Shown here one piece after another: positions 1-64,000 of a stretch of 64,000 nt of DNA (the first letter of the stretch is position 1; each line of letters starts with the position of its first letter). The notes beneath the pieces are model-generated. The model saw only the letters and a list, made by a program, of their open reading frames with translations, ran no database searches and had not been told where the DNA came from. A program made the position numbers and the translations under genes. This DNA comes from Lutibacter sp. (GTDB lineage Bacteria > Bacteroidota > Bacteroidia > Flavobacteriales > Flavobacteriaceae), in assembly GCF_016342705.1 (NCBI RefSeq), contig NZ_JAEINV010000007.1, positions 124,001 to 188,000 of the forward strand, read 5' to 3'.

Positions 1-1
1 A

Positions 2-205
2 ATTGATACTGCAAAACATAAAATTGAGTTTGCTATTAAAAACAGATTACCTAAAATTGTTTTTATTCACGGTGTTGGTGAAGGTGTTCTAAAAAGTGAA
101 TTGGAATTTTTATTTAAAAATTATAATCTTACTTCATACGCTGCTTCCTATAAAAAATATGGACTTGGAGCAACGGAAGTGTATATTTATCAGAATCCTA
201 AATAG
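2..205 (+). CDS. Smr-domain protein, C-terminal fragment (cut by window start)
   Basis: An open frame enters from the left edge and ends at TAG 203-205. The 67 visible residues contain FIHGVGEGVLKSEL, the H-G-x-G core of Smr domains, which are nucleic-acid-binding or nicking modules seen at the C-terminus of MutS2. The tail YGLGATEVYIYQN also fits the family's last strand. In Bacteroidota this tail is found on MutS2-like proteins and on DUF2027 proteins, and the N-terminal part needed to choose is outside the window. The gene ends immediately before the stop codon of the convergent lipoprotein gene. Confidence 0.75.
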   Translation: MDTAKHKIEFAIKNRLPKIVFIHGVGEGVLKSELEFLFKNYNLTSYAASYKKYGLGATEVYIYQNPK

Positions 206-706
206 TTATACTTTAATGGTGATAGAACCGTAAGGGAAAGTTTCAAAATACACTCTATCTGTACCATCAAAAAACAATAATTCACTTATAGAAATTTCAT
301 GTTTGTAACCAGTAATTGTGGTGCCTGTTAAAACTTGCGTAGTTTTAATTATAACTTTTCCACTGGTAGCAATTAACTCTTTTGTTACTTTGGGCTGTGT
401 AGGAGGAATGTTTTGACAAAAATAATCGGTGCCAAATTCACTATCTAATATTCTATAAGTAGCTTTAATAGAGGTTGTTGCTACTGAAGCACCAAGTGCT
501 ATAGTTTTTTCACCAACAGTAGTTCCTAAATGCGTTTTTACTAAAGATAGTGCTAACAATTCCGTTTTACCACTATTTGTTACATATAAAACATATTCTC
601 CGCAACTTGTAACGGTATCAGTAAACTCAAAAGAAGGAACATCAAAATCACCATCACTACAAGAATTTAGTGAGAAAATTAATAAAAGTGTTAGTATTTT
701 TTTCAT
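206..706 (-). CDS. Hypothetical SPII lipoprotein, 166 aa
   Basis: The protein starts with a short lipoprotein signal (MKKILTLLLIFSLNSCSDGD) with a lipobox ending at Cys16, so it should be anchored to a periplasmic or outer-membrane leaflet. The rest is polar and beta-rich with a Ser/Thr/Gly-rich middle. Two further cysteines are seen near residues 35 and 98. I recognise no domain. It is convergent with the Smr gene and divergent from the cysteine desulfurase gene, with its own TAttTTTG box at 724-731. No function is claimed. Confidence 0.7.
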   Translation of the reverse strand: MKKILTLLLIFSLNSCSDGDFDVPSFEFTDTVTSCGEYVLYVTNSGKTELLALSLVKTHLGTTVGEKTIALGASVATTSIKATYRILDSEFGTDYFCQNIPPTQPKVTKELIATSGKVIIKTTQVLTGTTITGYKHEISISELLFFDGTDRVYFETFPYGSITIKV

Positions 707-723
707 GTTAAATATTTATGAAG

Positions 724-731
724 CAAAAATA
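724..731 (-). promoter_or_regulatory. Bacteroidota -7 box for the lipoprotein gene
   Basis: The minus strand reads TATTTTTG, an exact match to TAnnTTTG, about 18 nt upstream of the ATG at 706. No clear -33 TTG is at the usual spacing. Confidence 0.5.
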
Positions 732-776
732 AATGTTTTCAACTATTAAGCACTAAATGAAACCATTTATTTTAGT

Positions 777-784
777 TATTTTTG
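777..784 (+). promoter_or_regulatory. -7 box placed almost on the start codon of the desulfurase gene
   Basis: TATTTTTG matches TAnnTTTG and ends only 4 nt before the GTG start at 789. If it is used, transcription would begin at or within a few bases of the start codon, giving a leaderless or nearly leaderless mRNA. Confidence 0.45.
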
Positions 785-788
785 TAAG

Positions 789-1925
789 GTGAAACAAGTA
801 TATTTAGATAACGCAGCAACTACACCAATGTTGCCCGAAGTAATTACGGTGGTAACCGAAGCAATGCATACTGTTTATGGAAATCCATCATCTATTCATC
901 AGATAGGAAGAACCTCAAAATCTTTAGTTGAAACAGCACGGAAAAACATTGCAAAACATTTTAATGTAACAGCTTCTGAAATAGTTTTTACTGCTGGAGG
1001 AAGTGAAGCCGATAACTTAATTTTAAGAAATGCAGTTATTAATTTAGGCGTTAAAACAATTATCACGTCAAAAGTTGAACACCATGCGGTGTTGCATACT
1101 ATTGAAAATTTAGCAAAAGAATTTCCAATAAAAGTTTTTTGGGTACAAGTAGATGAAACAGGATCTATTGATTTTGAACACTTAGAAACTTTATTAAAAC
1201 AAACCAATGAAAAAAAATTGGTGAGTTTAATGTATGTAAATAACGAAATTGGAAATATTTTAAATGTTAAAAAAGTTACTGATTTATGCAGTGAATATAA
1301 AGCATTATTTCATTCGGATGCAGTACAAGCAGTTGGGCATTTTAAATTTGATATTCAAAAAACACCGATAGATTTTTTTGTAGCGAGTGCACACAAGTTC
1401 CACGGACCTAAAGGAGTTGGATTTGCATATATAAAAAAAGGCGTTGGCATTTATCCAATTTTGCACGGAGGAGAGCAAGAAAGAGGCGCAAGAGCTGGTA
1501 CAGAAAATGTGCATAGTATTTTAGGAATGGAAAAAGCATTGCAAATTGCCTACTCAAATTTAGAAAAGGAATCAGTAGAAATACAAACGTTAAAAAGTTA
1601 TTTTATACAACAACTAAAAAATAATTTTGAAGGAATTAAATTTAATGGAACTTCTCAAAGTGAGCAAGATAGTAGTTACATTATTTTAAATGTTCAGTTT
1701 CCAAAAGAATATGCCATGTTACTTTTTAATTTAGATTTAAAAGGGATTGCAGTTTCAGGAGGTAGTGCTTGCCAAAGTGGAAGTAACAAGGGCTCACACG
1801 TATTAAATACAATTTTATCAGAAAAAGACGCAAAAAATACTTCAGTTCGGTTTTCGTTTAGCAAATTAAATACAATTGAAGAATTAGATTTTGTTATTAA
1901 TAATTTAAAAACACTTATACAATAA
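789..1925 (+). CDS. Cysteine desulfurase (NifS/IscS family)
   Basis: This 378-residue class V PLP aminotransferase removes sulfur from L-cysteine as a protein persulfide for Fe-S cluster or thio-modification pathways in the cytoplasm. The N-terminus YLDNAATTPMLPEV is typical. The PLP-binding lysine is K203 in ASAHKFHGPKG, and the persulfide cysteine is C328 in GGSACQSGS, on a short active-site loop. The length fits the family. The start is GTG at 789, supported because homologues begin a few residues before YLDNAATT. The stop overlaps the next ATG by one base (TAATG), suggesting coupling with manA. It could serve general Fe-S assembly or tRNA thiolation; the sequence alone does not decide. 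Confidence 0.93.
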   Translation: MKQVYLDNAATTPMLPEVITVVTEAMHTVYGNPSSIHQIGRTSKSLVETARKNIAKHFNVTASEIVFTAGGSEADNLILRNAVINLGVKTIITSKVEHHAVLHTIENLAKEFPIKVFWVQVDETGSIDFEHLETLLKQTNEKKLVSLMYVNNEIGNILNVKKVTDLCSEYKALFHSDAVQAVGHFKFDIQKTPIDFFVASAHKFHGPKGVGFAYIKKGVGIYPILHGGEQERGARAGTENVHSILGMEKALQIAYSNLEKESVEIQTLKSYFIQQLKNNFEGIKFNGTSQSEQDSSYIILNVQFPKEYAMLLFNLDLKGIAVSGGSACQSGSNKGSHVLNTILSEKDAKNTSVRFSFSKLNTIEELDFVINNLKTLIQ

Positions 1926-2893
1926 TGTTAAATTATCCATTAAAATTTGTCCCAATTTTAAAAGATAAAATTTGGGGAGGAAGTAAACTTGTAAAAAACT
2001 TACATAAAAAATCTGATTTAGAAGATATTGGGGAAAGCTGGGAAATTTCAGATGTTGAAGGCAATGTTTCCGTAGTACAAAATGGAAGTTTAAAAGGAAC
2101 CTCTCTAAGAGATTTACAAGCATCCTATAAAGCTGAATTCATTGGAAAAAACAATTATGCTAATTTTGGAAACAATTTTCCATTACTCATAAAGTTTATT
2201 GATGCAAAACAAGATTTATCGGTACAAGTACATCCAAATGATGCATTATCAAAACAACGTCATAATTCATTTGGAAAAACAGAAATGTGGTACATTCTGC
2301 AAGCTGATGCAGGGGCTAGGTTAATTTTAGGATTTAATGAAACAATCAATGCTGCTAAATATGTAAAGCTATTAGAAGATAAAAATATTATGTCAGTTTT
2401 AAATGGTGTACCTGTAAAAAAAGGGGATGCATTTTTTATTGAAACTGGAACTGTACACGCAATTGGTGCTGGTATTGTTTTGGCAGAAATCCAACAAACA
2501 AGCGATATTACCTATAGAATTTACGATTTTGATAGAGTTGATGATCAAGGAAATGAACGTGAATTACATACAGAATTGGCTGTTGATGCCTTAAATTTTA
2601 GTGATAAAATAGATACGGATAGAAACTATTCAAAAAGCAAAAACGTTTTAAATACGGTAGCTACGTGTCAATATTTCAAAACTAATTTTATTCCTATAAA
2701 AGGAACTGTAACATTAGATTATACAAAAACAGATTCTTTTGTAATATTTATGTGTGTGGAAGGAAGTGCTGAGATTTCAATTTTCGGGAATACTGAAACT
2801 ATCAGTTTTGGTGAAACGGTATTAATTCCTGCAACTGCTGAAAATGTACTAATTTCATCTGTTGGATGTGAATTGTTGGAAGTAACTGTTTAA
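1925..2893 (+). CDS. manA: Mannose-6-phosphate isomerase, class I (short form)
   Basis: This 322-residue zinc enzyme interconverts mannose 6-phosphate and fructose 6-phosphate in the cytosol, feeding mannose use or GDP-mannose synthesis. Cupin metal ligands are seen in QVHPNDALS, in GKTEMWYIL (Glu) and in IETGTVHAIGAG (His). The N-terminus KDKIWGGSKL and the segment EIQQTSDITYRIYDF are characteristic of the short Bacillus/Bacteroidota form. It is joined to the desulfurase gene by a TAATG overlap and overlaps the convergent murB stop by 4 bp. The GH92 mannosidase at 59031-61355 could supply mannose, but this link is inference. Confidence 0.92.
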   Translation: MLNYPLKFVPILKDKIWGGSKLVKNLHKKSDLEDIGESWEISDVEGNVSVVQNGSLKGTSLRDLQASYKAEFIGKNNYANFGNNFPLLIKFIDAKQDLSVQVHPNDALSKQRHNSFGKTEMWYILQADAGARLILGFNETINAAKYVKLLEDKNIMSVLNGVPVKKGDAFFIETGTVHAIGAGIVLAEIQQTSDITYRIYDFDRVDDQGNERELHTELAVDALNFSDKIDTDRNYSKSKNVLNTVATCQYFKTNFIPIKGTVTLDYTKTDSFVIFMCVEGSAEISIFGNTETISFGETVLIPATAENVLISSVGCELLEVTV

Positions 2894-3891
2894 ATAACGT
2901 TTACTTCAATTTCTAATTCAATAGCAAAATTTTGTAAAACTGTTTGCTGAATACGCTGGGCAAGATTATAAATTTCTTGTCCAGTTGCATTTTTATAGTT
3001 TACTAAAACAAGTGCTTGTTTTTCGTGTACCCCCGCATCTCCAAATCGTTTTCCTTTAAATCCACTTTGTTCAATTAACCAACCAGCCGGAATCTTAATT
3101 TCGTTTTCAGAAACTATATAATGTGGTATTTCTGGATATTTATTTTGAAGTTTTTTAAATGCATCAACAGTTATTACGGGATTTTTAAAAAAACTCCCAC
3201 TATTTCCAATCTCTTTAGGGTCAGGTAGTTTACTTTGTCTAATGGCTATAATAGCATCAGCTATTTCTTTTAATGTAGGAGCTACTTTATTTTTTAATTC
3301 TGTTTGAATAGCTCCATAAGAAATATTAATTTTATGTGAGTGCTTGGTAAGCTTAAAAGTCACTTTTGTAATAATATAGTTCCCTTTTAATTCATGTTTA
3401 AAAACAGAATTTCTATATCCAAAATTGCAGTCATCAGCATTAAAAACATGTGTTTTTCCAGTCGCAATTTCAAGAGCTTCTAATTGGTGAAAAGTATCTT
3501 TAATTTCCACACCATAAGCCCCAATATTTTGAATAGGAGAACTACCCACATTTCCAGGAATAAGCGATAAATTTTCTAAACCGCCGTAGTTTTTTGAAAT
3601 GCACCAAAGCACAAAATTGTGCCAGTTTTCTCCAGCTTCGGCAGTAACCAACACATAATTTTCATTTAAATCACTAGAAGTAATTCCTTTTAAATTAAGT
3701 TGAACAACAAGCTTTTCAACGTTTTTAGTTAACAACATATTACTTCCGCCACTCAATAAAAAAATGTCTTTTTCAGTAGATATAAGTTGTTTTAGTTCAC
3801 TTAAAGAATTTACGGTTACAAATTGCTTTGCAATAGCATCAATTCCAAAGGTATTATAAGGTTTTAAAGATATATTTTCTAAAATATTCAA
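2890..3891 (-). CDS. murB: UDP-N-acetylenolpyruvoylglucosamine reductase
   Basis: MurB is an FAD enzyme that reduces UDP-GlcNAc-enolpyruvate to UDP-MurNAc with NADPH in peptidoglycan synthesis. The FAD-binding segments LLSGGSNMLL and GNVGSSPIQNIGAYGVEI, the YRNSVFKH motif, the catalytic Ser in GNSGSFFKNPV and the C-terminal EQSGFKGKRFGDAGVHEKQA are all present. The 333-residue length and YRNSVFK insert match the type I (E. coli-like) form. The start is TTG at 3891, directly after the TAA of the upstream aminotransferase gene (TAATTG), so the two are one transcript. The N-terminus ENISLKPYNTFGI fits homologues. Confidence 0.94.
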   Translation of the reverse strand: MNILENISLKPYNTFGIDAIAKQFVTVNSLSELKQLISTEKDIFLLSGGSNMLLTKNVEKLVVQLNLKGITSSDLNENYVLVTAEAGENWHNFVLWCISKNYGGLENLSLIPGNVGSSPIQNIGAYGVEIKDTFHQLEALEIATGKTHVFNADDCNFGYRNSVFKHELKGNYIITKVTFKLTKHSHKINISYGAIQTELKNKVAPTLKEIADAIIAIRQSKLPDPKEIGNSGSFFKNPVITVDAFKKLQNKYPEIPHYIVSENEIKIPAGWLIEQSGFKGKRFGDAGVHEKQALVLVNYKNATGQEIYNLAQRIQQTVLQNFAIELEIEVNVI

Positions 3892-5085
3892 TTATAGAGA
3901 GTTATATTTAATTAAGGCTGCTTTTAATATGGCAACCGATTGAATAAGATCTGCTGTTTTTAATACATACGCAATTCTCACTTGATTTGTTCCAATTCCT
4001 GGTGTTGAATAAAATCCTGCTGCAGGAGCCACCATAACAGTTTGGTTATTTAGGTTGAAATCTTCTAAAAGCCATTGCGCAAATTTATCCGCATTATCCA
4101 CAGGTAATTCTGCAACACAATAAAAGGCACCTCTTGGGTTTGCAACTTTTACTCCTTCAATTTTAGACAATTCTTCAATAAGAAGATCTCTTCTTTTTTT
4201 GTATTCAACACTAACTTCATCAAAATAAGATTGTGGTGTTTCTAAAGCAGCTTCACTGGCAATTTGAGCATAGGTTGGAGGGCTTAATCGAGCTTGCGCA
4301 AATTTTAATGCAGTACTAATAACTTCTTTATTTTTAGATACAATACAACCAATTCTTGCACCACACATGCTATATCTTTTTGAAACAGAATCAATTACAA
4401 TAGCGTAATTGTCTAAGCCAAAATTATTAAGTACAGATTGGTGTTGCACATTATCATATACAAACTCTCTATATACTTCATCTGCAATTAAAAATAAGTC
4501 GTGTTTTTTAACAATCTCCGCTAATTTTTCAATTTCTTCTCTAGAATATAAATAACCTGTTGGATTGTTTGGATTACAAATTAAAATTGCCTTAGTTTTT
4601 GGTGTAATCAATTTTTCAAATTCACTAATTGGAGGCAATGCAAAATTATTTTCAATTTTTGAAATTACTGGTACAATGGTAACACTTGATGCTGTTGAAA
4701 AACCATTATAATTAGCATAAAATGGTTCTGGAATTATAATTTCATCTCCTGGATCAGTAATACTTCCAATAGCAAAAAGCAACGCTTCAGATCCACCTGT
4801 TGTAACTATTATATCTGTTGCTTGTACCTTAATATTATAAGTTTCGTAGTAGTTGGCAATTTTTTGTCTGTAAGTTTCAGAACCTTCAGAACGACTATAT
4901 TCTAAAACTTTTAAAGTATTATTTTTTACGGCATTTAAAGCAACTTCAGGTGTTTTAATGTCTGGTTGCCCAATATTTAAGTGAAAAACTTCAATTCCTC
5001 TCTTTTTAGCATTTTCAGCATATGGCACCAATTTTCTAATTGGTGATTCGGGCATATTTTTTCCTTTAATTGATATTGTTGGCAT
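3892..5085 (-). CDS. PLP-dependent aminotransferase, class I/II (AspC-like)
   Basis: This 397-residue fold-type I aminotransferase has the PLP lysine in DSVSKRYSMCGARIG, the N-P-N-N-P-T-G motif (ICNPNNPTGYLYS) and the Asp/Tyr pair in IADEVYREF. The C-terminal NQVRIAY carries the substrate-carboxylate arginine. These motifs fit the aspartate/aromatic aminotransferase group (subgroup I-gamma), but the amino acid substrate cannot be told from sequence. It is the first gene of the aminotransferase-murB pair. A weak -7-like CAATTTTG lies at 5114-5121 on the minus strand. Confidence 0.9.
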   Translation of the reverse strand: MPTISIKGKNMPESPIRKLVPYAENAKKRGIEVFHLNIGQPDIKTPEVALNAVKNNTLKVLEYSRSEGSETYRQKIANYYETYNIKVQATDIIVTTGGSEALLFAIGSITDPGDEIIIPEPFYANYNGFSTASSVTIVPVISKIENNFALPPISEFEKLITPKTKAILICNPNNPTGYLYSREEIEKLAEIVKKHDLFLIADEVYREFVYDNVQHQSVLNNFGLDNYAIVIDSVSKRYSMCGARIGCIVSKNKEVISTALKFAQARLSPPTYAQIASEAALETPQSYFDEVSVEYKKRRDLLIEELSKIEGVKVANPRGAFYCVAELPVDNADKFAQWLLEDFNLNNQTVMVAPAAGFYSTPGIGTNQVRIAYVLKTADLIQSVAILKAALIKYNSL

Positions 5086-5239
5086 TATTCAATTTTTATT
5101 AAAAATGATATAACAAAATTGCGAAATTTAATTTAAAAAGTGTAACTTTTTATCGATTTTTTAAAGGTTAAAATTTTCACAAAAGTTGTGCTAAGGTTGT
5201 ATGTTTTTGTACATTAACTAGTAATTAAATTTAAATAAA

Positions 5240-6586
5240 TTGATTAAGAAGCATTTACATTTTTTTATACTGATTTTTATTATTTGTAATGTTGCAGCTG
5301 TTTTTTCTCAGGGAAGCTACCAGTTTATAAATAGTACAAAAAAACAAACCGTTAAATTTAAACTATTAAGTAATTTAATTGTTTTTCCTATGGAGGTAAA
5401 TGGGAAAGATTTAAATTTTATATTAGATTCTGGTGTTGGAAGAACTATTTTGTTTAATATTAATTATAACGACTCTATTCCGCTTTTTAATACCCAAAAA
5501 ATAAAATTGCAAGGGCTTGGGAAGGACGATGCAGTGGAAGCTATTTTGTCGGATGAAAATGTGTTTAAACTTAAAAATATTGTAGGGAAAAATCAAAGTT
5601 TATTTGTAATTTTTGATGATAGTTTTGATTTATCTTCTAAAATGGGACTTACTATTCACGGGATTATAGGGTACGATATTTTAAAAGATTTTGTGGTAAC
5701 GGTAAATTATAGTTCAAAAATTTTAACTTTTTCTGACCCTAACAATTACGCTCAAAAAAAATGCAAAAAATGTGAAGTGTTACCAATTGAGTTTAATAGT
5801 TTAAAACCATATATAAATGTTGGAGTTAAGCTAGAGGCTAATCCTTCAAAAATAATTCCTGTTAAATTATTGGTAGATTCCGGAGGGAGTGATGCTATGT
5901 GGTTATTTGAAAATAGTGCAATTGATATTGTAGCGCCATCCAACTATTTTGAAGATTTTTTAGGAGAAGGGTTAAGTGGAGCTGTGCATGGTAAAAGGTC
6001 TATTATTGAAGCATTGGTAATTGGTAAATTTGAATTTGAAAAACCAACTGTTTCATTTCCGGATTCATTATCTGTTTTTCATGCGCGTAAATTTGAAGAT
6101 AGAAACGGAAGTTTAGGAGCTTCTGTTTTAAAAAGGTTTGAGGTAACTTTTAATTATCCAAAAAATGAAATTTACTTAAAAAAAGGAAGTGGATTTAAAG
6201 ATAAGTTCACTTATAATATGAGCGGTATTGAGCTTGCATATAATGGAAAAATATTAGTAAAAGAACAAGAATATAGTTCCATTGGATTTAAAGATAATTT
6301 AAACTCACCAGATAGAAACACTGTAACATTAGATTATAGGTATAAATACGATTTTAAGCCATCCTATAAAATTCATAAAATAACCATGGGTTCACCGGCC
6401 TATAAAGCTGGATTATTAAAAGATGATATAATTGTGAAAATTAATGGAAAATATACCTACGGAATGCAGTTAGAAGAAATAGTTGGGTATTTTTACGAAA
6501 AAGAAAATAAGAAAATTACGGTAGTGATTGAACGGAACAATCAAGATTATACCTACAGTTTTAGATTAGAAAATGCTTTAAAATAA
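5240..6586 (+). CDS. Secreted retropepsin-like aspartyl protease with C-terminal PDZ domain
   Basis: The 448-residue protein starts with a signal peptide (FFILIFIICNVAAVFSQ). Two retropepsin-like lobes follow, each with an active-site D-S-G: FILDSGVGRT (D63) and LLVDSGGSDAM (D213), with LGASVLKRFEVTF at the end of lobe two. A PDZ domain occupies about residues 370-445 (GSPAYKAGLLKDDIIVKINGK). In-tandem single-chain pepsin-like pairs of this type are annotated aspartyl protease family in Bacteroidota, and the substrate is unknown. No ATG is near, so TTG at 5240 is the best start. A nested hairpin terminator follows directly. Confidence 0.85.
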   Translation: MIKKHLHFFILIFIICNVAAVFSQGSYQFINSTKKQTVKFKLLSNLIVFPMEVNGKDLNFILDSGVGRTILFNINYNDSIPLFNTQKIKLQGLGKDDAVEAILSDENVFKLKNIVGKNQSLFVIFDDSFDLSSKMGLTIHGIIGYDILKDFVVTVNYSSKILTFSDPNNYAQKKCKKCEVLPIEFNSLKPYINVGVKLEANPSKIIPVKLLVDSGGSDAMWLFENSAIDIVAPSNYFEDFLGEGLSGAVHGKRSIIEALVIGKFEFEKPTVSFPDSLSVFHARKFEDRNGSLGASVLKRFEVTFNYPKNEIYLKKGSGFKDKFTYNMSGIELAYNGKILVKEQEYSSIGFKDNLNSPDRNTVTLDYRYKYDFKPSYKIHKITMGSPAYKAGLLKDDIIVKINGKYTYGMQLEEIVGYFYEKENKKITVVIERNNQDYTYSFRLENALK

Positions 6587-6670
6587 AAAAAGCTGTCTAA
6601 AAAGTAACCTTTTCGTCAACCTGAACTTGATTCAGAATGACGGATTTTAATGCTTTTTAGACAGCCTTTT
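6587..6670. terminator. Bidirectional terminator built around a REP-like palindrome
   Basis: The outer stem pairs 6592-6604 (GCTGTCTAAAAAG) with 6653-6665, flanked by A-run and T-run for both directions. It lies between two convergent genes. Its loop holds a second, perfect nested palindrome at 6614-6642: CGTCA and CTGAA pair with TTCAG and TGACG around a 5-nt loop. The inner element is of the same family as the repeats near 14.7 kb. Confidence 0.75.
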
Positions 6671-6691
6671 GTTAATATTAAAAGTCTACTG

Positions 6692-7135
6692 TTATTTTGA
6701 AGAAACAGAAGATTTTTGTTTTACCACTTCAGATTCTGCTTTTAAAACTATTCCTTTAATTCTAAGCATTTTAGTTGCTTCAGTTGCGTTAGAATATACA
6801 GTTATTGTTTTTGAAAAACCACCTGCAGTATGTGTGTTGTATTTTACTTCAATTTCACCTGATGCACCTGGCATAATTGGCCCTTCTGGTTTTTTAGGTA
6901 CCGTACAACCGCAGCTAGATTGAATTCTATCAATTACTAAAGGTGATTTACCAACGTTTTTAAATTTAAAAACACGTAGGCCATCAGCATTTAATTCAAT
7001 AGTTCCATAATCAATTACATCCGCTTCAAATTCAAATGCAGGAGCATTTGGATCTACAGTTGCTGTTGTTTTTTCTTGAGCATTTATTGAAAGTGATACA
7101 AGTCCAATAAATAGTAATAATGCTATTTTTTTCAT
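6692..7135 (-). CDS. DUF1573 domain secreted protein
   Basis: The 147-residue protein has a signal peptide (MKKIALLLFIGLVSLSINAQ) and one DUF1573 domain at about residues 36-128, with the signature FKNVGKSPLVIDRIQSSCGCTVP and the closing strand KTITVYSNA. DUF1573 is an Ig-like beta-sandwich common in exported Bacteroidota proteins, and its role is unknown. The C-terminus is a Lys/Ser-rich tail. It ends at the shared terminator and is divergent from valS. Confidence 0.88.
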   Translation of the reverse strand: MKKIALLLFIGLVSLSINAQEKTTATVDPNAPAFEFEADVIDYGTIELNADGLRVFKFKNVGKSPLVIDRIQSSCGCTVPKKPEGPIMPGASGEIEVKYNTHTAGGFSKTITVYSNATEATKMLRIKGIVLKAESEVVKQKSSVSSK

Positions 7136-7191
7136 TTTTATAATCGTTTTAATAATGTAAAGTTAGTTCTTTTTTTAAGTTTTCAAAATAT

Positions 7192-7221
7192 TTTGTGTTA
7201 TCTCTTATAATTGTACATTTG
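7192..7221 (+). promoter_or_regulatory. Promoter of valS (decides the start codon)
   Basis: TTTG at 7192-7195 and TACATTTG at 7214-7221 are separated by 18 nt, an excellent Bacteroidota -33/-7 pair. The -7 box covers the codons of an in-frame TTG at 7211, so translation must begin downstream, at ATG 7250. Confidence 0.7.
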
Positions 7222-7249
7222 CAAAATCTATTACAAATATCAGACCAAA

Positions 7250-9877
7250 ATGAGTTTAGCTACAAAATATAGCCCACAAGACATAGAAAGCAAATGGTAT
7301 AACTATTGGATGGAAAATAATTATTTTCATTCTACACCTAATGAAAAAGAACCGTATACTATTGTAATTCCACCGCCAAATGTAACCGGAGTGTTGCATA
7401 TGGGGCATATGTTAAATAACACCATACAAGATGTATTAATTAGACGTGCGCGTTTAAAAGGTTTTAACGCATGTTGGGTACCTGGTACAGATCACGCTTC
7501 TATTGCAACAGAAGCCAAAGTGGTAGATAAGTTAAAACAACAAGGAATTAATAAAGCAGACTTAACACGTGAGGAGTTTTTAAAACATGCGTGGGAGTGG
7601 ACTGATAAGCATGGTGGAATTATTTTAGAACAGTTAAAAAAGTTAGGAGCTTCTTGTGATTGGGAACGAACTAAGTTTACGATGGATGCAGATTTAAGCG
7701 AAGCTGTTACCAAAGTTTTTATTGATTTATATAACAAAGGGTTAATTTACCGTGGTTACAGAATGGTAAACTGGGATCCTTCGGCTAAAACGACCTTGTC
7801 TGATGAAGAAGTTATTTATGAAGAACGTCAAGGAAATTTATACTATTTAAATTATAAAATTGAGGGAACTGATGATGTGCTAACCATTGCAACTACACGT
7901 CCTGAAACAATTTTAGGAGATTCAGCCATTTGTATCAATCCAAATGATGATCGTTTTACACATTTAAAAGGTAAAAAAGCCATTGTACCTATTTGCAATA
8001 GAGTAATTCCTATTATTGAAGATGAATATGTGGATATTGAGTTTGGAACAGGTTGTTTAAAAGTAACACCAGCGCACGATCAGAACGATAAAGTATTAGG
8101 TGAAAAACACAATTTAGAAGTCATTGATATTTTTAATGATGATGCTACCTTAAATTCTTTCGGAATGCATTATGAAGGAAAAGATCGTTTTGTGGTTCGT
8201 AAAGAAATTACCAAAGAATTAGAAGAATTAGGTTGTTTAGTTAAAATTGAACAACATTTACATAAAGTGGGTACTTCTGAAAGAACAAAAGAAGTTATTG
8301 AACCTAAAATTTCAGCACAATGGTTTTTAAAAATGGATACTATTGTAGAGCCAGCTTTAAAAGCAGTGTTGGAAGATGAAGAAATTAAATTCTTTCCAAA
8401 GCATTATAATAGTACCTATCGTCATTGGTTAGAAAACATTCGGGATTGGAACATTTCTCGTCAATTGTGGTGGGGACACCAAATACCTGCTTATTTTTAT
8501 GGTGATGGTGAAAATGATTTTGTGGTAGCAACTAGTATTGAAGAAGCGGTAACAATTGCATCTGAAAAATTAGGTAAACAATTAACAGCGGAAGATTTAA
8601 CACAAGATCCAGATGCCTTAGATACGTGGTTTTCATCTTGGTTATGGCCAATATCGGTTTTTGATGGGATTCGTTTTCCTAATAATGAGGAAATTAATTA
8701 TTACTATCCAACCAACGATTTAGTAACAGGACCAGATATTATTTTCTTTTGGGTAGCTCGTATGATTTTTGCTGGATACGAATTTAGAAATGAAAAACCA
8801 TTTTCAAATGTGTATTTTACAGGAATTGTACGTGATAAACAACGTAGAAAAATGTCGAAATCATTAGGAAACTCACCAGATCCTATTGAATTAATGGAAC
8901 AATACGGTGCCGATGGTGTGCGTGTTGGAATGTTATTGTGTTCAGCCGCAGGAAACGATTTGTTATTTGATGAAGAATTATGCGCACAGGGACGTAACTT
9001 TTCTAACAAAATATGGAACGCTTACCGATTGGTAAAAGGTTGGGAAGTTTCAGAAACTATTGAGCAACCAAGTTCATCTGCAGTGGCTATTGAATGGTAT
9101 AAAGCAAAGTTTCAACAAGTATTGGCAGATTTAGATAGTTCATTTGAGCTATACCGTTTAAGTGAAGCCTTAATGAATATTTATAAATTAATTTGGGATG
9201 ATTTTTCTTCGTGGTTTTTAGAAATGGTAAAACCAGAATACCAAAAACCAATAGATGCTAAAACATACAAAGCGGTCATTGCCTTTTTAGAAGATAATTT
9301 AAAAATATTACATCCGTTTATGCCTTTCTTATCTGAAGAAATTTGGCAAGACATTACCACCAGAACTCCAGAAAAAGCGTTAATTATTGCGGAATACCCT
9401 AAGCTTGAAGTATATAATAACACGTTAATTAATGAGTTTAATGTGGCGGCTGATGTTATTTCAGGAATTAGAACCATTAGAAAAGACAAAAATATTTCAT
9501 TTAAAGATACTATAGAGTTTTCTATTTTGAATAACGATAAAGTAAGTGCTAATTTTGATGCGGTGATTCAGAAAATGGGGAATATTAGCGAAATTAGTTA
9601 TGTTACTTCAACGGTAGAAGGTGCTTTAAGTTTTAGAATAAAATCTAATGAGTATTTTATTCCAATGGTGGGCGCAATTGATGTGGAAGCTGAAAAAGCA
9701 AAATTAGAAGAAGAATTAAAATACACGCAAGGCTTCTTAAAATCGGTTCAAGGAAAATTAAGTAATGAACGTTTTGTGAACAATGCTCCTGAAAAAGTAT
9801 TGGCTATTGAACGTCAGAAAGAAGCGGATGCATTGGCTAAAATTGATACAATAGAAGCAAGTTTAAAAAGTTTGTAA
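7250..9877 (+). CDS. valS: Valine--tRNA ligase
   Basis: This class Ia synthetase charges tRNA-Val with valine. The HIGH motif appears as [17 protein letters not shown] near the N-terminus, and the KMSKS motif as [14 protein letters not shown]. The CP1 editing domain ([13 protein letters not shown]) and the C-terminal coiled-coil tRNA arm ([20 protein letters not shown]) are present. The 875-residue length is normal. The frame is open from 7211, but the promoter overlaps that region, so ATG 7250 ([10 protein letters not shown]) is chosen. It is a single-gene unit closed by the 9900-9932 terminator. Confidence 0.97.
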
Positions 9878-9899
9878 TATTATATAATGCAATACAAAT

Positions 9900-9932
9900 A
9901 AAAAGGGAACTCAGTTAATGAATTCCCTTTTT
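9900..9932 (+). terminator. Rho-independent terminator of valS
   Basis: The 10-bp stem AAAAAGGGAA / TTCCCTTTTT (9900-9909 with 9923-9932) closes a 13-nt loop. It begins 22 nt after the valS stop and ends in a T-run. Confidence 0.8.
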
Positions 9933-9944
9933 GTTTAATCGTCA

Positions 9945-10018
9945 GTCATTCCTTGCAAAAGGGAATCTTTCTTTTTGAACCAAAACCCAACGTCATTCCC
10001 TTATAAAAGGAAATCTCT
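9945..10018. repeat. Two copies of a GTCATTCC...GGAAATCT intergenic repeat
   Basis: Copies at 9945-9970 and 9992-10018 share GTCATTCCyT, AAAAGG and AATCTyT. Each holds an imperfect palindrome around the GGAAT/ATTCC half sites. A third, decayed piece follows at 10037-10066 (GTCAACATTTCGGCG, CTCAGAG). They look like REP-type palindromic repeats with no coding content. Confidence 0.55.
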
Positions 10019-10326
10019 TTATTTGGAACGTGTGACCCCCAGTCAACATTTCGGCGCTACTCAGAGCAGGTTTTATAATACATTTTTTTCACTTCTTTTA
10101 AAATACTAATAATTAACGTTTTTTTATGAATAATGCAGTGAACCTTATGAAATACAATTTTATTTCGCTAATAGTTGTTAAAAAAATATGGACTGTTTTT
10201 TTTTGATATAAAAGTTACATAAGTATAAAAAAAAATGTATATTGTAACACCAAATAGATGAATTTAAGTATAATAATAATGTATACCTAGTATGTTCTTG
10301 TTATACGTGTTATAATAGCATTTTTC
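10019..10326. other. Non-coding gap upstream of the CheB-CheR kinase gene
   Basis: After the decayed repeat piece the DNA is very AT-rich with stop codons in all frames. No exact TAnnTTTG box was found before 10327, so the promoter of the chemotaxis-like kinase is not identified. Confidence 0.4.
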
Positions 10327-13300
10327 ATGAAAAAAAAAAAAAAAAATAATTATAATGACATTTTTGTAGTTGGAATTGGCGCTTCAGCCGGAGGCTTAGA
10401 TGCCTTACAAGAGTTTTTTAAACATATTCCTGTAAATACAGGAATGGCATTTTGTATTATTCAACACTTGTCCCCAAATTTTAAGAGTTTAATGAGTGAT
10501 TTATTGGGCAAATATTCTAAAATGCCCATATCAACAGTTAAAGATGGTGAAGAAGTTAAAGCAAATCATATTTATTTAAACCCTAATAATGCCAGTTTAA
10601 AAATTTCAAAAAAAACATTTAAATATGTTCCAAAAAACAATGGAACGGTATTAAACTTACCAATTGATATGTTTTTTCATTCGTTAGCTAAAGAATATAA
10701 AGACAAAGCTATTGGTATTATATTATCAGGCACAGGTACCGATGGATCTCGCGGTATTAAAACACTTAAAGAGGTAAGCGGTACTATTATGGTTCAAAAC
10801 CCTAAATCTGCACAGTTTGATGGGATGCCTAATACCGCTATCGGCACAGGATTGTCCGAATATATAGGTACACCTAGCGAACTCGCCAAAGAAATTGTAA
10901 AATTTCCTAGCAAGCCCTCATTTATGCATGAAGTTAGCGGTGGCTCTGTAACTGAAGTTGAAAATTTATTTAATGAAATACTCGATGTTTTGTATAAATT
11001 TTCAGGTCAAAATTTTAAAGATTACAAACATAATACGCTGGTTAGAAGGTTAGAAAAAAGAATGGGTAGTTTAAATATTCATGAAATATCAGAGTATTTA
11101 AATTTAATAAAAATTGAAGATGATGAAAAACGATTGCTTATCAACGATTTTTATATTGGTGTAACAAGTTTTTTTAGAGATACCGAGGCTTGGAATGTAT
11201 TAAAAACAGAAACCTTACCTTTAATTTTTGATACGAAAAAGCATTTTGAAACAGTACGCATTTGGTCGGCAGGTTGCTGTACTGGCGAAGAAGCTTACTC
11301 GTTAGCAATTTTAATGGATGAATATATACGCGAAAATAAATTAGCGACCGATTATAAAATTTTTGCAACTGATGCCGATTTAAGAGCGTTAGAAATTGCG
11401 AGTAATGGTGAATATATTTTGAATATGGCGAATGAAATTCCATCAAAATATATAGAAAAATATTTTACAAGAATTGGAAACTACTACCAAATTAACAAAA
11501 AAATTAGAGAAAAAATTGTGTTTTCAAGGCATGATGTTATCAATGATCCACCATTTATAAAAATGGATTTAATTTCTTGTAGAAACTTATTGATTTATCT
11601 CTCAATTAAATCACAATATATTGTATTAGAGAAGTTTAAATTTTCACTGAACCCTCAAGGCTTTTTATTTTTAGGAAGTAGTGAAACTTTAGGTGAATTG
11701 CAAAAAGAGTTTACTGTAGTAAATCCAAAACATAAAATTTATAATATTGCTGGAAAAATAAAATCCATCAATTACTTTTCTTTTGATAATAATTCCTATA
11801 AAAATGTGATTACCAACAAAAGAACTGAAAAACAACTCCATATTTCCAATCTTATAACACCTATAAAAAGAGATAGTGAAAGTTTATTTACCAATCATTT
11901 ACTAAATACTTTTGCCCCTAAGTGTATCTTTATTGATAGAGATTATAATATTTTATTCGTTAAAGGTGACTTAAAATCGTTATTAACAATTTCAGAAGGC
12001 GTAGCACAATATAACTTGTTAAAAATGTTAGATGATAAGTTGGCAGTAATGGTTAGAAATGGCTTAAAAAGAGTAAAACAAGAAAATAAAAATATAATAT
12101 TTAAAAATGTAAAAACTACCAATAAAGCGGTTTCAAAAGTATTGAATTTAACCTTTTCAAAGATTAAAACTGAAAATGATTCAGAAATATATTTAATAGT
12201 ATTTGATGAAAATGTTGATACAGCTGAAGTTTCTGAAGCTATTGTGTACAATCAATACAAACTTGATGAATTTTCCAAACAACGAATTGATGATTTAGAG
12301 TTTGAAATAAAAGCCAAAAATGCCGAACTACAGTATGTAATAGAAGAACTTGAAACCAGTAATGAAGAGTTACAAGCTGCCAACGAAGAATTAATGGAGA
12401 GTAATGAAGAACTTCAAGGTACCAATGAAGAATTACAATCGGTAAATGAAGAGTTGTATACCGTTAATTCTGAATTTCAATTTAAAAATAAAGAGTTAGC
12501 TGTTGCTAATGACGATATTTTAAACTTTTTTAAAAGCACACAAATAGGCACCTTGTTTTTAGATAACAATTTAAAAATTAGAAGGCTGACACCAACTATT
12601 AAAAAACATTTTGATATTGAAGAAACCGATGTTGGAAGATATGTTGGCAGTTTTTCTCATAGGCTTAAGTCTGCAAATGAAAAAGAATTTATTAGAGATT
12701 TAAAAAAAGTACTTAAAAAAGGGACTAAAATTGAGAAAAAAATTTATGATAATGAAGGTATATCGTATTTAAAGCGAATGATCCCATATATAGATAGAAA
12801 TAATACCATTGATGGCGTAGTGATCACCTATGTTGATATTTCTAATTTAATTGAAGCAGAAAATAATTTACTAAAAGCAAATCGAGATCGTGAAAATTTA
12901 TTAAATCAGTTAGAGTTGATTATGAATAATATTCCGGCGATGGTTTTTTATAAAGACAGTAAAAATAATTTTTTAAAGGTTAATAATTTTTTGGCTGCTG
13001 CACTAGATAAAACCAAAGAAGAACTTGAAGGTAAAAATTTAATTGAATTAATGGATCCAATTATTGCTAAAAAACTATATGAAGATGATTTGGAAGTAAT
13101 TAAAACAGGACAATCAAAGCTAAATTTAGTTGAAAGCTATGATACCAAAAATGGAAAAACATGGTTTACTACCAATAAAATATTAATTAAAAACAAAAAC
13201 GAAAATCATATTTTAGGTGTTTCTATTGATATTACAGAATTAGAGCACGCCAAAGAAGAGTTAATAAATGTAATTGAAAAACTAAAATCAAGCAATGAAG

Positions 13301-13986
13301 AATTGGCACAGTTTGCTTATGTAACTTCGCACGATTTACAAGAACCCCTCAATACAATTATTGGGTTTATTGAACTGTTAAAAAGTGAATATGATACTGT
13401 TTATACCGATGATGCCAAAAATTATATTAAAATAGTTTTGGATGCCACGGTTAGAATGAAAAACCTTATACGAGGTATTTTAGAATATTCGAGAATTGGA
13501 AAAAATAAAGTGATCACAACGTTTTCTGCCAAAGATATATTAAATGAAGTAATCGCTGATTTAAATAGCGTTATCACAGAAAAAAATGCAAAAATTGAAA
13601 TAAAAGATGTACCCTTACACATTACCGGTTATAAAAATGACATAAGAATGTTGTTTCAAAATTTAATAAGTAATGGCATCAGATTTTCAAAAGATAACGA
13701 AAGTCCTATCATTACAATTAGTGGAACTGAAAACGCTAAATCTCAAAAGTTTAGTATAAAGGATAATGGTATTGGAATTGATAAAAAACACCTTAAACAG
13801 ATTTTTGAAATTTTTAAAAGACTACATACCAATAAAAAATATAAAGGCACTGGTATTGGTCTTTCAAAATGTAAAAAGACGGCCGAATTGCATTGTGGAA
13901 AAATTGCAGTAAAGTCGGAAGTAGGAAAAGGCTCCGAATTTATAATAACACTCTCAAAACAAATAAAAAATGACACCCCTAAATAA
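10327..13986 (+). CDS. CheB-CheR fusion with PAS domains and histidine kinase
   Basis: The 1219-residue cytoplasmic protein carries, in order: a CheB methylesterase domain (about 12-190; catalytic Ser20 in GASAGG, His47 in IQHLSP, Asp139 in GTGTDG); a CheR methyltransferase (about 200-480; RIWSAGCCTGEEAYSLA, ISCRNLLIYL); a long Glu/Asn-rich coiled coil (about 645-722, repeating NEELQ); two PAS domains (about 725-850 and 875-985); a HisKA helix with His1002 in TSHDLQEP; and a HATPase domain (DNGIGI, KGTGIGLS). The CheB part lacks the usual N-terminal receiver. A run of 17 A follows the ATG, encoding five lysines. It overlaps the receiver gene by 17 bp. Its methyl-accepting partner, if any, is not in the window. 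Confidence 0.93.
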   Translation: MKKKKKNNYNDIFVVGIGASAGGLDALQEFFKHIPVNTGMAFCIIQHLSPNFKSLMSDLLGKYSKMPISTVKDGEEVKANHIYLNPNNASLKISKKTFKYVPKNNGTVLNLPIDMFFHSLAKEYKDKAIGIILSGTGTDGSRGIKTLKEVSGTIMVQNPKSAQFDGMPNTAIGTGLSEYIGTPSELAKEIVKFPSKPSFMHEVSGGSVTEVENLFNEILDVLYKFSGQNFKDYKHNTLVRRLEKRMGSLNIHEISEYLNLIKIEDDEKRLLINDFYIGVTSFFRDTEAWNVLKTETLPLIFDTKKHFETVRIWSAGCCTGEEAYSLAILMDEYIRENKLATDYKIFATDADLRALEIASNGEYILNMANEIPSKYIEKYFTRIGNYYQINKKIREKIVFSRHDVINDPPFIKMDLISCRNLLIYLSIKSQYIVLEKFKFSLNPQGFLFLGSSETLGELQKEFTVVNPKHKIYNIAGKIKSINYFSFDNNSYKNVITNKRTEKQLHISNLITPIKRDSESLFTNHLLNTFAPKCIFIDRDYNILFVKGDLKSLLTISEGVAQYNLLKMLDDKLAVMVRNGLKRVKQENKNIIFKNVKTTNKAVSKVLNLTFSKIKTENDSEIYLIVFDENVDTAEVSEAIVYNQYKLDEFSKQRIDDLEFEIKAKNAELQYVIEELETSNEELQAANEELMESNEELQGTNEELQSVNEELYTVNSEFQFKNKELAVANDDILNFFKSTQIGTLFLDNNLKIRRLTPTIKKHFDIEETDVGRYVGSFSHRLKSANEKEFIRDLKKVLKKGTKIEKKIYDNEGISYLKRMIPYIDRNNTIDGVVITYVDISNLIEAENNLLKANRDRENLLNQLELIMNNIPAMVFYKDSKNNFLKVNNFLAAALDKTKEELEGKNLIELMDPIIAKKLYEDDLEVIKTGQSKLNLVESYDTKNGKTWFTTNKILIKNKNENHILGVSIDITELEHAKEELINVIEKLKSSNEELAQFAYVTSHDLQEPLNTIIGFIELLKSEYDTVYTDDAKNYIKIVLDATVRMKNLIRGILEYSRIGKNKVITTFSAKDILNEVIADLNSVITEKNAKIEIKDVPLHITGYKNDIRMLFQNLISNGIRFSKDNESPIITISGTENAKSQKFSIKDNGIGIDKKHLKQIFEIFKRLHTNKKYKGTGIGLSKCKKTAELHCGKIAVKSEVGKGSEFIITLSKQIKNDTPK

Positions 13987-14371
13987 CATACTATTAATTG
14001 ATGATGACAGTACAACTAATTTGCTAAATGAAATTCATATACAAAATTTAGGAATTACTAACAAAATAACCATTTTAGATAGTGCTGTAAAAGCATTGGA
14101 TTTAATTTTTGAACAAAACGTACATTCAGACTTAATTTTTTTAGATTTAAATATGCCCGTTATGAATGGATGGCAGTTTCTAGAAGAATATTGTGCTAGA
14201 TGTAAAGGACAAAAAAGTAAAATAATTATTTTAACGGCTTCTATTAATCCATCAGATAAAGAAAAAGCAGTGAATGATTCTTGTGTATTAGACTTTGTGA
14301 GCAAACCGTTAAATAAAGATAAAATTATGAACTTAATGGCAACGTATGAAAATTCACTATTAAATAGCTAA
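13970..14371 (+). CDS. Single-domain response regulator (CheY-like receiver)
   Basis: The 133-residue protein is one receiver domain: acidic pocket LLIDDDS (residues 9-14), phospho-acceptor D59 in FLDLNMPVMNGW, switch Thr89 in IILTAS and Lys112 in VSKPLN. There is no output domain. Its ATG lies within the last codons of the upstream kinase gene (17-bp overlap), so the two are translationally linked and the receiver is the likely phosphate acceptor of that kinase. Receivers of this type in flavobacteria sit beside hybrid kinases and may act by protein contact. No terminator with a T-run was found after it. Confidence 0.9.
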   Translation: MTPLNNILLIDDDSTTNLLNEIHIQNLGITNKITILDSAVKALDLIFEQNVHSDLIFLDLNMPVMNGWQFLEEYCARCKGQKSKIIILTASINPSDKEKAVNDSCVLDFVSKPLNKDKIMNLMATYENSLLNS

Positions 14372-14404
14372 AAATTTTTAGTTATTAATTAAGCTGTTTT
14401 TTTA

Positions 14405-14662
14405 TTACAGGATAAGTGCCTCCCGTAAAATACTAACAGGGTGTTTACTTATACGTTTTGTTCCATCCATAATTTGATGTCGACAACTTGTACCTGCGGC
14501 TGCAATAATGGTGGTGCTTGCTGTGTTTCTAATTTTAGGAAACAAGATAGCTTCACCTACGTGCATAGAAATAGCATAATGCTCTTTTTCATAACCAAAA
14601 GAACCTGCAATTCCGCAACAAGCAGTATTTAAAATAGTTGGTTTGTAATTTATTAGTATCCC
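14405..14662 (-). pseudogene. C-terminal remnant of an FAD/Fe-S oxidase (paralogue of 19853-22750)
   Basis: On the minus strand an 81-codon stretch runs INYKPTILNT, then ACCGIAGSFGYEKEHYAISM, to SKHPVSILREALIL and stop TAA at 14405. By hand alignment 63 of 81 residues equal the C-terminus of the intact dehydrogenase at 19853-22750, including the CCG cluster motif and GTSCRHQI. There is no start codon. The homology stops at about 14662, 18 bases before a REP-like repeat, and an in-frame TAG lies within that repeat. The rest of the 965-residue protein is missing, so this is a gene fragment. Amino acid changes outnumber what a fresh copy would show, so it is an old paralogue remnant rather than a recent duplication. 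Confidence 0.85.
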
Positions 14663-14680
14663 TTTTTGCTTTTCTAATCT

Positions 14681-14760
14681 GTCAACCTAAATTTATTTCA
14701 GGTGCTCATTCAATAGTTATTAAGATTATGAAAAGATGCTGATACAAGTAAAGCATGACG
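14681..14760. repeat. REP-like element, copy 1
   Basis: It begins GTCAACCTAAATTTATTTCAGG and ends with GATGCTGATACAAGTAAAGC then ATGACG. The opening half resembles the second copy at 14789 and the palindrome at 6614-6642. Copy 1 has a base change that weakens the CCTGAA/TTCAGG stem. Confidence 0.6.
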
Positions 14761-14788
14761 AATTTTTGGCTTATTTTGACTTTTGAAC

Positions 14789-14867
14789 CGTCAACCTGAA
14801 TTTATTTCAGGTTCTCACCATATAATAATCAATCACACTGCGAATATGAAATATGTTTAGGTTGACG
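14789..14867. repeat. REP-like element, copy 2
   Basis: CGTCAACCTGAA opens the element and TTTAGGTTGACG (14856-14867) closes it as its near inverted copy. Just inside the left end, CCTGAA and TTCAGG form a 6-bp stem with a 5-nt loop. No coding frame crosses it. Confidence 0.65.
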
Positions 14868-15437
14868 AATACTTTACCATTATAACATCTTTTTAACGTT
14901 GTTATTTATGATTACTTTACAATTAATAAGAATAGAATTTCGAAAATACAGAGAAAAAAATTAGAGGTCTGCAAGACTTTATACACAAAACTGCCGCATT
15001 TCTTTAGCATAGTTGCTTTACTTGTGAAAAATAGTTGTACAATTAATATCAAAAAAAATGTACAAATACTTTAAAAGTATTGTACAATTAATTTATAGAA
15101 GTAGTAGAAAATTTATAAAGTATCTTTTTTATCAGTAGCATTTCAACATATACTTTACACGTATAAAATTACTAATTTTTATATGTATAAGGCTAATTTT
15201 TAGGTTTATTTTATGAACATTTATTAAAACAATCTAGTATCTACCATAATTAGCAAATAAACATTCTCTTTAGGTCAAAAAAGATAACAAATTACGTAAT
15301 AAGTTACTTATTAATATAAAATAGCACGTTTTTAAGTATTATTTTCATTAAATTTATAGAAATTAAAACTTCTATAAGCAAAACATATCACTAATTATAC
15401 CAGCCTTTTATAGGTGACATGTGTAAAGAAATTGGAA
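14868..15437. other. Non-coding gap with a TGTACA cluster
   Basis: About 570 bases without a usable reading frame lie between the second REP copy and the second histidine kinase. The only order I see is the group of TGTACA sites at 15036-15086. No exact TAnnTTTG box precedes the kinase gene. Confidence 0.45.
15036..15086. promoter_or_regulatory. Three TGTACA sites at 22-23 nt spacing
   Basis: TGTACA occurs at 15036-15041, 15059-15064 and 15081-15086, two helical turns apart. The latter two sit at the ends of a near-perfect palindrome (TGTACAAATACTTT, then AAAGTATTGTACA). The first and third sites share the longer TTGTACAATTAAT. This arrangement suggests an operator for a dimeric regulator; the regulator is unknown. 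Confidence 0.4.
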
Positions 15438-16625
15438 ATGAATGCTAAAGCAACATACCAAGAATTAAAAAATGAGATTAAAGATCTTAAAAAGCAACAA
15501 AAAATTAGCTTAGAGAATTATGCTGTTAAATGTGATGAAAAATACCACTCGCTTTTTAATAATATGGTTGAAGGTTTTGCACAATGTAAAATGCTTTATG
15601 AACATAATAAACCCATAGATTTTAGATATATTGAAGTAAATAATGCTTTTGAAAAATTAACCGGATTAAAAAATGTAAAAGGTAAATTAGTATCTGAAAT
15701 ATTGGTGAATCATAAAATTGAAAATCCCTTATTATTCAATGTATATGATAGGGTTGCTAAAACGGGGATATCTGAACGAATTGAGACCTATGTAGCATCT
15801 TTAGACACTTGGTTTGCTATTTCAGTTTATAGTTCCGAAAAAGGCGAATTTCTTGTAATATTTGATGATATTACAGACCACAAAAAGACTGAAATTGCCA
15901 TAACCAAAAGCGAGTCGTGTTTAAAAGAACTCAATGCCACGAAAGATAAATTTTTCTCAATTATTGCTCACGATTTAAGAAGCCCGTTTAGCGGTATTCT
16001 TGGCTTATCGGAATTATTAAAGGATAAATTAAGAGAAAATGACATTTCAAAATCTGAAAAGTATGCAACCTTAATAAATTCATCTGCCAAAAGCACCCTT
16101 ATTTTACTTGATAATTTATTAAACTGGGCAAGAACTCAAACCAAACAAATTAATTTTACTCCAGAAAAAATAGTGTTGTCATCAGCTATTCAGAAAGTGA
16201 TAGAAACTTCAAAATCATCAGCAATATTAAAAAATATCTCTTTAAATTATACTCCGTCGGATGAGATTGAAGTGTTTGCAGATGTGCATATGTTGACAAT
16301 TATATTACAAAATCTTATTTCAAATGCCATTAAATTCACCAAAATTGGAGGGCAAATAATTATTAAAGAAAAATTAGTGCAAAATGAGGTTAAGATTACT
16401 ATTTCAGATAACGGAATTGGAATGAAGAAGAAGCAACTTAAAAAACTATTTAGATTAACTAAAAGTAATACTACTCTTGGAACTGAAAATGAAAAAGGCT
16501 CTGGACTAGGATTGGTTTTATGTAAAGAATTTGTAGAAAAAAATGACGGGATTATTTGGGCTAAAAGCAGTATTGGAAAAGGAAGCGACTTTAATTTTAC
16601 ATTACCGATAGTTCAAGAAAGTTAG
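15438..16625 (+). CDS. PAS-domain sensor histidine kinase
   Basis: The protein (395 residues from ATG 15438, or 403 from GTG 15414) has a short coiled N-terminus, one PAS domain (about 35-150; YHSLFNNMVEGFAQC to FLVIFDDITDHK), a HisKA helix with the phospho-acceptor His178 in IIAHDLRSPFSG, and a HATPase domain (NLISNAIKFT, ISDNGIGM, KGSGLGLVLCKEFV). There is no membrane segment, so it senses a cytoplasmic signal. No response regulator adjoins it; the receiver at 13970-14371 is the nearest candidate. ATG 15438 is preferred over GTG 15414 only on start-codon grounds. Confidence 0.88.
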   Translation: MNAKATYQELKNEIKDLKKQQKISLENYAVKCDEKYHSLFNNMVEGFAQCKMLYEHNKPIDFRYIEVNNAFEKLTGLKNVKGKLVSEILVNHKIENPLLFNVYDRVAKTGISERIETYVASLDTWFAISVYSSEKGEFLVIFDDITDHKKTEIAITKSESCLKELNATKDKFFSIIAHDLRSPFSGILGLSELLKDKLRENDISKSEKYATLINSSAKSTLILLDNLLNWARTQTKQINFTPEKIVLSSAIQKVIETSKSSAILKNISLNYTPSDEIEVFADVHMLTIILQNLISNAIKFTKIGGQIIIKEKLVQNEVKITISDNGIGMKKKQLKKLFRLTKSNTTLGTENEKGSGLGLVLCKEFVEKNDGIIWAKSSIGKGSDFNFTLPIVQES

Positions 16626-16702
16626 CCATTAAATTAAAACATTAGTTACTAATTAGTACTATTAAACTCTATAAAAAAGTACATTAGTGGTTTAAATTAA
16701 AA

Positions 16703-17883
16703 ATGCATATTTTTTTTATGAAATCAATCACATTAGTTGTTTTATTATTACTCTCTTTAAAAATTAACAGTGCTACATACTTACAAAACAACTTACAATC
16801 TACTATATTAATTGAGGTAGAAAACCCAATTTCGTTGATTAGAAATAATGAGACAATTATACTTTTCACAGCGTTTATTAAAAAAATATTCCGAATGAGC
16901 AAGTACATTTTATTCAAGTAAAAGATTTAAAAAACAATACATTTCTGCTAACGCAATCCATAGATTATAATGAAGATGGAGTTTCCGATGAATTTTTATT
17001 TCAGAGTAATTTCAACCCAAATGAAAAAAAGGAATTTGAACTAAGGATTGCTAAAAAAGATCCTTTAGGTAAATCTACGGTGTATGCCGCTTATATGCCT
17101 AATGAAGAAGGAATGCAAGATTTTACTTGGGAAAATAATTTTATTGGTTATCGTTTTTTTGGACAAGAGCGAGCTAAATTACAAGGCACTTGAATTGCGA
17201 TGGATATTTGGTGCAAGCGTATTCCAGATCTTATTACTGAAAAATGGTATGTTCCCTCACAAAATTATCATATAGATACGGGTTATGGAGCTGATCATTA
17301 TAGTTCAGGAAAAAGTCAGGGCTGTGGCGGTACAGGTATTTTAAAAAATGACTCTATTTATTTTTCACATCCCTTCTATGATTGGAAAATTATTGCCAAC
17401 GGGCCAATTCGTACCGTTTTTGAATTAAAATTTACGGGATGGGCGTTTCATAAAAGTATTGTTGAAACTAAACGAATGACATTAGATGCTGGCTACTATT
17501 TTAATAAAATTGAAAGTAGCTATAATTCTGATATGGTATCTTTAGGCTATAAACATGCAGAAGGGTTTGTACAACGTGATGATTCAGAGACACAAATTGA
17601 AAAAGATTTGGGATGGATAGCAAGTTGGGAATCGTTAGCGGAAGGAAAAGGAAACTTGGGTGTTGGATTTATTGCGTTGCCAAGCGATATCCTAGAAATT
17701 AAAAATATAAATAATCATGTAGTTAGCATTATGCAACCAAAATCAGCAATTGGAATTTCTTATTATACAGGTGCAGCTTGGGATAAATTTGGTTCAGTAA
17801 CTTCAAAGAAAGACTGGATTTCATTTGTAGAGCATAGAACTACATTTATTAAAAATCCCTGTAAAATAACCTTTAAGGAGTAA
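16703..17883 (+). pseudogene. DUF4861 family gene broken by frameshift and nonsense codon
   Basis: A signal peptide (MKSITLVVLLLLSLKINS) leads into a frame that is lost at the seven-A run 16880-16886. Adding one A would restore the continuing frame (NIPNEQVHFIQVKD, DGVSDEFLFQSNFNPNEKK). That frame meets TGA at 17191-17193, where a glycine codon (GGA to TGA) is expected in QGT-stop-IAMDIW, then stays open to 17881-17883 with TEKWYVPSQNYHIDTG, GADHYSSGKSQGCGGTG and SLGYKHAEGF. These match DUF4861, a secreted family often near polysaccharide-utilisation genes. Restored length would be about 393 residues. Two independent lesions argue against a single sequencing error. Confidence 0.85.
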
Positions 17884-17994
17884 TATTGAAAGTTTTAGGG
17901 GCAATTAGTATGCGCTTGAACATTTAATAACTGAATAGGATGTTACAAAACAAAAAAACCAGCGCAAAGTAGGTTGAAAAAATATGGAACTATC

Positions 17995-18387
17995 TTAGTC
18001 TGTACTATTTTTAGGTGGTGTAACGTCATGAAATGTTGGTAAATGTTCGGTAATGCTACCCGCACCCTTTTTGTTAATTTTAAAAGTAATATCTTTTTTT
18101 GTGGTGAATAAAAGAACTGTATAAAAAGACTTTTTTAGATGTGATTTCAAAAACACAAAAGTCTCATCTAAGGTAAATTCTTCTTCCGTATCCTCGGTCT
18201 CAATAGATTTGTAGCGTAATTTTACTAAAACCTTAAAGCCATCTTCAGCATAAATTGGTCTGACAAATATATTTTTCAAGTTAGGCTTACCAACGGTCTT
18301 AGCCATGGTTAATTTGGCAAAGGTGCCTTCTTGAACACTTTCTTTTACATGTTCCCAGAAAAGAACAAACACATCTTGATATGGCAT
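17995..18387 (-). CDS. Conserved hypothetical protein, resembles the N-domain of a methyltransferase
   Basis: The 130-residue protein has no signal peptide or membrane helix and is rich in Lys/Phe/Thr. The pattern FAKLTMAKTVGKPNLKNIFV and LLFTTKKDITFKINKKG resembles, from memory, the N-terminal domain that precedes a class I methyltransferase in some flavobacterial proteins. Here the chain stops just where the linker would begin, and no methyltransferase frame follows. It may be a stand-alone homologue or a truncated gene. It lies in the gene-poor zone beside the broken DUF4861 gene. The start is ATG 18387. Confidence 0.6.
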   Translation of the reverse strand: MPYQDVFVLFWEHVKESVQEGTFAKLTMAKTVGKPNLKNIFVRPIYAEDGFKVLVKLRYKSIETEDTEEEFTLDETFVFLKSHLKKSFYTVLLFTTKKDITFKINKKGAGSITEHLPTFHDVTPPKNSTD

Positions 18388-18740
18388 AAACGAACGTTTG
18401 AGAATGAAATATGTTGAAGTTTCAAAAGTAACATGAATAATTCAATTAATAAATCTGAATGTATATGAATCATTCATTTATTCAAAAAATAAGAAAAAAA
18501 AAGCAGGAGAATTTAATCATCCTAAATTAAAAGAATTCCCAGCATATGAAAAATGCATCTGTTACGAAATAAATAAAAATAAGTAGCAGTATTACCTATA
18601 ATTTAGTGAAGTTCTTCGCTGATTAAAAAGTTTTTGTATATTTAACCGGCAATATATCAGTAGTTTGTAGAATTTAAACTTCTGAATTGCACCAATTAAA
18701 ATCTAAACCTTTTATCCATATGAAACATCTAATTAAATTT
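18388..18740. other. Intergenic gap with short palindromes
   Basis: This 353-bp gap separates two divergent genes. It holds the TGAAT-N-ATTCA pair listed separately and a 40-codon open frame without a start (18480-18588) that I do not accept as a gene. GTTTTTG at 18630-18636 and TAGTTTG at 18662-18668 resemble -7 boxes but neither is exact. Confidence 0.4.
18434..18477. promoter_or_regulatory. Two TGAAT-N-ATTCA palindromes
   Basis: TGAATAATTCA at 18434-18444 and ATGAATCATTCAT at 18465-18477 are perfect odd palindromes whose centres are 32 nt (three turns) apart, about 50-90 bp upstream of the minus-strand gene start at 18387. The half sites equal those of the palindrome in front of the TetR gene at 62000-62015, but the spacer there is 4 nt. 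Confidence 0.35.
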
Positions 18741-19361
18741 ATGATGATGAAAAAAATAGTAGTTTTAATTGGAATTTTGATTTCAATTATATCTTGTGGA
18801 GATAGTAATTCAAATAAGCAGCAAGAAGATACATCTGAAAACCATGTGTTTTCTAGTAAGGAAACAGGATGGACTATTTCAATTCCTACTAATTGGAAAA
18901 TAATTTCTACAGAACAAAATGAAGAAAACGTAAAAAAAGAATCTGAGGCATTACAGAAAATGGTAGAAGGAGAAATTGACAGTTCTAAATTAAAAAGCTT
19001 GATAAGTTTTCAAAAAGATCAGTTTAATAATTTTCAATCAACTTCAGAACCGTTTGAACCGAAGTATTCAGAAGAATGGGAAGTTAGCAGTGCAGCATCA
19101 AAAGAACTCGTTTATAATTCTTACGAAAATCAAGGAATTAAAGTAGATTCCACAGCAACAAGCATCATTAATATAGATGGACTCGATTTTCACACCTATG
19201 AGTTTATAGTATATGACTCAGATGGCGCTATCATTTTAAATCAAATAATGTACAGTAGATTTATAAATGGTTTAGACTTTGGCGTGAACATAAATTATAA
19301 CAATGAATCAGACAAGAAAGAATTGGTAGACGCTTGGATGAATTCAAAATTTACAAAATAA
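18741..19361 (+). CDS. SPII lipoprotein, PsbP/DcrB-like
   Basis: From ATG 18741 the 206-residue product has a lipoprotein signal (MKKIVVLIGILISIISCGDS) with lipobox IISC. The frame is open upstream to TTG 18687, but those residues would put a charged stretch before the signal, so one of the three tandem ATG codons at 18741-18749 is the likely start. The body has SSKETGWTISIPTNWKII, typical of PsbP/DcrB-like periplasmic folds, and ends in a beta-rich region. Its function is unknown. It is alone on its strand, with 127 bp before the VOC gene. Confidence 0.75.
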   Translation: MMMKKIVVLIGILISIISCGDSNSNKQQEDTSENHVFSSKETGWTISIPTNWKIISTEQNEENVKKESEALQKMVEGEIDSSKLKSLISFQKDQFNNFQSTSEPFEPKYSEEWEVSSAASKELVYNSYENQGIKVDSTATSIINIDGLDFHTYEFIVYDSDGAIILNQIMYSRFINGLDFGVNINYNNESDKKELVDAWMNSKFTK

Positions 19362-19488
19362 ATACCAATACTTAATTGGTTATAAGCTACAAAAGAAATG
19401 AAAATGTTCCTTTTTATACAGTTAGAAAAAAGTAAGTGTAGAAAGTTTTATAAATTAGACATACATTTCTATACATAATATATAAAAT

Positions 19489-19845
19489 ATGCTTAAAGAT
19501 ATTCATCCAAAATTACCAATGCGATCTAAATCAGTGACTAAAAATTTTTATGTAAACATGTTAGGTTTTAAAGTATTTGGTAGTGCAGATTTTAATGGGT
19601 ATTTAATGGTACAAAAAGACCATATTCAAATTCACTTTTTTGAATTTAAAGAACTAAATATAAATGAAAATTATGGTCAAGTTTATATAAGATCCAATGC
19701 AATTGAAAAGCTTTACGAAGAATTATTAAAAGCAAAAGTAGTTATTCATCCCAATGGAGATTTGCAAATGAAACCTTGGGGACAAAAGGAATTTTCAATC
19801 CTTGATCCGGATCATAATTTAATAACCTTTGGCGAAAGTTTATAA
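19489..19845 (+). CDS. VOC superfamily protein (glyoxalase/bleomycin-resistance-like)
   Basis: The 118-residue protein has two beta-alpha-beta-beta-beta halves of the vicinal-oxygen-chelate fold: an N-terminal half with VTKNFYVNMLGFKVFGSADF and a C-terminal half closing with PWGQKEFSILDPDHNLITFGE, the signature of bleomycin-binding proteins. Such proteins bind drug or metal ligands, but many members have other roles. The stop is 7 bp from the convergent dehydrogenase gene end. Confidence 0.85.
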   Translation: MLKDIHPKLPMRSKSVTKNFYVNMLGFKVFGSADFNGYLMVQKDHIQIHFFEFKELNINENYGQVYIRSNAIEKLYEELLKAKVVIHPNGDLQMKPWGQKEFSILDPDHNLITFGESL

Positions 19846-19852
19846 CTCAAAA

Positions 19853-22750
19853 CTAAATCAACGCTTCCTTCAAAATACTCACAGGATGCTTACTTGTGCG
19901 TTTTGTACCATCTTTAATTTGATGTCTACAACTTGTGCCAGAAGCTGAAATTTCAACGTCTATTAATGTCTTTCGCACTTTTGGAAACAATGTATCTTCA
20001 CCAACTTGCATAGAAATGTTATAATGTTCTTTTTCATAACCAAAAGAACCTGCCATTCCGCAACAACCAGTATTTAAAATAGTTGGTTTGTAATTTATGG
20101 GGATATTTAGCATAGTAAAAGTGGCTTCGCTAGTACTTAACGACTTTTGGTGGCAATGCCCATGAATTTTAATTTCTTTTGTTGTTTTCTTAAAACTAGA
20201 CGATTTTATATGGCCTTGTTCAAACTCCTTCTTTACAAATTCATCAATAGTAAAGGCGTTTTTTGAGATGTTTTCAGCAGAAATTTTATCATCTGCTAAT
20301 CGAAGATATTCATCTCTAAATCCTAATATAGCTGAAGGTTCAATGCCAATTAAAGGAGTTTTTTCGGAAATAATATCCTTAAAGATTGAAATGTTTTTGT
20401 CAATAACTTGTTTTGCTTCTGCTAAATATCCTTTTGAAATAAAACTTCTACCACTTTCTTCGTGTTCAATTAAAAGTACTTTATAACCTAATTTTGTAAA
20501 TAATTCAATGGTGTCAATTCCAATAGTTACATCGTAAAAATTAGTGAATTCATCACAAAATAAATAGAGTTCGCCGTTTTTAAAATCTTGGTTGTGAAAT
20601 CTCTTTTTATTGTTTTTGTACCAGCTTTTAAGTGTTGTTCTATATAACTTAGGAATAGATCGTTGTGTTGCAATTCCTAACACTTTTTTAGTAACATAAT
20701 TATCTAAAAGGAAATTAGTAGCAAAAGGTAAAATACTTCCTAATTTATTGTATTTGTTATTGTTAGCAAATAAATATGTGCGTAAAGAAGGTTTGTTTTC
20801 TTTCTGATATTGGTATAAAAATTCGGCTTTTAAAGCTGCAACATCTACATTACTAGGGCATTCACTAGCGCAGGCTTTGCAACTTAAGCATAAGTCAAAT
20901 ACATCTTTTAGTTCCTCATAATCAAACTTGTTAATTTTGTCGGAATTGGTTAAAAATTCGCGTAATGCATTTGCACGTGCTCTTGTAGTATCTTTTTCGT
21001 TTTTAGTTGCTCTGTAACTCGGACACATAGTTCCACCTACCGAAACTGGTTTTCTACAATCACCAGAACCGTTGCATTTTTCTGCAGCTCTTAAAACTCC
21101 TTGGCTATCTGAAAAATCTTGAATAGTTTCAATGGTTGGTTCAAGTCTGTCAATTTCGTAACGTAAATTCTCATCCATAGGAAAAGAATTTACAATTTTC
21201 CCTTTGTTAAAAATACTGTTTGGATCAAAAGCTATTTTAATGCGTTTTAATAAATCATAATTTTTTTCACCAATCATTAGCGGAATAAATTCAGCTCTAA
21301 CAATTCCATCGCCGTGTTCACCACTTAAAGAACCGTTGTATTTTTTTACTAATTGAGCAACTTCAGAAGTTATGGTTCTAAAAAGAGCCACATCTGTTTG
21401 TTTTTTTAAATTTAAAATCGGACGTAAATGAATTTCACCAGCACCCGCGTGTGCGTAATACACAGCATCTTGCCCAAATTTTTCCATCATGGCAGAAAAT
21501 TCACGAATATAATTTGGTAAATCGGCTACTTCAACAGCGGTATCTTCTATACAAGCAACTGCTTTTCTGTCGCCAACAATATTACCTAATAAACCTAAAC
21601 CGGCTTTTCTTAAATTCAATGCTTTTTGAATATCGTTTCCTATAAGTTTTGGAAAAGCATAACCAAAATTATTTTGTTGTAACTCTTCAATAAGCTTATT
21701 TGTAAATTGTTGCGCTTTATTAATAGTATCGGATTTAACCTCTAACATTAAAATAGCTTTAGGATCTCCTTCAACAAAAAACCTATTTTTTAATTGTTCA
21801 CGATTGTTTTTTGTACAATCTAAAATGGTTTTATCCATTAATTCACACAAAAATAAATTGTGTTTCATAGCAATTACAACAGCTTCCATACTTTCTTGAA
21901 TGGTTTTAAAATGCGCTGCAACTAAAACACTTTCGGTTGGTGGTAAATGATCTAATTGCAAGGTAATTTCAGTGGTAAAAGCCAACGTTCCTTCACTTCC
22001 GCATAAAAGTTTTGAAATATTTATGTTTTCTTCTGAAGATGAAAAAATTGATGATTTCAGCAATTCATCAACGGCATATCCCGTATTTCTTCTATGAATA
22101 GCAACTTTAGGAAATTCTTTTTTAATTTCTTGTTGAATTTCAGGATTGGAAAGTTCGTTGTAAATTGTATTGTAAATGGTGCTTTCTAACGTATTTCCTC
22201 TTTTTTTAAATTGAAATTCTTCCTCAGTTAAGCTTTCAAAAATTACTTCAGAGCCATCACTTAAAACGGTTTTTAAAGCAAGTACTTTATCGCGCGTTAC
22301 ACCATATTTTATGGAAGTTGTTCCAGATGAATTGTTACCAACCATTCCGCCAATCATGCAACGGTTTGTGGTTGAAGTATCTGGACTAAAAAATAAGCCA
22401 AAAGGTTTTAAAAATAAATTCAGCTCGTCTCTAATAATTCCTGGTTGTACAGTAATTGTTTTAAGATGCTCATCAAAAGCTACAATTTTTGTAAAATATT
22501 TAGAAACATCTACTACAATTCCATCGCCCACACATTGTCCTGCTAATGATGTTCCTGCAGTTCTTGGAATTAAAGAGATATTATTTTTAGTAGCAAAATT
22601 GATTAAGATTTGTATGTCTTCCGTGTTTTTGGGATACGCAACAGCTAGCGGAATTTTTCTGTAAACAGAGGCATCAGTAGCGTAAATATTTTTAAGTAAA
22701 TCATCAAAAAATAATTCACCAGCTAAAGAATTGGATAAATTTTGAAGCAT
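19853..22750 (-). CDS. FAD-binding and (Fe-S)-binding dehydrogenase (D-lactate/glycolate type)
   Basis: The 965-residue protein joins a GlcD-like flavin half to a GlcF-like iron-sulfur half. Residues about 20-240 form the FAD_binding_4 domain (PRTAGTSLAGQCVGDGIVVD, GNNSSGTTSIKYG), and about 275-530 the FAD-oxidase C domain (YYAHAGAGEIHLRP, GSLSGEHGDG). A ferredoxin-type region follows (about 555-640, CLSCKACASECPSNVDV), then cysteine-rich CCG motifs (HGHCHQKSL, GCCGMAGSFGYEKEH). This fits Dld/YdiJ-like oxidases that pass electrons from a 2-hydroxy acid to quinone; D-lactate is the likely but unproven substrate. A near -7 box TATCTTTC lies at 22783-22790. A fragment of a paralogue is at 14405-14662. 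Confidence 0.9.
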   Translation of the reverse strand: MLQNLSNSLAGELFFDDLLKNIYATDASVYRKIPLAVAYPKNTEDIQILINFATKNNISLIPRTAGTSLAGQCVGDGIVVDVSKYFTKIVAFDEHLKTITVQPGIIRDELNLFLKPFGLFFSPDTSTTNRCMIGGMVGNNSSGTTSIKYGVTRDKVLALKTVLSDGSEVIFESLTEEEFQFKKRGNTLESTIYNTIYNELSNPEIQQEIKKEFPKVAIHRRNTGYAVDELLKSSIFSSSEENINISKLLCGSEGTLAFTTEITLQLDHLPPTESVLVAAHFKTIQESMEAVVIAMKHNLFLCELMDKTILDCTKNNREQLKNRFFVEGDPKAILMLEVKSDTINKAQQFTNKLIEELQQNNFGYAFPKLIGNDIQKALNLRKAGLGLLGNIVGDRKAVACIEDTAVEVADLPNYIREFSAMMEKFGQDAVYYAHAGAGEIHLRPILNLKKQTDVALFRTITSEVAQLVKKYNGSLSGEHGDGIVRAEFIPLMIGEKNYDLLKRIKIAFDPNSIFNKGKIVNSFPMDENLRYEIDRLEPTIETIQDFSDSQGVLRAAEKCNGSGDCRKPVSVGGTMCPSYRATKNEKDTTRARANALREFLTNSDKINKFDYEELKDVFDLCLSCKACASECPSNVDVAALKAEFLYQYQKENKPSLRTYLFANNNKYNKLGSILPFATNFLLDNYVTKKVLGIATQRSIPKLYRTTLKSWYKNNKKRFHNQDFKNGELYLFCDEFTNFYDVTIGIDTIELFTKLGYKVLLIEHEESGRSFISKGYLAEAKQVIDKNISIFKDIISEKTPLIGIEPSAILGFRDEYLRLADDKISAENISKNAFTIDEFVKKEFEQGHIKSSSFKKTTKEIKIHGHCHQKSLSTSEATFTMLNIPINYKPTILNTGCCGMAGSFGYEKEHYNISMQVGEDTLFPKVRKTLIDVEISASGTSCRHQIKDGTKRTSKHPVSILKEALI

Positions 22751-22830
22751 TTTTTAAGTTGAAATTAGCTTATTTAAATCAATGGAAAGATACTAAAATA
22801 ATAGTTACTTAAAAGTCAACTTGAAATTTC

Positions 22831-22838
22831 TATATTTG
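22831..22838 (+). promoter_or_regulatory. -7 box of the M14 peptidase gene
   Basis: TATATTTG matches TAnnTTTG exactly, 16 nt before the ATG at 22855, implying a leader of about ten bases. No good -33 TTG lies at the expected distance. Confidence 0.55.
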
Positions 22839-22854
22839 TTAAAACATCTTTTTT

Positions 22855-25377
22855 ATGAAGCACTATTTTTTAATGCTATTTGCCTTAATAGCAATACAAT
22901 TACAAGCTCAAAACCAATTTGATTTATCGTATTATTTAACGCAAAACAGTTCGTATAATACAAATATTCCAACACCAGAAAGCGTTTTGGGACATAAAAT
23001 AGGCGAGTGGCACGTAACTCATGACAAGTTGGTGGAATATATGAAAGTTATTGCAAGTGCATCTGATAGAATTAGTATTGAAGATAGAGGTAAAACTTTT
23101 GAAGGTCGCCCAATTGTATTATTAACAATTACATCTCCTGAAAATCATAAAAAAATAGATGCTTTAAAAGAGGCACATTTTAATTTAACGGAAGTGAATA
23201 AAAGCAATTCATTAGCTGTTGAAGAAATGCCTTTGGTGGTGTATCAGGGATTTTCCATTCACGGAAATGAGCCAAGTGGAGCCAATGCAAGTTTAGTATT
23301 GGCGTATTATTTAGCTGCTGTCCAAGGAAATGAAATTGAAACATTGTTAAAAAACACCATTATTTTACTAGATCCATCTTTAAATCCAGATGGTTTACAA
23401 CGTTTTGCATATTGGGCAAATACAAATAAAAGTGATTTTTTAAATGTGGATAGCAATGATAGAGAGTTTCACGAAGTTTGGCCAGGTGGAAGAACAAATC
23501 ATTATTGGTTTGATTTAAATAGAGATTGGTTGCCAGTGCAATTGCCAGAATCTAAAGCGCGTATTGAAACGTTTAGAAGTTGGATGCCAAATATTTTAAC
23601 AGATCATCATGAAATGGGAAGTAATTCAACCTTCTTTTTTCAACCAGGAGTGCAATCTAGAGTACATCCGTTAACGCCTATTGAAAATCAACAATTAACG
23701 AAAGAAATTGGGAACTATCACGCGAAAGCTTTTGATAAAATAGGTTCGTTATACTATACCGAAGAAAATTATGATGATTTTTATTATGGAAAAGGTTCTA
23801 CGTATCCAGATGTAAATGGTGCAGTTGGAATTTTATTTGAACAAGGAAGTTCTAGAGGGCACGCACAGCAAACAGAAAACGGTGTTTTAACCTTTCCGTT
23901 TACCATTAAAAATCAGTTTACTGCGGCACTTTCTACATTAGAAGCCGCAGAGAATATGAGAGTTAGCCTATTAAATTATCAGCGAAATTTCTTTAAAAAT
24001 GTTTCAAAAGAAAATTCTAAAAAACCAATAAAAGCCATTGTTTTTGGTGATGAAAAGGATGTTGCCAAAACAGTACATTTAGCTGAAATTTTAAAAAGAC
24101 ATAAAATTGAAATTTATAAGCCAAAAGCCGATTTCACTTCTAATGGAGTCAATTTTAAAAAGGAATCGAGTTTTATGGTTCCAACAAATCAAAAAAACAG
24201 CAGATTACTACAAGCCATGTTTGAAAAGCGAACTACGTTTCAAGATAGTTTGTTTTATGATATTTCAGCGTGGACTTTTCCGTTAGCATTTAACGTAAAT
24301 TATGCTGAATTGAAAAACACTTCTGAAATAGGTGATTTGGTAACCAATTTAAAGTTAAAAGAAGGAAAGGTTTCAAACAAAAGTACCTATGCTTATGTAA
24401 TGGAATGGCAAGAATATTATGCCCCAAAAGCATTAAATTTATTGCTACAAAAAGGAATTAGAGCAAAAGTTGGAATGAAACCATTTTTAGTTGATGGTAA
24501 AAGTTATGATTATGGAACTATTTTAATTCCTGTTCAAAATCAACAATTAAATATAAATGATTTATTTAGTTTTTTAAACGAAGTTGCCGAAAATTGCCAT
24601 TTAAATATTGATGGAGTTACAACAGGATTAACGGAAGGAATTGATTTAGGAAGCAATCATTTTGAACTTATTAACAAGCAAAAAGTTGCATTGTTAGTTG
24701 GTAATGGAATTTCATCATATGATGCTGGTGAAATTTGGCATTTGTTTGATCAACGCTACAGAATGAACATTACAAAATTAGATGTAGATTATTTAAATAG
24801 AGTGGATTTGGCTGAATATACCACTATAATTGTGTCTAATATTTCAGGAAAAATAAATGAAAACTTCAATAAAAAACTACAAGATTGGGTTCAAAAAGGT
24901 GGTGTTTTAATAGGTTTTGAAAATGCAGTTAAATTGTTTGCAGATAGTAAACTAATAAATCTAGAATTTATAACGCCAAAAGTAACTGCTAAAAATATTA
25001 GTTTTGAAGAAAAGAATGACTTTTTTGGCGGACAAGTAATTGGTGGTGCTATTTTTGAAACCATTTTAGATAGATCGCATCCTATTAATTTTGGTTACTC
25101 AAATACTACGTTGGCAATGTTTAGAACCAACAAAATTTTTATAAAACCAGATGAAAGTAGTTTTAACAATCCCATAAAATATAGTAACAATCCTTTATTA
25201 AGTGGCTATATATCAAAAACAAATTTAGATGCACTTAAAAATACTGTTCCATTTCAAGTAAAAAGAAATGGTAATGGTCGTGTAGTAGTTTTTACGGACA
25301 ATACTAATTTTAGAGGTTTTTGGTTTGGAACAAATAAGCTATTAATGAATGCCGTATTTTTCGCAAAAACTATGTAA
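22855..25377 (+). CDS. Secreted M14 zinc carboxypeptidase with GATase-like C-domain
   Basis: The 840-residue protein has a signal peptide (MKHYFLMLFALIAIQLQAQ). The M14 peptidase domain has the zinc ligands H136 and E139 in IHGNEPSGAN, the third ligand in TDHHEMG (His251 or His252), and the catalytic Glu329 in GILFEQGSSRGHAQQ. A C-terminal class-I-glutaminase-like domain (about 620-835, VALLVGNGISSYDAGEIWHLF) follows, as in a known Bacteroidota M14 subgroup; it lacks a clear nucleophile Cys. The protein probably acts in the periplasm on peptides or amino-acid conjugates. Its end abuts the CsaA-like stop codon. Confidence 0.9.
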   Translation: MKHYFLMLFALIAIQLQAQNQFDLSYYLTQNSSYNTNIPTPESVLGHKIGEWHVTHDKLVEYMKVIASASDRISIEDRGKTFEGRPIVLLTITSPENHKKIDALKEAHFNLTEVNKSNSLAVEEMPLVVYQGFSIHGNEPSGANASLVLAYYLAAVQGNEIETLLKNTIILLDPSLNPDGLQRFAYWANTNKSDFLNVDSNDREFHEVWPGGRTNHYWFDLNRDWLPVQLPESKARIETFRSWMPNILTDHHEMGSNSTFFFQPGVQSRVHPLTPIENQQLTKEIGNYHAKAFDKIGSLYYTEENYDDFYYGKGSTYPDVNGAVGILFEQGSSRGHAQQTENGVLTFPFTIKNQFTAALSTLEAAENMRVSLLNYQRNFFKNVSKENSKKPIKAIVFGDEKDVAKTVHLAEILKRHKIEIYKPKADFTSNGVNFKKESSFMVPTNQKNSRLLQAMFEKRTTFQDSLFYDISAWTFPLAFNVNYAELKNTSEIGDLVTNLKLKEGKVSNKSTYAYVMEWQEYYAPKALNLLLQKGIRAKVGMKPFLVDGKSYDYGTILIPVQNQQLNINDLFSFLNEVAENCHLNIDGVTTGLTEGIDLGSNHFELINKQKVALLVGNGISSYDAGEIWHLFDQRYRMNITKLDVDYLNRVDLAEYTTIIVSNISGKINENFNKKLQDWVQKGGVLIGFENAVKLFADSKLINLEFITPKVTAKNISFEEKNDFFGGQVIGGAIFETILDRSHPINFGYSNTTLAMFRTNKIFIKPDESSFNNPIKYSNNPLLSGYISKTNLDALKNTVPFQVKRNGNGRVVVFTDNTNFRGFWFGTNKLLMNAVFFAKTM

Positions 25378-25719
25378 TTAACTTACTTGTTCTCCATTTT
25401 TTATGGATGGATTTGAGGGATGTAACAATACAATTTCCTGGTTATTATTTTTTATGCCTAAAACTAAACATTCGCTAAAAAAATTGGCAATTTGTTTTTT
25501 AGGAAAGTTAACAATAGCAGTTATTTGTTTATGAAGTAATTGATTTTTAGTGTACAAATCTGTTATTTGTGCGCTGGATTTTTTAATACCCAAAGTACCA
25601 AAATCTATAGTTAATTGGTACGCTGGTTTTCTGGCATTTGGAAAATCATTTACTTCAATAATAGTTCCTACGCGTATGTCTAACTTTGCAAAATCCTCAA
25701 AAGTAATTTCTGTTTTCAT
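25378..25719 (-). CDS. CsaA-like tRNA-binding domain protein
   Basis: The 113-residue protein is a single tRNA-binding OB-fold, with FAKLDIRVGTIIEVNDFPNA near the N-terminus and FGTLGIKKSSAQITDLY, the hallmark of the CsaA group. CsaA has been described as a dimeric chaperone-like or tRNA-binding protein. It starts 6 bp after the OmpA gene stop and is the last gene of the DUF962-OmpA-CsaA run. Confidence 0.88.
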   Translation of the reverse strand: MKTEITFEDFAKLDIRVGTIIEVNDFPNARKPAYQLTIDFGTLGIKKSSAQITDLYTKNQLLHKQITAIVNFPKKQIANFFSECLVLGIKNNNQEIVLLHPSNPSIKNGEQVS

Positions 25720-25725
25720 TTTTAT

Positions 25726-28700
25726 TTATTCAATAATAACAAATTCGGTTCTTCTATTTAATTGATGTTCAGCTTCTGTACATTTTACACCATTAGCACA
25801 ATTATTAATAAGTTGAGTTTCGCCATAACCTTTTCCTGTAACTCTAGATGCATCAATACCTTTTGAAATAATATAACTCATAACTGAAGCTGCTCTTCCT
25901 TCGGATAGTTTTAAGTTATAATTATCTGGAGCTCTACTATCTGTATGTGATTTTACTTCAATTTTTACTTCGGGATTATTTATTAGGTAACTGATTACTT
26001 TGTTTAATTCAATAGCTGCATCAGGTCTAATATTATCTTTATCTAAATCAAAATAAATATTATTTGTGTTAATTAATTTTTGGCCACCTAAAGTTACATA
26101 TTCAATAGATGGAGTTAAATAAATATCCTTTACTAATTGACTGTTATAAATATTAGTGGTTTGAAATTCAAATTGTTGAGTATCAAATTTTTCTAATTCA
26201 ATTTTTAAATTATAATTAGTGTCACACGATAATTCTAAATTAAAAGTAGCGTCATTTAATAAGGAGTGCGTTTTTAAAATTTCATTATTTTTATAGACAA
26301 TTAATTTTGATCCGAATAAAGGTTCTTTGGTTTCTTTATTAAAAATTGAAATTAATAAATTTTGATTACAAGGTTTAGGGGTTAAAAACAGCTGTTTAGT
26401 TGAACTAGCATCATAGGTTAAATCGGTAGTAAATTCAATTTCATCAGACTCAAAATTTTCTGCTTCACTAATAATTTTATAATTGGTATTGCAATCTGCA
26501 TTAAAAATTAAGGTATTAGTATTTACTATATATTTCTCATCCAATAAATTGTTATTACTATAAATGGATATTTTTGTGTTTTTTAACTGTTGATTTGTTT
26601 GTTTATTAAAAACAATAACTTCAAATTTCTGTTTGCATTTTTTTGGAGATAACGTAATTGTTTTTTCAATTATAACGTCATTATCTGCGTTAGTTTCAAA
26701 CACCATTTCACCGTTTTCAAAATTATTTGCCGATGCTATAATTTTATAAGAAGTATTGCAATTTAAACTAAAACTGAATGTATTTAAGTTAGTGACCTCT
26801 TTTTGTTCTATTAAAATATTATTTGAAAATAACGAAACTGTTGCATTTTTAATTTCAAAATTGGTTGATTCACTAACTAAGTTTCCATTTAAATTTTGAT
26901 TGCATATTATTGGAGTTAAAAACAGTTGTTTAGTTGCTGTGGAATTAAAAGTTGCATCTGTATTAAATTCAATTTCATCAGACTCAAAATTTTCCGCTTC
27001 ACCAATAATTTTATAATTAGTATTGCATGCTGCATTAAAAATGAAGGCGTTATTAGTTATAATATATTTCTCATCTAATAAATTGTTATTGCTATAAATG
27101 GAGATTTTTGTGTTTTTTAATTGTTCATTCGTTTCTTTATTGAAAGTAATAATTTCAATTTTTTGAGTACAGTTTTTTGGAGTTAAGATAATAGTTTTTT
27201 CAATTGTAACTTTATTATCCTTAGTAGTTTCAAAAGCTATTTCACCGTTTTCAAAATTATTTGCCGATACTATAATTTTATAAGAAGTGTTGCAATTTAA
27301 ACTAAAACTGAATGTATTTACATTAGTGACCTCTTTTTGTTCTATTAAAATATTATTGGAAAATAACGAAACGGTTGCATTTTTAATTTCAAAATTAGAT
27401 GATTCACTAATTAAGTTTCCATTTAAACTTTGGTTGCATTCAATTGGATTTAAAAATAATTTTTGAGTTGTACTATTGCCAAAAGTAGCATCTGTTTTAA
27501 ATTCAATTTGTGTAGCTTCAAAATTTTCCGCTTCACCAATAATTTTATAATTAGTATTGCATGCCACATTAAAAATTAATGGGTTATTAGTTACAATGTA
27601 TTTCTCATCTAATAAATTGTTATTGCTATAAATGGAAATTTTTGTGTTTTTTAATTGTTGATTCGTTTCTTTATTGAAAGCAATAATTTTAATTTTTTGA
27701 GGACATAATTTTGGTTTTAATGAAATTGATTTTTCAATTGTAACTTTATTATCCTTAGTAGTTTGAAATGCTATTTCACCATTTTCAAAATTATTTGCCG
27801 ATGCAATAATTTTATAAGAAGTATTGCAATTTAAATTGAAACTATATGTATTTAAGTCAGTTACATTTTTTTGTTCTATTAAAACACCATTTGAAAATAA
27901 TGAAACGCTTGCATTTTTAAGTTCAAAATTAGATGATTCACTAATTAAGTTTCCATTTATAAATTGGTTGCATACCATTGGATTTAAAAATAATTTTTTA
28001 GTTGTACTAGAGCCAAAAGAGTCGTCTGTATTAAATTCAATTTCTGTAGTTTCAAAGTTTTCTGACGCTCCAATTATTTTATAATTAGTATTACAATCAG
28101 CATTAAAAATTAAGGTATTATTATTTACAATGTATTTCTCATCTAATAAATTGTTATTGCTATAAATGGAAATTTTTGAATTTTTTAATTGTTGATTTGT
28201 TTCTTTATTGAAAGCAATTATTTCAATATTTTGATTGCATAATTTTGGTTTTAATGAAATTGATATGTTATTTACAGTGTTTAATGCTTCGCCAGTTTTA
28301 ACTAAAATTTCAGTACTATTATAGTTGTTGGCTTCTGCTAGTAGAATGTATGACGTATTACAGTTTACATTAAAACTAAAATTATCTGTAATTTGCTTTT
28401 CAATTAATTTTCCATCTACTATTAAAGAAACATTAGAAATAATTGGTAAATTTTGAATGCTTTTAACAGTACCTGCAATTTTTTGAAAGCATGGTGTTTT
28501 CGTAAGTGTAATTTCTTTTTTTAATTGTTTATTATAAGTTCCATCTGTTGTGAATTCAATGTCAGATTGAATATAATTTTTTGCATTGGCTACAATTTTA
28601 TAGGAAGTATTGCAATTGGCTTTAAAAGAAATTGGATGATTATCATTGATGGGTTGTGTAATTACAGAACCCTTATTGTCAACTATTAAAACATTACCAC

Positions 28701-29946
28701 TTTCAATAATTTCCTTTTTACCTTCAAAATTTATCTGCACTTCAACAACCTGATTGCAATCTAAAGGCGTTAATTTAAAAGTTTCTACTATTTTTTTATT
28801 TAAAATATCATTTGTAATAATAAAGGTTTCAAAGGGGAGATAATTTTCTTTTTCAGCCACTAATTTATATGTAGTGTTGCATTTTAGTGGTGTTTTATAG
28901 GTTGAATTATTGCTGTCTGATAAGACGTCAATATTTTCTATATCAGTTGTTAAAGAAATAGTTAAATTTGAAATTTCTTTTTTGGTTTTTTCATCAATAA
29001 AATTAAAAACAATTTCTTGTGCACATATGATTTCTTTGGGTACAAAAGCATAAATATCAACATCTCCAATCCCATCTTTTCTGTTAGAAGTAAAATAACC
29101 TGTATTTGTTGTATTATTATATATAAAACCAAAATCGTCAAATTTACTATTAATTGGTTCAGGTAAATTTTGTGCTTTTTGGTACTCTCCATTTTTAAAT
29201 TCACTCTTAAAAATATCTAAACCACCCATTCCTAAATTTCCAATAGTTGAAAAATATAAGTTAGAATTAGCGTCTATAGTTGGATATTGCTCACTGTAAG
29301 CAGAATTAATATTAGGGCCTAAATTTACTGGAGTTCCGTATGTTCCATCATTTAAAATATCTACATAATAAATATCGCTTTCACCATAACCACCTGGCAT
29401 ATCAGAAACAAAAAATAGTTTTTTTCCATTATTACTTAAAATTGGACTTCTTACAGAATATTTATCACTGTTAAAAGGAAGAAATACAATATTGCTTGTT
29501 TCAAAGTTTTCGTTAATTGTGGCTTTTACAATTCTTAATGTTTTCCATTTTTCTACATCTTCTTTACTTTCAATACTATAAAAATTATTCCAAGTAAAAT
29601 ACACCGTTTTTAAATCTTGACTAAAGGTAATATCCGCTTCAAAAAATTTATTTTTTATTTCATTAGAAAATTTACCAGTTTCTAAAATATCTCCATTTTC
29701 GGTAATTGTACCTATATAAAATTCTAAAAATGATTGACTATTATTTTTTCTTCTATCTTTCATGAAATTTTTATCATCATCCACTTTTTTTGATGATGCA
29801 AATACTATTGTATTATTATTTAAAAAGGTAGCACCCAATTCCGCAAATTTTGAATTGACAGAAGTGTTAATTACTTCATAATCTTTTTGTTGAGAGAAAC
29901 TTAAATTGTAAATAATAAGAAATAATAATAATGTAATTTTATTCAT
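25726..29946 (-). CDS. Giant PD40-repeat / OmpA family cell-envelope protein, 1406 aa
   Basis: A signal peptide (MNKITLLLFLIIYNLSFSQ) leads into a PD40/TolB-like propeller region (about 30-300; GGYGESDIYYVDI, GMGGLDIFKSEF, GIGDVDIYAF). Eleven Cys-starting units follow at residues 308-1281, ten of 89 residues and one of 84, each with a first Cys and a second Cys in CNTSYKI near position 49. The OmpA peptidoglycan-binding domain is at about 1282-1406 (NIYFDLDKDNIRP, KIEVKSHTDSRAP, LSEGRAASVMSYI). This PD40-repeat-OmpA order resembles PorE-like and other flavobacterial envelope proteins. The repeats are beta-rich, perhaps Ig-like. The protein is likely periplasmic or outer-membrane bound and links to peptidoglycan. 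Its specific function is not known. Confidence 0.88.
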   Translation of the reverse strand: MNKITLLLFLIIYNLSFSQQKDYEVINTSVNSKFAELGATFLNNNTIVFASSKKVDDDKNFMKDRRKNNSQSFLEFYIGTITENGDILETGKFSNEIKNKFFEADITFSQDLKTVYFTWNNFYSIESKEDVEKWKTLRIVKATINENFETSNIVFLPFNSDKYSVRSPILSNNGKKLFFVSDMPGGYGESDIYYVDILNDGTYGTPVNLGPNINSAYSEQYPTIDANSNLYFSTIGNLGMGGLDIFKSEFKNGEYQKAQNLPEPINSKFDDFGFIYNNTTNTGYFTSNRKDGIGDVDIYAFVPKEIICAQEIVFNFIDEKTKKEISNLTISLTTDIENIDVLSDSNNSTYKTPLKCNTTYKLVAEKENYLPFETFIITNDILNKKIVETFKLTPLDCNQVVEVQINFEGKKEIIESGNVLIVDNKGSVITQPINDNHPISFKANCNTSYKIVANAKNYIQSDIEFTTDGTYNKQLKKEITLTKTPCFQKIAGTVKSIQNLPIISNVSLIVDGKLIEKQITDNFSFNVNCNTSYILLAEANNYNSTEILVKTGEALNTVNNISISLKPKLCNQNIEIIAFNKETNQQLKNSKISIYSNNNLLDEKYIVNNNTLIFNADCNTNYKIIGASENFETTEIEFNTDDSFGSSTTKKLFLNPMVCNQFINGNLISESSNFELKNASVSLFSNGVLIEQKNVTDLNTYSFNLNCNTSYKIIASANNFENGEIAFQTTKDNKVTIEKSISLKPKLCPQKIKIIAFNKETNQQLKNTKISIYSNNNLLDEKYIVTNNPLIFNVACNTNYKIIGEAENFEATQIEFKTDATFGNSTTQKLFLNPIECNQSLNGNLISESSNFEIKNATVSLFSNNILIEQKEVTNVNTFSFSLNCNTSYKIIVSANNFENGEIAFETTKDNKVTIEKTIILTPKNCTQKIEIITFNKETNEQLKNTKISIYSNNNLLDEKYIITNNAFIFNAACNTNYKIIGEAENFESDEIEFNTDATFNSTATKQLFLTPIICNQNLNGNLVSESTNFEIKNATVSLFSNNILIEQKEVTNLNTFSFSLNCNTSYKIIASANNFENGEMVFETNADNDVIIEKTITLSPKKCKQKFEVIVFNKQTNQQLKNTKISIYSNNNLLDEKYIVNTNTLIFNADCNTNYKIISEAENFESDEIEFTTDLTYDASSTKQLFLTPKPCNQNLLISIFNKETKEPLFGSKLIVYKNNEILKTHSLLNDATFNLELSCDTNYNLKIELEKFDTQQFEFQTTNIYNSQLVKDIYLTPSIEYVTLGGQKLINTNNIYFDLDKDNIRPDAAIELNKVISYLINNPEVKIEVKSHTDSRAPDNYNLKLSEGRAASVMSYIISKGIDASRVTGKGYGETQLINNCANGVKCTEAEHQLNRRTEFVIIE
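26371..28239 (-). repeat. Alternating A/B coding repeats, 7 x 267 bp (534-bp higher-order period)
   Basis: Seven units run A-B-A-B-A-B-A in the OmpA gene. Each is exactly 267 bp, so homologous A-type points fall at 26558, 27092, 27626 and 28160, precisely 534 bp apart. The A unit carries LLDEKYI and TNYKIIGEAENFE; the B unit carries LIEQKEVTN and TSYKIIASANNFENGE. The A-type DNA copies are nearly identical over long stretches, which points to recent duplication or gene conversion of the A-B pair. Confidence 0.9.
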
Positions 29947-29954
29947 AAAATAAT

Positions 29955-30422
29955 TTAGTGGTTGCTATTTGTTAATTTTTCAAAAACCCAAGCTGGACCA
30001 ATGAGTAAAAATTGTAAATCTTTAAAAAATGATGGTTTTTTTCCTTCTATTTTATGGCCATAAAATTGACCAATCCATGCAACTACAAAAATAATCAGAG
30101 AAGTGTAAAATAAAGGAAAAACATCAGATAAATAACGGTTTCCAATTAAACATATTGCAGAAAAAACAAACATTTTTAAAAATGTAGAAAATGATAAACG
30201 AAGATAAAATAATAACAAAATACTAAGAATAACAGCAGCCCAATTTTCTAAAATGGGATTATTTATGTTTAAAACAGTTTCAATTGTTGTTGATGGGATA
30301 CTCATTAACATACCTACAATGCTAAAAAAGATAGCAGGAACACATATATAATGGATTAATTGATTTGTTTTATTTTGATGACTTACGGCATATTCATCAA
30401 ACCAAGTTTGCAAATTTTTCAT
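29955..30422 (-). CDS. DUF962/Mpo1-like integral membrane protein
   Basis: The 155-residue protein begins WFDEYAVSHQNKTNQLIHYICVP, the signature of DUF962 (yeast YGL010w/Mpo1 family), and has about four hydrophobic segments (around 28-47, 62-77, 82-97 and 100-118). Mpo1 in yeast is a 2-hydroxy fatty acid dioxygenase of the alpha-oxidation pathway, but for bacterial homologues the role is unproven. Metal-binding His candidates are H15, H24 and H123. It starts the run that continues into the OmpA gene after 8 bp and is divergent from the barrel gene. Confidence 0.85.
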   Translation of the reverse strand: MKNLQTWFDEYAVSHQNKTNQLIHYICVPAIFFSIVGMLMSIPSTTIETVLNINNPILENWAAVILSILLLFYLRLSFSTFLKMFVFSAICLIGNRYLSDVFPLFYTSLIIFVVAWIGQFYGHKIEGKKPSFFKDLQFLLIGPAWVFEKLTNSNH

Positions 30423-30471
30423 TTTAAAATTATGTTAACACTTATTAACTATTTTTTTAATAAAAATGAGT

Positions 30472-30479
30472 CAACTTTG
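30472..30479 (+). promoter_or_regulatory. Variant -7 box of the outer-membrane barrel gene
   Basis: CAACTTTG differs from TAnnTTTG at the first base. It overlaps the in-frame GTG at 30479, making that codon an unlikely start and favouring ATG 30530. Confidence 0.4.
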
Positions 30480-30529
30480 TGAAAATGGCTGACTATTTTC
30501 TCAAAGATATTAAAAAAGTAGAAACTACT

Positions 30530-33247
30530 ATGATTTTTAAATTTTCAAACTTCAATTATACAATTATTAAAACGCTCCTTTTATTAATTACAATTTTAAG
30601 TATTGGTATAAATTCTCAAGCTCAAAGTATTAAGGGTTTGGTTGTTGATGAGGATAATAATCCACTAGAATTTGCGTCTATTGCATTATTACAACAAAAA
30701 GATTCATTATTAATTAAGTATACAACAACTGGTGCAGATGGAAGGTTTGAGCTGTCTGATTTTAAAGAAAACACGTATCTATTTCAGGTGTTTTTAATGA
30801 CCTACCAAGCCAACCAAAGAGTTTTGAAAGTTACAAATACTCCTATAAATTTAGGCACCATTAAATTAGATAAGGAAGTAAATAACTTGAATGAAGTAGT
30901 TGTAAATGCTATTGTGCCAATTAAAATTAAACAAGATACGGTTGCATTTAATGCCAAAGCTTTTAAAGTTAGGCAGGATGATAATGTGGAAGATTTAATT
31001 AAGAAACTGCTTGGTGTTCAAATAGGTACAGATGGATCGGTTACTGCTCAAGGACAAGAAATTACTAAAATTTTGGTAGATGGAAAGGAATTTTTTAATA
31101 ACGACCCAACTATTGCATTAAAAAATTTAACTGCAGATGCTATTAAAAGTGTTCAAATTATAGATGAAGAAAGTGATGATGCCAGAACTACAGGAATTAA
31201 AGATGGTGAAAAAACAAAAATTATAAATCTGGTTTTAGAAGACGGTAAAAAAACAGGTTATTTTGGTAAAATGGGAGTAGGAATAGGTACTAATGACAGA
31301 TATACAACTAACTTTGATATTAATAGATTTACAAAAAATTCTCAATTAGCATTATTTGGAAATTTAAATAACATTAATAATACAGGAGCGGCAGTTTTTA
31401 GTAGAGATGGGAGCAGAGGCGATAATAGTGGTTTTTTAACAACAGGAACTGCTGGAGCTAACTATAATTATGAGTTTAAGAAGGATTTAAATTTTAATTT
31501 AGATTATCATTTTGGACATTCAGACAGAGAACAGGAAGAGAATTCTAATAGAACCGAGTTTACAAGTGAAACTTCGTTTACTACTGAAAATGAGAATACA
31601 AGCGAAAATATTTCCGACAACCATAATGTAAATTTTAGTGTACGCGACAGATCTAAAAAGGATGCTTATTTAGAATTTAGAGGGAATTTTAAAAACGATA
31701 CTCGGAGTTCATCAAACACTAGTTCAACAGTGTTTTTTGATGAAACTAAAATTGAAGACACTAATAGTAATAGATCTACGAGTAGTGATGATATAAGGAA
31801 TAGCGGAAAATTAAATTTTTCATATCGAAAAAAAATCAATGAAAAAGGACGTAATATTAGACTTAGAAGTGGTATTTCTTTTTCAGATAATGATGATGTA
31901 AATTATCAAAATTCAACCACAAAATATAATGTTTCAGATATAACTTCTTATTCTGAATCTGATGAAACAACAGAAAGAAAAGAGCGCAATAAAGGATTAA
32001 ATTATGATGTTTCTTTTAGATATATGGAGCCAATTATTGAACATCATTTAATAAGTTTTTCAACTAGTTATGAAAATAATACAAGTGATGAAAGTTTAGA
32101 TCAAACAAAAACTATAAATACAATTGCTCAAAATCCATTTATCTATCAATTAGATTATGCAAATCAAATATTTGAAAATCAGTTAGGTTATGTGTATAGT
32201 AAAGATAAAATTCAGGTGTATTTGTCTGGGAGTTTTGAAACTATGAAACAAAAGTTAGACATTGATTCTAATTCAAATATCAATAAAAAATATGATCATT
32301 TTTTACCAAGTACAACCGTAAATTATGAGTATAAAAAAGGGAAAAATCTAAGATTTAGGTATAATAAATCAACTTCTTTACCAAGTTCAAGTCAGATTTC
32401 TCCAATTTTAAACGATTTTAATCCATTATCAATTTCAGTAGGAAATCCAAACTTAACACCAGAAGAATCAGATAATTTAAATCTACGTTTGTACTCTCAT
32501 AACTTTAAAAGTACTGCTAGTTTTTTTAGTTATTTAAATTATAGTAAAACCACCAATGCTATTGTAACTAATAGAAGTGTAGATGAAAATTATGTTTCAA
32601 GCAGATCTTATGAAAATTATGGAGATAAATCTAATTTTAGAGGAATGGTTCATTTTGGGAACAAAATTAAAGGGCTGCCTATTAGATATACGTTTAGAGT
32701 AAGTTCAAGTATAAACGATTATACTACAATTATTGATGGTGCATATAATAAAACCAACACAAATAGTAATAGTTTTGGGTTGAGTTTAAGTAATGATGTT
32801 AAAAATAATATTGACATTACCATTGGTGCTAATTATGATTTTGATAAAACAACCTATTCTTTGCAAGACAGAAATAGAGATTATTTTAAACAAAACTATT
32901 ATTCAAAATTTGATTGGGATATTACAAACAGTATAAATTTTAATACACAATTTGATTATTCTTTATATACCGACAATAATTTTGATTCACAAACAGTTCC
33001 AATTTGGAATGTAGCTGTAGAATATGCTTTTTTGAAAGGGAAACGAGGGAATTTAAAGTTTCAAGTATTGGATATTTTAGATAAAAATATTGAAATTGAT
33101 AGGGTGAGTTCTGATAATTATTTTGAAGAAACTTTTAAGAAAAGTCTTGGTACTTATGCAATGCTAAGTTTTACATATAGCATGAAACCACCAACAGGTA
33201 AAGAAAGCAAAAGAGATTCAGGAGAAAGTAGAAGACATCGTCATTAA
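30530..33247 (+). CDS. Outer-membrane beta-barrel protein, TonB-receptor-like
   Basis: From ATG 30530 the protein has 905 residues with a signal peptide (LLLLITILSIGINSQAQ). A carboxypeptidase-regulatory-like beta-sandwich follows (SIKGLVVDEDNNPLEFASIAL), then a plug-like segment with LIKKLLGVQIGTDGSV and ITKILVDGKEFFNNDPT, and a long barrel with many alternating aromatic strands. The TonB box is not evident. This is the outer membrane beta-barrel family common in Bacteroidota; the ligand is unknown. The frame is open from GTG 30479 and ATG 30485, but a -7-like box overlaps that GTG. The C-terminus is unusual for a barrel, ending in a basic Arg/His tail (SGESRRHRH) rather than an aromatic residue. 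Confidence 0.85.
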   Translation: MIFKFSNFNYTIIKTLLLLITILSIGINSQAQSIKGLVVDEDNNPLEFASIALLQQKDSLLIKYTTTGADGRFELSDFKENTYLFQVFLMTYQANQRVLKVTNTPINLGTIKLDKEVNNLNEVVVNAIVPIKIKQDTVAFNAKAFKVRQDDNVEDLIKKLLGVQIGTDGSVTAQGQEITKILVDGKEFFNNDPTIALKNLTADAIKSVQIIDEESDDARTTGIKDGEKTKIINLVLEDGKKTGYFGKMGVGIGTNDRYTTNFDINRFTKNSQLALFGNLNNINNTGAAVFSRDGSRGDNSGFLTTGTAGANYNYEFKKDLNFNLDYHFGHSDREQEENSNRTEFTSETSFTTENENTSENISDNHNVNFSVRDRSKKDAYLEFRGNFKNDTRSSSNTSSTVFFDETKIEDTNSNRSTSSDDIRNSGKLNFSYRKKINEKGRNIRLRSGISFSDNDDVNYQNSTTKYNVSDITSYSESDETTERKERNKGLNYDVSFRYMEPIIEHHLISFSTSYENNTSDESLDQTKTINTIAQNPFIYQLDYANQIFENQLGYVYSKDKIQVYLSGSFETMKQKLDIDSNSNINKKYDHFLPSTTVNYEYKKGKNLRFRYNKSTSLPSSSQISPILNDFNPLSISVGNPNLTPEESDNLNLRLYSHNFKSTASFFSYLNYSKTTNAIVTNRSVDENYVSSRSYENYGDKSNFRGMVHFGNKIKGLPIRYTFRVSSSINDYTTIIDGAYNKTNTNSNSFGLSLSNDVKNNIDITIGANYDFDKTTYSLQDRNRDYFKQNYYSKFDWDITNSINFNTQFDYSLYTDNNFDSQTVPIWNVAVEYAFLKGKRGNLKFQVLDILDKNIEIDRVSSDNYFEETFKKSLGTYAMLSFTYSMKPPTGKESKRDSGESRRHRH

Positions 33248-33254
33248 AAAATAA

Positions 33255-33785
33255 TTACCACTTTTTGGAAATAATTAAATTGTTGATATGTGCAAAATGA
33301 TGGTTGCAATGCCAAGCATATATGCCAATATTTTCAGATAATTTAATATGTTTATTACTTTCTGGATGAATAAATGTTTTAGTTAAATCTTCGGTAGTTA
33401 AACCTTTTAAGAAGTACACCCATTTAGCATGTAAAGCTTTTAAAAAGTTTATAGACAATGCTATTGGAGCGGTTTTACTATCAAACAATTCAGCCCACTT
33501 ATCTTCATAATAAGCTTTTATTATTGGTTGGTCTTCTGTTAAAGCCCATTTAAAACGAATATAACTATTTAAGTGACTATCAGCACAATGATGAACAACT
33601 TGCCTGATTGTCCATCCATTTTCTCTATAAGTCGTATTTAATTGAACTTCAGATAAATGAACTGTTATATTTTCTAGTTGTGTAGGAAAATTTTCAATTG
33701 TTTTAATCCAGTTAACAATGTCTTTTTCTAAAATATTTTTAGGAATTACTGGTTGCTCAATTGGATATTTTAATTTTTCTAACAT
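33255..33785 (-). CDS. DinB/YfiT-type metal-dependent hydrolase or thiol transferase
   Basis: The 176-residue four-helix protein carries the three-histidine metal site of the DinB/YfiT superfamily: His in RQVVHHCADSH and two in WHCNHHFAHI near the C-terminus. The N-terminus KLKYPIEQPVIP is typical of the YfiT group, which includes bacillithiol S-transferase BstA in Bacillus. Whether this organism makes bacillithiol cannot be judged here. It starts 1 bp after the TPR gene and ends 7 bp from the convergent barrel gene. Confidence 0.85.
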   Translation of the reverse strand: MLEKLKYPIEQPVIPKNILEKDIVNWIKTIENFPTQLENITVHLSEVQLNTTYRENGWTIRQVVHHCADSHLNSYIRFKWALTEDQPIIKAYYEDKWAELFDSKTAPIALSINFLKALHAKWVYFLKGLTTEDLTKTFIHPESNKHIKLSENIGIYAWHCNHHFAHINNLIISKKW

Positions 33786-33786
33786 T

Positions 33787-34482
33787 TTATTCCTTCTTTT
33801 CTAAGCGTTTAATTTGTCTTATAGCATTGCTGTTTCCAGAATCTAAAGTTAAAGACTTTTTGTAATATTCAATAGCCTCAATAGTGTCACCTTTTTTAAA
33901 TAAAGCATCTGCATAGCTGTCATATGTATTTGAACTGTTTGGATACAAAGCCATGTTTATTTTAAAAACAGCCAAAGCTTTTGAAAAGTTTTTATTTTTT
34001 AGTTCATTATACCCCAATCGGTTTAAATAAGCTTCTTCAATTATTGGATCTAAAGAATCATGTTGTTTAATTGATTGATAAGCTTCTAGGGCTTTATCAA
34101 ATTCATTATTTAATAAATATTCAGTGGGCGTTTTTTCATCATCATTTAATTTTCTAAAATTATATTGAAATTGGTCTTTTTCATTTTTTGGAACTAACAC
34201 AATATAGCTAATATTATTTTCTGGATTTTTTTTGAATTGAATTTTCTCATTCATTTCCTTCACATAAAAAGTGTTTTCATCAACTTTTAAAGGTTGAATT
34301 TCAGCAGCACCATGCCATTTTAAAAATAATTCAGTATTGTTAAAATAAACTTCTATTATTTCATCAGAATTATATAAATAACGCCCAGTATTGTTTTTAA
34401 TAAATTCTGGACTGTTTGTTTTAGAATTACAACTCATAAATAATATTGTAATTATAAATGCGTAAAATGATGTTTTTTTCAT
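33787..34482 (-). CDS. Tetratricopeptide-repeat lipoprotein
   Basis: The 231-residue protein has a lipoprotein signal (MKKTSFYAFIITILFMSCNS) and, after a beta-rich N-terminal half, about three TPR helices pairs (EFDKALEAYQSIKQH, KNFSKALAVFKINMALYPN, GDTIEAIEYYKKSLTLD). TPRs mediate protein contacts; the partner is unknown. It is in one operon with the DinB-like gene. Upstream are the PPIase terminator and only 92 bp of DNA, with no exact -7 box. Confidence 0.82.
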   Translation of the reverse strand: MKKTSFYAFIITILFMSCNSKTNSPEFIKNNTGRYLYNSDEIIEVYFNNTELFLKWHGAAEIQPLKVDENTFYVKEMNEKIQFKKNPENNISYIVLVPKNEKDQFQYNFRKLNDDEKTPTEYLLNNEFDKALEAYQSIKQHDSLDPIIEEAYLNRLGYNELKNKNFSKALAVFKINMALYPNSSNTYDSYADALFKKGDTIEAIEYYKKSLTLDSGNSNAIRQIKRLEKKE

Positions 34483-34515
34483 AATAGAAGAAATGAATGA
34501 GAATGATAAAATTAA

Positions 34516-34551
34516 AAAATCGCCTAGACCTTTGCAAGGTTAGACGATTTT
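34516..34551 (-). terminator. Terminator of the peptidyl-prolyl isomerase gene
   Basis: AAAATCG (34516-34522) pairs with CGATTTT (34545-34551), and CTA and ACCTT continue the stem with one mismatch and a bulge around a 3-nt loop. On the minus strand it is followed by a U-rich run, 23 bp after the PPIase stop. Confidence 0.7.
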
Positions 34552-34574
34552 AAATATTTTTAGTACTAAAAGTT

Positions 34575-35507
34575 TTATTTAACTTTCATTAACTCAACAT
34601 CAAAAATTAAAGTTGCGTCAGGAGGAATAACTCCACCAGCACCGCGACTTCCATAAGCTAAATTTGAAGGTATCACAAAACGAGCTTTATCACCAACATT
34701 TAACAATAAAATTCCTTCATCCCAACCTGCAATTACTTGACCCACACCAATCTGAAATTCAATTGGCTCTTTACGTTGATACGATGAATCAAAAACTTGA
34801 CCATCTAATAACTGACCTTTATAATGAACAGAAACAGTGTTTCCTTTTGTAGCTTTTTTACCAGTACCTTCTTGTAATATTTTATAACGTAATCCACTAG
34901 GAGTTTCTTCATATCCAGCAGCAATTTCATCCATTTGTTTTTTCATTGCAGCTTTTGCTTCCGCTTCTCTTTTTGCTCTTGAACCTTCAAAAGTTCTAAA
35001 AGCTTCCACAGCATTAAACTTTTCAGCAGCTTCACCAACTCTAATTATTTCAATAGATTCTAAAATGTCATTTTGAGCAACGGCATCTACAACATCTTGT
35101 CCTTCAATAACATTTCCAAAAACAGTATGTTTATTATCTAACCAAGGTGTAGCAACATGGGTAATAAAAAATTGACTTCCATTAGATGCAGGTCCAGAGT
35201 TTGCCATAGATAAAATACCTGGAGTGTTGTGTTTTAGTTCTGGATGAAATTCATCATCAAAACTATAACCAGGCGAACCAGTTCCAGTTCCAAGTGGACA
35301 ACCTCCTTGAATCATAAAATCAGCAATAACTCTATGAAATTTTAAACCATTATAATAAGGTTTACCTTGTGGTTTTGAATTATTTTCTAAATTTCCTTCA
35401 GCCAAAGCAACAAAGTTACCAACTGTTCCAGGAGTTTTTTCAAATTCTAAATTTACTACTATAGCACCTTTTGAGGTGTTAAATTTTGCGTATAATCCGT
35501 TATTCAT
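34575..35507 (-). CDS. Peptidyl-prolyl isomerase, cyclophilin-FKBP fusion
   Basis: The 310-residue protein has an N-terminal cyclophilin domain (about 5-160; [37 protein letters not shown]) and a C-terminal FKBP domain (about 205-310; [54 protein letters not shown]), joined by an Ala/Lys/Glu helix. Both active sites look intact. There is no signal peptide, so it is cytoplasmic. The fusion is recurrent in flavobacteria. It has its own -7 box at 35530-35537 and a terminator. Confidence 0.93.
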
Positions 35508-35529
35508 TTTCTTATTTTTTTAAACGATG

Positions 35530-35537
35530 CAAAGATA
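35530..35537 (-). promoter_or_regulatory. -7 box of the peptidyl-prolyl isomerase gene
   Basis: The minus strand reads TATCTTTG, exact for TAnnTTTG, 22 nt upstream of the ATG at 35507 and within the 61-bp gap after the tricorn-like gene. Confidence 0.6.
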
Positions 35538-35568
35538 CAATCTTTCAATTTAAATAAAAGTAATTGAG

Positions 35569-38500
35569 CTATTTATTCAATTCTTTTAATATTATTTCAA
35601 TAGCTTTATCCAATTGTGGTTGCTTGCCATCTAAACGATCTTTAAAATTTTCTTTAACATAAACATCAGGGGAAACACCTTCAGACTCTAAATTTTTACC
35701 ATCTAAAGTATAACAACCCCATGATGGTAAGCGGTAATAGGAACCATCAACCAAACTTTTTCCTGAAGTAAAAATAATCCATCGGTAAGTTTCTGTTCCT
35801 ACAATAGTTCCTAATTTTAATTCTTTAAAACCTGCAGCTGTCATTTCAGCATCTGACAAAGATTGTTCGTTAATTAGTAATACAATTGGTTTGTGGCCAT
35901 AATTAAAATTGGCTTGTCCGGTTAATTTCCCTTCACGGTATTTCCAATTTAAATAGGTTTTCTGACTTAAAAATTTCAAAACTTCATCGTGTACATTTCC
36001 ACCTCTATTATAACGTAAATCTAAAATTAAACCATTTTTATAAGCTTCGTCGCTCACCAAATCTTCTTTAAATTTTTGTAATTCTTCACCACTCATATTT
36101 TTCATATGCACATAGGCAATTTTATTATCAGAATTTAAATTTACGTAATGTTGGTTGGCATCTTGCCATTCGTCATAAATTAAATCACGAACACTATTGT
36201 TAGAAGCAGGATGTAATTTTACATCGTAATTAGAATCATTTCTTTTAAAAGTAAGTGTTATTTCATCAGAAAAATCGGGTGAAGCAAATAATTTTTCTCT
36301 GTTTTCAGAGGTGTTGATAGTTAATCCATTTACGGCAATTAATTTATCTCCATTTCTAATATTTATATCTGAATAATCCGTAGGACCTTGTTTTATAATG
36401 CGTTCTACAACAAAAGGATTGTTATTTTCGAAAACAATACCCGTAGCTAATGTTTTGGTGCCGTGATATACTTTTTCTTCATCTCCGTTTGAATTAAATC
36501 CGAAATGCGAGGTGTTAAGTTCACCCAACATATCGTTAAAAATCAATCGTAAATTTGCTCTACTGCTTACATATGGTAGGTAAGTTGCGTATTGATCACG
36601 TAATTTTTCCCAATTTTGACCATGGAAATTTTCGTTGTAAAAATTTTCTTCCATTCCAGCCCAAGCTTCATAATACATTTGACTAAATTCGTTAGAAAGT
36701 GTTTTATTGAATTTATAAGAGATTTCAATTTCTTTCAACTTATTTTCAGTAATATCAATGGTGTTAATAGTTCCACCAATTAGAATATAATTTCCTTTTT
36801 TGGCATTAACTAATTGATAATTGCTAATTGTCTTATCACTAATTCTTTCAGATTTATCTTTTTCAAAAGGTTCTAAAGTTGTTTTCCAAAGTTGTGATTT
36901 TCCTTCACTGTGATTTGAAATATACATCACAATTGTTTTGTCATCTTTTTGAAAAATTGCGGGACTCTGTTGTTCTCCAAAACTAGGACTAACCAAAGTT
37001 AAACGCTCCATTAAATCGGTTGTATTAATTTTTACAACTGGTTTGTCTTTTTTTAAGGCATTGGCTGAATCTTTATCTTTTTTGGCGTCTTTTTTAGCTT
37101 CCTCTTTAAATAAATCGGTGTATTTATCTATTTTAAACGGAGTATTGTATTTATCTAAAGCCATTTGAAATATTTTACCATTACTTGTTCCAAACGGATA
37201 ACCAGGTTGGGTTCTGTCCGAAGCAAAGTAAATAAACTTCCCGTCAGGAGACCAAATAGGTGAGGACTCAGAAACTTTTGTGTTTGTTAAATTTGAGATA
37301 CTTTTTGAAGCCATATTATAAACAAAAACATCATTTTCAAAATCTCGTTTTGCATTGTAAAGTATGAACTTGTCATCTGGTGAAAAAAGTGGGTCAGAGT
37401 TGTAAAACCCCCAAAGTTCATCGGTTACAATAATGTCACTTTTTAAAGTTTTTAAATCAATTAAACAAATATTATTTCTTCCACTTAAATAAACTCCTTG
37501 AGAACGATCACTATTAAAAGTAAGCTGACGGTTGTTCATGGTATTTTTTGTTAATTGTTTTGCTTTTGATTGGTCATCAGCATTTATTGTAAACCAATTG
37601 TAATAGCCTTTATCTGATTGTGAAAATATTAAAGTCTTATTATTAGCTAGCCATTTTACTTCTTGTACAGCTTCATTAATGTTGGTGTTAATTTCCTTCA
37701 TAAACTTGCCTTTTATATCTGAAACAAATAATTTTCCTCTAGATACAAATGCCATTTTTGTTTCATCGGGTGAAATATCAAAATAGGTGATTTCACCTTT
37801 TACATTGTATGATTGTTCTTTATTTAAAGTGTTATTTGAATAAATTTGAATAGTAGGAACTGTAGTTTTTGCGGTTTTTACATCATATACAAAAATTTGA
37901 TAATCTTTTCTAAAAACAATTTTTTCACCATTAGCACTAACTTTTGGCCACATAATAGAAGTTGAAAAGTTGGTTAATTGTTTTTTATTTCCATTTTCCA
38001 ACATATATAAATTGTATTCGCCATTAGCTTCATCCGATTTAAAATAGAGTTTTCCATTTTTATCAAAAGTAACACCAAAATCTTTTCCTCTATAATTTGT
38101 ATATTCTTTGTATTCTTTGGTTTTTAAATTATACGATTTTATATCAGGATTGAAATCGCCTTTATATCGTTTTCTATGTGCAAACATGCTACTTTCCCAT
38201 GATTCATTAAAAAATATTTCATCGGTTTTAGGATTTTCAACAACGTTGTGAACGGTGTTAAAAAAATGGTCAAACAATCTTTTAGGTGTTTCTCCAGCAA
38301 TAGTTACGCTATATGTAGCAATGTTATTGTACCTGCCTGATGTGAAATAAATGGTTTTGTTATCCCAGCTCCATGAACTTACCATATCGTCGCTTTCATG
38401 AAAACTAAGTTGTTTTATAGCTCCACCATCTAAAGGCATTATATAAACATCATTATTTCCAAATTGGTTGCTTGAAAACGCTAACCATTTTCCATCTGGT

Positions 38501-38721
38501 GAAACGCTTGGTGCTGTTTCATCACCTTGCATAGCAGTAAGTCGGTAGGCATTCCCACCTTCTGTATTTACTTTCCAAAGATCTCCTTCGTAACTAAATA
38601 TAATGGCGTCGGCATTAGGTGTTAAGGTTGGATTTAGAGTGAAATATGTGTTGTTTTGAGCATTAACAATAAAACTAGCTAATATTATAAAGACGTTTAA
38701 TACTTTTTTTAGAGTTCTCAT
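35569..38721 (-). CDS. Tricorn-like S41 serine protease
   Basis: The 1050-residue protein has a signal peptide ending VNAQNN, two PD40/TolB-type beta-propeller regions (about 25-330 and 330-690; SPDGKWLAFSSNQFGNNDVY, SPDGKFIYFASDRTQPG), a PDZ domain (about 760-850) and a C-terminal S41 tail-specific protease domain (DLRYNRGGNVHDEVLKFLS; catalytic Ser in NEQSLSDAEMTAAGF; GTETYRW). This is the order of archaeal tricorn protease, which trims peptides. In Bacteroidota the exported version probably acts in the periplasm. A Lys/Asp-rich linker (KEEAKKDAKKDKDSANALKK) separates the halves. Confidence 0.9.
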   Translation of the reverse strand: MRTLKKVLNVFIILASFIVNAQNNTYFTLNPTLTPNADAIIFSYEGDLWKVNTEGGNAYRLTAMQGDETAPSVSPDGKWLAFSSNQFGNNDVYIMPLDGGAIKQLSFHESDDMVSSWSWDNKTIYFTSGRYNNIATYSVTIAGETPKRLFDHFFNTVHNVVENPKTDEIFFNESWESSMFAHRKRYKGDFNPDIKSYNLKTKEYKEYTNYRGKDFGVTFDKNGKLYFKSDEANGEYNLYMLENGNKKQLTNFSTSIMWPKVSANGEKIVFRKDYQIFVYDVKTAKTTVPTIQIYSNNTLNKEQSYNVKGEITYFDISPDETKMAFVSRGKLFVSDIKGKFMKEINTNINEAVQEVKWLANNKTLIFSQSDKGYYNWFTINADDQSKAKQLTKNTMNNRQLTFNSDRSQGVYLSGRNNICLIDLKTLKSDIIVTDELWGFYNSDPLFSPDDKFILYNAKRDFENDVFVYNMASKSISNLTNTKVSESSPIWSPDGKFIYFASDRTQPGYPFGTSNGKIFQMALDKYNTPFKIDKYTDLFKEEAKKDAKKDKDSANALKKDKPVVKINTTDLMERLTLVSPSFGEQQSPAIFQKDDKTIVMYISNHSEGKSQLWKTTLEPFEKDKSERISDKTISNYQLVNAKKGNYILIGGTINTIDITENKLKEIEISYKFNKTLSNEFSQMYYEAWAGMEENFYNENFHGQNWEKLRDQYATYLPYVSSRANLRLIFNDMLGELNTSHFGFNSNGDEEKVYHGTKTLATGIVFENNNPFVVERIIKQGPTDYSDINIRNGDKLIAVNGLTINTSENREKLFASPDFSDEITLTFKRNDSNYDVKLHPASNNSVRDLIYDEWQDANQHYVNLNSDNKIAYVHMKNMSGEELQKFKEDLVSDEAYKNGLILDLRYNRGGNVHDEVLKFLSQKTYLNWKYREGKLTGQANFNYGHKPIVLLINEQSLSDAEMTAAGFKELKLGTIVGTETYRWIIFTSGKSLVDGSYYRLPSWGCYTLDGKNLESEGVSPDVYVKENFKDRLDGKQPQLDKAIEIILKELNK

Positions 38722-38786
38722 GAAAAGATTGGATTTTTAATTAAAAAATAAAAGCCTAAATTTAATTTTTTATTTTCTTATTAATA

Positions 38787-38813
38787 ACAAAAAATCCGCT
38801 AAAAAGCGGATTT
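38787..38813 (-). terminator. Terminator of the small lipoprotein gene
   Basis: AAATCCGC (38792-38799) and GCGGATTT (38806-38813) form an 8-bp stem with a 6-nt loop. On the minus strand the stem ends in a U-run, 34 bp after the stop of the 48-residue lipoprotein. Confidence 0.75.
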
Positions 38814-38846
38814 ATATTTTTACTTTGAAATAAGTTGTTATTTTAC

Positions 38847-38993
38847 TTACGATATTAAAGTATTTTCATTGGCAGAGGGTTGTTCTATTTTATTTGCATC
38901 ACTAGTTAAACCACACCCTTTTTTTGAAGCATTACAAGAAATTAATATTAGAGTAAATGTAAACGCTACTAATTGAATTGCTATTTTTTTCAT
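38847..38993 (-). CDS. Small SPII lipoprotein, 48 aa
   Basis: The frame from ATG 38993 to TAA 38847 encodes a signal MKKIAIQLVAFTFTLILISC with a lipobox ending at Cys20, then a 28-residue tail with one more Cys (KKGCGLTSDAN) and an acidic, polar end. The signal, the tidy frame and the terminator 34 bp downstream support a real gene. No function is known. It lies between the nucleoside phosphorylase gene stop and the tricorn-like gene; 46 bp separate it from the former. Confidence 0.7.
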   Translation of the reverse strand: MKKIAIQLVAFTFTLILISCNASKKGCGLTSDANKIEQPSANENTLIS

Positions 38994-39039
38994 TGTTTGT
39001 TTAATTTAAGTATATAACGAATGAATATACGAATTTATT

Positions 39040-39912
39040 TTATGAAACCAATTTAGTTAAAGTGTATAATATTAACTCTTCAACTGGTTTATATGGGTTT
39101 TCGCTAAAAGTACCATTTGCTCTGTTGGCTATAATTGCATTCATAGAACACGCATTATGACCTAATAGTTTAGATAATCCATAAATTGCTGATGTTTCCA
39201 TTTCTAAATTTGTAATTCTTACACCATTAAATTCAAAATTATCAATTTTATTATTTAAATCTGGATCTTGCAGTGCTAAACGTAAAACCCGACCTTGTGG
39301 ACCGTAAAAACCTCCAGCAGTTGCAGTTACGCCAATAAAAACTTTATCACTAGTTAACTTTTGCTCCAATTCTTCACTGTTTTTTACTACGTACGGACGT
39401 GCTTTTCTTGGACACCAATCGGTATGTTTAATAAATAAATCTTCAAAATCTTTTTCAAGAATATGTTCACAATCATAGGAAAGTAGCATCCCGTCAAAAC
39501 CTAAACCGTACTTTGCTAATACAAAACTATCAACAGGAATATCTTTTTGTAAAGAACCTGAAGTTCCAATTCTAACAATATTTAATTGTACATGTTCTTT
39601 TTTTAGTGTTCTGGTTTCTAAATCAATATTTACCAAAGCATCTAATTCATTCATTACAATATCAATATTATCAGGACCAATTCCTGTTGAAATTACCGAT
39701 ATTTTTGTTCCTTTATAGGTTCCTGTAATGGTTCTGAATTCTCTTTTTTGAGTTTCAAACTCAACACTATCAAAATGTGCAGTTATTTTTGGTACTCTAT
39801 TTTGATCGCCAACAAAAATAATGTTTGTAGCAATATTTTCTGGTTTTAAGTTTAAATGATAAACACTACCATCTGGGTTTAAAATTAGCTCTGAAGCTGC
39901 TATTTTGTTCAT
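39040..39912 (-). CDS. Nucleoside phosphorylase (uridine-phosphorylase-like)
   Basis: From ATG 39912 the 290-residue protein belongs to the PNP/UDP family: VGDQNRVPKITAHFD near the N-terminus, the phosphate-site segment STGIGPDNIDIVMNEL, VRIGTSGSLQ, and NLEMETSAIYGLSKLLGH, where the M-E-x-E-like site binds ribose. These enzymes split nucleosides with phosphate for salvage. Uridine, purine or 5'-methylthioadenosine could be the substrate. The frame is open to TTG 39927, but ATG 39912 is 4 bp after the SUI1 gene stop and begins like homologues. It follows the SUI1-like gene in the operon. Confidence 0.87.
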   Translation of the reverse strand: MNKIAASELILNPDGSVYHLNLKPENIATNIIFVGDQNRVPKITAHFDSVEFETQKREFRTITGTYKGTKISVISTGIGPDNIDIVMNELDALVNIDLETRTLKKEHVQLNIVRIGTSGSLQKDIPVDSFVLAKYGLGFDGMLLSYDCEHILEKDFEDLFIKHTDWCPRKARPYVVKNSEELEQKLTSDKVFIGVTATAGGFYGPQGRVLRLALQDPDLNNKIDNFEFNGVRITNLEMETSAIYGLSKLLGHNACSMNAIIANRANGTFSENPYKPVEELILYTLTKLVS

Positions 39913-39916
39913 AAAT

Positions 39917-40267
39917 TTATCCGCCAACGCGTTTTATATTATATCCTTCTTTTTTAAGGATTTCCATTATTTTATCTCTATAATTCCCTTGAATTATAAT
40001 TTCATTATCTTTAATACTTCCACCAACACCACATTTTGTTTTTAGTAGTTTTCCTAAAGATTTTAAATCATCTTCTGTTCCAACAAAACCTGAGATTATA
40101 GTAACTGTTTTACCACCTCTTCCTTTGTTAGAAAAATGTGCTTCTAAAAATTGCTTTTTTGGTGCTAAAGTTTCTTCTGGTATTTCGCTTTCAAATTCAA
40201 AATTGTTATTTGTAGAAAAAACAAATCCTCCTAAATCGTCTAAGCTATTTAATTTCTTTTTACTCAT
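39917..40267 (-). CDS. SUI1/eIF1-like translation factor (YciH family)
   Basis: The 116-residue protein carries the SUI1 fold: GRGGKTVTIISGFVGTEDDL, LGKLLKTKCGVGGSIKDNEI, QGNYRDKIMEILKKEGY. YciH in E. coli influences start-codon fidelity and translation inhibition in stress. The N-terminal 40 residues are a less conserved acidic extension. It follows the 57-residue membrane protein gene by 28 bp and precedes the phosphorylase gene. Confidence 0.92.
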   Translation of the reverse strand: MSKKKLNSLDDLGGFVFSTNNNFEFESEIPEETLAPKKQFLEAHFSNKGRGGKTVTIISGFVGTEDDLKSLGKLLKTKCGVGGSIKDNEIIIQGNYRDKIMEILKKEGYNIKRVGG

Positions 40268-40295
40268 TATTTAATCATCTAAGGTAATGGAAATA

Positions 40296-40469
40296 TTACT
40301 TTTTTTGAAGTTTATTCCAAATAAATATTAGGGCAGCCAATAATTCAAATACTAAACCCGTAGCTAAAATAAGGCTTGCCTGAGGGTTTTTTGCAACTTT
40401 TAAAATGGTTCCTGCAATAATTAGAAAAACACCAAATGTAAAAAATGAAATTACTTTTTTTGAAATCAT
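40296..40469 (-). CDS. Small two-helix membrane protein, 57 aa
   Basis: ATG 40469 to TAA 40296 encodes MISKKVISFFTFGVFLIIAG, a polar loop (KVAKNPQAS) and a second helix LILATGLVFELLAALIFIW, ending in NKLQKK. The ATG overlaps the stop TGA of the upstream oxygenase gene as ATGA, a classic sign of translational coupling. The two helices suggest an inner-membrane hairpin. No family was recognised. Confidence 0.7.
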   Translation of the reverse strand: MISKKVISFFTFGVFLIIAGTILKVAKNPQASLILATGLVFELLAALIFIWNKLQKK

Positions 40470-41413
40470 TTTAATAAGCCTAATTCTCTTAAACGTTCAT
40501 TTAAAAATTCACCTGCTGTTATATCATCATACACTTTTGGATGTGTTTCTGTAATACATTCTGGTAAACAATTTAATTTCATTTCACTTATTGGATGAGT
40601 AAAAAATGGAATAGAGTAGCGAGGTTTGTCCCAATCTTCTCTCGGTGGATTTACAACACGGTGTATGGTTGAACGCAATTTATTATTTGTTAAACGCTCT
40701 AGCATATCGCCCACATTAATTACTAATTGCTCAGGAAGTGCAGTTACAGGAATCCATTCGCCCTTTTTATTTAGAACTTCTAAACCTGAAGCTGATGCGC
40801 CCATTAATAATGTTATTAAATTAATATCTCCGTGAGCAGCAGCTCTAACAGCACCTTTTGGCTCACCAATAATAGGAGGGTAGTGAATTGGGCGTAAAAT
40901 ACTATTTCCATTTATTACGTATTGGTCAAAATATTTTTCATTCAAACCAATATATAAAGCTAAAGCTCTTAAAACATAAATGGCTGTTTTTTCTAACATT
41001 TTATAGGCTTCTATTCCAGTTTTATTAAAATTTGGAATTTCATTTACCATTACGTTTTTTGGATATTCTGCTTTCAGTTTTTCATTTCCAACAACTTCTT
41101 GTCCAAAATGCCAAAACTCTTTTAAGTCTCCTTCTTTTTTCCCTTTTGCACTTTCTTTTCCAAAAGAAGTGTAGCCACGTTGTCCGCCAATACCATCAAT
41201 TTCATAGGATTCTTTTACTTCATTTGGTAAATCAAAAAAAGCAGTTACTTCTTTATATAAATTACTAGACAGTTCGTCAGATAAAAAGTGGCCTTTTAAT
41301 GCTACAAAGCCAATTTCTTCATAGGCTTCGCCAATTTCTTTTATGAATTTTTCTTTTCTTTTAGGATCTTCAGATAGAAAATCAGCTAAATTTACACTTG
41401 GTATATTTTTCAT
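40466..41413 (-). CDS. 2-oxoglutarate/Fe(II) oxygenase, isopenicillin N synthase-like
   Basis: From ATG 41413 the 315-residue protein begins IPSVNLADFLSED and has a DIOX_N-type N-domain (about 1-120; GEAYEEIGFVALKGHFL). The double-stranded beta-helix core carries H-x-D in AAHGDINLITLL, the distal His in STIHRVVNPP and the R-x-S of RYSIPFF that binds 2-oxoglutarate. The substrate is unknown; proteins of this group act on small molecules or amino acids. The frame extends to TTG 41431, but ATG 41413 fits homologues. The stop overlaps the start of the 57-residue membrane protein. Confidence 0.88.
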   Translation of the reverse strand: MKNIPSVNLADFLSEDPKRKEKFIKEIGEAYEEIGFVALKGHFLSDELSSNLYKEVTAFFDLPNEVKESYEIDGIGGQRGYTSFGKESAKGKKEGDLKEFWHFGQEVVGNEKLKAEYPKNVMVNEIPNFNKTGIEAYKMLEKTAIYVLRALALYIGLNEKYFDQYVINGNSILRPIHYPPIIGEPKGAVRAAAHGDINLITLLMGASASGLEVLNKKGEWIPVTALPEQLVINVGDMLERLTNNKLRSTIHRVVNPPREDWDKPRYSIPFFTHPISEMKLNCLPECITETHPKVYDDITAGEFLNERLRELGLLK

Positions 41414-41448
41414 TATATATTTAATTAACAAATTAAAAATACAAAATT

Positions 41449-42141
41449 TTATTTAGTCTTTTTTACAATTGGAATTAAGTAACTAATGCTGTAATTAAAA
41501 CCAATACCCATGTCATTTAAAAATACACGATTAAATCCTGGAATATAAAGGTTTTTAAAATTATCAGGTTCTTTAGTACTCACTATTTTTTTAATACTAA
41601 TTTTAGTTCCTAAATACAAATTTTTGAAGGTTTCAACTTTCATACCTATTACAAATTCTAACCAATGAGCCGATAAATCTTTAAATTCTGTATTTGGTTC
41701 TAAAAATTCACCTTCAAAATAAGTGCCTTTAGCATTTGGAGTATAGCTATTTAAAGTTTGGCTAAAGAAGCTAAATCCATAGCGTCCACCAAAATAAATT
41801 TCGTTAGTCATTCCTACCCAATTTTGGTAGGCATTGTAATTAACACCAATTTTTATAAATGAACCTTTTGTAGTAAATTTCATATAATCTTCAGTAGAAA
41901 TTACATCTTCAAAACCTAATTCAACTGCAGCATAATAATTTCTTAAAAAACGAACATCTCCAGTTAATTCAAACCCTTTTTTGTCTGAATCTAAAAACGA
42001 AACAGCTGGTTTCATAATATCTACACCAACTCTTAAACCATAGCTTTGAGTTATTTTAATAGTATCAGTTTTTTGTTGGGAAAATCCAGCAATTGATATA
42101 AATAGACTAATGATAAATATTAATATGCGCATTTGTTTCAT
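41449..42141 (-). CDS. DUF6048 family outer-membrane-type protein
   Basis: From ATG 42141 the 230-residue protein has a signal peptide (MRILIFIISLFISIAGFSQQ) and a beta-rich body with paired aromatic strands (YGLRVGVDIMKPA, YAAVELGFEDV, NEIYFGGRYGFSFF, HWLEFVIGMKVETF), typical of small outer-membrane barrels. The sequence and its position after the DUF6452 and rlmD genes match DUF6048 as seen in flavobacteria. Its coding start overlaps the end of the DUF6452 gene by 35 bp. TTG 42147 is an alternative start. Function is unknown. Confidence 0.82.
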   Translation of the reverse strand: MKQMRILIFIISLFISIAGFSQQKTDTIKITQSYGLRVGVDIMKPAVSFLDSDKKGFELTGDVRFLRNYYAAVELGFEDVISTEDYMKFTTKGSFIKIGVNYNAYQNWVGMTNEIYFGGRYGFSFFSQTLNSYTPNAKGTYFEGEFLEPNTEFKDLSAHWLEFVIGMKVETFKNLYLGTKISIKKIVSTKEPDNFKNLYIPGFNRVFLNDMGIGFNYSISYLIPIVKKTK

Positions 42142-42556
42142 TTTCAATTGTTGAATTGTTAATTATGTAATTAGTAATCCATTCGTTTGTAGTTTGTACC
42201 GTTAAATTTTCAAAAATTGTTTTGTAACCACAAGAACGCGATACAAATACATCTTTTCTTTCATAATTAAAAATTATTTCATCGGTTTTTGTTCCAGACT
42301 TAAATTTATAAGTTGTACTATTTTCTGCTAAATTTAGTGGAATTATAATAGAATCTAAAGAAACATTGGTATAAATATCCTCTTTTTCGTTAGCAGCAAC
42401 AGTAAGTGAACTCACAGCTTTTATAGTTTCTGGATTATTAGTATCATAAAACCTAATAATTAAATTTGGTGTTGTGGCCTCAATACAAATATCATCTTTT
42501 TCGCAGTTACTGAAAACTAATAATAAAATGACTAAAACTATACTATATTTTTTCAT
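42107..42556 (-). CDS. DUF6452 family lipoprotein
   Basis: The 149-residue protein has an N-terminal SPII signal (MKKYSIVLVILLLVFSNCEKD, lipobox Cys18). The next Cys is in DDICIEATTPN, followed by a beta-rich domain with LIIRFYDTNNPET and VSRSCGYKTIFENLTV. It fits DUF6452, a flavobacterial family almost always paired with DUF6048. It starts 7 bp after the rlmD stop and is translated with the next gene. Confidence 0.82.
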   Translation of the reverse strand: MKKYSIVLVILLLVFSNCEKDDICIEATTPNLIIRFYDTNNPETIKAVSSLTVAANEKEDIYTNVSLDSIIIPLNLAENSTTYKFKSGTKTDEIIFNYERKDVFVSRSCGYKTIFENLTVQTTNEWITNYIINNSTIENETNAHINIYH

Positions 42557-42563
42557 ACTTATA

Positions 42564-43973
42564 TTATTTTAGTTCCAAAAGCACAACATTTTCAACATGG
42601 TGTGTTTGTGGAAACATATCAACAGCTTGAGTTTTAATAATTTTATATTGCTCTTTCATTAATGATAAATCCCGCGCTTGTGTAGCAGAATTGCAACTAA
42701 CATATACAATTTTTTTTGGTGAAATTTCTAAAATTTTAGCAACAACATTTTTATGCATCCCATCGCGAGGTGGGTCAGTTATTATAACATCTGGTTGTCC
42801 GTGTTTTTTTATGAAGTTGTCGTTAAAAACATCTTTCATATCTCCGGCATAAAATTCAACGTTATTAATGCTATTAAATTGTGCATTTAATTTAGCGTCT
42901 TCAATGGCTTCTGGTACTGACTCAACACCAATCACTTTTTTTGCATTTTTAGCTACAAATTGAGCAATAGTTCCTGTTCCTGTATAAAAATCGTACACAA
43001 CTTCATTTCCAGTTAAACCTGCAAAATTTCTAGTTATTTTATACAATTCATATGCTTGTTTAGAATTGGTCTGATAAAATGATTTTGGTCCAATTTTAAA
43101 CTTTAACCCTTCCATTTCTTCAAATATATGATCTCTACCTTTAAAAAGTATAATGTTTTGATCGTATAAAGTATCATTTCCTTTTCCATTTATAACATAT
43201 TGAAGTGATGTTATTTGAGGAAACTCCGTAGAAAGTGCATTTAGTAACGCTTCTCTTTTTTTAATGTTTTCTTTAAAAAATTGAATAACAACCATAATTT
43301 CTCCCGTGGAAGAAATTCTTAACATAATAGTTCTTAATAAACCAGATTGTTCTCTCGGATTGTAAAATTCCAAGTCATTTTTAATTCCAAAATCTTTTAT
43401 GAAATTTCGGATATCATTAGATGGGTCTTCTTGTAAATGACATTTTTCAATATCTAAAATTTTATCCCACATTCCAGAAATATGAAATCCACAAGCGTTT
43501 CTGTTATCAATTTCATCGGTTGAATTTATTTCTTCTTGAGTTAACCAACGACTATTTGAAAAAGAAAATTCCATTTTATTTCTGTAAAAAAAGATATTTT
43601 CACAACCAAGAATTGGTGTTATTTCTGGCAATTCTAAATGACCAATTCTTATTAAATTATTTTTAACTTCATTTTCTTTATAAGCAAGCTGATGCTCATA
43701 TTTCATATTTTGCCATTTACAACCACCACAATGGTCAAAATGTTCACAAACAGGCTCAGTCCTTTTTTCTGAATATTTATGAAATTTAATTGCTGTTCCT
43801 TCAAAATATGCTTTTCGCTTTTTACCAGTTTTAACATCAACAATGTCACCTGGAACAGTGTTCGTTAAAAATATAACTCTTCCATCAGGTGCTTTGGCAA
43901 CTGTTTTACCTCTTGCCCCAGCATCAACAACTTCAATATTCTCAAAAATTGTTTGTGTTTTCTTTCTTGTCAT
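42564..43973 (-). CDS. rlmD: 23S rRNA (uracil-C5)-methyltransferase (RumA/RlmD-type)
   Basis: From ATG 43973 the 469-residue protein has a TRAM domain (about 1-60; IEVVDAGARGKTVAKAPDGR), an Fe-S cysteine cluster (EPVCEHFDHCGGCKWQ), and a SAM-dependent core with VVYDFYTGTGTIAQFVA, ITDPPRDG and the catalytic Cys in YVSCNSATQARDL. The RNA target is 23S rRNA uracil (U747 or U1939 type), not decidable here. The ORF extends upstream to an ATG at 43997, but the promoter box at 43978-43985 and homologue N-termini support 43973. DUF6452 and DUF6048 follow in the operon. Confidence 0.92.
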   Translation of the reverse strand: MTRKKTQTIFENIEVVDAGARGKTVAKAPDGRVIFLTNTVPGDIVDVKTGKKRKAYFEGTAIKFHKYSEKRTEPVCEHFDHCGGCKWQNMKYEHQLAYKENEVKNNLIRIGHLELPEITPILGCENIFFYRNKMEFSFSNSRWLTQEEINSTDEIDNRNACGFHISGMWDKILDIEKCHLQEDPSNDIRNFIKDFGIKNDLEFYNPREQSGLLRTIMLRISSTGEIMVVIQFFKENIKKREALLNALSTEFPQITSLQYVINGKGNDTLYDQNIILFKGRDHIFEEMEGLKFKIGPKSFYQTNSKQAYELYKITRNFAGLTGNEVVYDFYTGTGTIAQFVAKNAKKVIGVESVPEAIEDAKLNAQFNSINNVEFYAGDMKDVFNDNFIKKHGQPDVIITDPPRDGMHKNVVAKILEISPKKIVYVSCNSATQARDLSLMKEQYKIIKTQAVDMFPQTHHVENVVLLELK

Positions 43974-43977
43974 TTTG

Positions 43978-43985
43978 CAAATGTA
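43978..43985 (-). promoter_or_regulatory. -7 box of rlmD, abutting its start codon
   Basis: The minus strand reads TACATTTG, exact for TAnnTTTG, only 4 nt before the ATG at 43973. The mRNA would be leaderless or nearly so. The -33 region would fall in the terminator of the upstream gene. Confidence 0.5.
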
Positions 43986-43996
43986 GCATTTTAACA

Positions 43997-44025
43997 TAAA
44001 AAAAGCACCCTAAAAGGGTGCTTTT
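43997..44025 (-). terminator. Terminator of the cytochrome c gene
   Basis: AAAAGCACCC (44001-44010) and GGGTGCTTTT (44016-44025) form a 10-bp stem with a 5-nt loop. On the minus strand it ends in seven U. It lies 18 bp after the cytochrome c stop and just upstream of the rlmD promoter. Confidence 0.85.
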
Positions 44026-44043
44026 AAAAATGTTTGAGTATTC

Positions 44044-44472
44044 TTATTTTTTACTAGCCATATAAACTGCTAAAGCAGCTTTTTCTTCACTCGTTAAATC
44101 TTTAACAAAACCATCTAAATTTGCTTTCATAATAGCAACTTGACCTGGATCTGTATCAACAATTGCAGGTGTTTCACCATTTAAAAACGCAACAATATTT
44201 GCATTTTTTTCAGTATAAACTTTACTAATTTCTTTTATTGAAGGGCCAATAACTTTTGTATCTGCTTGGTGACAAGTAGCACATGTTTTTTCTGTAAAAA
44301 GTTTTTCACCTAAAGCTAAATATTCAGCAGGACCTTTAGCTGTTTCAGTTGCAACATTTGTTACTTCTTCAACAGGAGTCTCAACTTCTTTTTTTAATTC
44401 ATCTTTCTTTTTTTCACCGCAACTAGCAAAAAATAATGCAGCTAATGCTAAAACTAAAACTGATTTTTTCAT
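44044..44472 (-). CDS. c-type cytochrome lipoprotein
   Basis: The 142-residue protein is a lipoprotein (MKKSVLVLALAALFFASCGE, Cys18), with a charged linker and one class I cytochrome c domain: heme motif C64-A-T-C67-H68 and a Met candidate in VAIMKANLDGF, ending in EEKAALAVYMAS. It is likely a periplasmic electron carrier, anchored by lipid. A perfect -7 box lies at 44497-44504, 24 bp upstream of its ATG. Confidence 0.92.
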   Translation of the reverse strand: MKKSVLVLALAALFFASCGEKKKDELKKEVETPVEEVTNVATETAKGPAEYLALGEKLFTEKTCATCHQADTKVIGPSIKEISKVYTEKNANIVAFLNGETPAIVDTDPGQVAIMKANLDGFVKDLTSEEKAALAVYMASKK

Positions 44473-44496
44473 TTTTTTAAATTATAAATTATGGAA

Positions 44497-44504
44497 CAAA
44501 TTTA
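44497..44504 (-). promoter_or_regulatory. -7 box of the cytochrome c gene
   Basis: The minus strand reads TAAATTTG, exact for TAnnTTTG, about 24 nt upstream of the ATG at 44472. Confidence 0.6.
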
Positions 44505-44707
44505 AATATTTAATTTTAACATAATGTGATTTTTATGACAAAAAATAATTTATTAAACTAATTACCCAATTAAAATTGAGTTTTTAAAATTGATTTTTAT
44601 TTGAAATTATTTAATTGATAAATTATTTGTAATTTGGCGTATTAAATAGGATGATTTCTCTCCTATAATGAGGAATTGTTAATTTTCAATTTAAAATTTT
44701 TATTAAG

Positions 44708-45949
44708 ATGGTTTCAGAACAAATATCATCACAACAAGCAATTAATTTAGAGGACAAATACGGAGCTCATAACTATCACCCACTACCAGTAGTATTAAAT
44801 AGAGGAGAAGGTGTGTATGTTTGGGATGTTGAAGGAAAACGTTATTACGATTTTCTTTCAGCGTATTCAGCTGTTAATCAAGGACATTGTCACCCAAAAA
44901 TTATTGATGCTTTGCAAAAACAAGCAACAACATTAACGTTAACATCACGAGCATTTTATAATGATGTGTTGGGGAAATATGAAAAATATGTAACTGAATA
45001 TTTTGGTTTCGATAAAGTTTTACCAATGAATACTGGTGCTGAAGCTGTTGAAACTGCTATAAAATTATGTAGAAAATATGCGTATGAACAAAAGAATATT
45101 CCAGAAAATGAAGCGCAAATAATAGTTTGTAAAAATAATTTTCACGGGAGAACCACTACAATTATTTCATTTTCTAACGATGAAGATGCACGAAAAAACT
45201 TTGGGCCATATACAGCTGGATTTATTAAAATAGAATATGATAATTTAGATGCGCTTGAAAAAACTTTAAAATCATCAAAAAATATTGCGGGTTTTTTAGT
45301 TGAACCTATTCAAGGTGAAGCTGGAGTTTATGTGCCTTCAGAAGGTTATTTGGCGAAGGCAAAAGCGTTGTGTGAAAAATATGACGTATTATTTATTGCA
45401 GATGAAGTTCAAACAGGAATTGCACGAACAGGTAAATTATTAGCTGTAAATCACGAAAATGTGGTTCCTGATATTTTAATTTTAGGAAAAGCATTGAGTG
45501 GTGGTGTTTATCCAGTTTCTGCTGTTTTGGCAAATAATAGCATTATGAATGTTATTAAGCCTGGACAACACGGTTCAACATTTGGAGGAAATCCGTTAGC
45601 TAGTGCTGTAGCAATTGCGGCTTTAGAAGTTGTTAAAGAAGAAAAACTTGCTGAAAATGCTGAAAAATTGGGAAAATTATTTAGAAGTGAAATTCAACAA
45701 TTAGTAGATTCTTGTGATTTAGTTAAATTAGTTAGAGGAAAAGGGTTGTTAAATGCCATTATAATTAATGATGATGAAGATAGTTCTACAGCTTGGGATA
45801 TTTGTATAAAATTGAGAGATAATGGTTTGTTGGCAAAACCTACTCACGGAAATATTATTCGTTTTGCGCCGCCTTTGGTTATGAATGAAGAGCAGTTATT
45901 AGATTGTGTGAGAATTATTAAAAAGACAATATTAGAGTTTAACTCATAA
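44708..45949 (+). CDS. rocD: Ornithine--oxo-acid transaminase
   Basis: This 413-residue class III PLP aminotransferase converts ornithine and 2-oxoglutarate to glutamate semialdehyde and glutamate. [20 protein letters not shown] near the N-terminus, [14 protein letters not shown], the PLP lysine in [13 protein letters not shown] and [12 protein letters not shown] match ornithine aminotransferase closely. It is transcribed alone, from a 235-bp upstream gap without an exact -7 box. A strong terminator follows, shared with the convergent helicase gene. Confidence 0.95.
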
Positions 45950-45950
45950 T

Positions 45951-45979
45951 AAAAAAAGCGGCTTTTAGCCGCTTTTTTT
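45951..45979. terminator. Bidirectional terminator between rocD and the helicase gene
   Basis: A7-GCGGC (45951-45962) pairs with GCCGC-T7 (45968-45979) around a 5-nt loop. It serves both convergent genes. Confidence 0.85.
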
Positions 45980-45998
45980 ATTCTATATAAGTGTAAGA

Positions 45999-47846
45999 TT
46001 AATCTCTTCCTCTTCTTTTAGTACTTTTATTTCCTCCAAAAGGACTTTTACTATCAGAGCGTTTTCTTCCAAAACCACTAAAATCGCTTCCACCAGAAGT
46101 TTTTCTGTCTTTACTTCTTGCTCTTCCGCCACCACTTCTTGATCGGCTGCTTCCTTCAGAACTTCCTTTATCATCTCTATCTCTTCTTCTTCCTCCGGAA
46201 CCTCCAGAACCACCTCTTCCTGAGCGTTTCTTTTCAGTTATTTCTACATTTACATTTCTTCCTTCAAAATCAACATCGTTATTTTGAAAAGATGAAAGTG
46301 TTTCTTCTTGATAATTTTTATCTAATTCAAAAAATGAAAAAGTATCTAAAATTTCAATCTGACCAATTTCAATATTTTTTGCAATGCTTTGGTCGTTAAT
46401 TAAACCAATTAATCTTGCAGGATTTAATTTGTCTTTACGTCCAATATTAATAAAGAAACGCGTCATATTTTCATCATCTCTTCTTTTTCCTCTTGTATCT
46501 GCTGAACGTTTCATTTGCTCACTATCATTTAAGTCAGGAGCATTTTCATAATACGTTAAGAATGAATTAAACTCTAAAGAAACAAATCTCTTTATTAATT
46601 CTTCACGATCCATTCCTTCTAATTTCTCATAGATAGATGGTAAGAAATCTGAAATTTCAGTTTCATTAATTTTAATATCGTGTACTTTATCAATTAATTT
46701 CAATAATTGATTTTGACAAATTTCTTTTCCGGTTGGAATAGGAGTGCTGATGAATTTTTTACCAATATTTCTTTCAATTGGACTTAATTTTCCTTTTTCA
46801 CGAGCAGTTACGATAGCAATTGAAATACCTTCTTTTCCAGCTCTACCAGTTCTACCACTTCTGTGATTGTAGGATTCTATTTGGTCTGGTAATTTATGGT
46901 TGATAACGTGCGTTAAATCGTTTACATCTAAACCTCTGGCAGCAACATCCGTTGCCACTAAAATTTGTAAATGTTTTTTTCTGAATTTTTCCATAACACT
47001 ATCACGTTGGGCTTGAGATAAATCTCCGTGAAGTGAATCTGCATTATATCCGTCTCTAATTAAGTTGTCAGCAACTTCTTGTGTTTCTCTTCTTGTTCTA
47101 CAAAAAATAATACTGTAAATATCAGGATTAACGTCAGCAATTCTTTTTAGAGCATTGTATCGGTTTCTTTCTGAAACTACATAGTATTGATGTGAAACTT
47201 GATCAGAACTTTTATTTTTTTCTCCTGAAGTAATTTCAACAGGTTTTGTCATATAATGACGTGCAATATCTTCAACTTCTCTTGGGAATGTTGCAGAAAA
47301 TAATAAAGTTTGTTTTGTGGCAGGAGTAGATTCTAATATAGCATCCAATTCATCTTTGAATCCCATATTTAGCATTTCATCAGCTTCATCTAAAACAACC
47401 CATTGTATTGAGTTTAAATCTAAAACTCTTCGTTTAATTAAGTCAACTGTTCTTCCAGGAGTCCCAACAACAATTTGTACTCCTTTTTTAAGTTTTCTTA
47501 TTTGATCTTCTATACTTGATCCTCCGTAAACTGCTATTACATTAACGCCATCACAATATTTAGTAAATTCTTCAATATTTTTAGCAATTTGCACTGCTAA
47601 TTCACGTGTTGGTGATAAAATTATTGCTTGTGTGTTTTTGCTGTTAGAATCAATTTGCTCAATAATTGGCAAACTAAATGCAGCTGTTTTTCCCGTTCCT
47701 GTTTGTGCAAAAGCTTTTAAATCTACTTTTGAAGATAGTACTTGTGGAATTGATTGTAATTGAATTGGTGTAGGATTTTCGTATCCTAAATCGGTTAAGG
47801 CCTTTAGCACATTTTGGCTAAGCCCTAATTCTTTAAATGTCGACAT
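45999..47846 (-). CDS. DEAD-box RNA helicase with DbpA-type and RGG-like tail
   Basis: The 615-residue protein has all DEAD-box motifs: Q motif (FKELGLSQNVLKAL, PTPIQLQ), Walker A AQTGTGKT (48-54), PTRELA, VLDEADEML, LFSATFPRE, and ATDVAARGLD with HRSGRTGRAG. A DbpA/CsdA-like RNA-binding domain lies at about 470-550. The tail (about 552-615) is rich in Arg, Gly, Ser and Lys (SGRGGSGGSGGRRRDRDD), typical of CsdA-like helicases that unwind structured RNA, for instance in ribosome assembly or cold. A 54-nt leader follows the promoter at 47901-47930. Confidence 0.94.
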   Translation of the reverse strand: MSTFKELGLSQNVLKALTDLGYENPTPIQLQSIPQVLSSKVDLKAFAQTGTGKTAAFSLPIIEQIDSNSKNTQAIILSPTRELAVQIAKNIEEFTKYCDGVNVIAVYGGSSIEDQIRKLKKGVQIVVGTPGRTVDLIKRRVLDLNSIQWVVLDEADEMLNMGFKDELDAILESTPATKQTLLFSATFPREVEDIARHYMTKPVEITSGEKNKSSDQVSHQYYVVSERNRYNALKRIADVNPDIYSIIFCRTRRETQEVADNLIRDGYNADSLHGDLSQAQRDSVMEKFRKKHLQILVATDVAARGLDVNDLTHVINHKLPDQIESYNHRSGRTGRAGKEGISIAIVTAREKGKLSPIERNIGKKFISTPIPTGKEICQNQLLKLIDKVHDIKINETEISDFLPSIYEKLEGMDREELIKRFVSLEFNSFLTYYENAPDLNDSEQMKRSADTRGKRRDDENMTRFFINIGRKDKLNPARLIGLINDQSIAKNIEIGQIEILDTFSFFELDKNYQEETLSSFQNNDVDFEGRNVNVEITEKKRSGRGGSGGSGGRRRDRDDKGSSEGSSRSRSGGGRARSKDRKTSGGSDFSGFGRKRSDSKSPFGGNKSTKRRGRD

Positions 47847-47900
47847 TCTGTTAAATTTGTGATTTACAGATGCCCATCTATAAACCGGTTAAAAATCGTG

Positions 47901-47930
47901 CAAAGGTACGGCTAATTTTAACACAACCAA
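47901..47930 (-). promoter_or_regulatory. Promoter of the DEAD-box helicase gene
   Basis: On the minus strand TTG at 47930-47928 and TACCTTTG at 47908-47901 are separated by 19 nt, a good -33/-7 pair. The leader to ATG 47846 is about 50 nt. Confidence 0.65.
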
Positions 47931-47937
47931 CAAAATA

Positions 47938-49329
47938 TTAATTTAATTCTAATTTTGTTAATTCTGAATTTAATTTCTTGGAATCCAAATAAGTAAAACC
48001 GTTTTTTACAATTCCATCATCACCAACAATAATAACTCTTGGGTAGTAACTGGTTAAAAAAGAGTAGGCAGCACTTGTTTTTGGTAACTTATATTGCTGT
48101 TGAATATCTAATTTTTTTAAATGAGGTTCGGTTTTAATCTCTCTAAATGTGGTTTGCATATTAATACCAATAAATAAAATATCAGGATATTTATTTTTTA
48201 GATATTTTATTCTATTAACTAAATATTCTGTAGACATAAATTCCGTAGTCCAAAAGTAAATTACAGCATTTTTACCTTTAATTACAGTGTTAATATCTAC
48301 TAATTCTTTAGTGCTAGATTGAATGTTAAAACTAATTAATGGTTTGCTATTTTCAACCGCTTTACTGTCATTTACTAAGTTTTTAACTTGTGTTTTGTAC
48401 TCTTCATTTGTGCATTTTTCTAAAAATAGTTTTAACGTTGGTTCGTGAATAGTGCAAGAAGATTCACTTTTTAAAAAATCATTTACAACCACACGTTTTA
48501 ACAAGGTGTTTTTAAATTCATCTAGTTGAATATTTTCATCAATAGCATTTAAAATGTTCATTGTTAAGTTATTTTTTGTGCTGTCTTTTTCAATTAAATC
48601 ATAACTTAAATTGTACAAATAACTAACCACATAATTCTGATAAGGGTAAAACGAAATTAAATCGGCTTGATTGAAGTCAATATCTTTTCTATAGTTGTAG
48701 AAATCCTCATTTAATACAGGGAATTTATCTAAATTAAGTGCTTTTTTGTGAAAATAAGGATAAATCTCTTTTAATCTATATAAAGGAAAATGAATGGCTG
48801 ATTTTGTTAGTTTTTTAAATCCACTCGAAACGTTATCTTCAGCTTTTGAAAACTCCTCATATATAGCTTCTCGTTCTGTCATTAATGAATCAATTTTAGC
48901 AGTAAAATCAGTTTCGTTTAAGCTAAAATATTGATACATAGCTTTTTCTTCTTTTTCATTCTGTAAAAATAAATTGATTAGAAACTCATTCTTACTACCA
49001 CCATTTCCACTAAAAACTATAGATTCATCAAAATCCCAAGAATTTAAACGTAATAAAATACTGTCTTTTGGTTCAATATAAACATATTGAAATTCTATAC
49101 CATGTTTAAATGTATAAAGTCCTTCATCTAAGTTTTTGTAATTAGAAATAAATCTGTTTTGCTTGTCTAATTGAAGTGTGTCAATAATTTTGTCGTCTTT
49201 TAAAAGAACTACAAAACTATCTTTTGGGTTCACAATTTCACCACCAAAATAGGTTGATTTATCCTTTGTACTAGTTGTATTACAACTAATTAAAAACAAA
49301 GTTACTATAGTGTGAATTATATATTTCAT
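47938..49329 (-). CDS. Thioredoxin-fold (TlpA-like) lipoprotein lacking redox cysteines
   Basis: From ATG 49329 the 463-residue protein has an SPII signal (MKYIIHTIVTLFLISCNTTS, lipobox Cys16), a long mixed N-domain (about 20-330) and a C-terminal thioredoxin-like domain (about 340-463; GKNAVIYFWTTEFMST, PDILFIGINMQ, YYPRVIIVGDDG). In TlpA-like proteins the position after the W is a CxxC; here it reads T-T-E-F, so the redox pair is gone. It may be a binding or structural member. A -7 box lies at 49346-49353. The frame is open upstream to 49398, but the signal peptide and promoter support 49329. Confidence 0.78.
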   Translation of the reverse strand: MKYIIHTIVTLFLISCNTTSTKDKSTYFGGEIVNPKDSFVVLLKDDKIIDTLQLDKQNRFISNYKNLDEGLYTFKHGIEFQYVYIEPKDSILLRLNSWDFDESIVFSGNGGSKNEFLINLFLQNEKEEKAMYQYFSLNETDFTAKIDSLMTEREAIYEEFSKAEDNVSSGFKKLTKSAIHFPLYRLKEIYPYFHKKALNLDKFPVLNEDFYNYRKDIDFNQADLISFYPYQNYVVSYLYNLSYDLIEKDSTKNNLTMNILNAIDENIQLDEFKNTLLKRVVVNDFLKSESSCTIHEPTLKLFLEKCTNEEYKTQVKNLVNDSKAVENSKPLISFNIQSSTKELVDINTVIKGKNAVIYFWTTEFMSTEYLVNRIKYLKNKYPDILFIGINMQTTFREIKTEPHLKKLDIQQQYKLPKTSAAYSFLTSYYPRVIIVGDDGIVKNGFTYLDSKKLNSELTKLELN

Positions 49330-49345
49330 TGAGATTGAATTGAAA

Positions 49346-49353
49346 CAAAAATA
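49346..49353 (-). promoter_or_regulatory. -7 box of the TlpA-like lipoprotein gene
   Basis: The minus strand reads TATTTTTG, exact for TAnnTTTG, 16 nt before ATG 49329, showing that the upstream in-frame start at 49398 is not used from this promoter. Confidence 0.6.
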
Positions 49354-49452
49354 CATACATATTATTTTTTTGCTTGTTAACGTGATGTTAAATAACATAA
49401 TAGTTCGTAAAATTAACTTTTGATTAAATAATTTTTAGTGAATCTAATTTAC

Positions 49453-49460
49453 TACTTTTG
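49453..49460 (+). promoter_or_regulatory. -7 box of the ABC-F gene
   Basis: TACTTTTG matches TAnnTTTG, 26 nt before ATG 49487. The leader would be about 20 nt. Confidence 0.6.
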
Positions 49461-49471
49461 CAAAAATTTAA

Positions 49472-51110
<1,639 letters not shown>

Positions 51111-51112
<2 letters not shown>

Positions 51113-51142
51113 AAAAAGGGAGCAATTTTGCTCCCTTTTTTT
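51111..51142. terminator. Bidirectional terminator after the ABC-F gene
   Basis: A run of A, GGGAGC, a short AT loop, GCTCCC and seven T form a strong hairpin. It overlaps the stop codon of the ABC-F gene and the end of the periplasmic-protein gene on the minus strand. Confidence 0.85.
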
Positions 51143-51593
51143 ATTGTTTCATCATTCCTTTTCGTCTACCATATTCTTGTAGCATTCTTCTGTTAAAATC
51201 TTTTTCAGCTTTTTGAAGAAGTATTATTTTTTTTGAAGAAATTATTTTAGATAACTCTTTTTGCATTTTTATTTTTTGAGTTACTATTTCTTGTTCCATT
51301 TGCAACGAATTATTGAGGTATTTTTCAGCATCACTATCAGAAATAGCTGCTAAATTTCCATTTTTTAGTAATTTCTTGTCTAAATTACCTTCTAATTCAA
51401 ATTTTAATTCATGAATTTTATCGGAATATAAATTATAAACCGGCCAAAATTTTTCTGCTTCTTTAGATGTTAAATTTAAAGCATTTGTAATGTAAGACGA
51501 TTTTAAAAGATGAATCTTTTGTCTGAATTGTTGTGCAAATAATGAGTTTGTTGTAATAACAAATACTATAATTATTAATATTTTTTTAATCAT
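51141..51593 (-). CDS. Periplasmic helical protein of the ECF operon (sensor-like)
   Basis: From ATG 51593 the 150-residue protein has a signal peptide (MIKKILIIIVFVITTNSLFAQ) and a helical body with ITNALNLTSKEAEKFWPVYN, resembling LTxxQ/Spy/CpxP-type periplasmic helical proteins, and an MLQEYGRRKGMMKQ tail. In flavobacteria this position, after the ECF sigma factor and its anti-sigma factor, is often labelled sensor of ECF-type sigma factor. TTG 51614 is in frame but overlaps the anti-sigma gene; ATG 51593 is 10 bp after its stop. Confidence 0.78.
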   Translation of the reverse strand: MIKKILIIIVFVITTNSLFAQQFRQKIHLLKSSYITNALNLTSKEAEKFWPVYNLYSDKIHELKFELEGNLDKKLLKNGNLAAISDSDAEKYLNNSLQMEQEIVTQKIKMQKELSKIISSKKIILLQKAEKDFNRRMLQEYGRRKGMMKQ

Positions 51594-51603
51594 TTTTATA
51601 TTT

Positions 51604-52224
51604 TTAATTTTCAAGAAGTAAATTTTCTAGATTTTCTGATCCTAAGTAATTCAACAAATCTTCATTTGAAATACTATTGTTATCTAAACTGTTTTCAACG
51701 TCGAAATCTGGAAATGCAGAAGACAATGTTACCGTATTTACTTCAATTATTCCATTTTGAATGAGTTGTTCAATCTCTGATGTTTCTAATGAATCAAAAG
51801 TTATTTCTGAACCATTTTTAGAAGGATTTAAAATAAAAACTAGTGCTAATGATGCCGCAATAGCAAAAGAAGCAGCATATTTTAAAGTGTTTTTTCTAAG
51901 AGAAATAACTTTTTGTTTTTTTTCTAGTTTAGATAAAACACGATCTTCAATAGTTTCAAAATAATTTTCAGGCGTTAAATTGTTTTTATTTTGAAGCAAT
52001 TCTGACTTTAATTTGGTAATAACCAAATCTTCTATACTATCAAAATAGTTATCAGGAGTTTTAAAATTATTGGTGTTTTTAATTTTAGCTACTTTATTTT
52101 TTGAAATTTCAGCAAAAACTCCATCTTCAAAAGAGTCAAAATAGTTTTCAGGTACATTAAAACCTGTATCTTTTTTGATACTGCTTAATTTTGGTGCTAT
52201 TTTATGTAGTTTTTTTGTTTTCAT
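51604..52224 (-). CDS. Putative anti-sigma factor with three copies of an ENYFDSIED motif
   Basis: The 206-residue protein has three spaced near-repeats in its N-terminal half: VPENYFDSFEDGVFAEI (24-40), TPDNYFDSIEDLVITKL (56-72) and TPENYFETIEDRVLSKL (84-100). A transmembrane helix follows (about 113-132; TLKYAASFAIAASLALVFIL) and then an acidic periplasmic C-terminus. Its place directly after the ECF sigma gene and the single helix fit a membrane anti-sigma factor. No zinc-binding ZAS motif was seen. The repeats would lie in the cytoplasm, where a sigma factor is bound. This is inference from position and topology. Confidence 0.72.
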   Translation of the reverse strand: MKTKKLHKIAPKLSSIKKDTGFNVPENYFDSFEDGVFAEISKNKVAKIKNTNNFKTPDNYFDSIEDLVITKLKSELLQNKNNLTPENYFETIEDRVLSKLEKKQKVISLRKNTLKYAASFAIAASLALVFILNPSKNGSEITFDSLETSEIEQLIQNGIIEVNTVTLSSAFPDFDVENSLDNNSISNEDLLNYLGSENLENLLLEN

Positions 52225-52257
52225 TTCAATAATAAGACAAACTTTTTATAAAATGGT

Positions 52258-52800
52258 TTAATGAGTTTTTAAATATTCTTCAATTTTATTTACTGCGTGA
52301 AAATAAGATGCTTTTAATGCACCAACTGAAGTTTCTAGTATTTCAGATATTTCGGTATATTTCATTTCATCAAAATATTTCATATTAAATACTAATTGTT
52401 GCTTATGAGGAAGTGTTACAATGGCTTTTTGTAAAAGTAACTGTATTTCATCACCAGTAAAATCATTTTCAAATTGTAAGTTTTCCGCCATTTCATATTG
52501 TAAATCACTTAGGCTAACTTGTTGTTTTTTAGCTTTTTGATTTATAAATGTTATGGCTTCATTTGATGCGATTCTATACATCCAAGAGTACAATTTGCTG
52601 TCTTCATTAAATGAATGAATATTTTTAAAAACTTTTATAAACGTATTTTGCAATACGTCATCAGCGTCATCATGTGATAGCACAATTTTACGAATATGCC
52701 AATACAAACGTTTTTTGTATAAGCCCATAAGTGCTCTAAAAGCTTCTTCTTGTCTTTTAGGGTTTTTTAGATTTTCTACTAATGCTTTTTCTTCTGTCAC
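52258..52800 (-). CDS. ECF RNA polymerase sigma factor
   Basis: The 180-residue protein has sigma region 2 (about 25-95; DDADDVLQNTFIKVFKNIHSF, SWMYRIASNEAITFI) and region 4 (about 120-175; LPHKQQLVFNMKYFDEMKYTEISEIL, TSVGALKASYFHAVNKIEEYL). There is no region 1 or 3, as in ECF sigma factors. The start is GTG 52800. It is the first gene of the sigma, anti-sigma, periplasmic-protein operon (gaps of 33 and 10 bp), presumably controlling a cell-envelope stress or similar regulon. No exact -7 box is seen upstream. Confidence 0.93.
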   Translation of the reverse strand: MTEEKALVENLKNPKRQEEAFRALMGLYKKRLYWHIRKIVLSHDDADDVLQNTFIKVFKNIHSFNEDSKLYSWMYRIASNEAITFINQKAKKQQVSLSDLQYEMAENLQFENDFTGDEIQLLLQKAIVTLPHKQQLVFNMKYFDEMKYTEISEILETSVGALKASYFHAVNKIEEYLKTH

Positions 52801-52858
52801 CTACTACTAGTTTATAGTTAGACTATTAAAATTGGCGAAGGTTTAATGAAGTAAGAAA

Positions 52859-54313
52859 TTATTTAAGTTTTGCAAATTTTCTTCTAGAATATCCGAAAAG
52901 TCGTTCTTCTATTATTATTTCAGCAATTCCTTTTGGAAGCATTTCTTCCCAACCATGTTCACCATTGGCTATCATTTCTAACACAGTTTTAGAAAATACA
53001 TCTAAAATTTCTGGATTGTAATCTTTAATGTCAACAACACGTCCATTATATTTAAAGAATTTATATAATTCTTTCATACGTGGATGTACTTTTAAATTTT
53101 CACTTGTTCTAATTTCACCAGTTCTTTGATCTTTAAGAGGATATAAGTAAACTTTTAAATCTTTAAAGAATAATTTTCCGAATGCTTCTAATATTCCACC
53201 ACTTAAATTTCTATAATATTTTTCATCAAAAATTTGAACAAAACTTGAAACGCCCATTGCTAATCCAATACGAGCTTTGGTATATTCAGAGAAGTATTCA
53301 ACTAATTTATAATATTCCTGAAAATTGGTAATCATTACATTTTGGTGTAATGAACACAATAATTCTGCACGTTCTAGAAAATCTCTTTCATCAATTTCAC
53401 CTTCTGTGCTTAAGTTTGTTAAAGTAATTTCAAATATGATTTTGGTGTTTTCTGCTTCAACTCTTGTTTCATTCAAAAATAGATTTTTAGCTAAAGTAAA
53501 CATATCCATATTTACTTTAGTAACCGGTCTAAAACTACCTCTTAATGCTAAAATGTTTGCTTTATAAAGTTGATGAGCAGGTAATAAATTGTTACCATCT
53601 GGACCAAACATAACGGCATTTGTCATACCATTTTTAACTAATAACAAACTCATTAATCGGTTATCAACATAGGAAAATCTTTGACCAGAGAAATTAATCA
53701 TGTCAATTTCAATCTGTACTTTATGTAAATTATCATAAAGAGATTTTAAAAGTTCTTTAGGTTTATCATTTATATAATAGGCGCCATAAATTAAGTTAAC
53801 TCCAAGTATACCAAGTGTTTCTTGTTGAAGTTTTGCATCAGTTTCTTTAAAACGAACGTGTAAAATAATTTCGTTGTATTCTTCTAAAGGATCCAGCTGA
53901 AATTTGATTCCAACCCAACCGTGACCTTTAAATTTTTTAGCAAAATCAATAGTGGTTACTGTGTTTGCATAGGAAAAAAATATTTTTCCTGGGTGGTTTT
54001 TTCTGTGAAGTCGATCTTCTGTTAATTCAATTTCATGAGCTAACATTTTTTTTAACCTTTCTTCAGTTACATAACGTCCATCTTCTTCAATACCATAAAT
54101 AGAATCGGAGAAGTCTTTATCATAAGCGCTCATTGCTTTTGCAATAGTACCAGATGCGCCACCAGCTCTAAAAAAATGTCGAACAGTTTCCTGGCCAGCA
54201 CCTATTTCAGAAAAGGTTCCATAAATATATTTATTTAAATTTATTTTTAAAGCTTTGTCTTTACTTGAAGGAATTTCATTATAAATAACATCACCTTTTA
54301 ACTTTAGTGGCAT
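52859..54313 (-). CDS. Conserved uncharacterised cytosolic protein, 484 aa
   Basis: From ATG 54313 the 484-residue protein has no signal or membrane segment. It contains YIYGTFSEIGAGQETVRHFFRAGGASG near the N-terminus, EDRLHRKNHPGKIFFSYANTV, KGHGWVGIKFQL, MFGPDGNNLLPAHQLYK and EIIIEERLFGYSRRKF. I do not recognise a characterised family; homologues in Bacteroidota carry conflicting labels. It lies downstream of pntAa-pntAb-pntB in the same direction, but the pntB terminator and its own -7 box at 54335-54342 make it a separate unit. Function is left open. Confidence 0.75.
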   Translation of the reverse strand: MPLKLKGDVIYNEIPSSKDKALKINLNKYIYGTFSEIGAGQETVRHFFRAGGASGTIAKAMSAYDKDFSDSIYGIEEDGRYVTEERLKKMLAHEIELTEDRLHRKNHPGKIFFSYANTVTTIDFAKKFKGHGWVGIKFQLDPLEEYNEIILHVRFKETDAKLQQETLGILGVNLIYGAYYINDKPKELLKSLYDNLHKVQIEIDMINFSGQRFSYVDNRLMSLLLVKNGMTNAVMFGPDGNNLLPAHQLYKANILALRGSFRPVTKVNMDMFTLAKNLFLNETRVEAENTKIIFEITLTNLSTEGEIDERDFLERAELLCSLHQNVMITNFQEYYKLVEYFSEYTKARIGLAMGVSSFVQIFDEKYYRNLSGGILEAFGKLFFKDLKVYLYPLKDQRTGEIRTSENLKVHPRMKELYKFFKYNGRVVDIKDYNPEILDVFSKTVLEMIANGEHGWEEMLPKGIAEIIIEERLFGYSRRKFAKLK

Positions 54314-54334
54314 AAAAATTTTTTTAGTTTGCCA

Positions 54335-54342
54335 CAAAATTA
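54335..54342 (-). promoter_or_regulatory. -7 box of the 484-residue protein gene
   Basis: The minus strand reads TAATTTTG, exact for TAnnTTTG, 21 nt before ATG 54313. It overlaps an in-frame TTG at 54337, which is therefore not the start. Confidence 0.6.
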
Positions 54343-54378
54343 ATAAAAATTGAGAGTTACTAGCTTAAATATTTTAAA

Positions 54379-54413
54379 AAATAAAAAAGGGCTAACATAA
54401 TGTTAACCCTTTT
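54379..54413 (-). terminator. Terminator of the pnt operon
   Basis: AAAAGGG and TAACAT pair with ATGTTA and CCCTTTT with single mismatches between the two blocks. The minus strand ends in a U-rich run, 22 bp after the pntB stop. Confidence 0.75.
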
Positions 54414-54435
54414 AAACTATTGATTTTAATGTATA

Positions 54436-55842
54436 TTACATATTTTTTAATTCTGCCACTAGTTTTGTTAAAGCTTCTTTGGCATCACCAAATAGCATAG
54501 AGGTTTTTTGGTTGTAGAATAATTCATTTTCTATACCCGCATAACCAGCATTCATACTACGTTTGTTTACTATAATATGTTTTGCATTTTCAACATCTAA
54601 AATAGGCATTCCATAAATTGGACTTGAAGGATCATTATGAGCTGCTGGATTTACCACATCATTTGCTCCAACAACTAAAACTACATCGGTATTTGAAAAT
54701 TGAGGATTTATATCATCCATTTCTATTAATTTACCGTAATCTACATTACTTTCTGCTAATAAAACATTCATATGGCCAGGCATACGACCAGCTACAGGAT
54801 GAATAGCATAAGATACGTCTACACCTTTTTTTGTTAATATTTCCTCAAGTTCATGAATAACATGTTGGGCTTGAGCAACTGCTAATCCATAACCAGGTAC
54901 AATGACTACTTTGTTCGCATAATTCATCATAACTGCAGAATCACTGGCCGTAGTTTTCTTTATAGTTCCCCCAACTTTTCCGCCAGAAGCTGCTGCTACA
55001 TCTGAACCCCCTCCAAAAGCACCAAAAATTACGTTGGTTAATGAACGATTCATAGCATTACACATTACAAAGGTTAATATTAGTCCTGCTGAACCCACTA
55101 AAATACCACCAACAATCATTACCATATTTCCATATAAAACACCAGTTATAGCAGCTGCTATACCTGTTAATGAGTTTAACAATGAAATTACTACTGGCAT
55201 ATCCGCACCTCCAATTGGAGCTACAAATAGGTATCCATAAATTAATGAGGCTATTAATAACACATATATTAATAATAAACTATCTGTATTTAGAACTACT
55301 ATATATGCGGAAAAAGCAACTAGCGCTAAAAATAGTATGTTATTAATTAGGTTATATTTAGGCAATCTAACATCTTTCATTGAACCGTTTAATTTTGCCC
55401 AAGCAACCAAACTCCCTGTGAATGTGATACTTCCAATTACAATGGCTGAAAGAATTGTTGACGCAATAGCTGAAGAAGCTTTTTCTGTACTTTCAGCGCC
55501 AACATTATTACTAAACTCTATTAAACCTATTAGCAAGGCACTACCACCACCAAAACCGTTAAATAGAGAAACTAATTCTGGCATTTTGGTCATTGCAACT
55601 TTCATAGCAATAATCCAACCTAAAATTGTTCCAACTAATAATGCAATTGCAATTAAAATATAGTTAATAGTAGGGACATCTTCAAATCCGTGTAAGAATA
55701 AGGTTCCAATAATAGCCAAAATCATCCCAGATGCAGAAATTAAATTTCCTTTTTTCGCAGTTTCAGGATGTCCTAATAATTTTAAACCAATAACAAAAGT
55801 TACGGTAGCAATTAAATAAATAATACTTAGTGTTATACTCAT
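54436..55842 (-). CDS. pntB: NAD(P) transhydrogenase subunit beta
   Basis: The 468-residue membrane protein has an N-terminal region of several helices (domain II, about 1-260) and a C-terminal NADP(H)-binding domain III (about 285-468): AVMMNYANKVVIVPGYGLAVAQAQH, SYAIHPVAGRMPGHMNVLLAES, DVVLVVGANDVVNPAA. It forms, with the alpha subunits, the proton-translocating enzyme that couples NADH to NADPH conversion across the inner membrane. ATG 55842 overlaps the pntAb stop by one base. Confidence 0.95.
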   Translation of the reverse strand: MSITLSIIYLIATVTFVIGLKLLGHPETAKKGNLISASGMILAIIGTLFLHGFEDVPTINYILIAIALLVGTILGWIIAMKVAMTKMPELVSLFNGFGGGSALLIGLIEFSNNVGAESTEKASSAIASTILSAIVIGSITFTGSLVAWAKLNGSMKDVRLPKYNLINNILFLALVAFSAYIVVLNTDSLLLIYVLLIASLIYGYLFVAPIGGADMPVVISLLNSLTGIAAAITGVLYGNMVMIVGGILVGSAGLILTFVMCNAMNRSLTNVIFGAFGGGSDVAAASGGKVGGTIKKTTASDSAVMMNYANKVVIVPGYGLAVAQAQHVIHELEEILTKKGVDVSYAIHPVAGRMPGHMNVLLAESNVDYGKLIEMDDINPQFSNTDVVLVVGANDVVNPAAHNDPSSPIYGMPILDVENAKHIIVNKRSMNAGYAGIENELFYNQKTSMLFGDAKEALTKLVAELKNM

Positions 55843-56144
55843 TATTTTTTCTTTTTAAACATTTGTAACATTCTGTCGGTAACTGCAAAACCACCAACAA
55901 CATTAATAATTCCCAGTACTACAGCAATAAATCCTAAAGTTAAAGCTAAAGTAGTTTTTGCTTCAAGCATCACTAAAATTGCTCCAACAATTACCACACC
56001 ACTTAAAGCGTTTGCTCCAGACATTAGTGGTGTATGTAGCACAGATGGTACATTTTTAATTAATTCAACACCAATAAATATCGCAAAAATTAGGATATAT
56101 ATGAGTTCAAGATTATTGCTTAAAAATTCTAATAATTCATTCAT
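55842..56144 (-). CDS. pntAb: NAD(P) transhydrogenase subunit alpha, membrane part (PntAb)
   Basis: The 100-residue protein has three transmembrane helices (about 15-33, 43-60, 67-88) with LHTPLMSGANALSGVVIVGAI, the conserved helix pair of PntA domain II. In many Bacteroidota the alpha subunit is split in two genes; this is the membrane half. It starts 12 bp after the pntAa stop and overlaps pntB. Confidence 0.92.
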   Translation of the reverse strand: MNELLEFLSNNLELIYILIFAIFIGVELIKNVPSVLHTPLMSGANALSGVVIVGAILVMLEAKTTLALTLGFIAVVLGIINVVGGFAVTDRMLQMFKKKK

Positions 56145-56156
56145 ATGTATTCAGTT

Positions 56157-57260
56157 TTAGTTTTGTCTAATAGTTCCGTTTTGTACAATTAATGTATCGT
56201 TTGTAATTTCTTCTTCTAGCTCCCATTTAAATTCATTATTTTCTGTTAAATGGTTAATAAAGTTCAACATGTTTTTTGCATATAATTCACTTGCATTTGT
56301 TGAAACGCTTTCTGGAGCAATTGTTGTTCCTATAATTTTTACACCATTTTCAATAACAGTTTCATTCATTTTACTTAATTCACAATTACCTCCTTGAGCC
56401 GCAGCTAAATCAATAATTACAGCTCCATTTTTCATTTGATGAACTTGATCTGCAGTTATTAATACTGGTGATTTTCTTCCAGGAACCATTGCAGTAGTAA
56501 TTACCAAATCTGCTTGAAATAACGATTTATTTACAGCTTCTTTTTGTCTTTTTACGTAATCTTCAGATGCTGTTTTTGCATAACCACCTTCAGCTTTTTC
56601 TTCTCCTGTATTGTCTACAGAAATAAATTTTGCTCCTAAAGATTCAGTTTGCTCTTTTGTTTCTAATCGGATATCAGTAGCTTCAACAACAGCTCCTAAT
56701 CTTTTTGCAGTTGCAATAGCTTGTAAACCAGCAACACCAACACCATAAATTAAAACTCTTGAAGGAGTAATAGTTCCGGCAGCAGTCATCATTAATGGAA
56801 AAATTTTTGTCATTTCATAAGCTCCTAAAATAACCGCCTTATAACCGGCTAAATTACTTTGCGAACTTAAAACATCCATATCTTGTGCTCTTGAAATACG
56901 AGGCATTGCATCCATTGAAAATGCAGTAGCACCTTTAGCGGCAATAGCTTTTAATAATTCAGGGCTTGATTTATGAAATAATTGACTCATTAAAATATGT
57001 GAATTGTCAATTAGTTTTAAATCTTCTGTATCAAAAGGATTTATTTTTATTAAAATTTGAGATTCTTTAAAAACCACAGCTCTTTTTTCAAGAGAAGCTC
57101 CAACTTTTACATAATCGGAATTTTTAAATGAAGATTTAATCCCAGCATCTTCTTCAACTATAACTTCAAACCCTTTTTCTATAAGTTGTTTAGCAATTGT
57201 AGGTGAAATAGACACTCGTCGTTCTCCTTTTTGAGTTTCTTTTAATATTCCTATTTTCAT
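56157..57260 (-). CDS. pntAa: NAD(P) transhydrogenase subunit alpha, soluble part (PntAa)
   Basis: The 367-residue soluble protein is PntA domain I: N-terminal MKIGILKETQKGERRVSISP, catalytic-site segment RISRAQDMDVLSSQSNLAGY, the NAD(H) Rossmann fold LIYGVGVAGLQAIATAKRLGA, and ITTAMVPGRKSPVLIT, VIIDLAAAQGGNCE. It binds NAD(H) at the cytoplasmic face. It is the first gene of the three-gene operon. Upstream lies a terminator-like hairpin at 57320-57348. Confidence 0.95.
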   Translation of the reverse strand: MKIGILKETQKGERRVSISPTIAKQLIEKGFEVIVEEDAGIKSSFKNSDYVKVGASLEKRAVVFKESQILIKINPFDTEDLKLIDNSHILMSQLFHKSSPELLKAIAAKGATAFSMDAMPRISRAQDMDVLSSQSNLAGYKAVILGAYEMTKIFPLMMTAAGTITPSRVLIYGVGVAGLQAIATAKRLGAVVEATDIRLETKEQTESLGAKFISVDNTGEEKAEGGYAKTASEDYVKRQKEAVNKSLFQADLVITTAMVPGRKSPVLITADQVHQMKNGAVIIDLAAAQGGNCELSKMNETVIENGVKIIGTTIAPESVSTNASELYAKNMLNFINHLTENNEFKWELEEEITNDTLIVQNGTIRQN

Positions 57261-57638
57261 TTAATTAAGTTTTTATTAAAATATTTTATTTTAAACATTC
57301 ACTTTGGTTCATTTGATAAAAAAATAAAACCAGCGTAAAAGCTAGTTTCAAACCCTTATTATATATTATAATTATAGAAAAAGTTAATTGAGATTACAGT
57401 AAAAAACTTCATTATAAGTGTATAATTTAAGGGAAGTAAATATATAAATTTATAACTTTATAAAAGTTGATAAAAATCACATTTAAGGCTATTGTTAAAA
57501 AACGTAAAGGAAATTGCTTTATATGTAATAATTATTACAAAGAATTAAATATTTCTTTAAAAAAATACATTTAAAATGAACTTTAAATTGTTTTAGTTAG
57601 TTTTTAAATATTCATGTATTTTTATAAAAAATAATAAT
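57261..57638. other. Non-coding divergent gap before pntAa and the MBL gene
   Basis: The 378-bp gap between the divergent genes pntAa and the MBL-fold hydrolase has no ORF worth calling. It contains the hairpin listed separately. I found no exact TAnnTTTG box for either gene. Confidence 0.4.
57320..57348 (-). terminator. Terminator-like hairpin in the pntAa upstream region
   Basis: On the minus strand AAACTAGC and GCTGGTTT pair (one U-G) around a 6-nt loop, then a U-rich run follows (UUUUAUUUUUUU). It lies 60-88 bp before the pntAa ATG. No gene ends upstream of it, so it may be an attenuator or the end of a small RNA. Confidence 0.45.
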
Positions 57639-58403
57639 TTGAAAATAACTTTTTTAGGTACAGGAACTTCTCAAGGTATTCCTGTAATTGGAAGTTCGCA
57701 TCCAGTTTGTCTATCCCAAGATAAACGTGATAAAAGATTGAGGGTTTCTATTTTAATTGAATGGGATGAAAATGTGTATGTTATTGATTGTGGTCCGGAT
57801 TTTAGATGCCAGATGTTACGTGCAAATGTTTCAAAAATAAACGGTGTTTTGTTTACTCATGAACATTCAGATCATACTGCTGGTTTAGATGATATACGTC
57901 CTTTTAGTTTTCAGCTAGGAAATGTGCCTATTTATGCTAAAAAAAGAGTGATGGAAAATCTAGCGTATAGGTTTGACTATATTTTTAATGATGAAAATAA
58001 ATACCCAGGTGCACCAAGTGTTCAACAAAATATTATTGAGAATAAAGAATTTAAATTAAATAATTTAGCTTTTTTGCCAATTGAAGTAAATCACGGTTTA
58101 TTGAAGATTTTTGGATACAGATTTAATAATATAGCTTACCTTACCGACGTTAAAACCATTAATATTGAAGAAAAAGAAAAGCTTAAAAATTTAGATATTT
58201 TAATTATTAATGCAATTAGATACAAGCCTCATCATTCTCACTTAAATCTTGAAGAAGCTTTAGCTTTAATTGAAGAATTACAACCAAAACAAACATATTT
58301 AACTCATATTAGTCATCATTTAGGTTTTCATGAAGAAGTTCAAAAAATACTACCTAAAAATGTGTTTTTAGCGTATGATGAATTAGTTTTAGAAATAGAT
58401 TAG
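57639..58403 (+). CDS. MBL-fold metallo-hydrolase
   Basis: The 254-residue protein has the metallo-beta-lactamase fold: FLGTGTSQGIPVIGS, VIDCGPDFRCQML, THEHSDHTAGLDDIRPF with the H-x-H-x-D-H metal site, NHGLLKIFGYRFNNIAYLTD (metal His and Asp), and LTHISHHLGFH near the end. It resembles the PhnP / lipoate-linked Bacteroidota group, which hydrolyses phosphodiesters or cyclic phosphates; substrate is unknown. The start is TTG 57639 (no ATG fits the conserved KITFLGTGTS). It overlaps the convergent methyltransferase stop by 4 bp. Confidence 0.87.
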   Translation: MKITFLGTGTSQGIPVIGSSHPVCLSQDKRDKRLRVSILIEWDENVYVIDCGPDFRCQMLRANVSKINGVLFTHEHSDHTAGLDDIRPFSFQLGNVPIYAKKRVMENLAYRFDYIFNDENKYPGAPSVQQNIIENKEFKLNNLAFLPIEVNHGLLKIFGYRFNNIAYLTDVKTINIEEKEKLKNLDILIINAIRYKPHHSHLNLEEALALIEELQPKQTYLTHISHHLGFHEEVQKILPKNVFLAYDELVLEID

Positions 58404-59026
58404 TCCGTAATTTTTTTTGCAATCATTAAAAATATTGGATACTTTTTACCAGTATCTTCCTTTTTAATTACATAAGGAATTGAATAATGAACTATTTCAA
58501 ATCCTTGTTGATTTAAAATGTTTTCAAGGCTATTTTTATTAAAACCAAAATGGCCATCAAAATTTTGCTCTTTTGGATGAAACGAGCCATCTTCTTCATC
58601 TAAATCAGCAATACATAAATAGCCGTTAGTATTTAATAATGAATGAAATATAGTTGAAATTTGCTCAATATTATTAATATGATGAAGTGTCATTAAGGTA
58701 AAAATAGCATCGGTTTTTTCAATTTTTGAAGGGTTTTTTATTAAATCAATTAATAAAGGTTTAAAGTTTTTAATTTGTTGATTTTTAATTTTTTCTTTCA
58801 AAACATTAATCATTCCTTCAGAAGAATCTACCAAAGTAATTTGGTTGAAATGATCTTTTAAAGCAAAACTTAATAAGCCAGTTCCACAACCAAATTCCAA
58901 CGCATTCATTTGTTTTGTTGGTTTTATAAAAGCAACAATTTCATTAGCAATTAATTTAGCTCTGTTGCGTTTTTCAACATCTTTATCCCAATCTTTCGCT
59001 TTTTCATTAAAATGTGTGGTGCTCAT
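58400..59026 (-). CDS. Class I SAM-dependent methyltransferase
   Basis: The 208-residue protein has motif I in ALEFGCGTGLLSFAL, an acidic loop in TLVDSSEGMINVL, and IFTLMTLHHINN with DLDEEDGSFHP. This is the UbiE/COQ5-like small-molecule methyltransferase group; the substrate cannot be predicted. It starts 4 bp after the GH92 gene and is the last gene of the pentapeptide-GH92-methyltransferase run. It lacks a separate promoter. Confidence 0.85.
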   Translation of the reverse strand: MSTTHFNEKAKDWDKDVEKRNRAKLIANEIVAFIKPTKQMNALEFGCGTGLLSFALKDHFNQITLVDSSEGMINVLKEKIKNQQIKNFKPLLIDLIKNPSKIEKTDAIFTLMTLHHINNIEQISTIFHSLLNTNGYLCIADLDEEDGSFHPKEQNFDGHFGFNKNSLENILNQQGFEIVHYSIPYVIKKEDTGKKYPIFLMIAKKITD

Positions 59027-59030
59027 TGTT

Positions 59031-61355
59031 TTAATTTATTTTTGGATTTGGTGAAAGGTAAAAAGTAATTTCACCTCCATTTTTTATAGCATCATATTGT
59101 AAAAAATGGTTTTTAATAGTAAATCCATTTACTTCAACTTTTTCAACATACACATTATCAGTACTTTGATTTATAGTATTTATAGTGATAGTTTTACCAT
59201 TTTCTAAATTTATGATTGCTTTGTTTACCATTGGGCTTCCAATTGCATAATCATTTGAGGCTGGTGTAACGGGATAAAATCCTAAAGCACTAAAAACGTA
59301 CCAAGCACTCATTTGTCCGGCATCATCATTACCACATAAACCATCTTCACCATTGCTATACATTGTATTCATAATCATTCTAATACGTTCTTGTGTTTTA
59401 TACGGATGATTTGTCCAGTTATACAAATAGGGAATATGATGTCCAGGTTCGTTTCCTTGAACATAGTTTCCAATAATTCCATCTCGGGTTATATCTTCGT
59501 TTTTTTCAATGTATTTGTCTTCAATTTCAGTATTAAAAATATAATCTAAATGTTCAGAAAATTTATCTTTTCCGCCCATTAACTCAATCATATTATCAAT
59601 TTCATGAGGAACATATAAACCATAATTCAGCGCATTACCTTCAATAAAACCTTGCCCGTGCGTATCAATAGGATCAAATTCTTTTCTCCAAGTTCCATCA
59701 CTTAATTTTGGGCGCATATAACCAATACCGTCATCATATACATTTTTATAATTTTTTGAACGATTTAAATAGGTATTATAAACAGGTGTATTTTCAGCCT
59801 TTTTTGCAATTTGAGCAATACACCAATCATCAAAAGCATATTCTAAAGTTTTTGAAACTGAGGAAGAGCTTTTATCTTCTGGAACAAAACCAAGTTTAAC
59901 ATATTCTCCAATTCCATCAAAATAAGTAACATTTGTAGTATTTACTGAAGCTTTTAGCGCTAAATTAATATCTACATCAGTTGTGCCTTTTATAATTGCA
60001 TCTGCAATAACCGTGGTAGAATGGTAACCAACCATGCACCAGTTTTCATTGGCATAATGACTCCAAATAGGCAACATTTTGTGTACACTTTGGTTATGAT
60101 GTGCTATCATAGATTTTACCATGTCATTATTTCTTGAAGGTTGAATAATGTTAAATAATGGATGCAAGGCTCTATAAGTATCCCAAAGTGAAAAAATAGT
60201 AAAATTTGTAAAACCTTCAGATTGATGTATGTTTTGATCTAAACCTCTGTACGCACCATCAACATCTTCATAAATAATTGGACTTAACATGGTATGATAC
60301 AAAGCTGTGTAAAAAGTTTCTTTTTGTGCTTTTGTTTCAGTATCAATAACAATTTTATTTAATTCTTTATTCCATTTATTTTGTGTTTCTTGCTTTGTTA
60401 TATTGAAATCCCAATGTGGAATTTCAGCTTCCAAATTTTTTAGAGCTCCTGCAGTACTTGTGTTAGAAAGTGCAAATTTTATTTTTATTTTTTCGTTTTC
60501 TTCCGTCTTAAAATTAAAATAGGCTCTTATATTTTTTCCAGCCATTTCAGGAAAATTTTCTTCCTCATTAAAACGTCTGTAAAAGCCATTGTATTGAACA
60601 TTGTCATATTTTTTGTGACCATAACTTTTGAAAGGCTTTGAAAATTGCATTGCAAAAAAAACTTTTTTGGTGCGTGCCCAACCATTAGTTTGCCTGTAAC
60701 CAGTAATTAATGAATCGTTTTCAACGCGTACAAATGTCCACACATTTTTATCTTCATAATTATAGATGTTTGAAATTAAATCCAAAATAATATGAGAATC
60801 TTCAGATTTTGGAAAGGTATATTGATGAAATCCAACTCTTTCAGAAGCTGTTAACTCAGCTTTTATATTGTAATCATCTAAAAGAACTTTGTAATAACCA
60901 GGTTCGGCATCTTCATTTTTATGAGAAAATTGGGAGTGATAACCACTTTTAGGAATTGATAGATCTCCAGGCTCTAAATTTAAATTTCCGGTTGTTGGCA
61001 TCACTAAAAAGTCACCTAAATCTGAATGACCTGTTCCGCTAAAATGTGTATGACTAAATCCAAAAATGGTTGAATCGTTGTACTGATAACCAGCACAATA
61101 TTTGTAAGTTTCAGCATTATATTTTCCATCAATAAACATAGGTTGTTGATTGGTTTCTGGACTTAATTGAACCATCCCAAATGGAGCCGTTGCACCGGGA
61201 AATGTATGGCCCATATTTTTTGTTCCAATAAATGGATTTACAAATTGAAGTAAATCAATAGGTTGGGAGGTTACTTTTGAAGTCATAAAATTTTCTTTTT
61301 TACTGGCACATGAAAAAGTTATTAATAAAATAAGTAGTATGGAGTAATTTTTCAT
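59031..61355 (-). CDS. GH92 family exo-alpha-mannosidase lipoprotein
   Basis: From ATG 61355 the 774-residue protein has an SPII signal (MKNYSILLILLITFSCASKK, lipobox Cys16), and the GH92 N-domain FVNPFIGTKNMGHTFPGATAPFGMVQLSPET, the HTHFSGTGHSD segment, and the catalytic-domain SLWDTYRALHPL, GNDDAGQMSAWYVFSALGFYPV. GH92 enzymes are calcium-dependent exo-alpha-mannosidases acting on alpha-1,2/1,3 mannosides such as N-glycans. It is probably outside-facing or periplasmic. No SusC/SusD pair or other PUL gene adjoins it. TTG 61364 is in frame but overlaps the upstream gene. It may release mannose for the ManA route at 1925-2893. Confidence 0.93.
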   Translation of the reverse strand: MKNYSILLILLITFSCASKKENFMTSKVTSQPIDLLQFVNPFIGTKNMGHTFPGATAPFGMVQLSPETNQQPMFIDGKYNAETYKYCAGYQYNDSTIFGFSHTHFSGTGHSDLGDFLVMPTTGNLNLEPGDLSIPKSGYHSQFSHKNEDAEPGYYKVLLDDYNIKAELTASERVGFHQYTFPKSEDSHIILDLISNIYNYEDKNVWTFVRVENDSLITGYRQTNGWARTKKVFFAMQFSKPFKSYGHKKYDNVQYNGFYRRFNEEENFPEMAGKNIRAYFNFKTEENEKIKIKFALSNTSTAGALKNLEAEIPHWDFNITKQETQNKWNKELNKIVIDTETKAQKETFYTALYHTMLSPIIYEDVDGAYRGLDQNIHQSEGFTNFTIFSLWDTYRALHPLFNIIQPSRNNDMVKSMIAHHNQSVHKMLPIWSHYANENWCMVGYHSTTVIADAIIKGTTDVDINLALKASVNTTNVTYFDGIGEYVKLGFVPEDKSSSSVSKTLEYAFDDWCIAQIAKKAENTPVYNTYLNRSKNYKNVYDDGIGYMRPKLSDGTWRKEFDPIDTHGQGFIEGNALNYGLYVPHEIDNMIELMGGKDKFSEHLDYIFNTEIEDKYIEKNEDITRDGIIGNYVQGNEPGHHIPYLYNWTNHPYKTQERIRMIMNTMYSNGEDGLCGNDDAGQMSAWYVFSALGFYPVTPASNDYAIGSPMVNKAIINLENGKTITINTINQSTDNVYVEKVEVNGFTIKNHFLQYDAIKNGGEITFYLSPNPKIN

Positions 61356-61356
61356 T

Positions 61357-61929
61357 TTATTCAATGATTAGTTGATATTTTTCTAATAAACCTGCTAAGC
61401 CATCTTTAGAAAATTTAGCTTTTTTAATAGTATTTTTTTCTATATCAATAGAGTAGTGGTAAGAAGAGCTGAAATCTGCTTTTCCCAAAAGAGTATTATC
61501 AAACACAGCCAATTTTAAGTCACAATTGTCAAATAAAGCATTTGTTAAGTCAGTTTCAACAAAATCAGTTTCATTTAACTGGCAGTTTTTGAAATTTGTG
61601 TTTTTTAACTTCAGTTTATAGAATGAAGCCAAATTTAACTGACATTCAGTGAATTTTAATTCTAATAAAAACGGATCACATTCTCCAAAATTAAGACCAA
61701 TCATTTTGCATTTTTCAAAATGAACATTTTTTAGAGCAGTATTTTTAATTTTAGATAAGCTAAAGTTACAATCTATAAAAACACACTCAATAAATTGATT
61801 ATTAGATAAATCAATTCCTGTAAAATTACAATTAATAAATGTGCAATTGTCATAATCTCCTTTTACAATTGGAGTTATTGTATAGTTTATTCCTTTAAAT
61901 TCTTCGCTATCAATATATGGTTGGTTCAT
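61357..61929 (-). CDS. Pentapeptide-repeat protein
   Basis: The 190-residue protein is built from A(D/N)LxF-type pentapeptides (for example FINCNFTGIDLSN, FIDCNFSLSKIKN, FKNCQLNETDFVETDLTNALF), forming a right-handed beta-helix. The C-terminal FSKDGLAGLLEKYQLIIE segment caps it as in Qnr-like proteins, which mimic DNA and protect gyrase from quinolones; that activity is not shown by the sequence. The stop is 1 bp before the GH92 ATG. It is divergent from the TetR gene across the palindrome region. Confidence 0.88.
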   Translation of the reverse strand: MNQPYIDSEEFKGINYTITPIVKGDYDNCTFINCNFTGIDLSNNQFIECVFIDCNFSLSKIKNTALKNVHFEKCKMIGLNFGECDPFLLELKFTECQLNLASFYKLKLKNTNFKNCQLNETDFVETDLTNALFDNCDLKLAVFDNTLLGKADFSSSYHYSIDIEKNTIKKAKFSKDGLAGLLEKYQLIIE

Positions 61930-61957
61930 AAGGTAAATTTAAACATTTTAATTTTTG

Positions 61958-61986
61958 ACCTAACATTTTTAATAAAAATTTTAGGT
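61958..61986. promoter_or_regulatory. 29-bp near-perfect palindrome upstream of the pentapeptide gene
   Basis: ACCTAACATTTTTA, a central A, and TAAAAATTTTAGGT form 14-bp arms with one mismatch. It lies 29 bp upstream of the ATG at 61929 and 56 bp from the TetR ATG. AGGTAAAT of its right end is repeated directly at 61931-61938. A hairpin or operator is possible. Confidence 0.5.
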
Positions 61987-61999
61987 AAATAATAAATGA

Positions 62000-62015
62000 A
62001 TGAATATTTATTCAT
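62000..62015. promoter_or_regulatory. Putative TetR operator
   Basis: ATGAATA-TT-TATTCAT is a perfect 16-bp palindrome that ends on the first base of the -7 box of the TetR gene. Its position suits autorepression by the adjacent regulator. The regulator could also act on the divergent pentapeptide gene. Confidence 0.55.
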
Positions 62016-62022
62016 AAATTTG
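62015..62022 (+). promoter_or_regulatory. -7 box of the TetR-TolC operon
   Basis: TAAATTTG matches TAnnTTTG exactly, 19 nt before ATG 62042. It abuts the 62000-62015 palindrome. Confidence 0.6.
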
Positions 62023-62041
62023 CAGAACCAAAAAATGTAAA

Positions 62042-62626
62042 ATGGCACGTAAAATTGATGAAGATAAAATAGTTAGAATTAAAGAAGCAACTATGCAAAC
62101 AATCGTGGAGAATGGGATTGAAGACACAACAATTGCAATGATAGCTAAAAATGCCGGAGTAAGTGGAGGATATTTGTATAGGACCTACAAAGGAAAACAA
62201 GATTTAATTAATGAATTATATTACGATAAAGTAACCTCACTATATAAAGAATTGGAGTTTTTATTGGCCCTTAATCAAACTAGTGTGAGGCCTTTAATTG
62301 AATCGTTTATTCAGAATAGGGTAATTTATTTTTTAAATGAGCCAATTGCTTCTAAGTTTTTTTATCAATTACTTCATAATGAGAATTTTTCAGCTACAGA
62401 AGATATTAAGTATAAAAGTGCAGAATTAATGGAGCGTATTAAAAATATTGGGGTTAAATCAGGCGAAATTTCTGCAAATACAACCGTTTACCAATTGCAT
62501 TATCACATCTTAATTTATGCTGTAGACTTTATAAACTTTACCCGTAAAAATATTTTTGGACAACAAGAAGTTACTATAAACGACGTAAAAAGTTTAACAG
62601 AAAATATTTTAAAAATTTTAAAATAA
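62042..62626 (+). CDS. TetR/AcrR family transcriptional regulator
   Basis: The 194-residue protein has an N-terminal TetR helix-turn-helix (about 10-55; ATMQTIVENGIEDTTIAMIAK, AGVSGGYLYRTYKGKQDLI), then an all-helical ligand-binding domain with no recognised subfamily. It is probably a repressor of the operon that continues with the TolC gene, and of its own promoter through the 16-bp palindrome overlapping the -7 box. Its stop is directly followed by the next start. Confidence 0.9.
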   Translation: MARKIDEDKIVRIKEATMQTIVENGIEDTTIAMIAKNAGVSGGYLYRTYKGKQDLINELYYDKVTSLYKELEFLLALNQTSVRPLIESFIQNRVIYFLNEPIASKFFYQLLHNENFSATEDIKYKSAELMERIKNIGVKSGEISANTTVYQLHYHILIYAVDFINFTRKNIFGQQEVTINDVKSLTENILKILK

Positions 62627-64000
62627 ATGAAAACGATTATAAATTTTAAATTAATGAAATTGAGTAGAATAAAATCAAAATTACTCTTATTTTTTGTGCT
62701 TTCAGCAACATTTGCAAATGCACAAGAACTAACATTAAAACAAGCACACGATTTAATGTTATCTGAAAATGGAGAAGTAAAAGCTTCCAATTTTGAAGTA
62801 AAAGCAATGGAAGAAGAACATAAAGCAACTAAAGGCTTGCGATTGCCAACAGTTGGTGTTTCTGGCACTTATTTACATTTAGATGAAGATATTGCTGTAG
62901 ACTTAAATACGCAGCGTAATATGGTTGGAGGTTTATTAAGTATTCCAGATCCAGCAGCAGTTTTAGGAGATTGGAATTTAACCTTACAAGAAAAAAACTT
63001 AGGATTTGCAACTGCAGATATTTCAATGCCAATATTTGCAGGTGGAAAAATAAACGCTGCTAATAAAGCTTCAGAAATTAAATTAGAGCTAACAGAAACA
63101 AAACATCAAATTAAACAAGACGAGCTAACCATAAATTTAATTAATTACTTTTTTAAGTTGAAATTAGCTAAAGAAGCCGTTCAATTAAGGCAAGAAGTTT
63201 ACGATGTAATTTTATTACATAATAATCAGGCAAATAAGTTTTTTGAAAATGGTTTAATTCCAGAAGTAGAAACCTTAAATGCAAAAGTTGCCTTGTCAAA
63301 TGCTAATAGAGAATTACTTGCCGCTAAAAAAGACGTGGCTTTAGCAACTACAGCTGTTCAAAATTTAATTGGAATAAATGCTATTGAAGGTTTTTCAAGC
63401 AAATTTAATGAGCCAACATTTGTAAAACCATTGAAAGAATTTCAAGACGATATGTTAACTGAAAATCAACAATTAAAAACTATTGAAAAAAATCATGAAT
63501 TGGCAGAAGTTGGTGTAAAGGTTGAAAACAGTGACTATTTTCCTAAAGTTGGTGTTATGGGAAAGTATGTGCTTTGGAAAGATAATTTGCCATTGGTTGA
63601 TACAAAATGGTTTGTTGGAGTAGGAGTTGAGTGGGAATTGTTTAATGGTTTTCAAAGAGAGCATAAAATAAAAGCTTCAAAATATAAAATTCAGCAAGTT
63701 GAAGAATTTGATAAACAAGCCCGGCTAAATTTAACAACGTATACAGAAAAATTATACAATACTATGCAAAAGGAATTGGAACAATACGAAAGTTTAAATG
63801 CCGATGAAATATTTGCCAAAAAATTAAAATTTATGCGCACTCGTGCTTTTGAAGAAGGCACAGGAACTTCTTTAGAAGTAGTAGACGCAACATTGAAATT
63901 ATCTGAAATACAATTACATAAAATAAAAGCCTTATACGAGTATAACGTTGCTTATGGTGAGCTAATGGTACTTACCGGTAAAACAGCATCTTTCTTAAAT
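62627..64000 (+). CDS. TolC-family outer-membrane efflux protein (cut by window end)
   Basis: The frame from ATG 62627 stays open to the window end (458 codons). It has a signal peptide (KSKLLLFFVLSATFANAQ), then two copies of the alpha-helical TolC repeat with long coiled helices (LTLKQAHDLMLSENGEVKASN; FENGLIPEVETLNAKVAL) and barrel parts (ISMPIFAGGKINAANKA; VGVEWELFNGFQREHKIKAS). TolC forms the outer-membrane duct of an efflux pump or type I secretion system. ATG 62654 is an alternative start. Its position directly after the TetR gene suggests a regulated pump whose membrane-fusion and inner-membrane genes lie beyond the window. Confidence 0.9.
   Translation, partial: MKTIINFKLMKLSRIKSKLLLFFVLSATFANAQELTLKQAHDLMLSENGEVKASNFEVKAMEEEHKATKGLRLPTVGVSGTYLHLDEDIAVDLNTQRNMVGGLLSIPDPAAVLGDWNLTLQEKNLGFATADISMPIFAGGKINAANKASEIKLELTETKHQIKQDELTINLINYFFKLKLAKEAVQLRQEVYDVILLHNNQANKFFENGLIPEVETLNAKVALSNANRELLAAKKDVALATTAVQNLIGINAIEGFSSKFNEPTFVKPLKEFQDDMLTENQQLKTIEKNHELAEVGVKVENSDYFPKVGVMGKYVLWKDNLPLVDTKWFVGVGVEWELFNGFQREHKIKASKYKIQQVEEFDKQARLNLTTYTEKLYNTMQKELEQYESLNADEIFAKKLKFMRTRAFEEGTGTSLEVVDATLKLSEIQLHKIKALYEYNVAYGELMVLTGKTASFLN

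What the first reader, a model, noticed from the sequence alone, without database searches (positions are those of the whole stretch)
26371..28239. Exact 534-bp higher-order A/B repeat in a PD40-OmpA protein
Seven consecutive units of exactly 267 bp alternate A-B-A-B-A-B-A, so A-type points fall at 26558, 27092, 27626 and 28160. Equal spacing with near-identical DNA implies recent duplication or gene conversion of an A-B pair. Eleven units in all (ten of 89 residues, one of 84) carry two cysteines each, at position 1 and near 49, which could form one disulfide per unit. Unit number may vary between strains and change the reach of the protein.
Basis: partly seen in the sequence, partly recalled or inferred. 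Interest (0 to 1): 0.7.

Follow-up and report, generated by a model that had tools for sequence, protein, structure and literature searches.

The report
Variable-length disulfide-clamped periplasmic tether protein
A marine bacterium carries a cell-envelope protein built like a bead chain of eleven similar folded domains between a propeller and a cell-wall-binding end; sister species have the same gene at the same place with two to twelve beads, so its length changes readily in evolution while its ends stay fixed.

Summary
Confirmed with corrections. Window 25726-29946 (-), in a Lutibacter genome, encodes a 1406-aa protein: PD40 propeller, 11 tandem units (ten of 89 residues, one of 84), OmpA-type peptidoglycan-binding domain. 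Units 4-10 (26371-28239) run A-B-A-B-A-B-A with exact 534-bp spacing, but copies are not near-identical: A-A 77-86%, B-B 84-90% DNA identity, dN/dS 0.15-0.55. One unit is predicted (pLDDT 93) as a seven-stranded transthyretin/CnaB-like sandwich. Both cysteines occur in 185 of 187 Lutibacter units and in 33 of 34 one-unit homologs, pointing to one disulfide inside each unit. Unit number differs between species at the same locus: 17 intact single-gene loci have 2,2,2,3,3,6,6,6,6,7,8,8,8,10,11,12,12. The nearest relative, L. maritimus, has five fewer. The two-unit pattern recurs in three other species; others expanded single units, to 97% identity. Variation within a species could not be tested. 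Best reading: a PorE-related, non-lipoprotein, peptidoglycan-anchored tether whose stalk grows and shrinks by unequal recombination, working like Periscope proteins but predicted periplasmic. New variant of a known kind.

The parts
25726..29946 (-). PD40 - 11 units - OmpA protein, 1406 aa, with a Sec-type signal peptide by eye (first Cys is residue 308, so no lipobox)
29026..29946 (-). signal peptide and PD40 beta-propeller region (residues 1-307)
   Evidence: PD40 29.7 bits, cut-off 20.9
28759..29025 (-). unit 1 (89 aa), pairs with L. maritimus unit 1 (66% aa)
28492..28758 (-). unit 2 (89 aa), pairs with L. maritimus unit 2 (62%)
28240..28491 (-). unit 3 (84 aa), pairs with L. maritimus unit 3 (57%)
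27973..28239 (-). unit 4, type A
27706..27972 (-). unit 5, type B
27439..27705 (-). unit 6, type A
27172..27438 (-). unit 7, type B
26905..27171 (-). unit 8, type A
26638..26904 (-). unit 9, type B
26371..26637 (-). unit 10, type A; groups with L. maritimus unit 5
26104..26370 (-). unit 11 (89 aa), pairs with L. maritimus unit 6, the last (72%)
25729..26103 (-). C-terminal part with OmpA-like peptidoglycan-binding domain; D1336, N1344, R1351 match the PorE contact residues; Cys 1383 and 1389
29955..30422 (-). Mpo1-like gene, 8 nt upstream, probably same operon
25378..25719 (-). CsaA-type tRNA_bind gene, 6 nt downstream, probably same operon

Best explanation
It is a peptidoglycan-anchored, probably periplasmic tether. 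A Sec signal exports it. The C-terminal OmpA domain grips diaminopimelate in peptidoglycan. The N-terminal PD40 propeller holds a partner, most likely at the outer membrane, as PorE is thought to hold PorP. Between them lies a stalk of transthyretin/CnaB-like domains, each pinned by one disulfide between its first residue (in the short inter-domain linker) and the loop after its fourth strand. Stalk length changes in whole units by unequal recombination between similar units. Where two diverged unit types alternate, only two-unit offsets share enough identity, so the array changes in A-B steps. Terminal units escape this and stay recognisable between species. SHOWN here by sequence: architecture, unit counts, the five-unit difference from L. 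maritimus, mostly lineage-specific central units, cysteine conservation, retained peptidoglycan-contact residues. INFERRED: signal type, disulfide pairing, periplasmic place, propeller partner, recombination as the cause, and that length matters to the cell.
For: Architecture. PorE peptidoglycan-contact residues D576/N584/R591 (PMC7192894, passages; [quoted passage not shown] Counts at the locus range 2-12 in 17 intact single-gene loci out of 38 genomes searched. 445 gap positions against L. maritimus. Unit tree: in L041, L044, L047, L049, L051 and L052 the first, second, last-but-one and last units each group across species (support 0.94-0.98), while most central units group within a species. 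Two-unit pattern: window 82-90%, L041 97%, L044 91-93%, L049 72-89%, L047 89% for one pair; one-unit expansions: L040 93-97%, L052 83-96%, and L054, a propeller-less relative, 98-99%. Both cysteines in 185 of 187 distinct Lutibacter units and 27 of 27 from other genera (188 of 190 and 27 of 27 with a looser duplicate rule); 33 of 34 one-unit proteins carry the pair, and in 11 of 34 the only other Cys beyond residue 30 are the OmpA two, so the pair has no other likely partner. Fold: one A unit pLDDT 92.7; Foldseek TM (query/target) 0.81/0.75 to CnaB2 8bdw_H and 0.71/0.77 to carboxypeptidase D TTL domain 5aq0_A, at weak E-values of 2.9e-3 and 6.0e-3. dN/dS 0.15-0.55.
Against: No PorP/SprF gene lies beside it: 6 hits in the genome, two next to other PD40-OmpA paralogs, the only one on this contig about 147 kb away and with stops, so the partner is a guess. 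Not a lipoprotein and no TPR match, unlike PorE. A stalk of about 40 nm if fully extended (domain length recalled, not computed) would exceed the outer membrane-peptidoglycan gap (recalled), so a simple straight strut is unlikely. The four-unit model has pTM 0.42, so rod shape is not established. The gene is interrupted in 5 of 38 genomes, so it may be dispensable there. Some central units do group across species (L047 with L049, units 3 and 5), so turnover is not complete.
Confidence: 0.6

Rival explanations
1. Neutral repeat turnover: the units only need to fold. Recombination adds and removes them, and any number works equally well.
For: Counts scatter widely with no clear trend on a poorly resolved tree; most central units are species-specific; interrupted copies in five genomes; L065 and L067 have an intact one-unit copy beside a longer one.
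Against: Purifying selection between copies, dN/dS 0.15-0.55; cysteines kept in 185 of 187 units. Both are also expected if only the fold matters, so they do not exclude this rival.
Confidence: 0.33
2. The units are binding modules and the array works by avidity (many weak contacts to a glycan or envelope protein) rather than by reach.
For: Among the Foldseek matches are domains of carbohydrate-acting and pilus proteins; proteins with 10, 8 or 3 units and OmpA but no propeller exist (L054, L056; L119).
Against: No ligand known; the only residues identical in all 17 aligned units are C1, Q3, C49, Y53, T71, L85, which look structural.
Confidence: 0.2
3. It is a T9SS/gliding component, a PorE-like anchor for a secreted adhesin complex.
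For: NCBIfam PorE model 257 bits; two paralogs with a propeller and OmpA lie beside PorP/SprF genes in this genome, and one-unit relatives in other species lie beside genes that look like PorP/SprF by eye.
Against: PorE cut-off is 600 and is not reached; no TPR match, no lipobox, no PorP/SprF neighbour; conserved neighbours are Mpo1-like and CsaA genes.
Confidence: 0.25
4. The array length is an assembly artefact.
For: In 10 of 38 genomes contigs end inside this gene, typical of repeats that assemble badly.
Against: Window copies differ by 10-23%, enough to assemble uniquely; single-contig genomes G025, G026 and G010 show 8, 12 and 3 units.
Confidence: 0.04

Closest known systems
PorE (PG1058), Porphyromonas gingivalis T9SS
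   Same: beta-propeller, carboxypeptidase-regulatory-like domain (CRD) and OmpA_C domain in the same order; the three peptidoglycan-contact residues are conserved
   Different: PorE has a TPR domain, a lipoprotein signal and one CRD; here no TPR match, no lipobox, eleven CRD-like units. Heath et al. [quoted passage not shown]
CHU_0125 family OmpA-like protein, Cytophaga hutchinsonii
   Same: best NCBIfam hit, 330 bits; PD40 plus OmpA_C; its deletion impaired outer membrane integrity (PMC5891637, passages)
   Different: has TPR and is 656 aa; cut-off of 620 bits not reached
Periscope proteins (Sgo_0707, SasG, Rib and others)
   Same: stalk of individually folding tandem domains with variable number between a functional tip and an anchor (PMC8201768, PMC9704523, passages)
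   Different: those are cell-surface proteins with highly identical repeats; this one is predicted periplasmic, compared between species, and its own repeats are 77-90% identical. The word start 'periplasm' occurs 0 times in either paper's main text.
CnaB pilin domains / carboxypeptidase D transthyretin-like domain
   Same: fold, by Foldseek TM 0.71-0.81
   Different: CnaB domains are often stabilised by isopeptide bonds (recalled); here a disulfide is inferred

Membership tests
PorE (T9SS) | OmpA_C domain with peptidoglycan-contact residues D576/N584/R591 | tested here: met
   D1336, N1344, R1351 at identical spacing; not specific to PorE, as the paper finds them in other OmpA proteins
PorE (T9SS) | beta-propeller (PD40) before a CRD | tested here: met
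   PD40 over its cut-off on residues 1-307, just under it on the whole protein; unit fold
PorE (T9SS) | N-terminal TPR domain | tested here: not met
   no TPR family among matches up to E 10
PorE (T9SS) | lipoprotein signal (acylated Cys) | tested here: not met
   first Cys is residue 308
PorE (T9SS) | NCBIfam PorE score of at least 600 | tested here: not met
   257.2 bits
PorE (T9SS) | binds PorP-like barrel | not testable with these tools
   no PorP/SprF gene adjacent
CHU_0125 family | NCBIfam score of at least 620 | tested here: not met
   330.2 bits
Periscope proteins | tandem repeat of individually folding domains | tested here: met
   predicted only: single unit pLDDT 92.7
Periscope proteins | highly identical repeats | tested here: not met
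   77-90% DNA in the window; met in relatives such as L040 93-97%, and L054 98-99%
Periscope proteins | repeat number differs between strains | not testable with these tools
   one genome per species held; differs between species, 2-12
Periscope proteins | rod-like array | tested here: inconclusive
   four-unit model pLDDT 86.4, pTM 0.42; coordinates not available
Periscope proteins | cell-surface exposed | not testable with these tools
   architecture suggests periplasm
Transthyretin/CnaB-like (CarboxypepD_reg) fold | seven-stranded prealbumin-like sandwich | tested here: met
   seven strands; TM 0.71-0.81 to 5aq0_A and 8bdw_H, only 2 of 1117 matches with E <= 0.001; Pfam CarbopepD_reg_2 only 15.9 bits on unit 9, cut-off 32.2

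The most novel reading that the evidence does not exclude
A periplasmic 'periscope': a peptidoglycan-anchored tether whose length is evolutionarily tunable in whole disulfide-clamped domains (2 to 12), setting how far a propeller-bound envelope complex can sit or roam from its cell-wall anchor. It changes in two-unit steps wherever diverged unit types alternate.
Probability: 0.3. Interest if true: 0.72.

Novelty: new variant of a known kind. Interest (0 to 1): 0.47.

Why it matters
Domain-number variation in bacterial stalk proteins is described for surface proteins (Periscope proteins). Finding it in a protein predicted to lie inside the envelope, with a cell-wall anchor at one end, raises a different question: what, if anything, selects envelope tether length? 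The genus offers a ready series of 2, 3, 6, 7, 8, 10, 11 and 12 units with fixed ends, and the alternating arrays suggest how diverged units set the step size of repeat gain and loss.

Tried and rejected
Near-identity of copies: rejected by the identity matrix. Chance repeat: rejected. Assembly artefact: judged unlikely for the window (see rivals). Membership in PorE or CHU_0125: rejected by curated cut-offs, no lipobox and no TPR match. Disulfide between neighbouring units: disfavoured because 33 of 34 one-unit proteins keep the same two cysteines. Alignment A1 was discarded because lag-shifted tandem rows mis-registered; from A4 one out-of-register L. maritimus row was dropped to make A5. 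The genome-contig scan confirmed one relative from 11 pattern matches. Literature: searches listed no paper whose title or abstract start describes multi-unit PD40-OmpA proteins or this gene in Lutibacter; listings were capped (12 of 1,696; 15 of 272); one returned one paper, 70 and 71 none. Papers were seen as search listings and passages only. Rows dropped before counts: one search left out L038 (duplicate of L039), the one-unit paralogs L059-L063 and L068, and units under 75 aa; searches left out hits under 75 residues (14) and duplicates (56). Recounting with a stricter duplicate rule changed 188 of 190 to 185 of 187.

OMP neighbour lead: among the 17 intact loci plus the G009 double locus it looked strong (9 of 12 with 6 or more units against 0 of 6 with 3 or fewer, two-sided p = 0.009). 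Adding six fragmented or interrupted loci with about 6 or more units in sum (G006 yes; G005, G011, G018, G027, G036 no) weakens it to 10 of 18 against 0 of 6 (p = 0.024); other fragmented loci were left out because their number is unknown. The tree backbone is unresolved, so this is not used as evidence.

Full report
WHAT IS THERE. The window lies in a Lutibacter genome (G007, whose contig has the same length as that of L. maritimus DSM 24450, is in its genus). Gene 25726-29946 (-) encodes 1406 aa: signal peptide (by eye), PD40 propeller region (29.7 bits on residues 1-307, cut-off 20.9; 19.2 on the whole protein), eleven units from residue 308 to 1281, OmpA domain 1298-1387 (60.2 bits). Ten units have 89 residues; unit 3 has 84. 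All eleven have Cys at position 1 and at 49 (44 in unit 3). Units 4-10 occupy exactly 26371-28239 in the order A-B-A-B-A-B-A.

HOW ALIKE THE COPIES ARE. DNA identity is 76.8-86.1% among A units, 83.5-89.9% among B units and 56.8-61.5% between A and B. Autocorrelation at lag 534 is 86.2%, at 267 54.5%. Random 267-bp pairs elsewhere reach at most 43.4% (197,589 pairs). So the spacing is exact, the sequences are not. Synonymous distances are 0.23-0.29 (B) and 0.27-1.02 (A) with dN/dS 0.15-0.55: old enough to have diverged, and constrained.

COMPARISON WITH L. MARITIMUS. The ortholog (L038 = L039, 962 aa) has six units. Aligned to the window protein, 706 of 961 paired positions are identical (73%), and the L. 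maritimus row has 445 gap positions, five times 89, in two stretches around a six-residue island. Its units 1, 2, 3 and 6 match window units 1, 2, 3 and 11 best (66, 62, 57, 72% aa); unit 4 matches the B units (54-56%) and unit 5 the A units (66-71%). In the unit tree unit 5 groups with the A units (support 0.99); unit 4 lies in one clade (0.97) with the B units and, weakly placed (0.26), the unit-2 pair. The window lineage therefore carries five extra central units, or L. maritimus lost them; 7 of 9 distances between window copies of one type are below the species distance of 0.77-0.92, the two others involving unit 10, which favours gain.

UNIT NUMBER ACROSS THE GENUS. 38 genomes (own plus 37) were searched. 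Intact single genes at the locus: 17, with 2,2,2,3,3,6,6,6,6,7,8,8,8,10,11,12,12 units. One genome (G009) has two adjacent genes of two units each. In ten genomes contigs end inside the gene (G005, G006, G014, G015, G020, G022, G027, G031, G034, G036); G020 and G036 also have an intact one-unit copy beside the cut one. In five the reading frame is interrupted (G011, G018, G023, G029, G032). Five (G013, G017, G021, G024, G035) were not examined for this locus. The downstream CsaA gene is adjacent in 16 of the 17 intact loci and the upstream Mpo1-like gene in 14 of 17 (frames under 100 aa were not listed). Three single-contig genomes, G010, G025 and G026, show 3, 8 and 12 units; G025 and G026 are 89% identical in propeller DNA.

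RECURRENCE OF THE TWO-UNIT PATTERN. Elevated identity at lag two but not lag one also occurs in L041 (97, 97%), L044 (91-93%), L049 (72-89%) and, for one pair, L047 (89%). Other species expanded single units: L040 (93-97%), L052 (83-96%), L051, L048, and the propeller-less protein L054 (98-99%). In six species (L041, L044, L047, L049, L051, L052) the first, second, last-but-one and last units each form a cross-species group (support 0.94-0.98), while most central ones group within a species; exceptions are units 3 and 5 of L047 and L049. In the remaining species the pattern is less clear. This is the usual signature of unequal recombination in the middle of an array; it is inference, no event was observed.

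OUTSIDE THE GENUS. A profile of the unit matched 103 of 199 genomes (198 genera, two of the genomes from this genus) at E of 1e-8 or better. In the matches listed (the list was cut) most lie in frames of about 530-750 aa with one match. Of four places then read in full, three genomes had one unit per gene, and G133 had the same gene neighbourhood with a two-unit propeller gene followed by a three-unit propeller-less gene. So the locus is older than the genus, and long arrays appear to be mainly a Lutibacter feature in this sample.

DISULFIDE. 185 of 187 distinct Lutibacter units and 27 of 27 from other genera have both cysteines. The two exceptions are a unit cut by the start of an interrupted frame (L050) and the unit of the paralog L002/L063, which lacks both. 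Of 34 one-unit proteins 33 have the pair; in 11 of 34 the only other cysteines beyond residue 30 are the two in the OmpA domain. An intra-unit bond is the simplest pairing. The model comes without coordinates here, so the distance was not measured.

FOLD. Unit 4 (type A) with 17 aligned units (window and L. maritimus): pLDDT 92.7, pTM 0.80, seven strands. Foldseek against the PDB gave weak E-values (2 of 1117 matches at 0.001 or better; the top one is a local match to SleC 9h68_C): hydrazine dehydrogenase complex 6hif_Y (TM 0.75/0.77), carboxypeptidase D TTL domain 5aq0_A (0.71/0.77), CnaB2 8bdw_H (0.81/0.75), E 7.6e-4 to 6.0e-3. Units 4-7 together: pLDDT 86.4, pTM 0.42, so domains are confident and their arrangement is not.

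WHAT IT WORKS LIKE. The propeller-CRD-OmpA order is that of PorE, which binds PorP and peptidoglycan (PMC9143113, PMC7192894, passages). The three peptidoglycan-contact residues are kept, as in OmpA family proteins generally. But it has no TPR match and no lipobox and misses the curated PorE and CHU_0125 scores, and no PorP/SprF gene is near it, so it is a relative, not a member. The variable stalk works like Periscope proteins, but the window repeats are less identical than that class and the predicted place differs.

Noticed in passing
30479-33247 (+): Divergent OMP_b-brl_3/TonB-receptor-like gene lies beside 9 of 12 intact long-array loci (6 or more units) and 0 of 6 short ones (3 or fewer); with six fragmented or interrupted loci 10 of 18 against 0 of 6. 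A possible partner; relatedness of species not controlled.
   Followed up: partly
L046, L050, L055, L101, L102: The gene is interrupted at different places in five genomes with a shared downstream neighbourhood, suggesting decay in one sub-clade or assembly error in repeats.
   Followed up: partly
L054 7118-10273, L056 5833-8487, L119 4989-6269: Propeller-less relatives: about 30-45 N-terminal residues, then 10, 8 or 3 units, then OmpA; in L054 units 5-7 are 98-99% identical in DNA.
   Followed up: partly
L065, L066, L067: Tandem duplication of the whole gene: one unit then at least three (third cut by contig end); two and two; one unit then five and part of a sixth.
   Followed up: no
25378-30422 (-): Apparent three-gene operon Mpo1-like / PD40-OmpA / CsaA with gaps of 8 and 6 nt; why these neighbours stay with this gene is unexplained.
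   Followed up: no
L062 3502-5100 and L068 4072-5658 (both genome G025): One genome carries two copies, nearly identical by eye, of a one-unit PD40-OmpA gene (532 and 528 aa) with a PorP/SprF-like gene beside it, at distant sites.
   Followed up: no
L038 7711-7734 (first eight codons of unit 4): L. maritimus unit 4 starts like unit 2 and continues like a B unit, as if a recombinant of two units (by eye).
   Followed up: no
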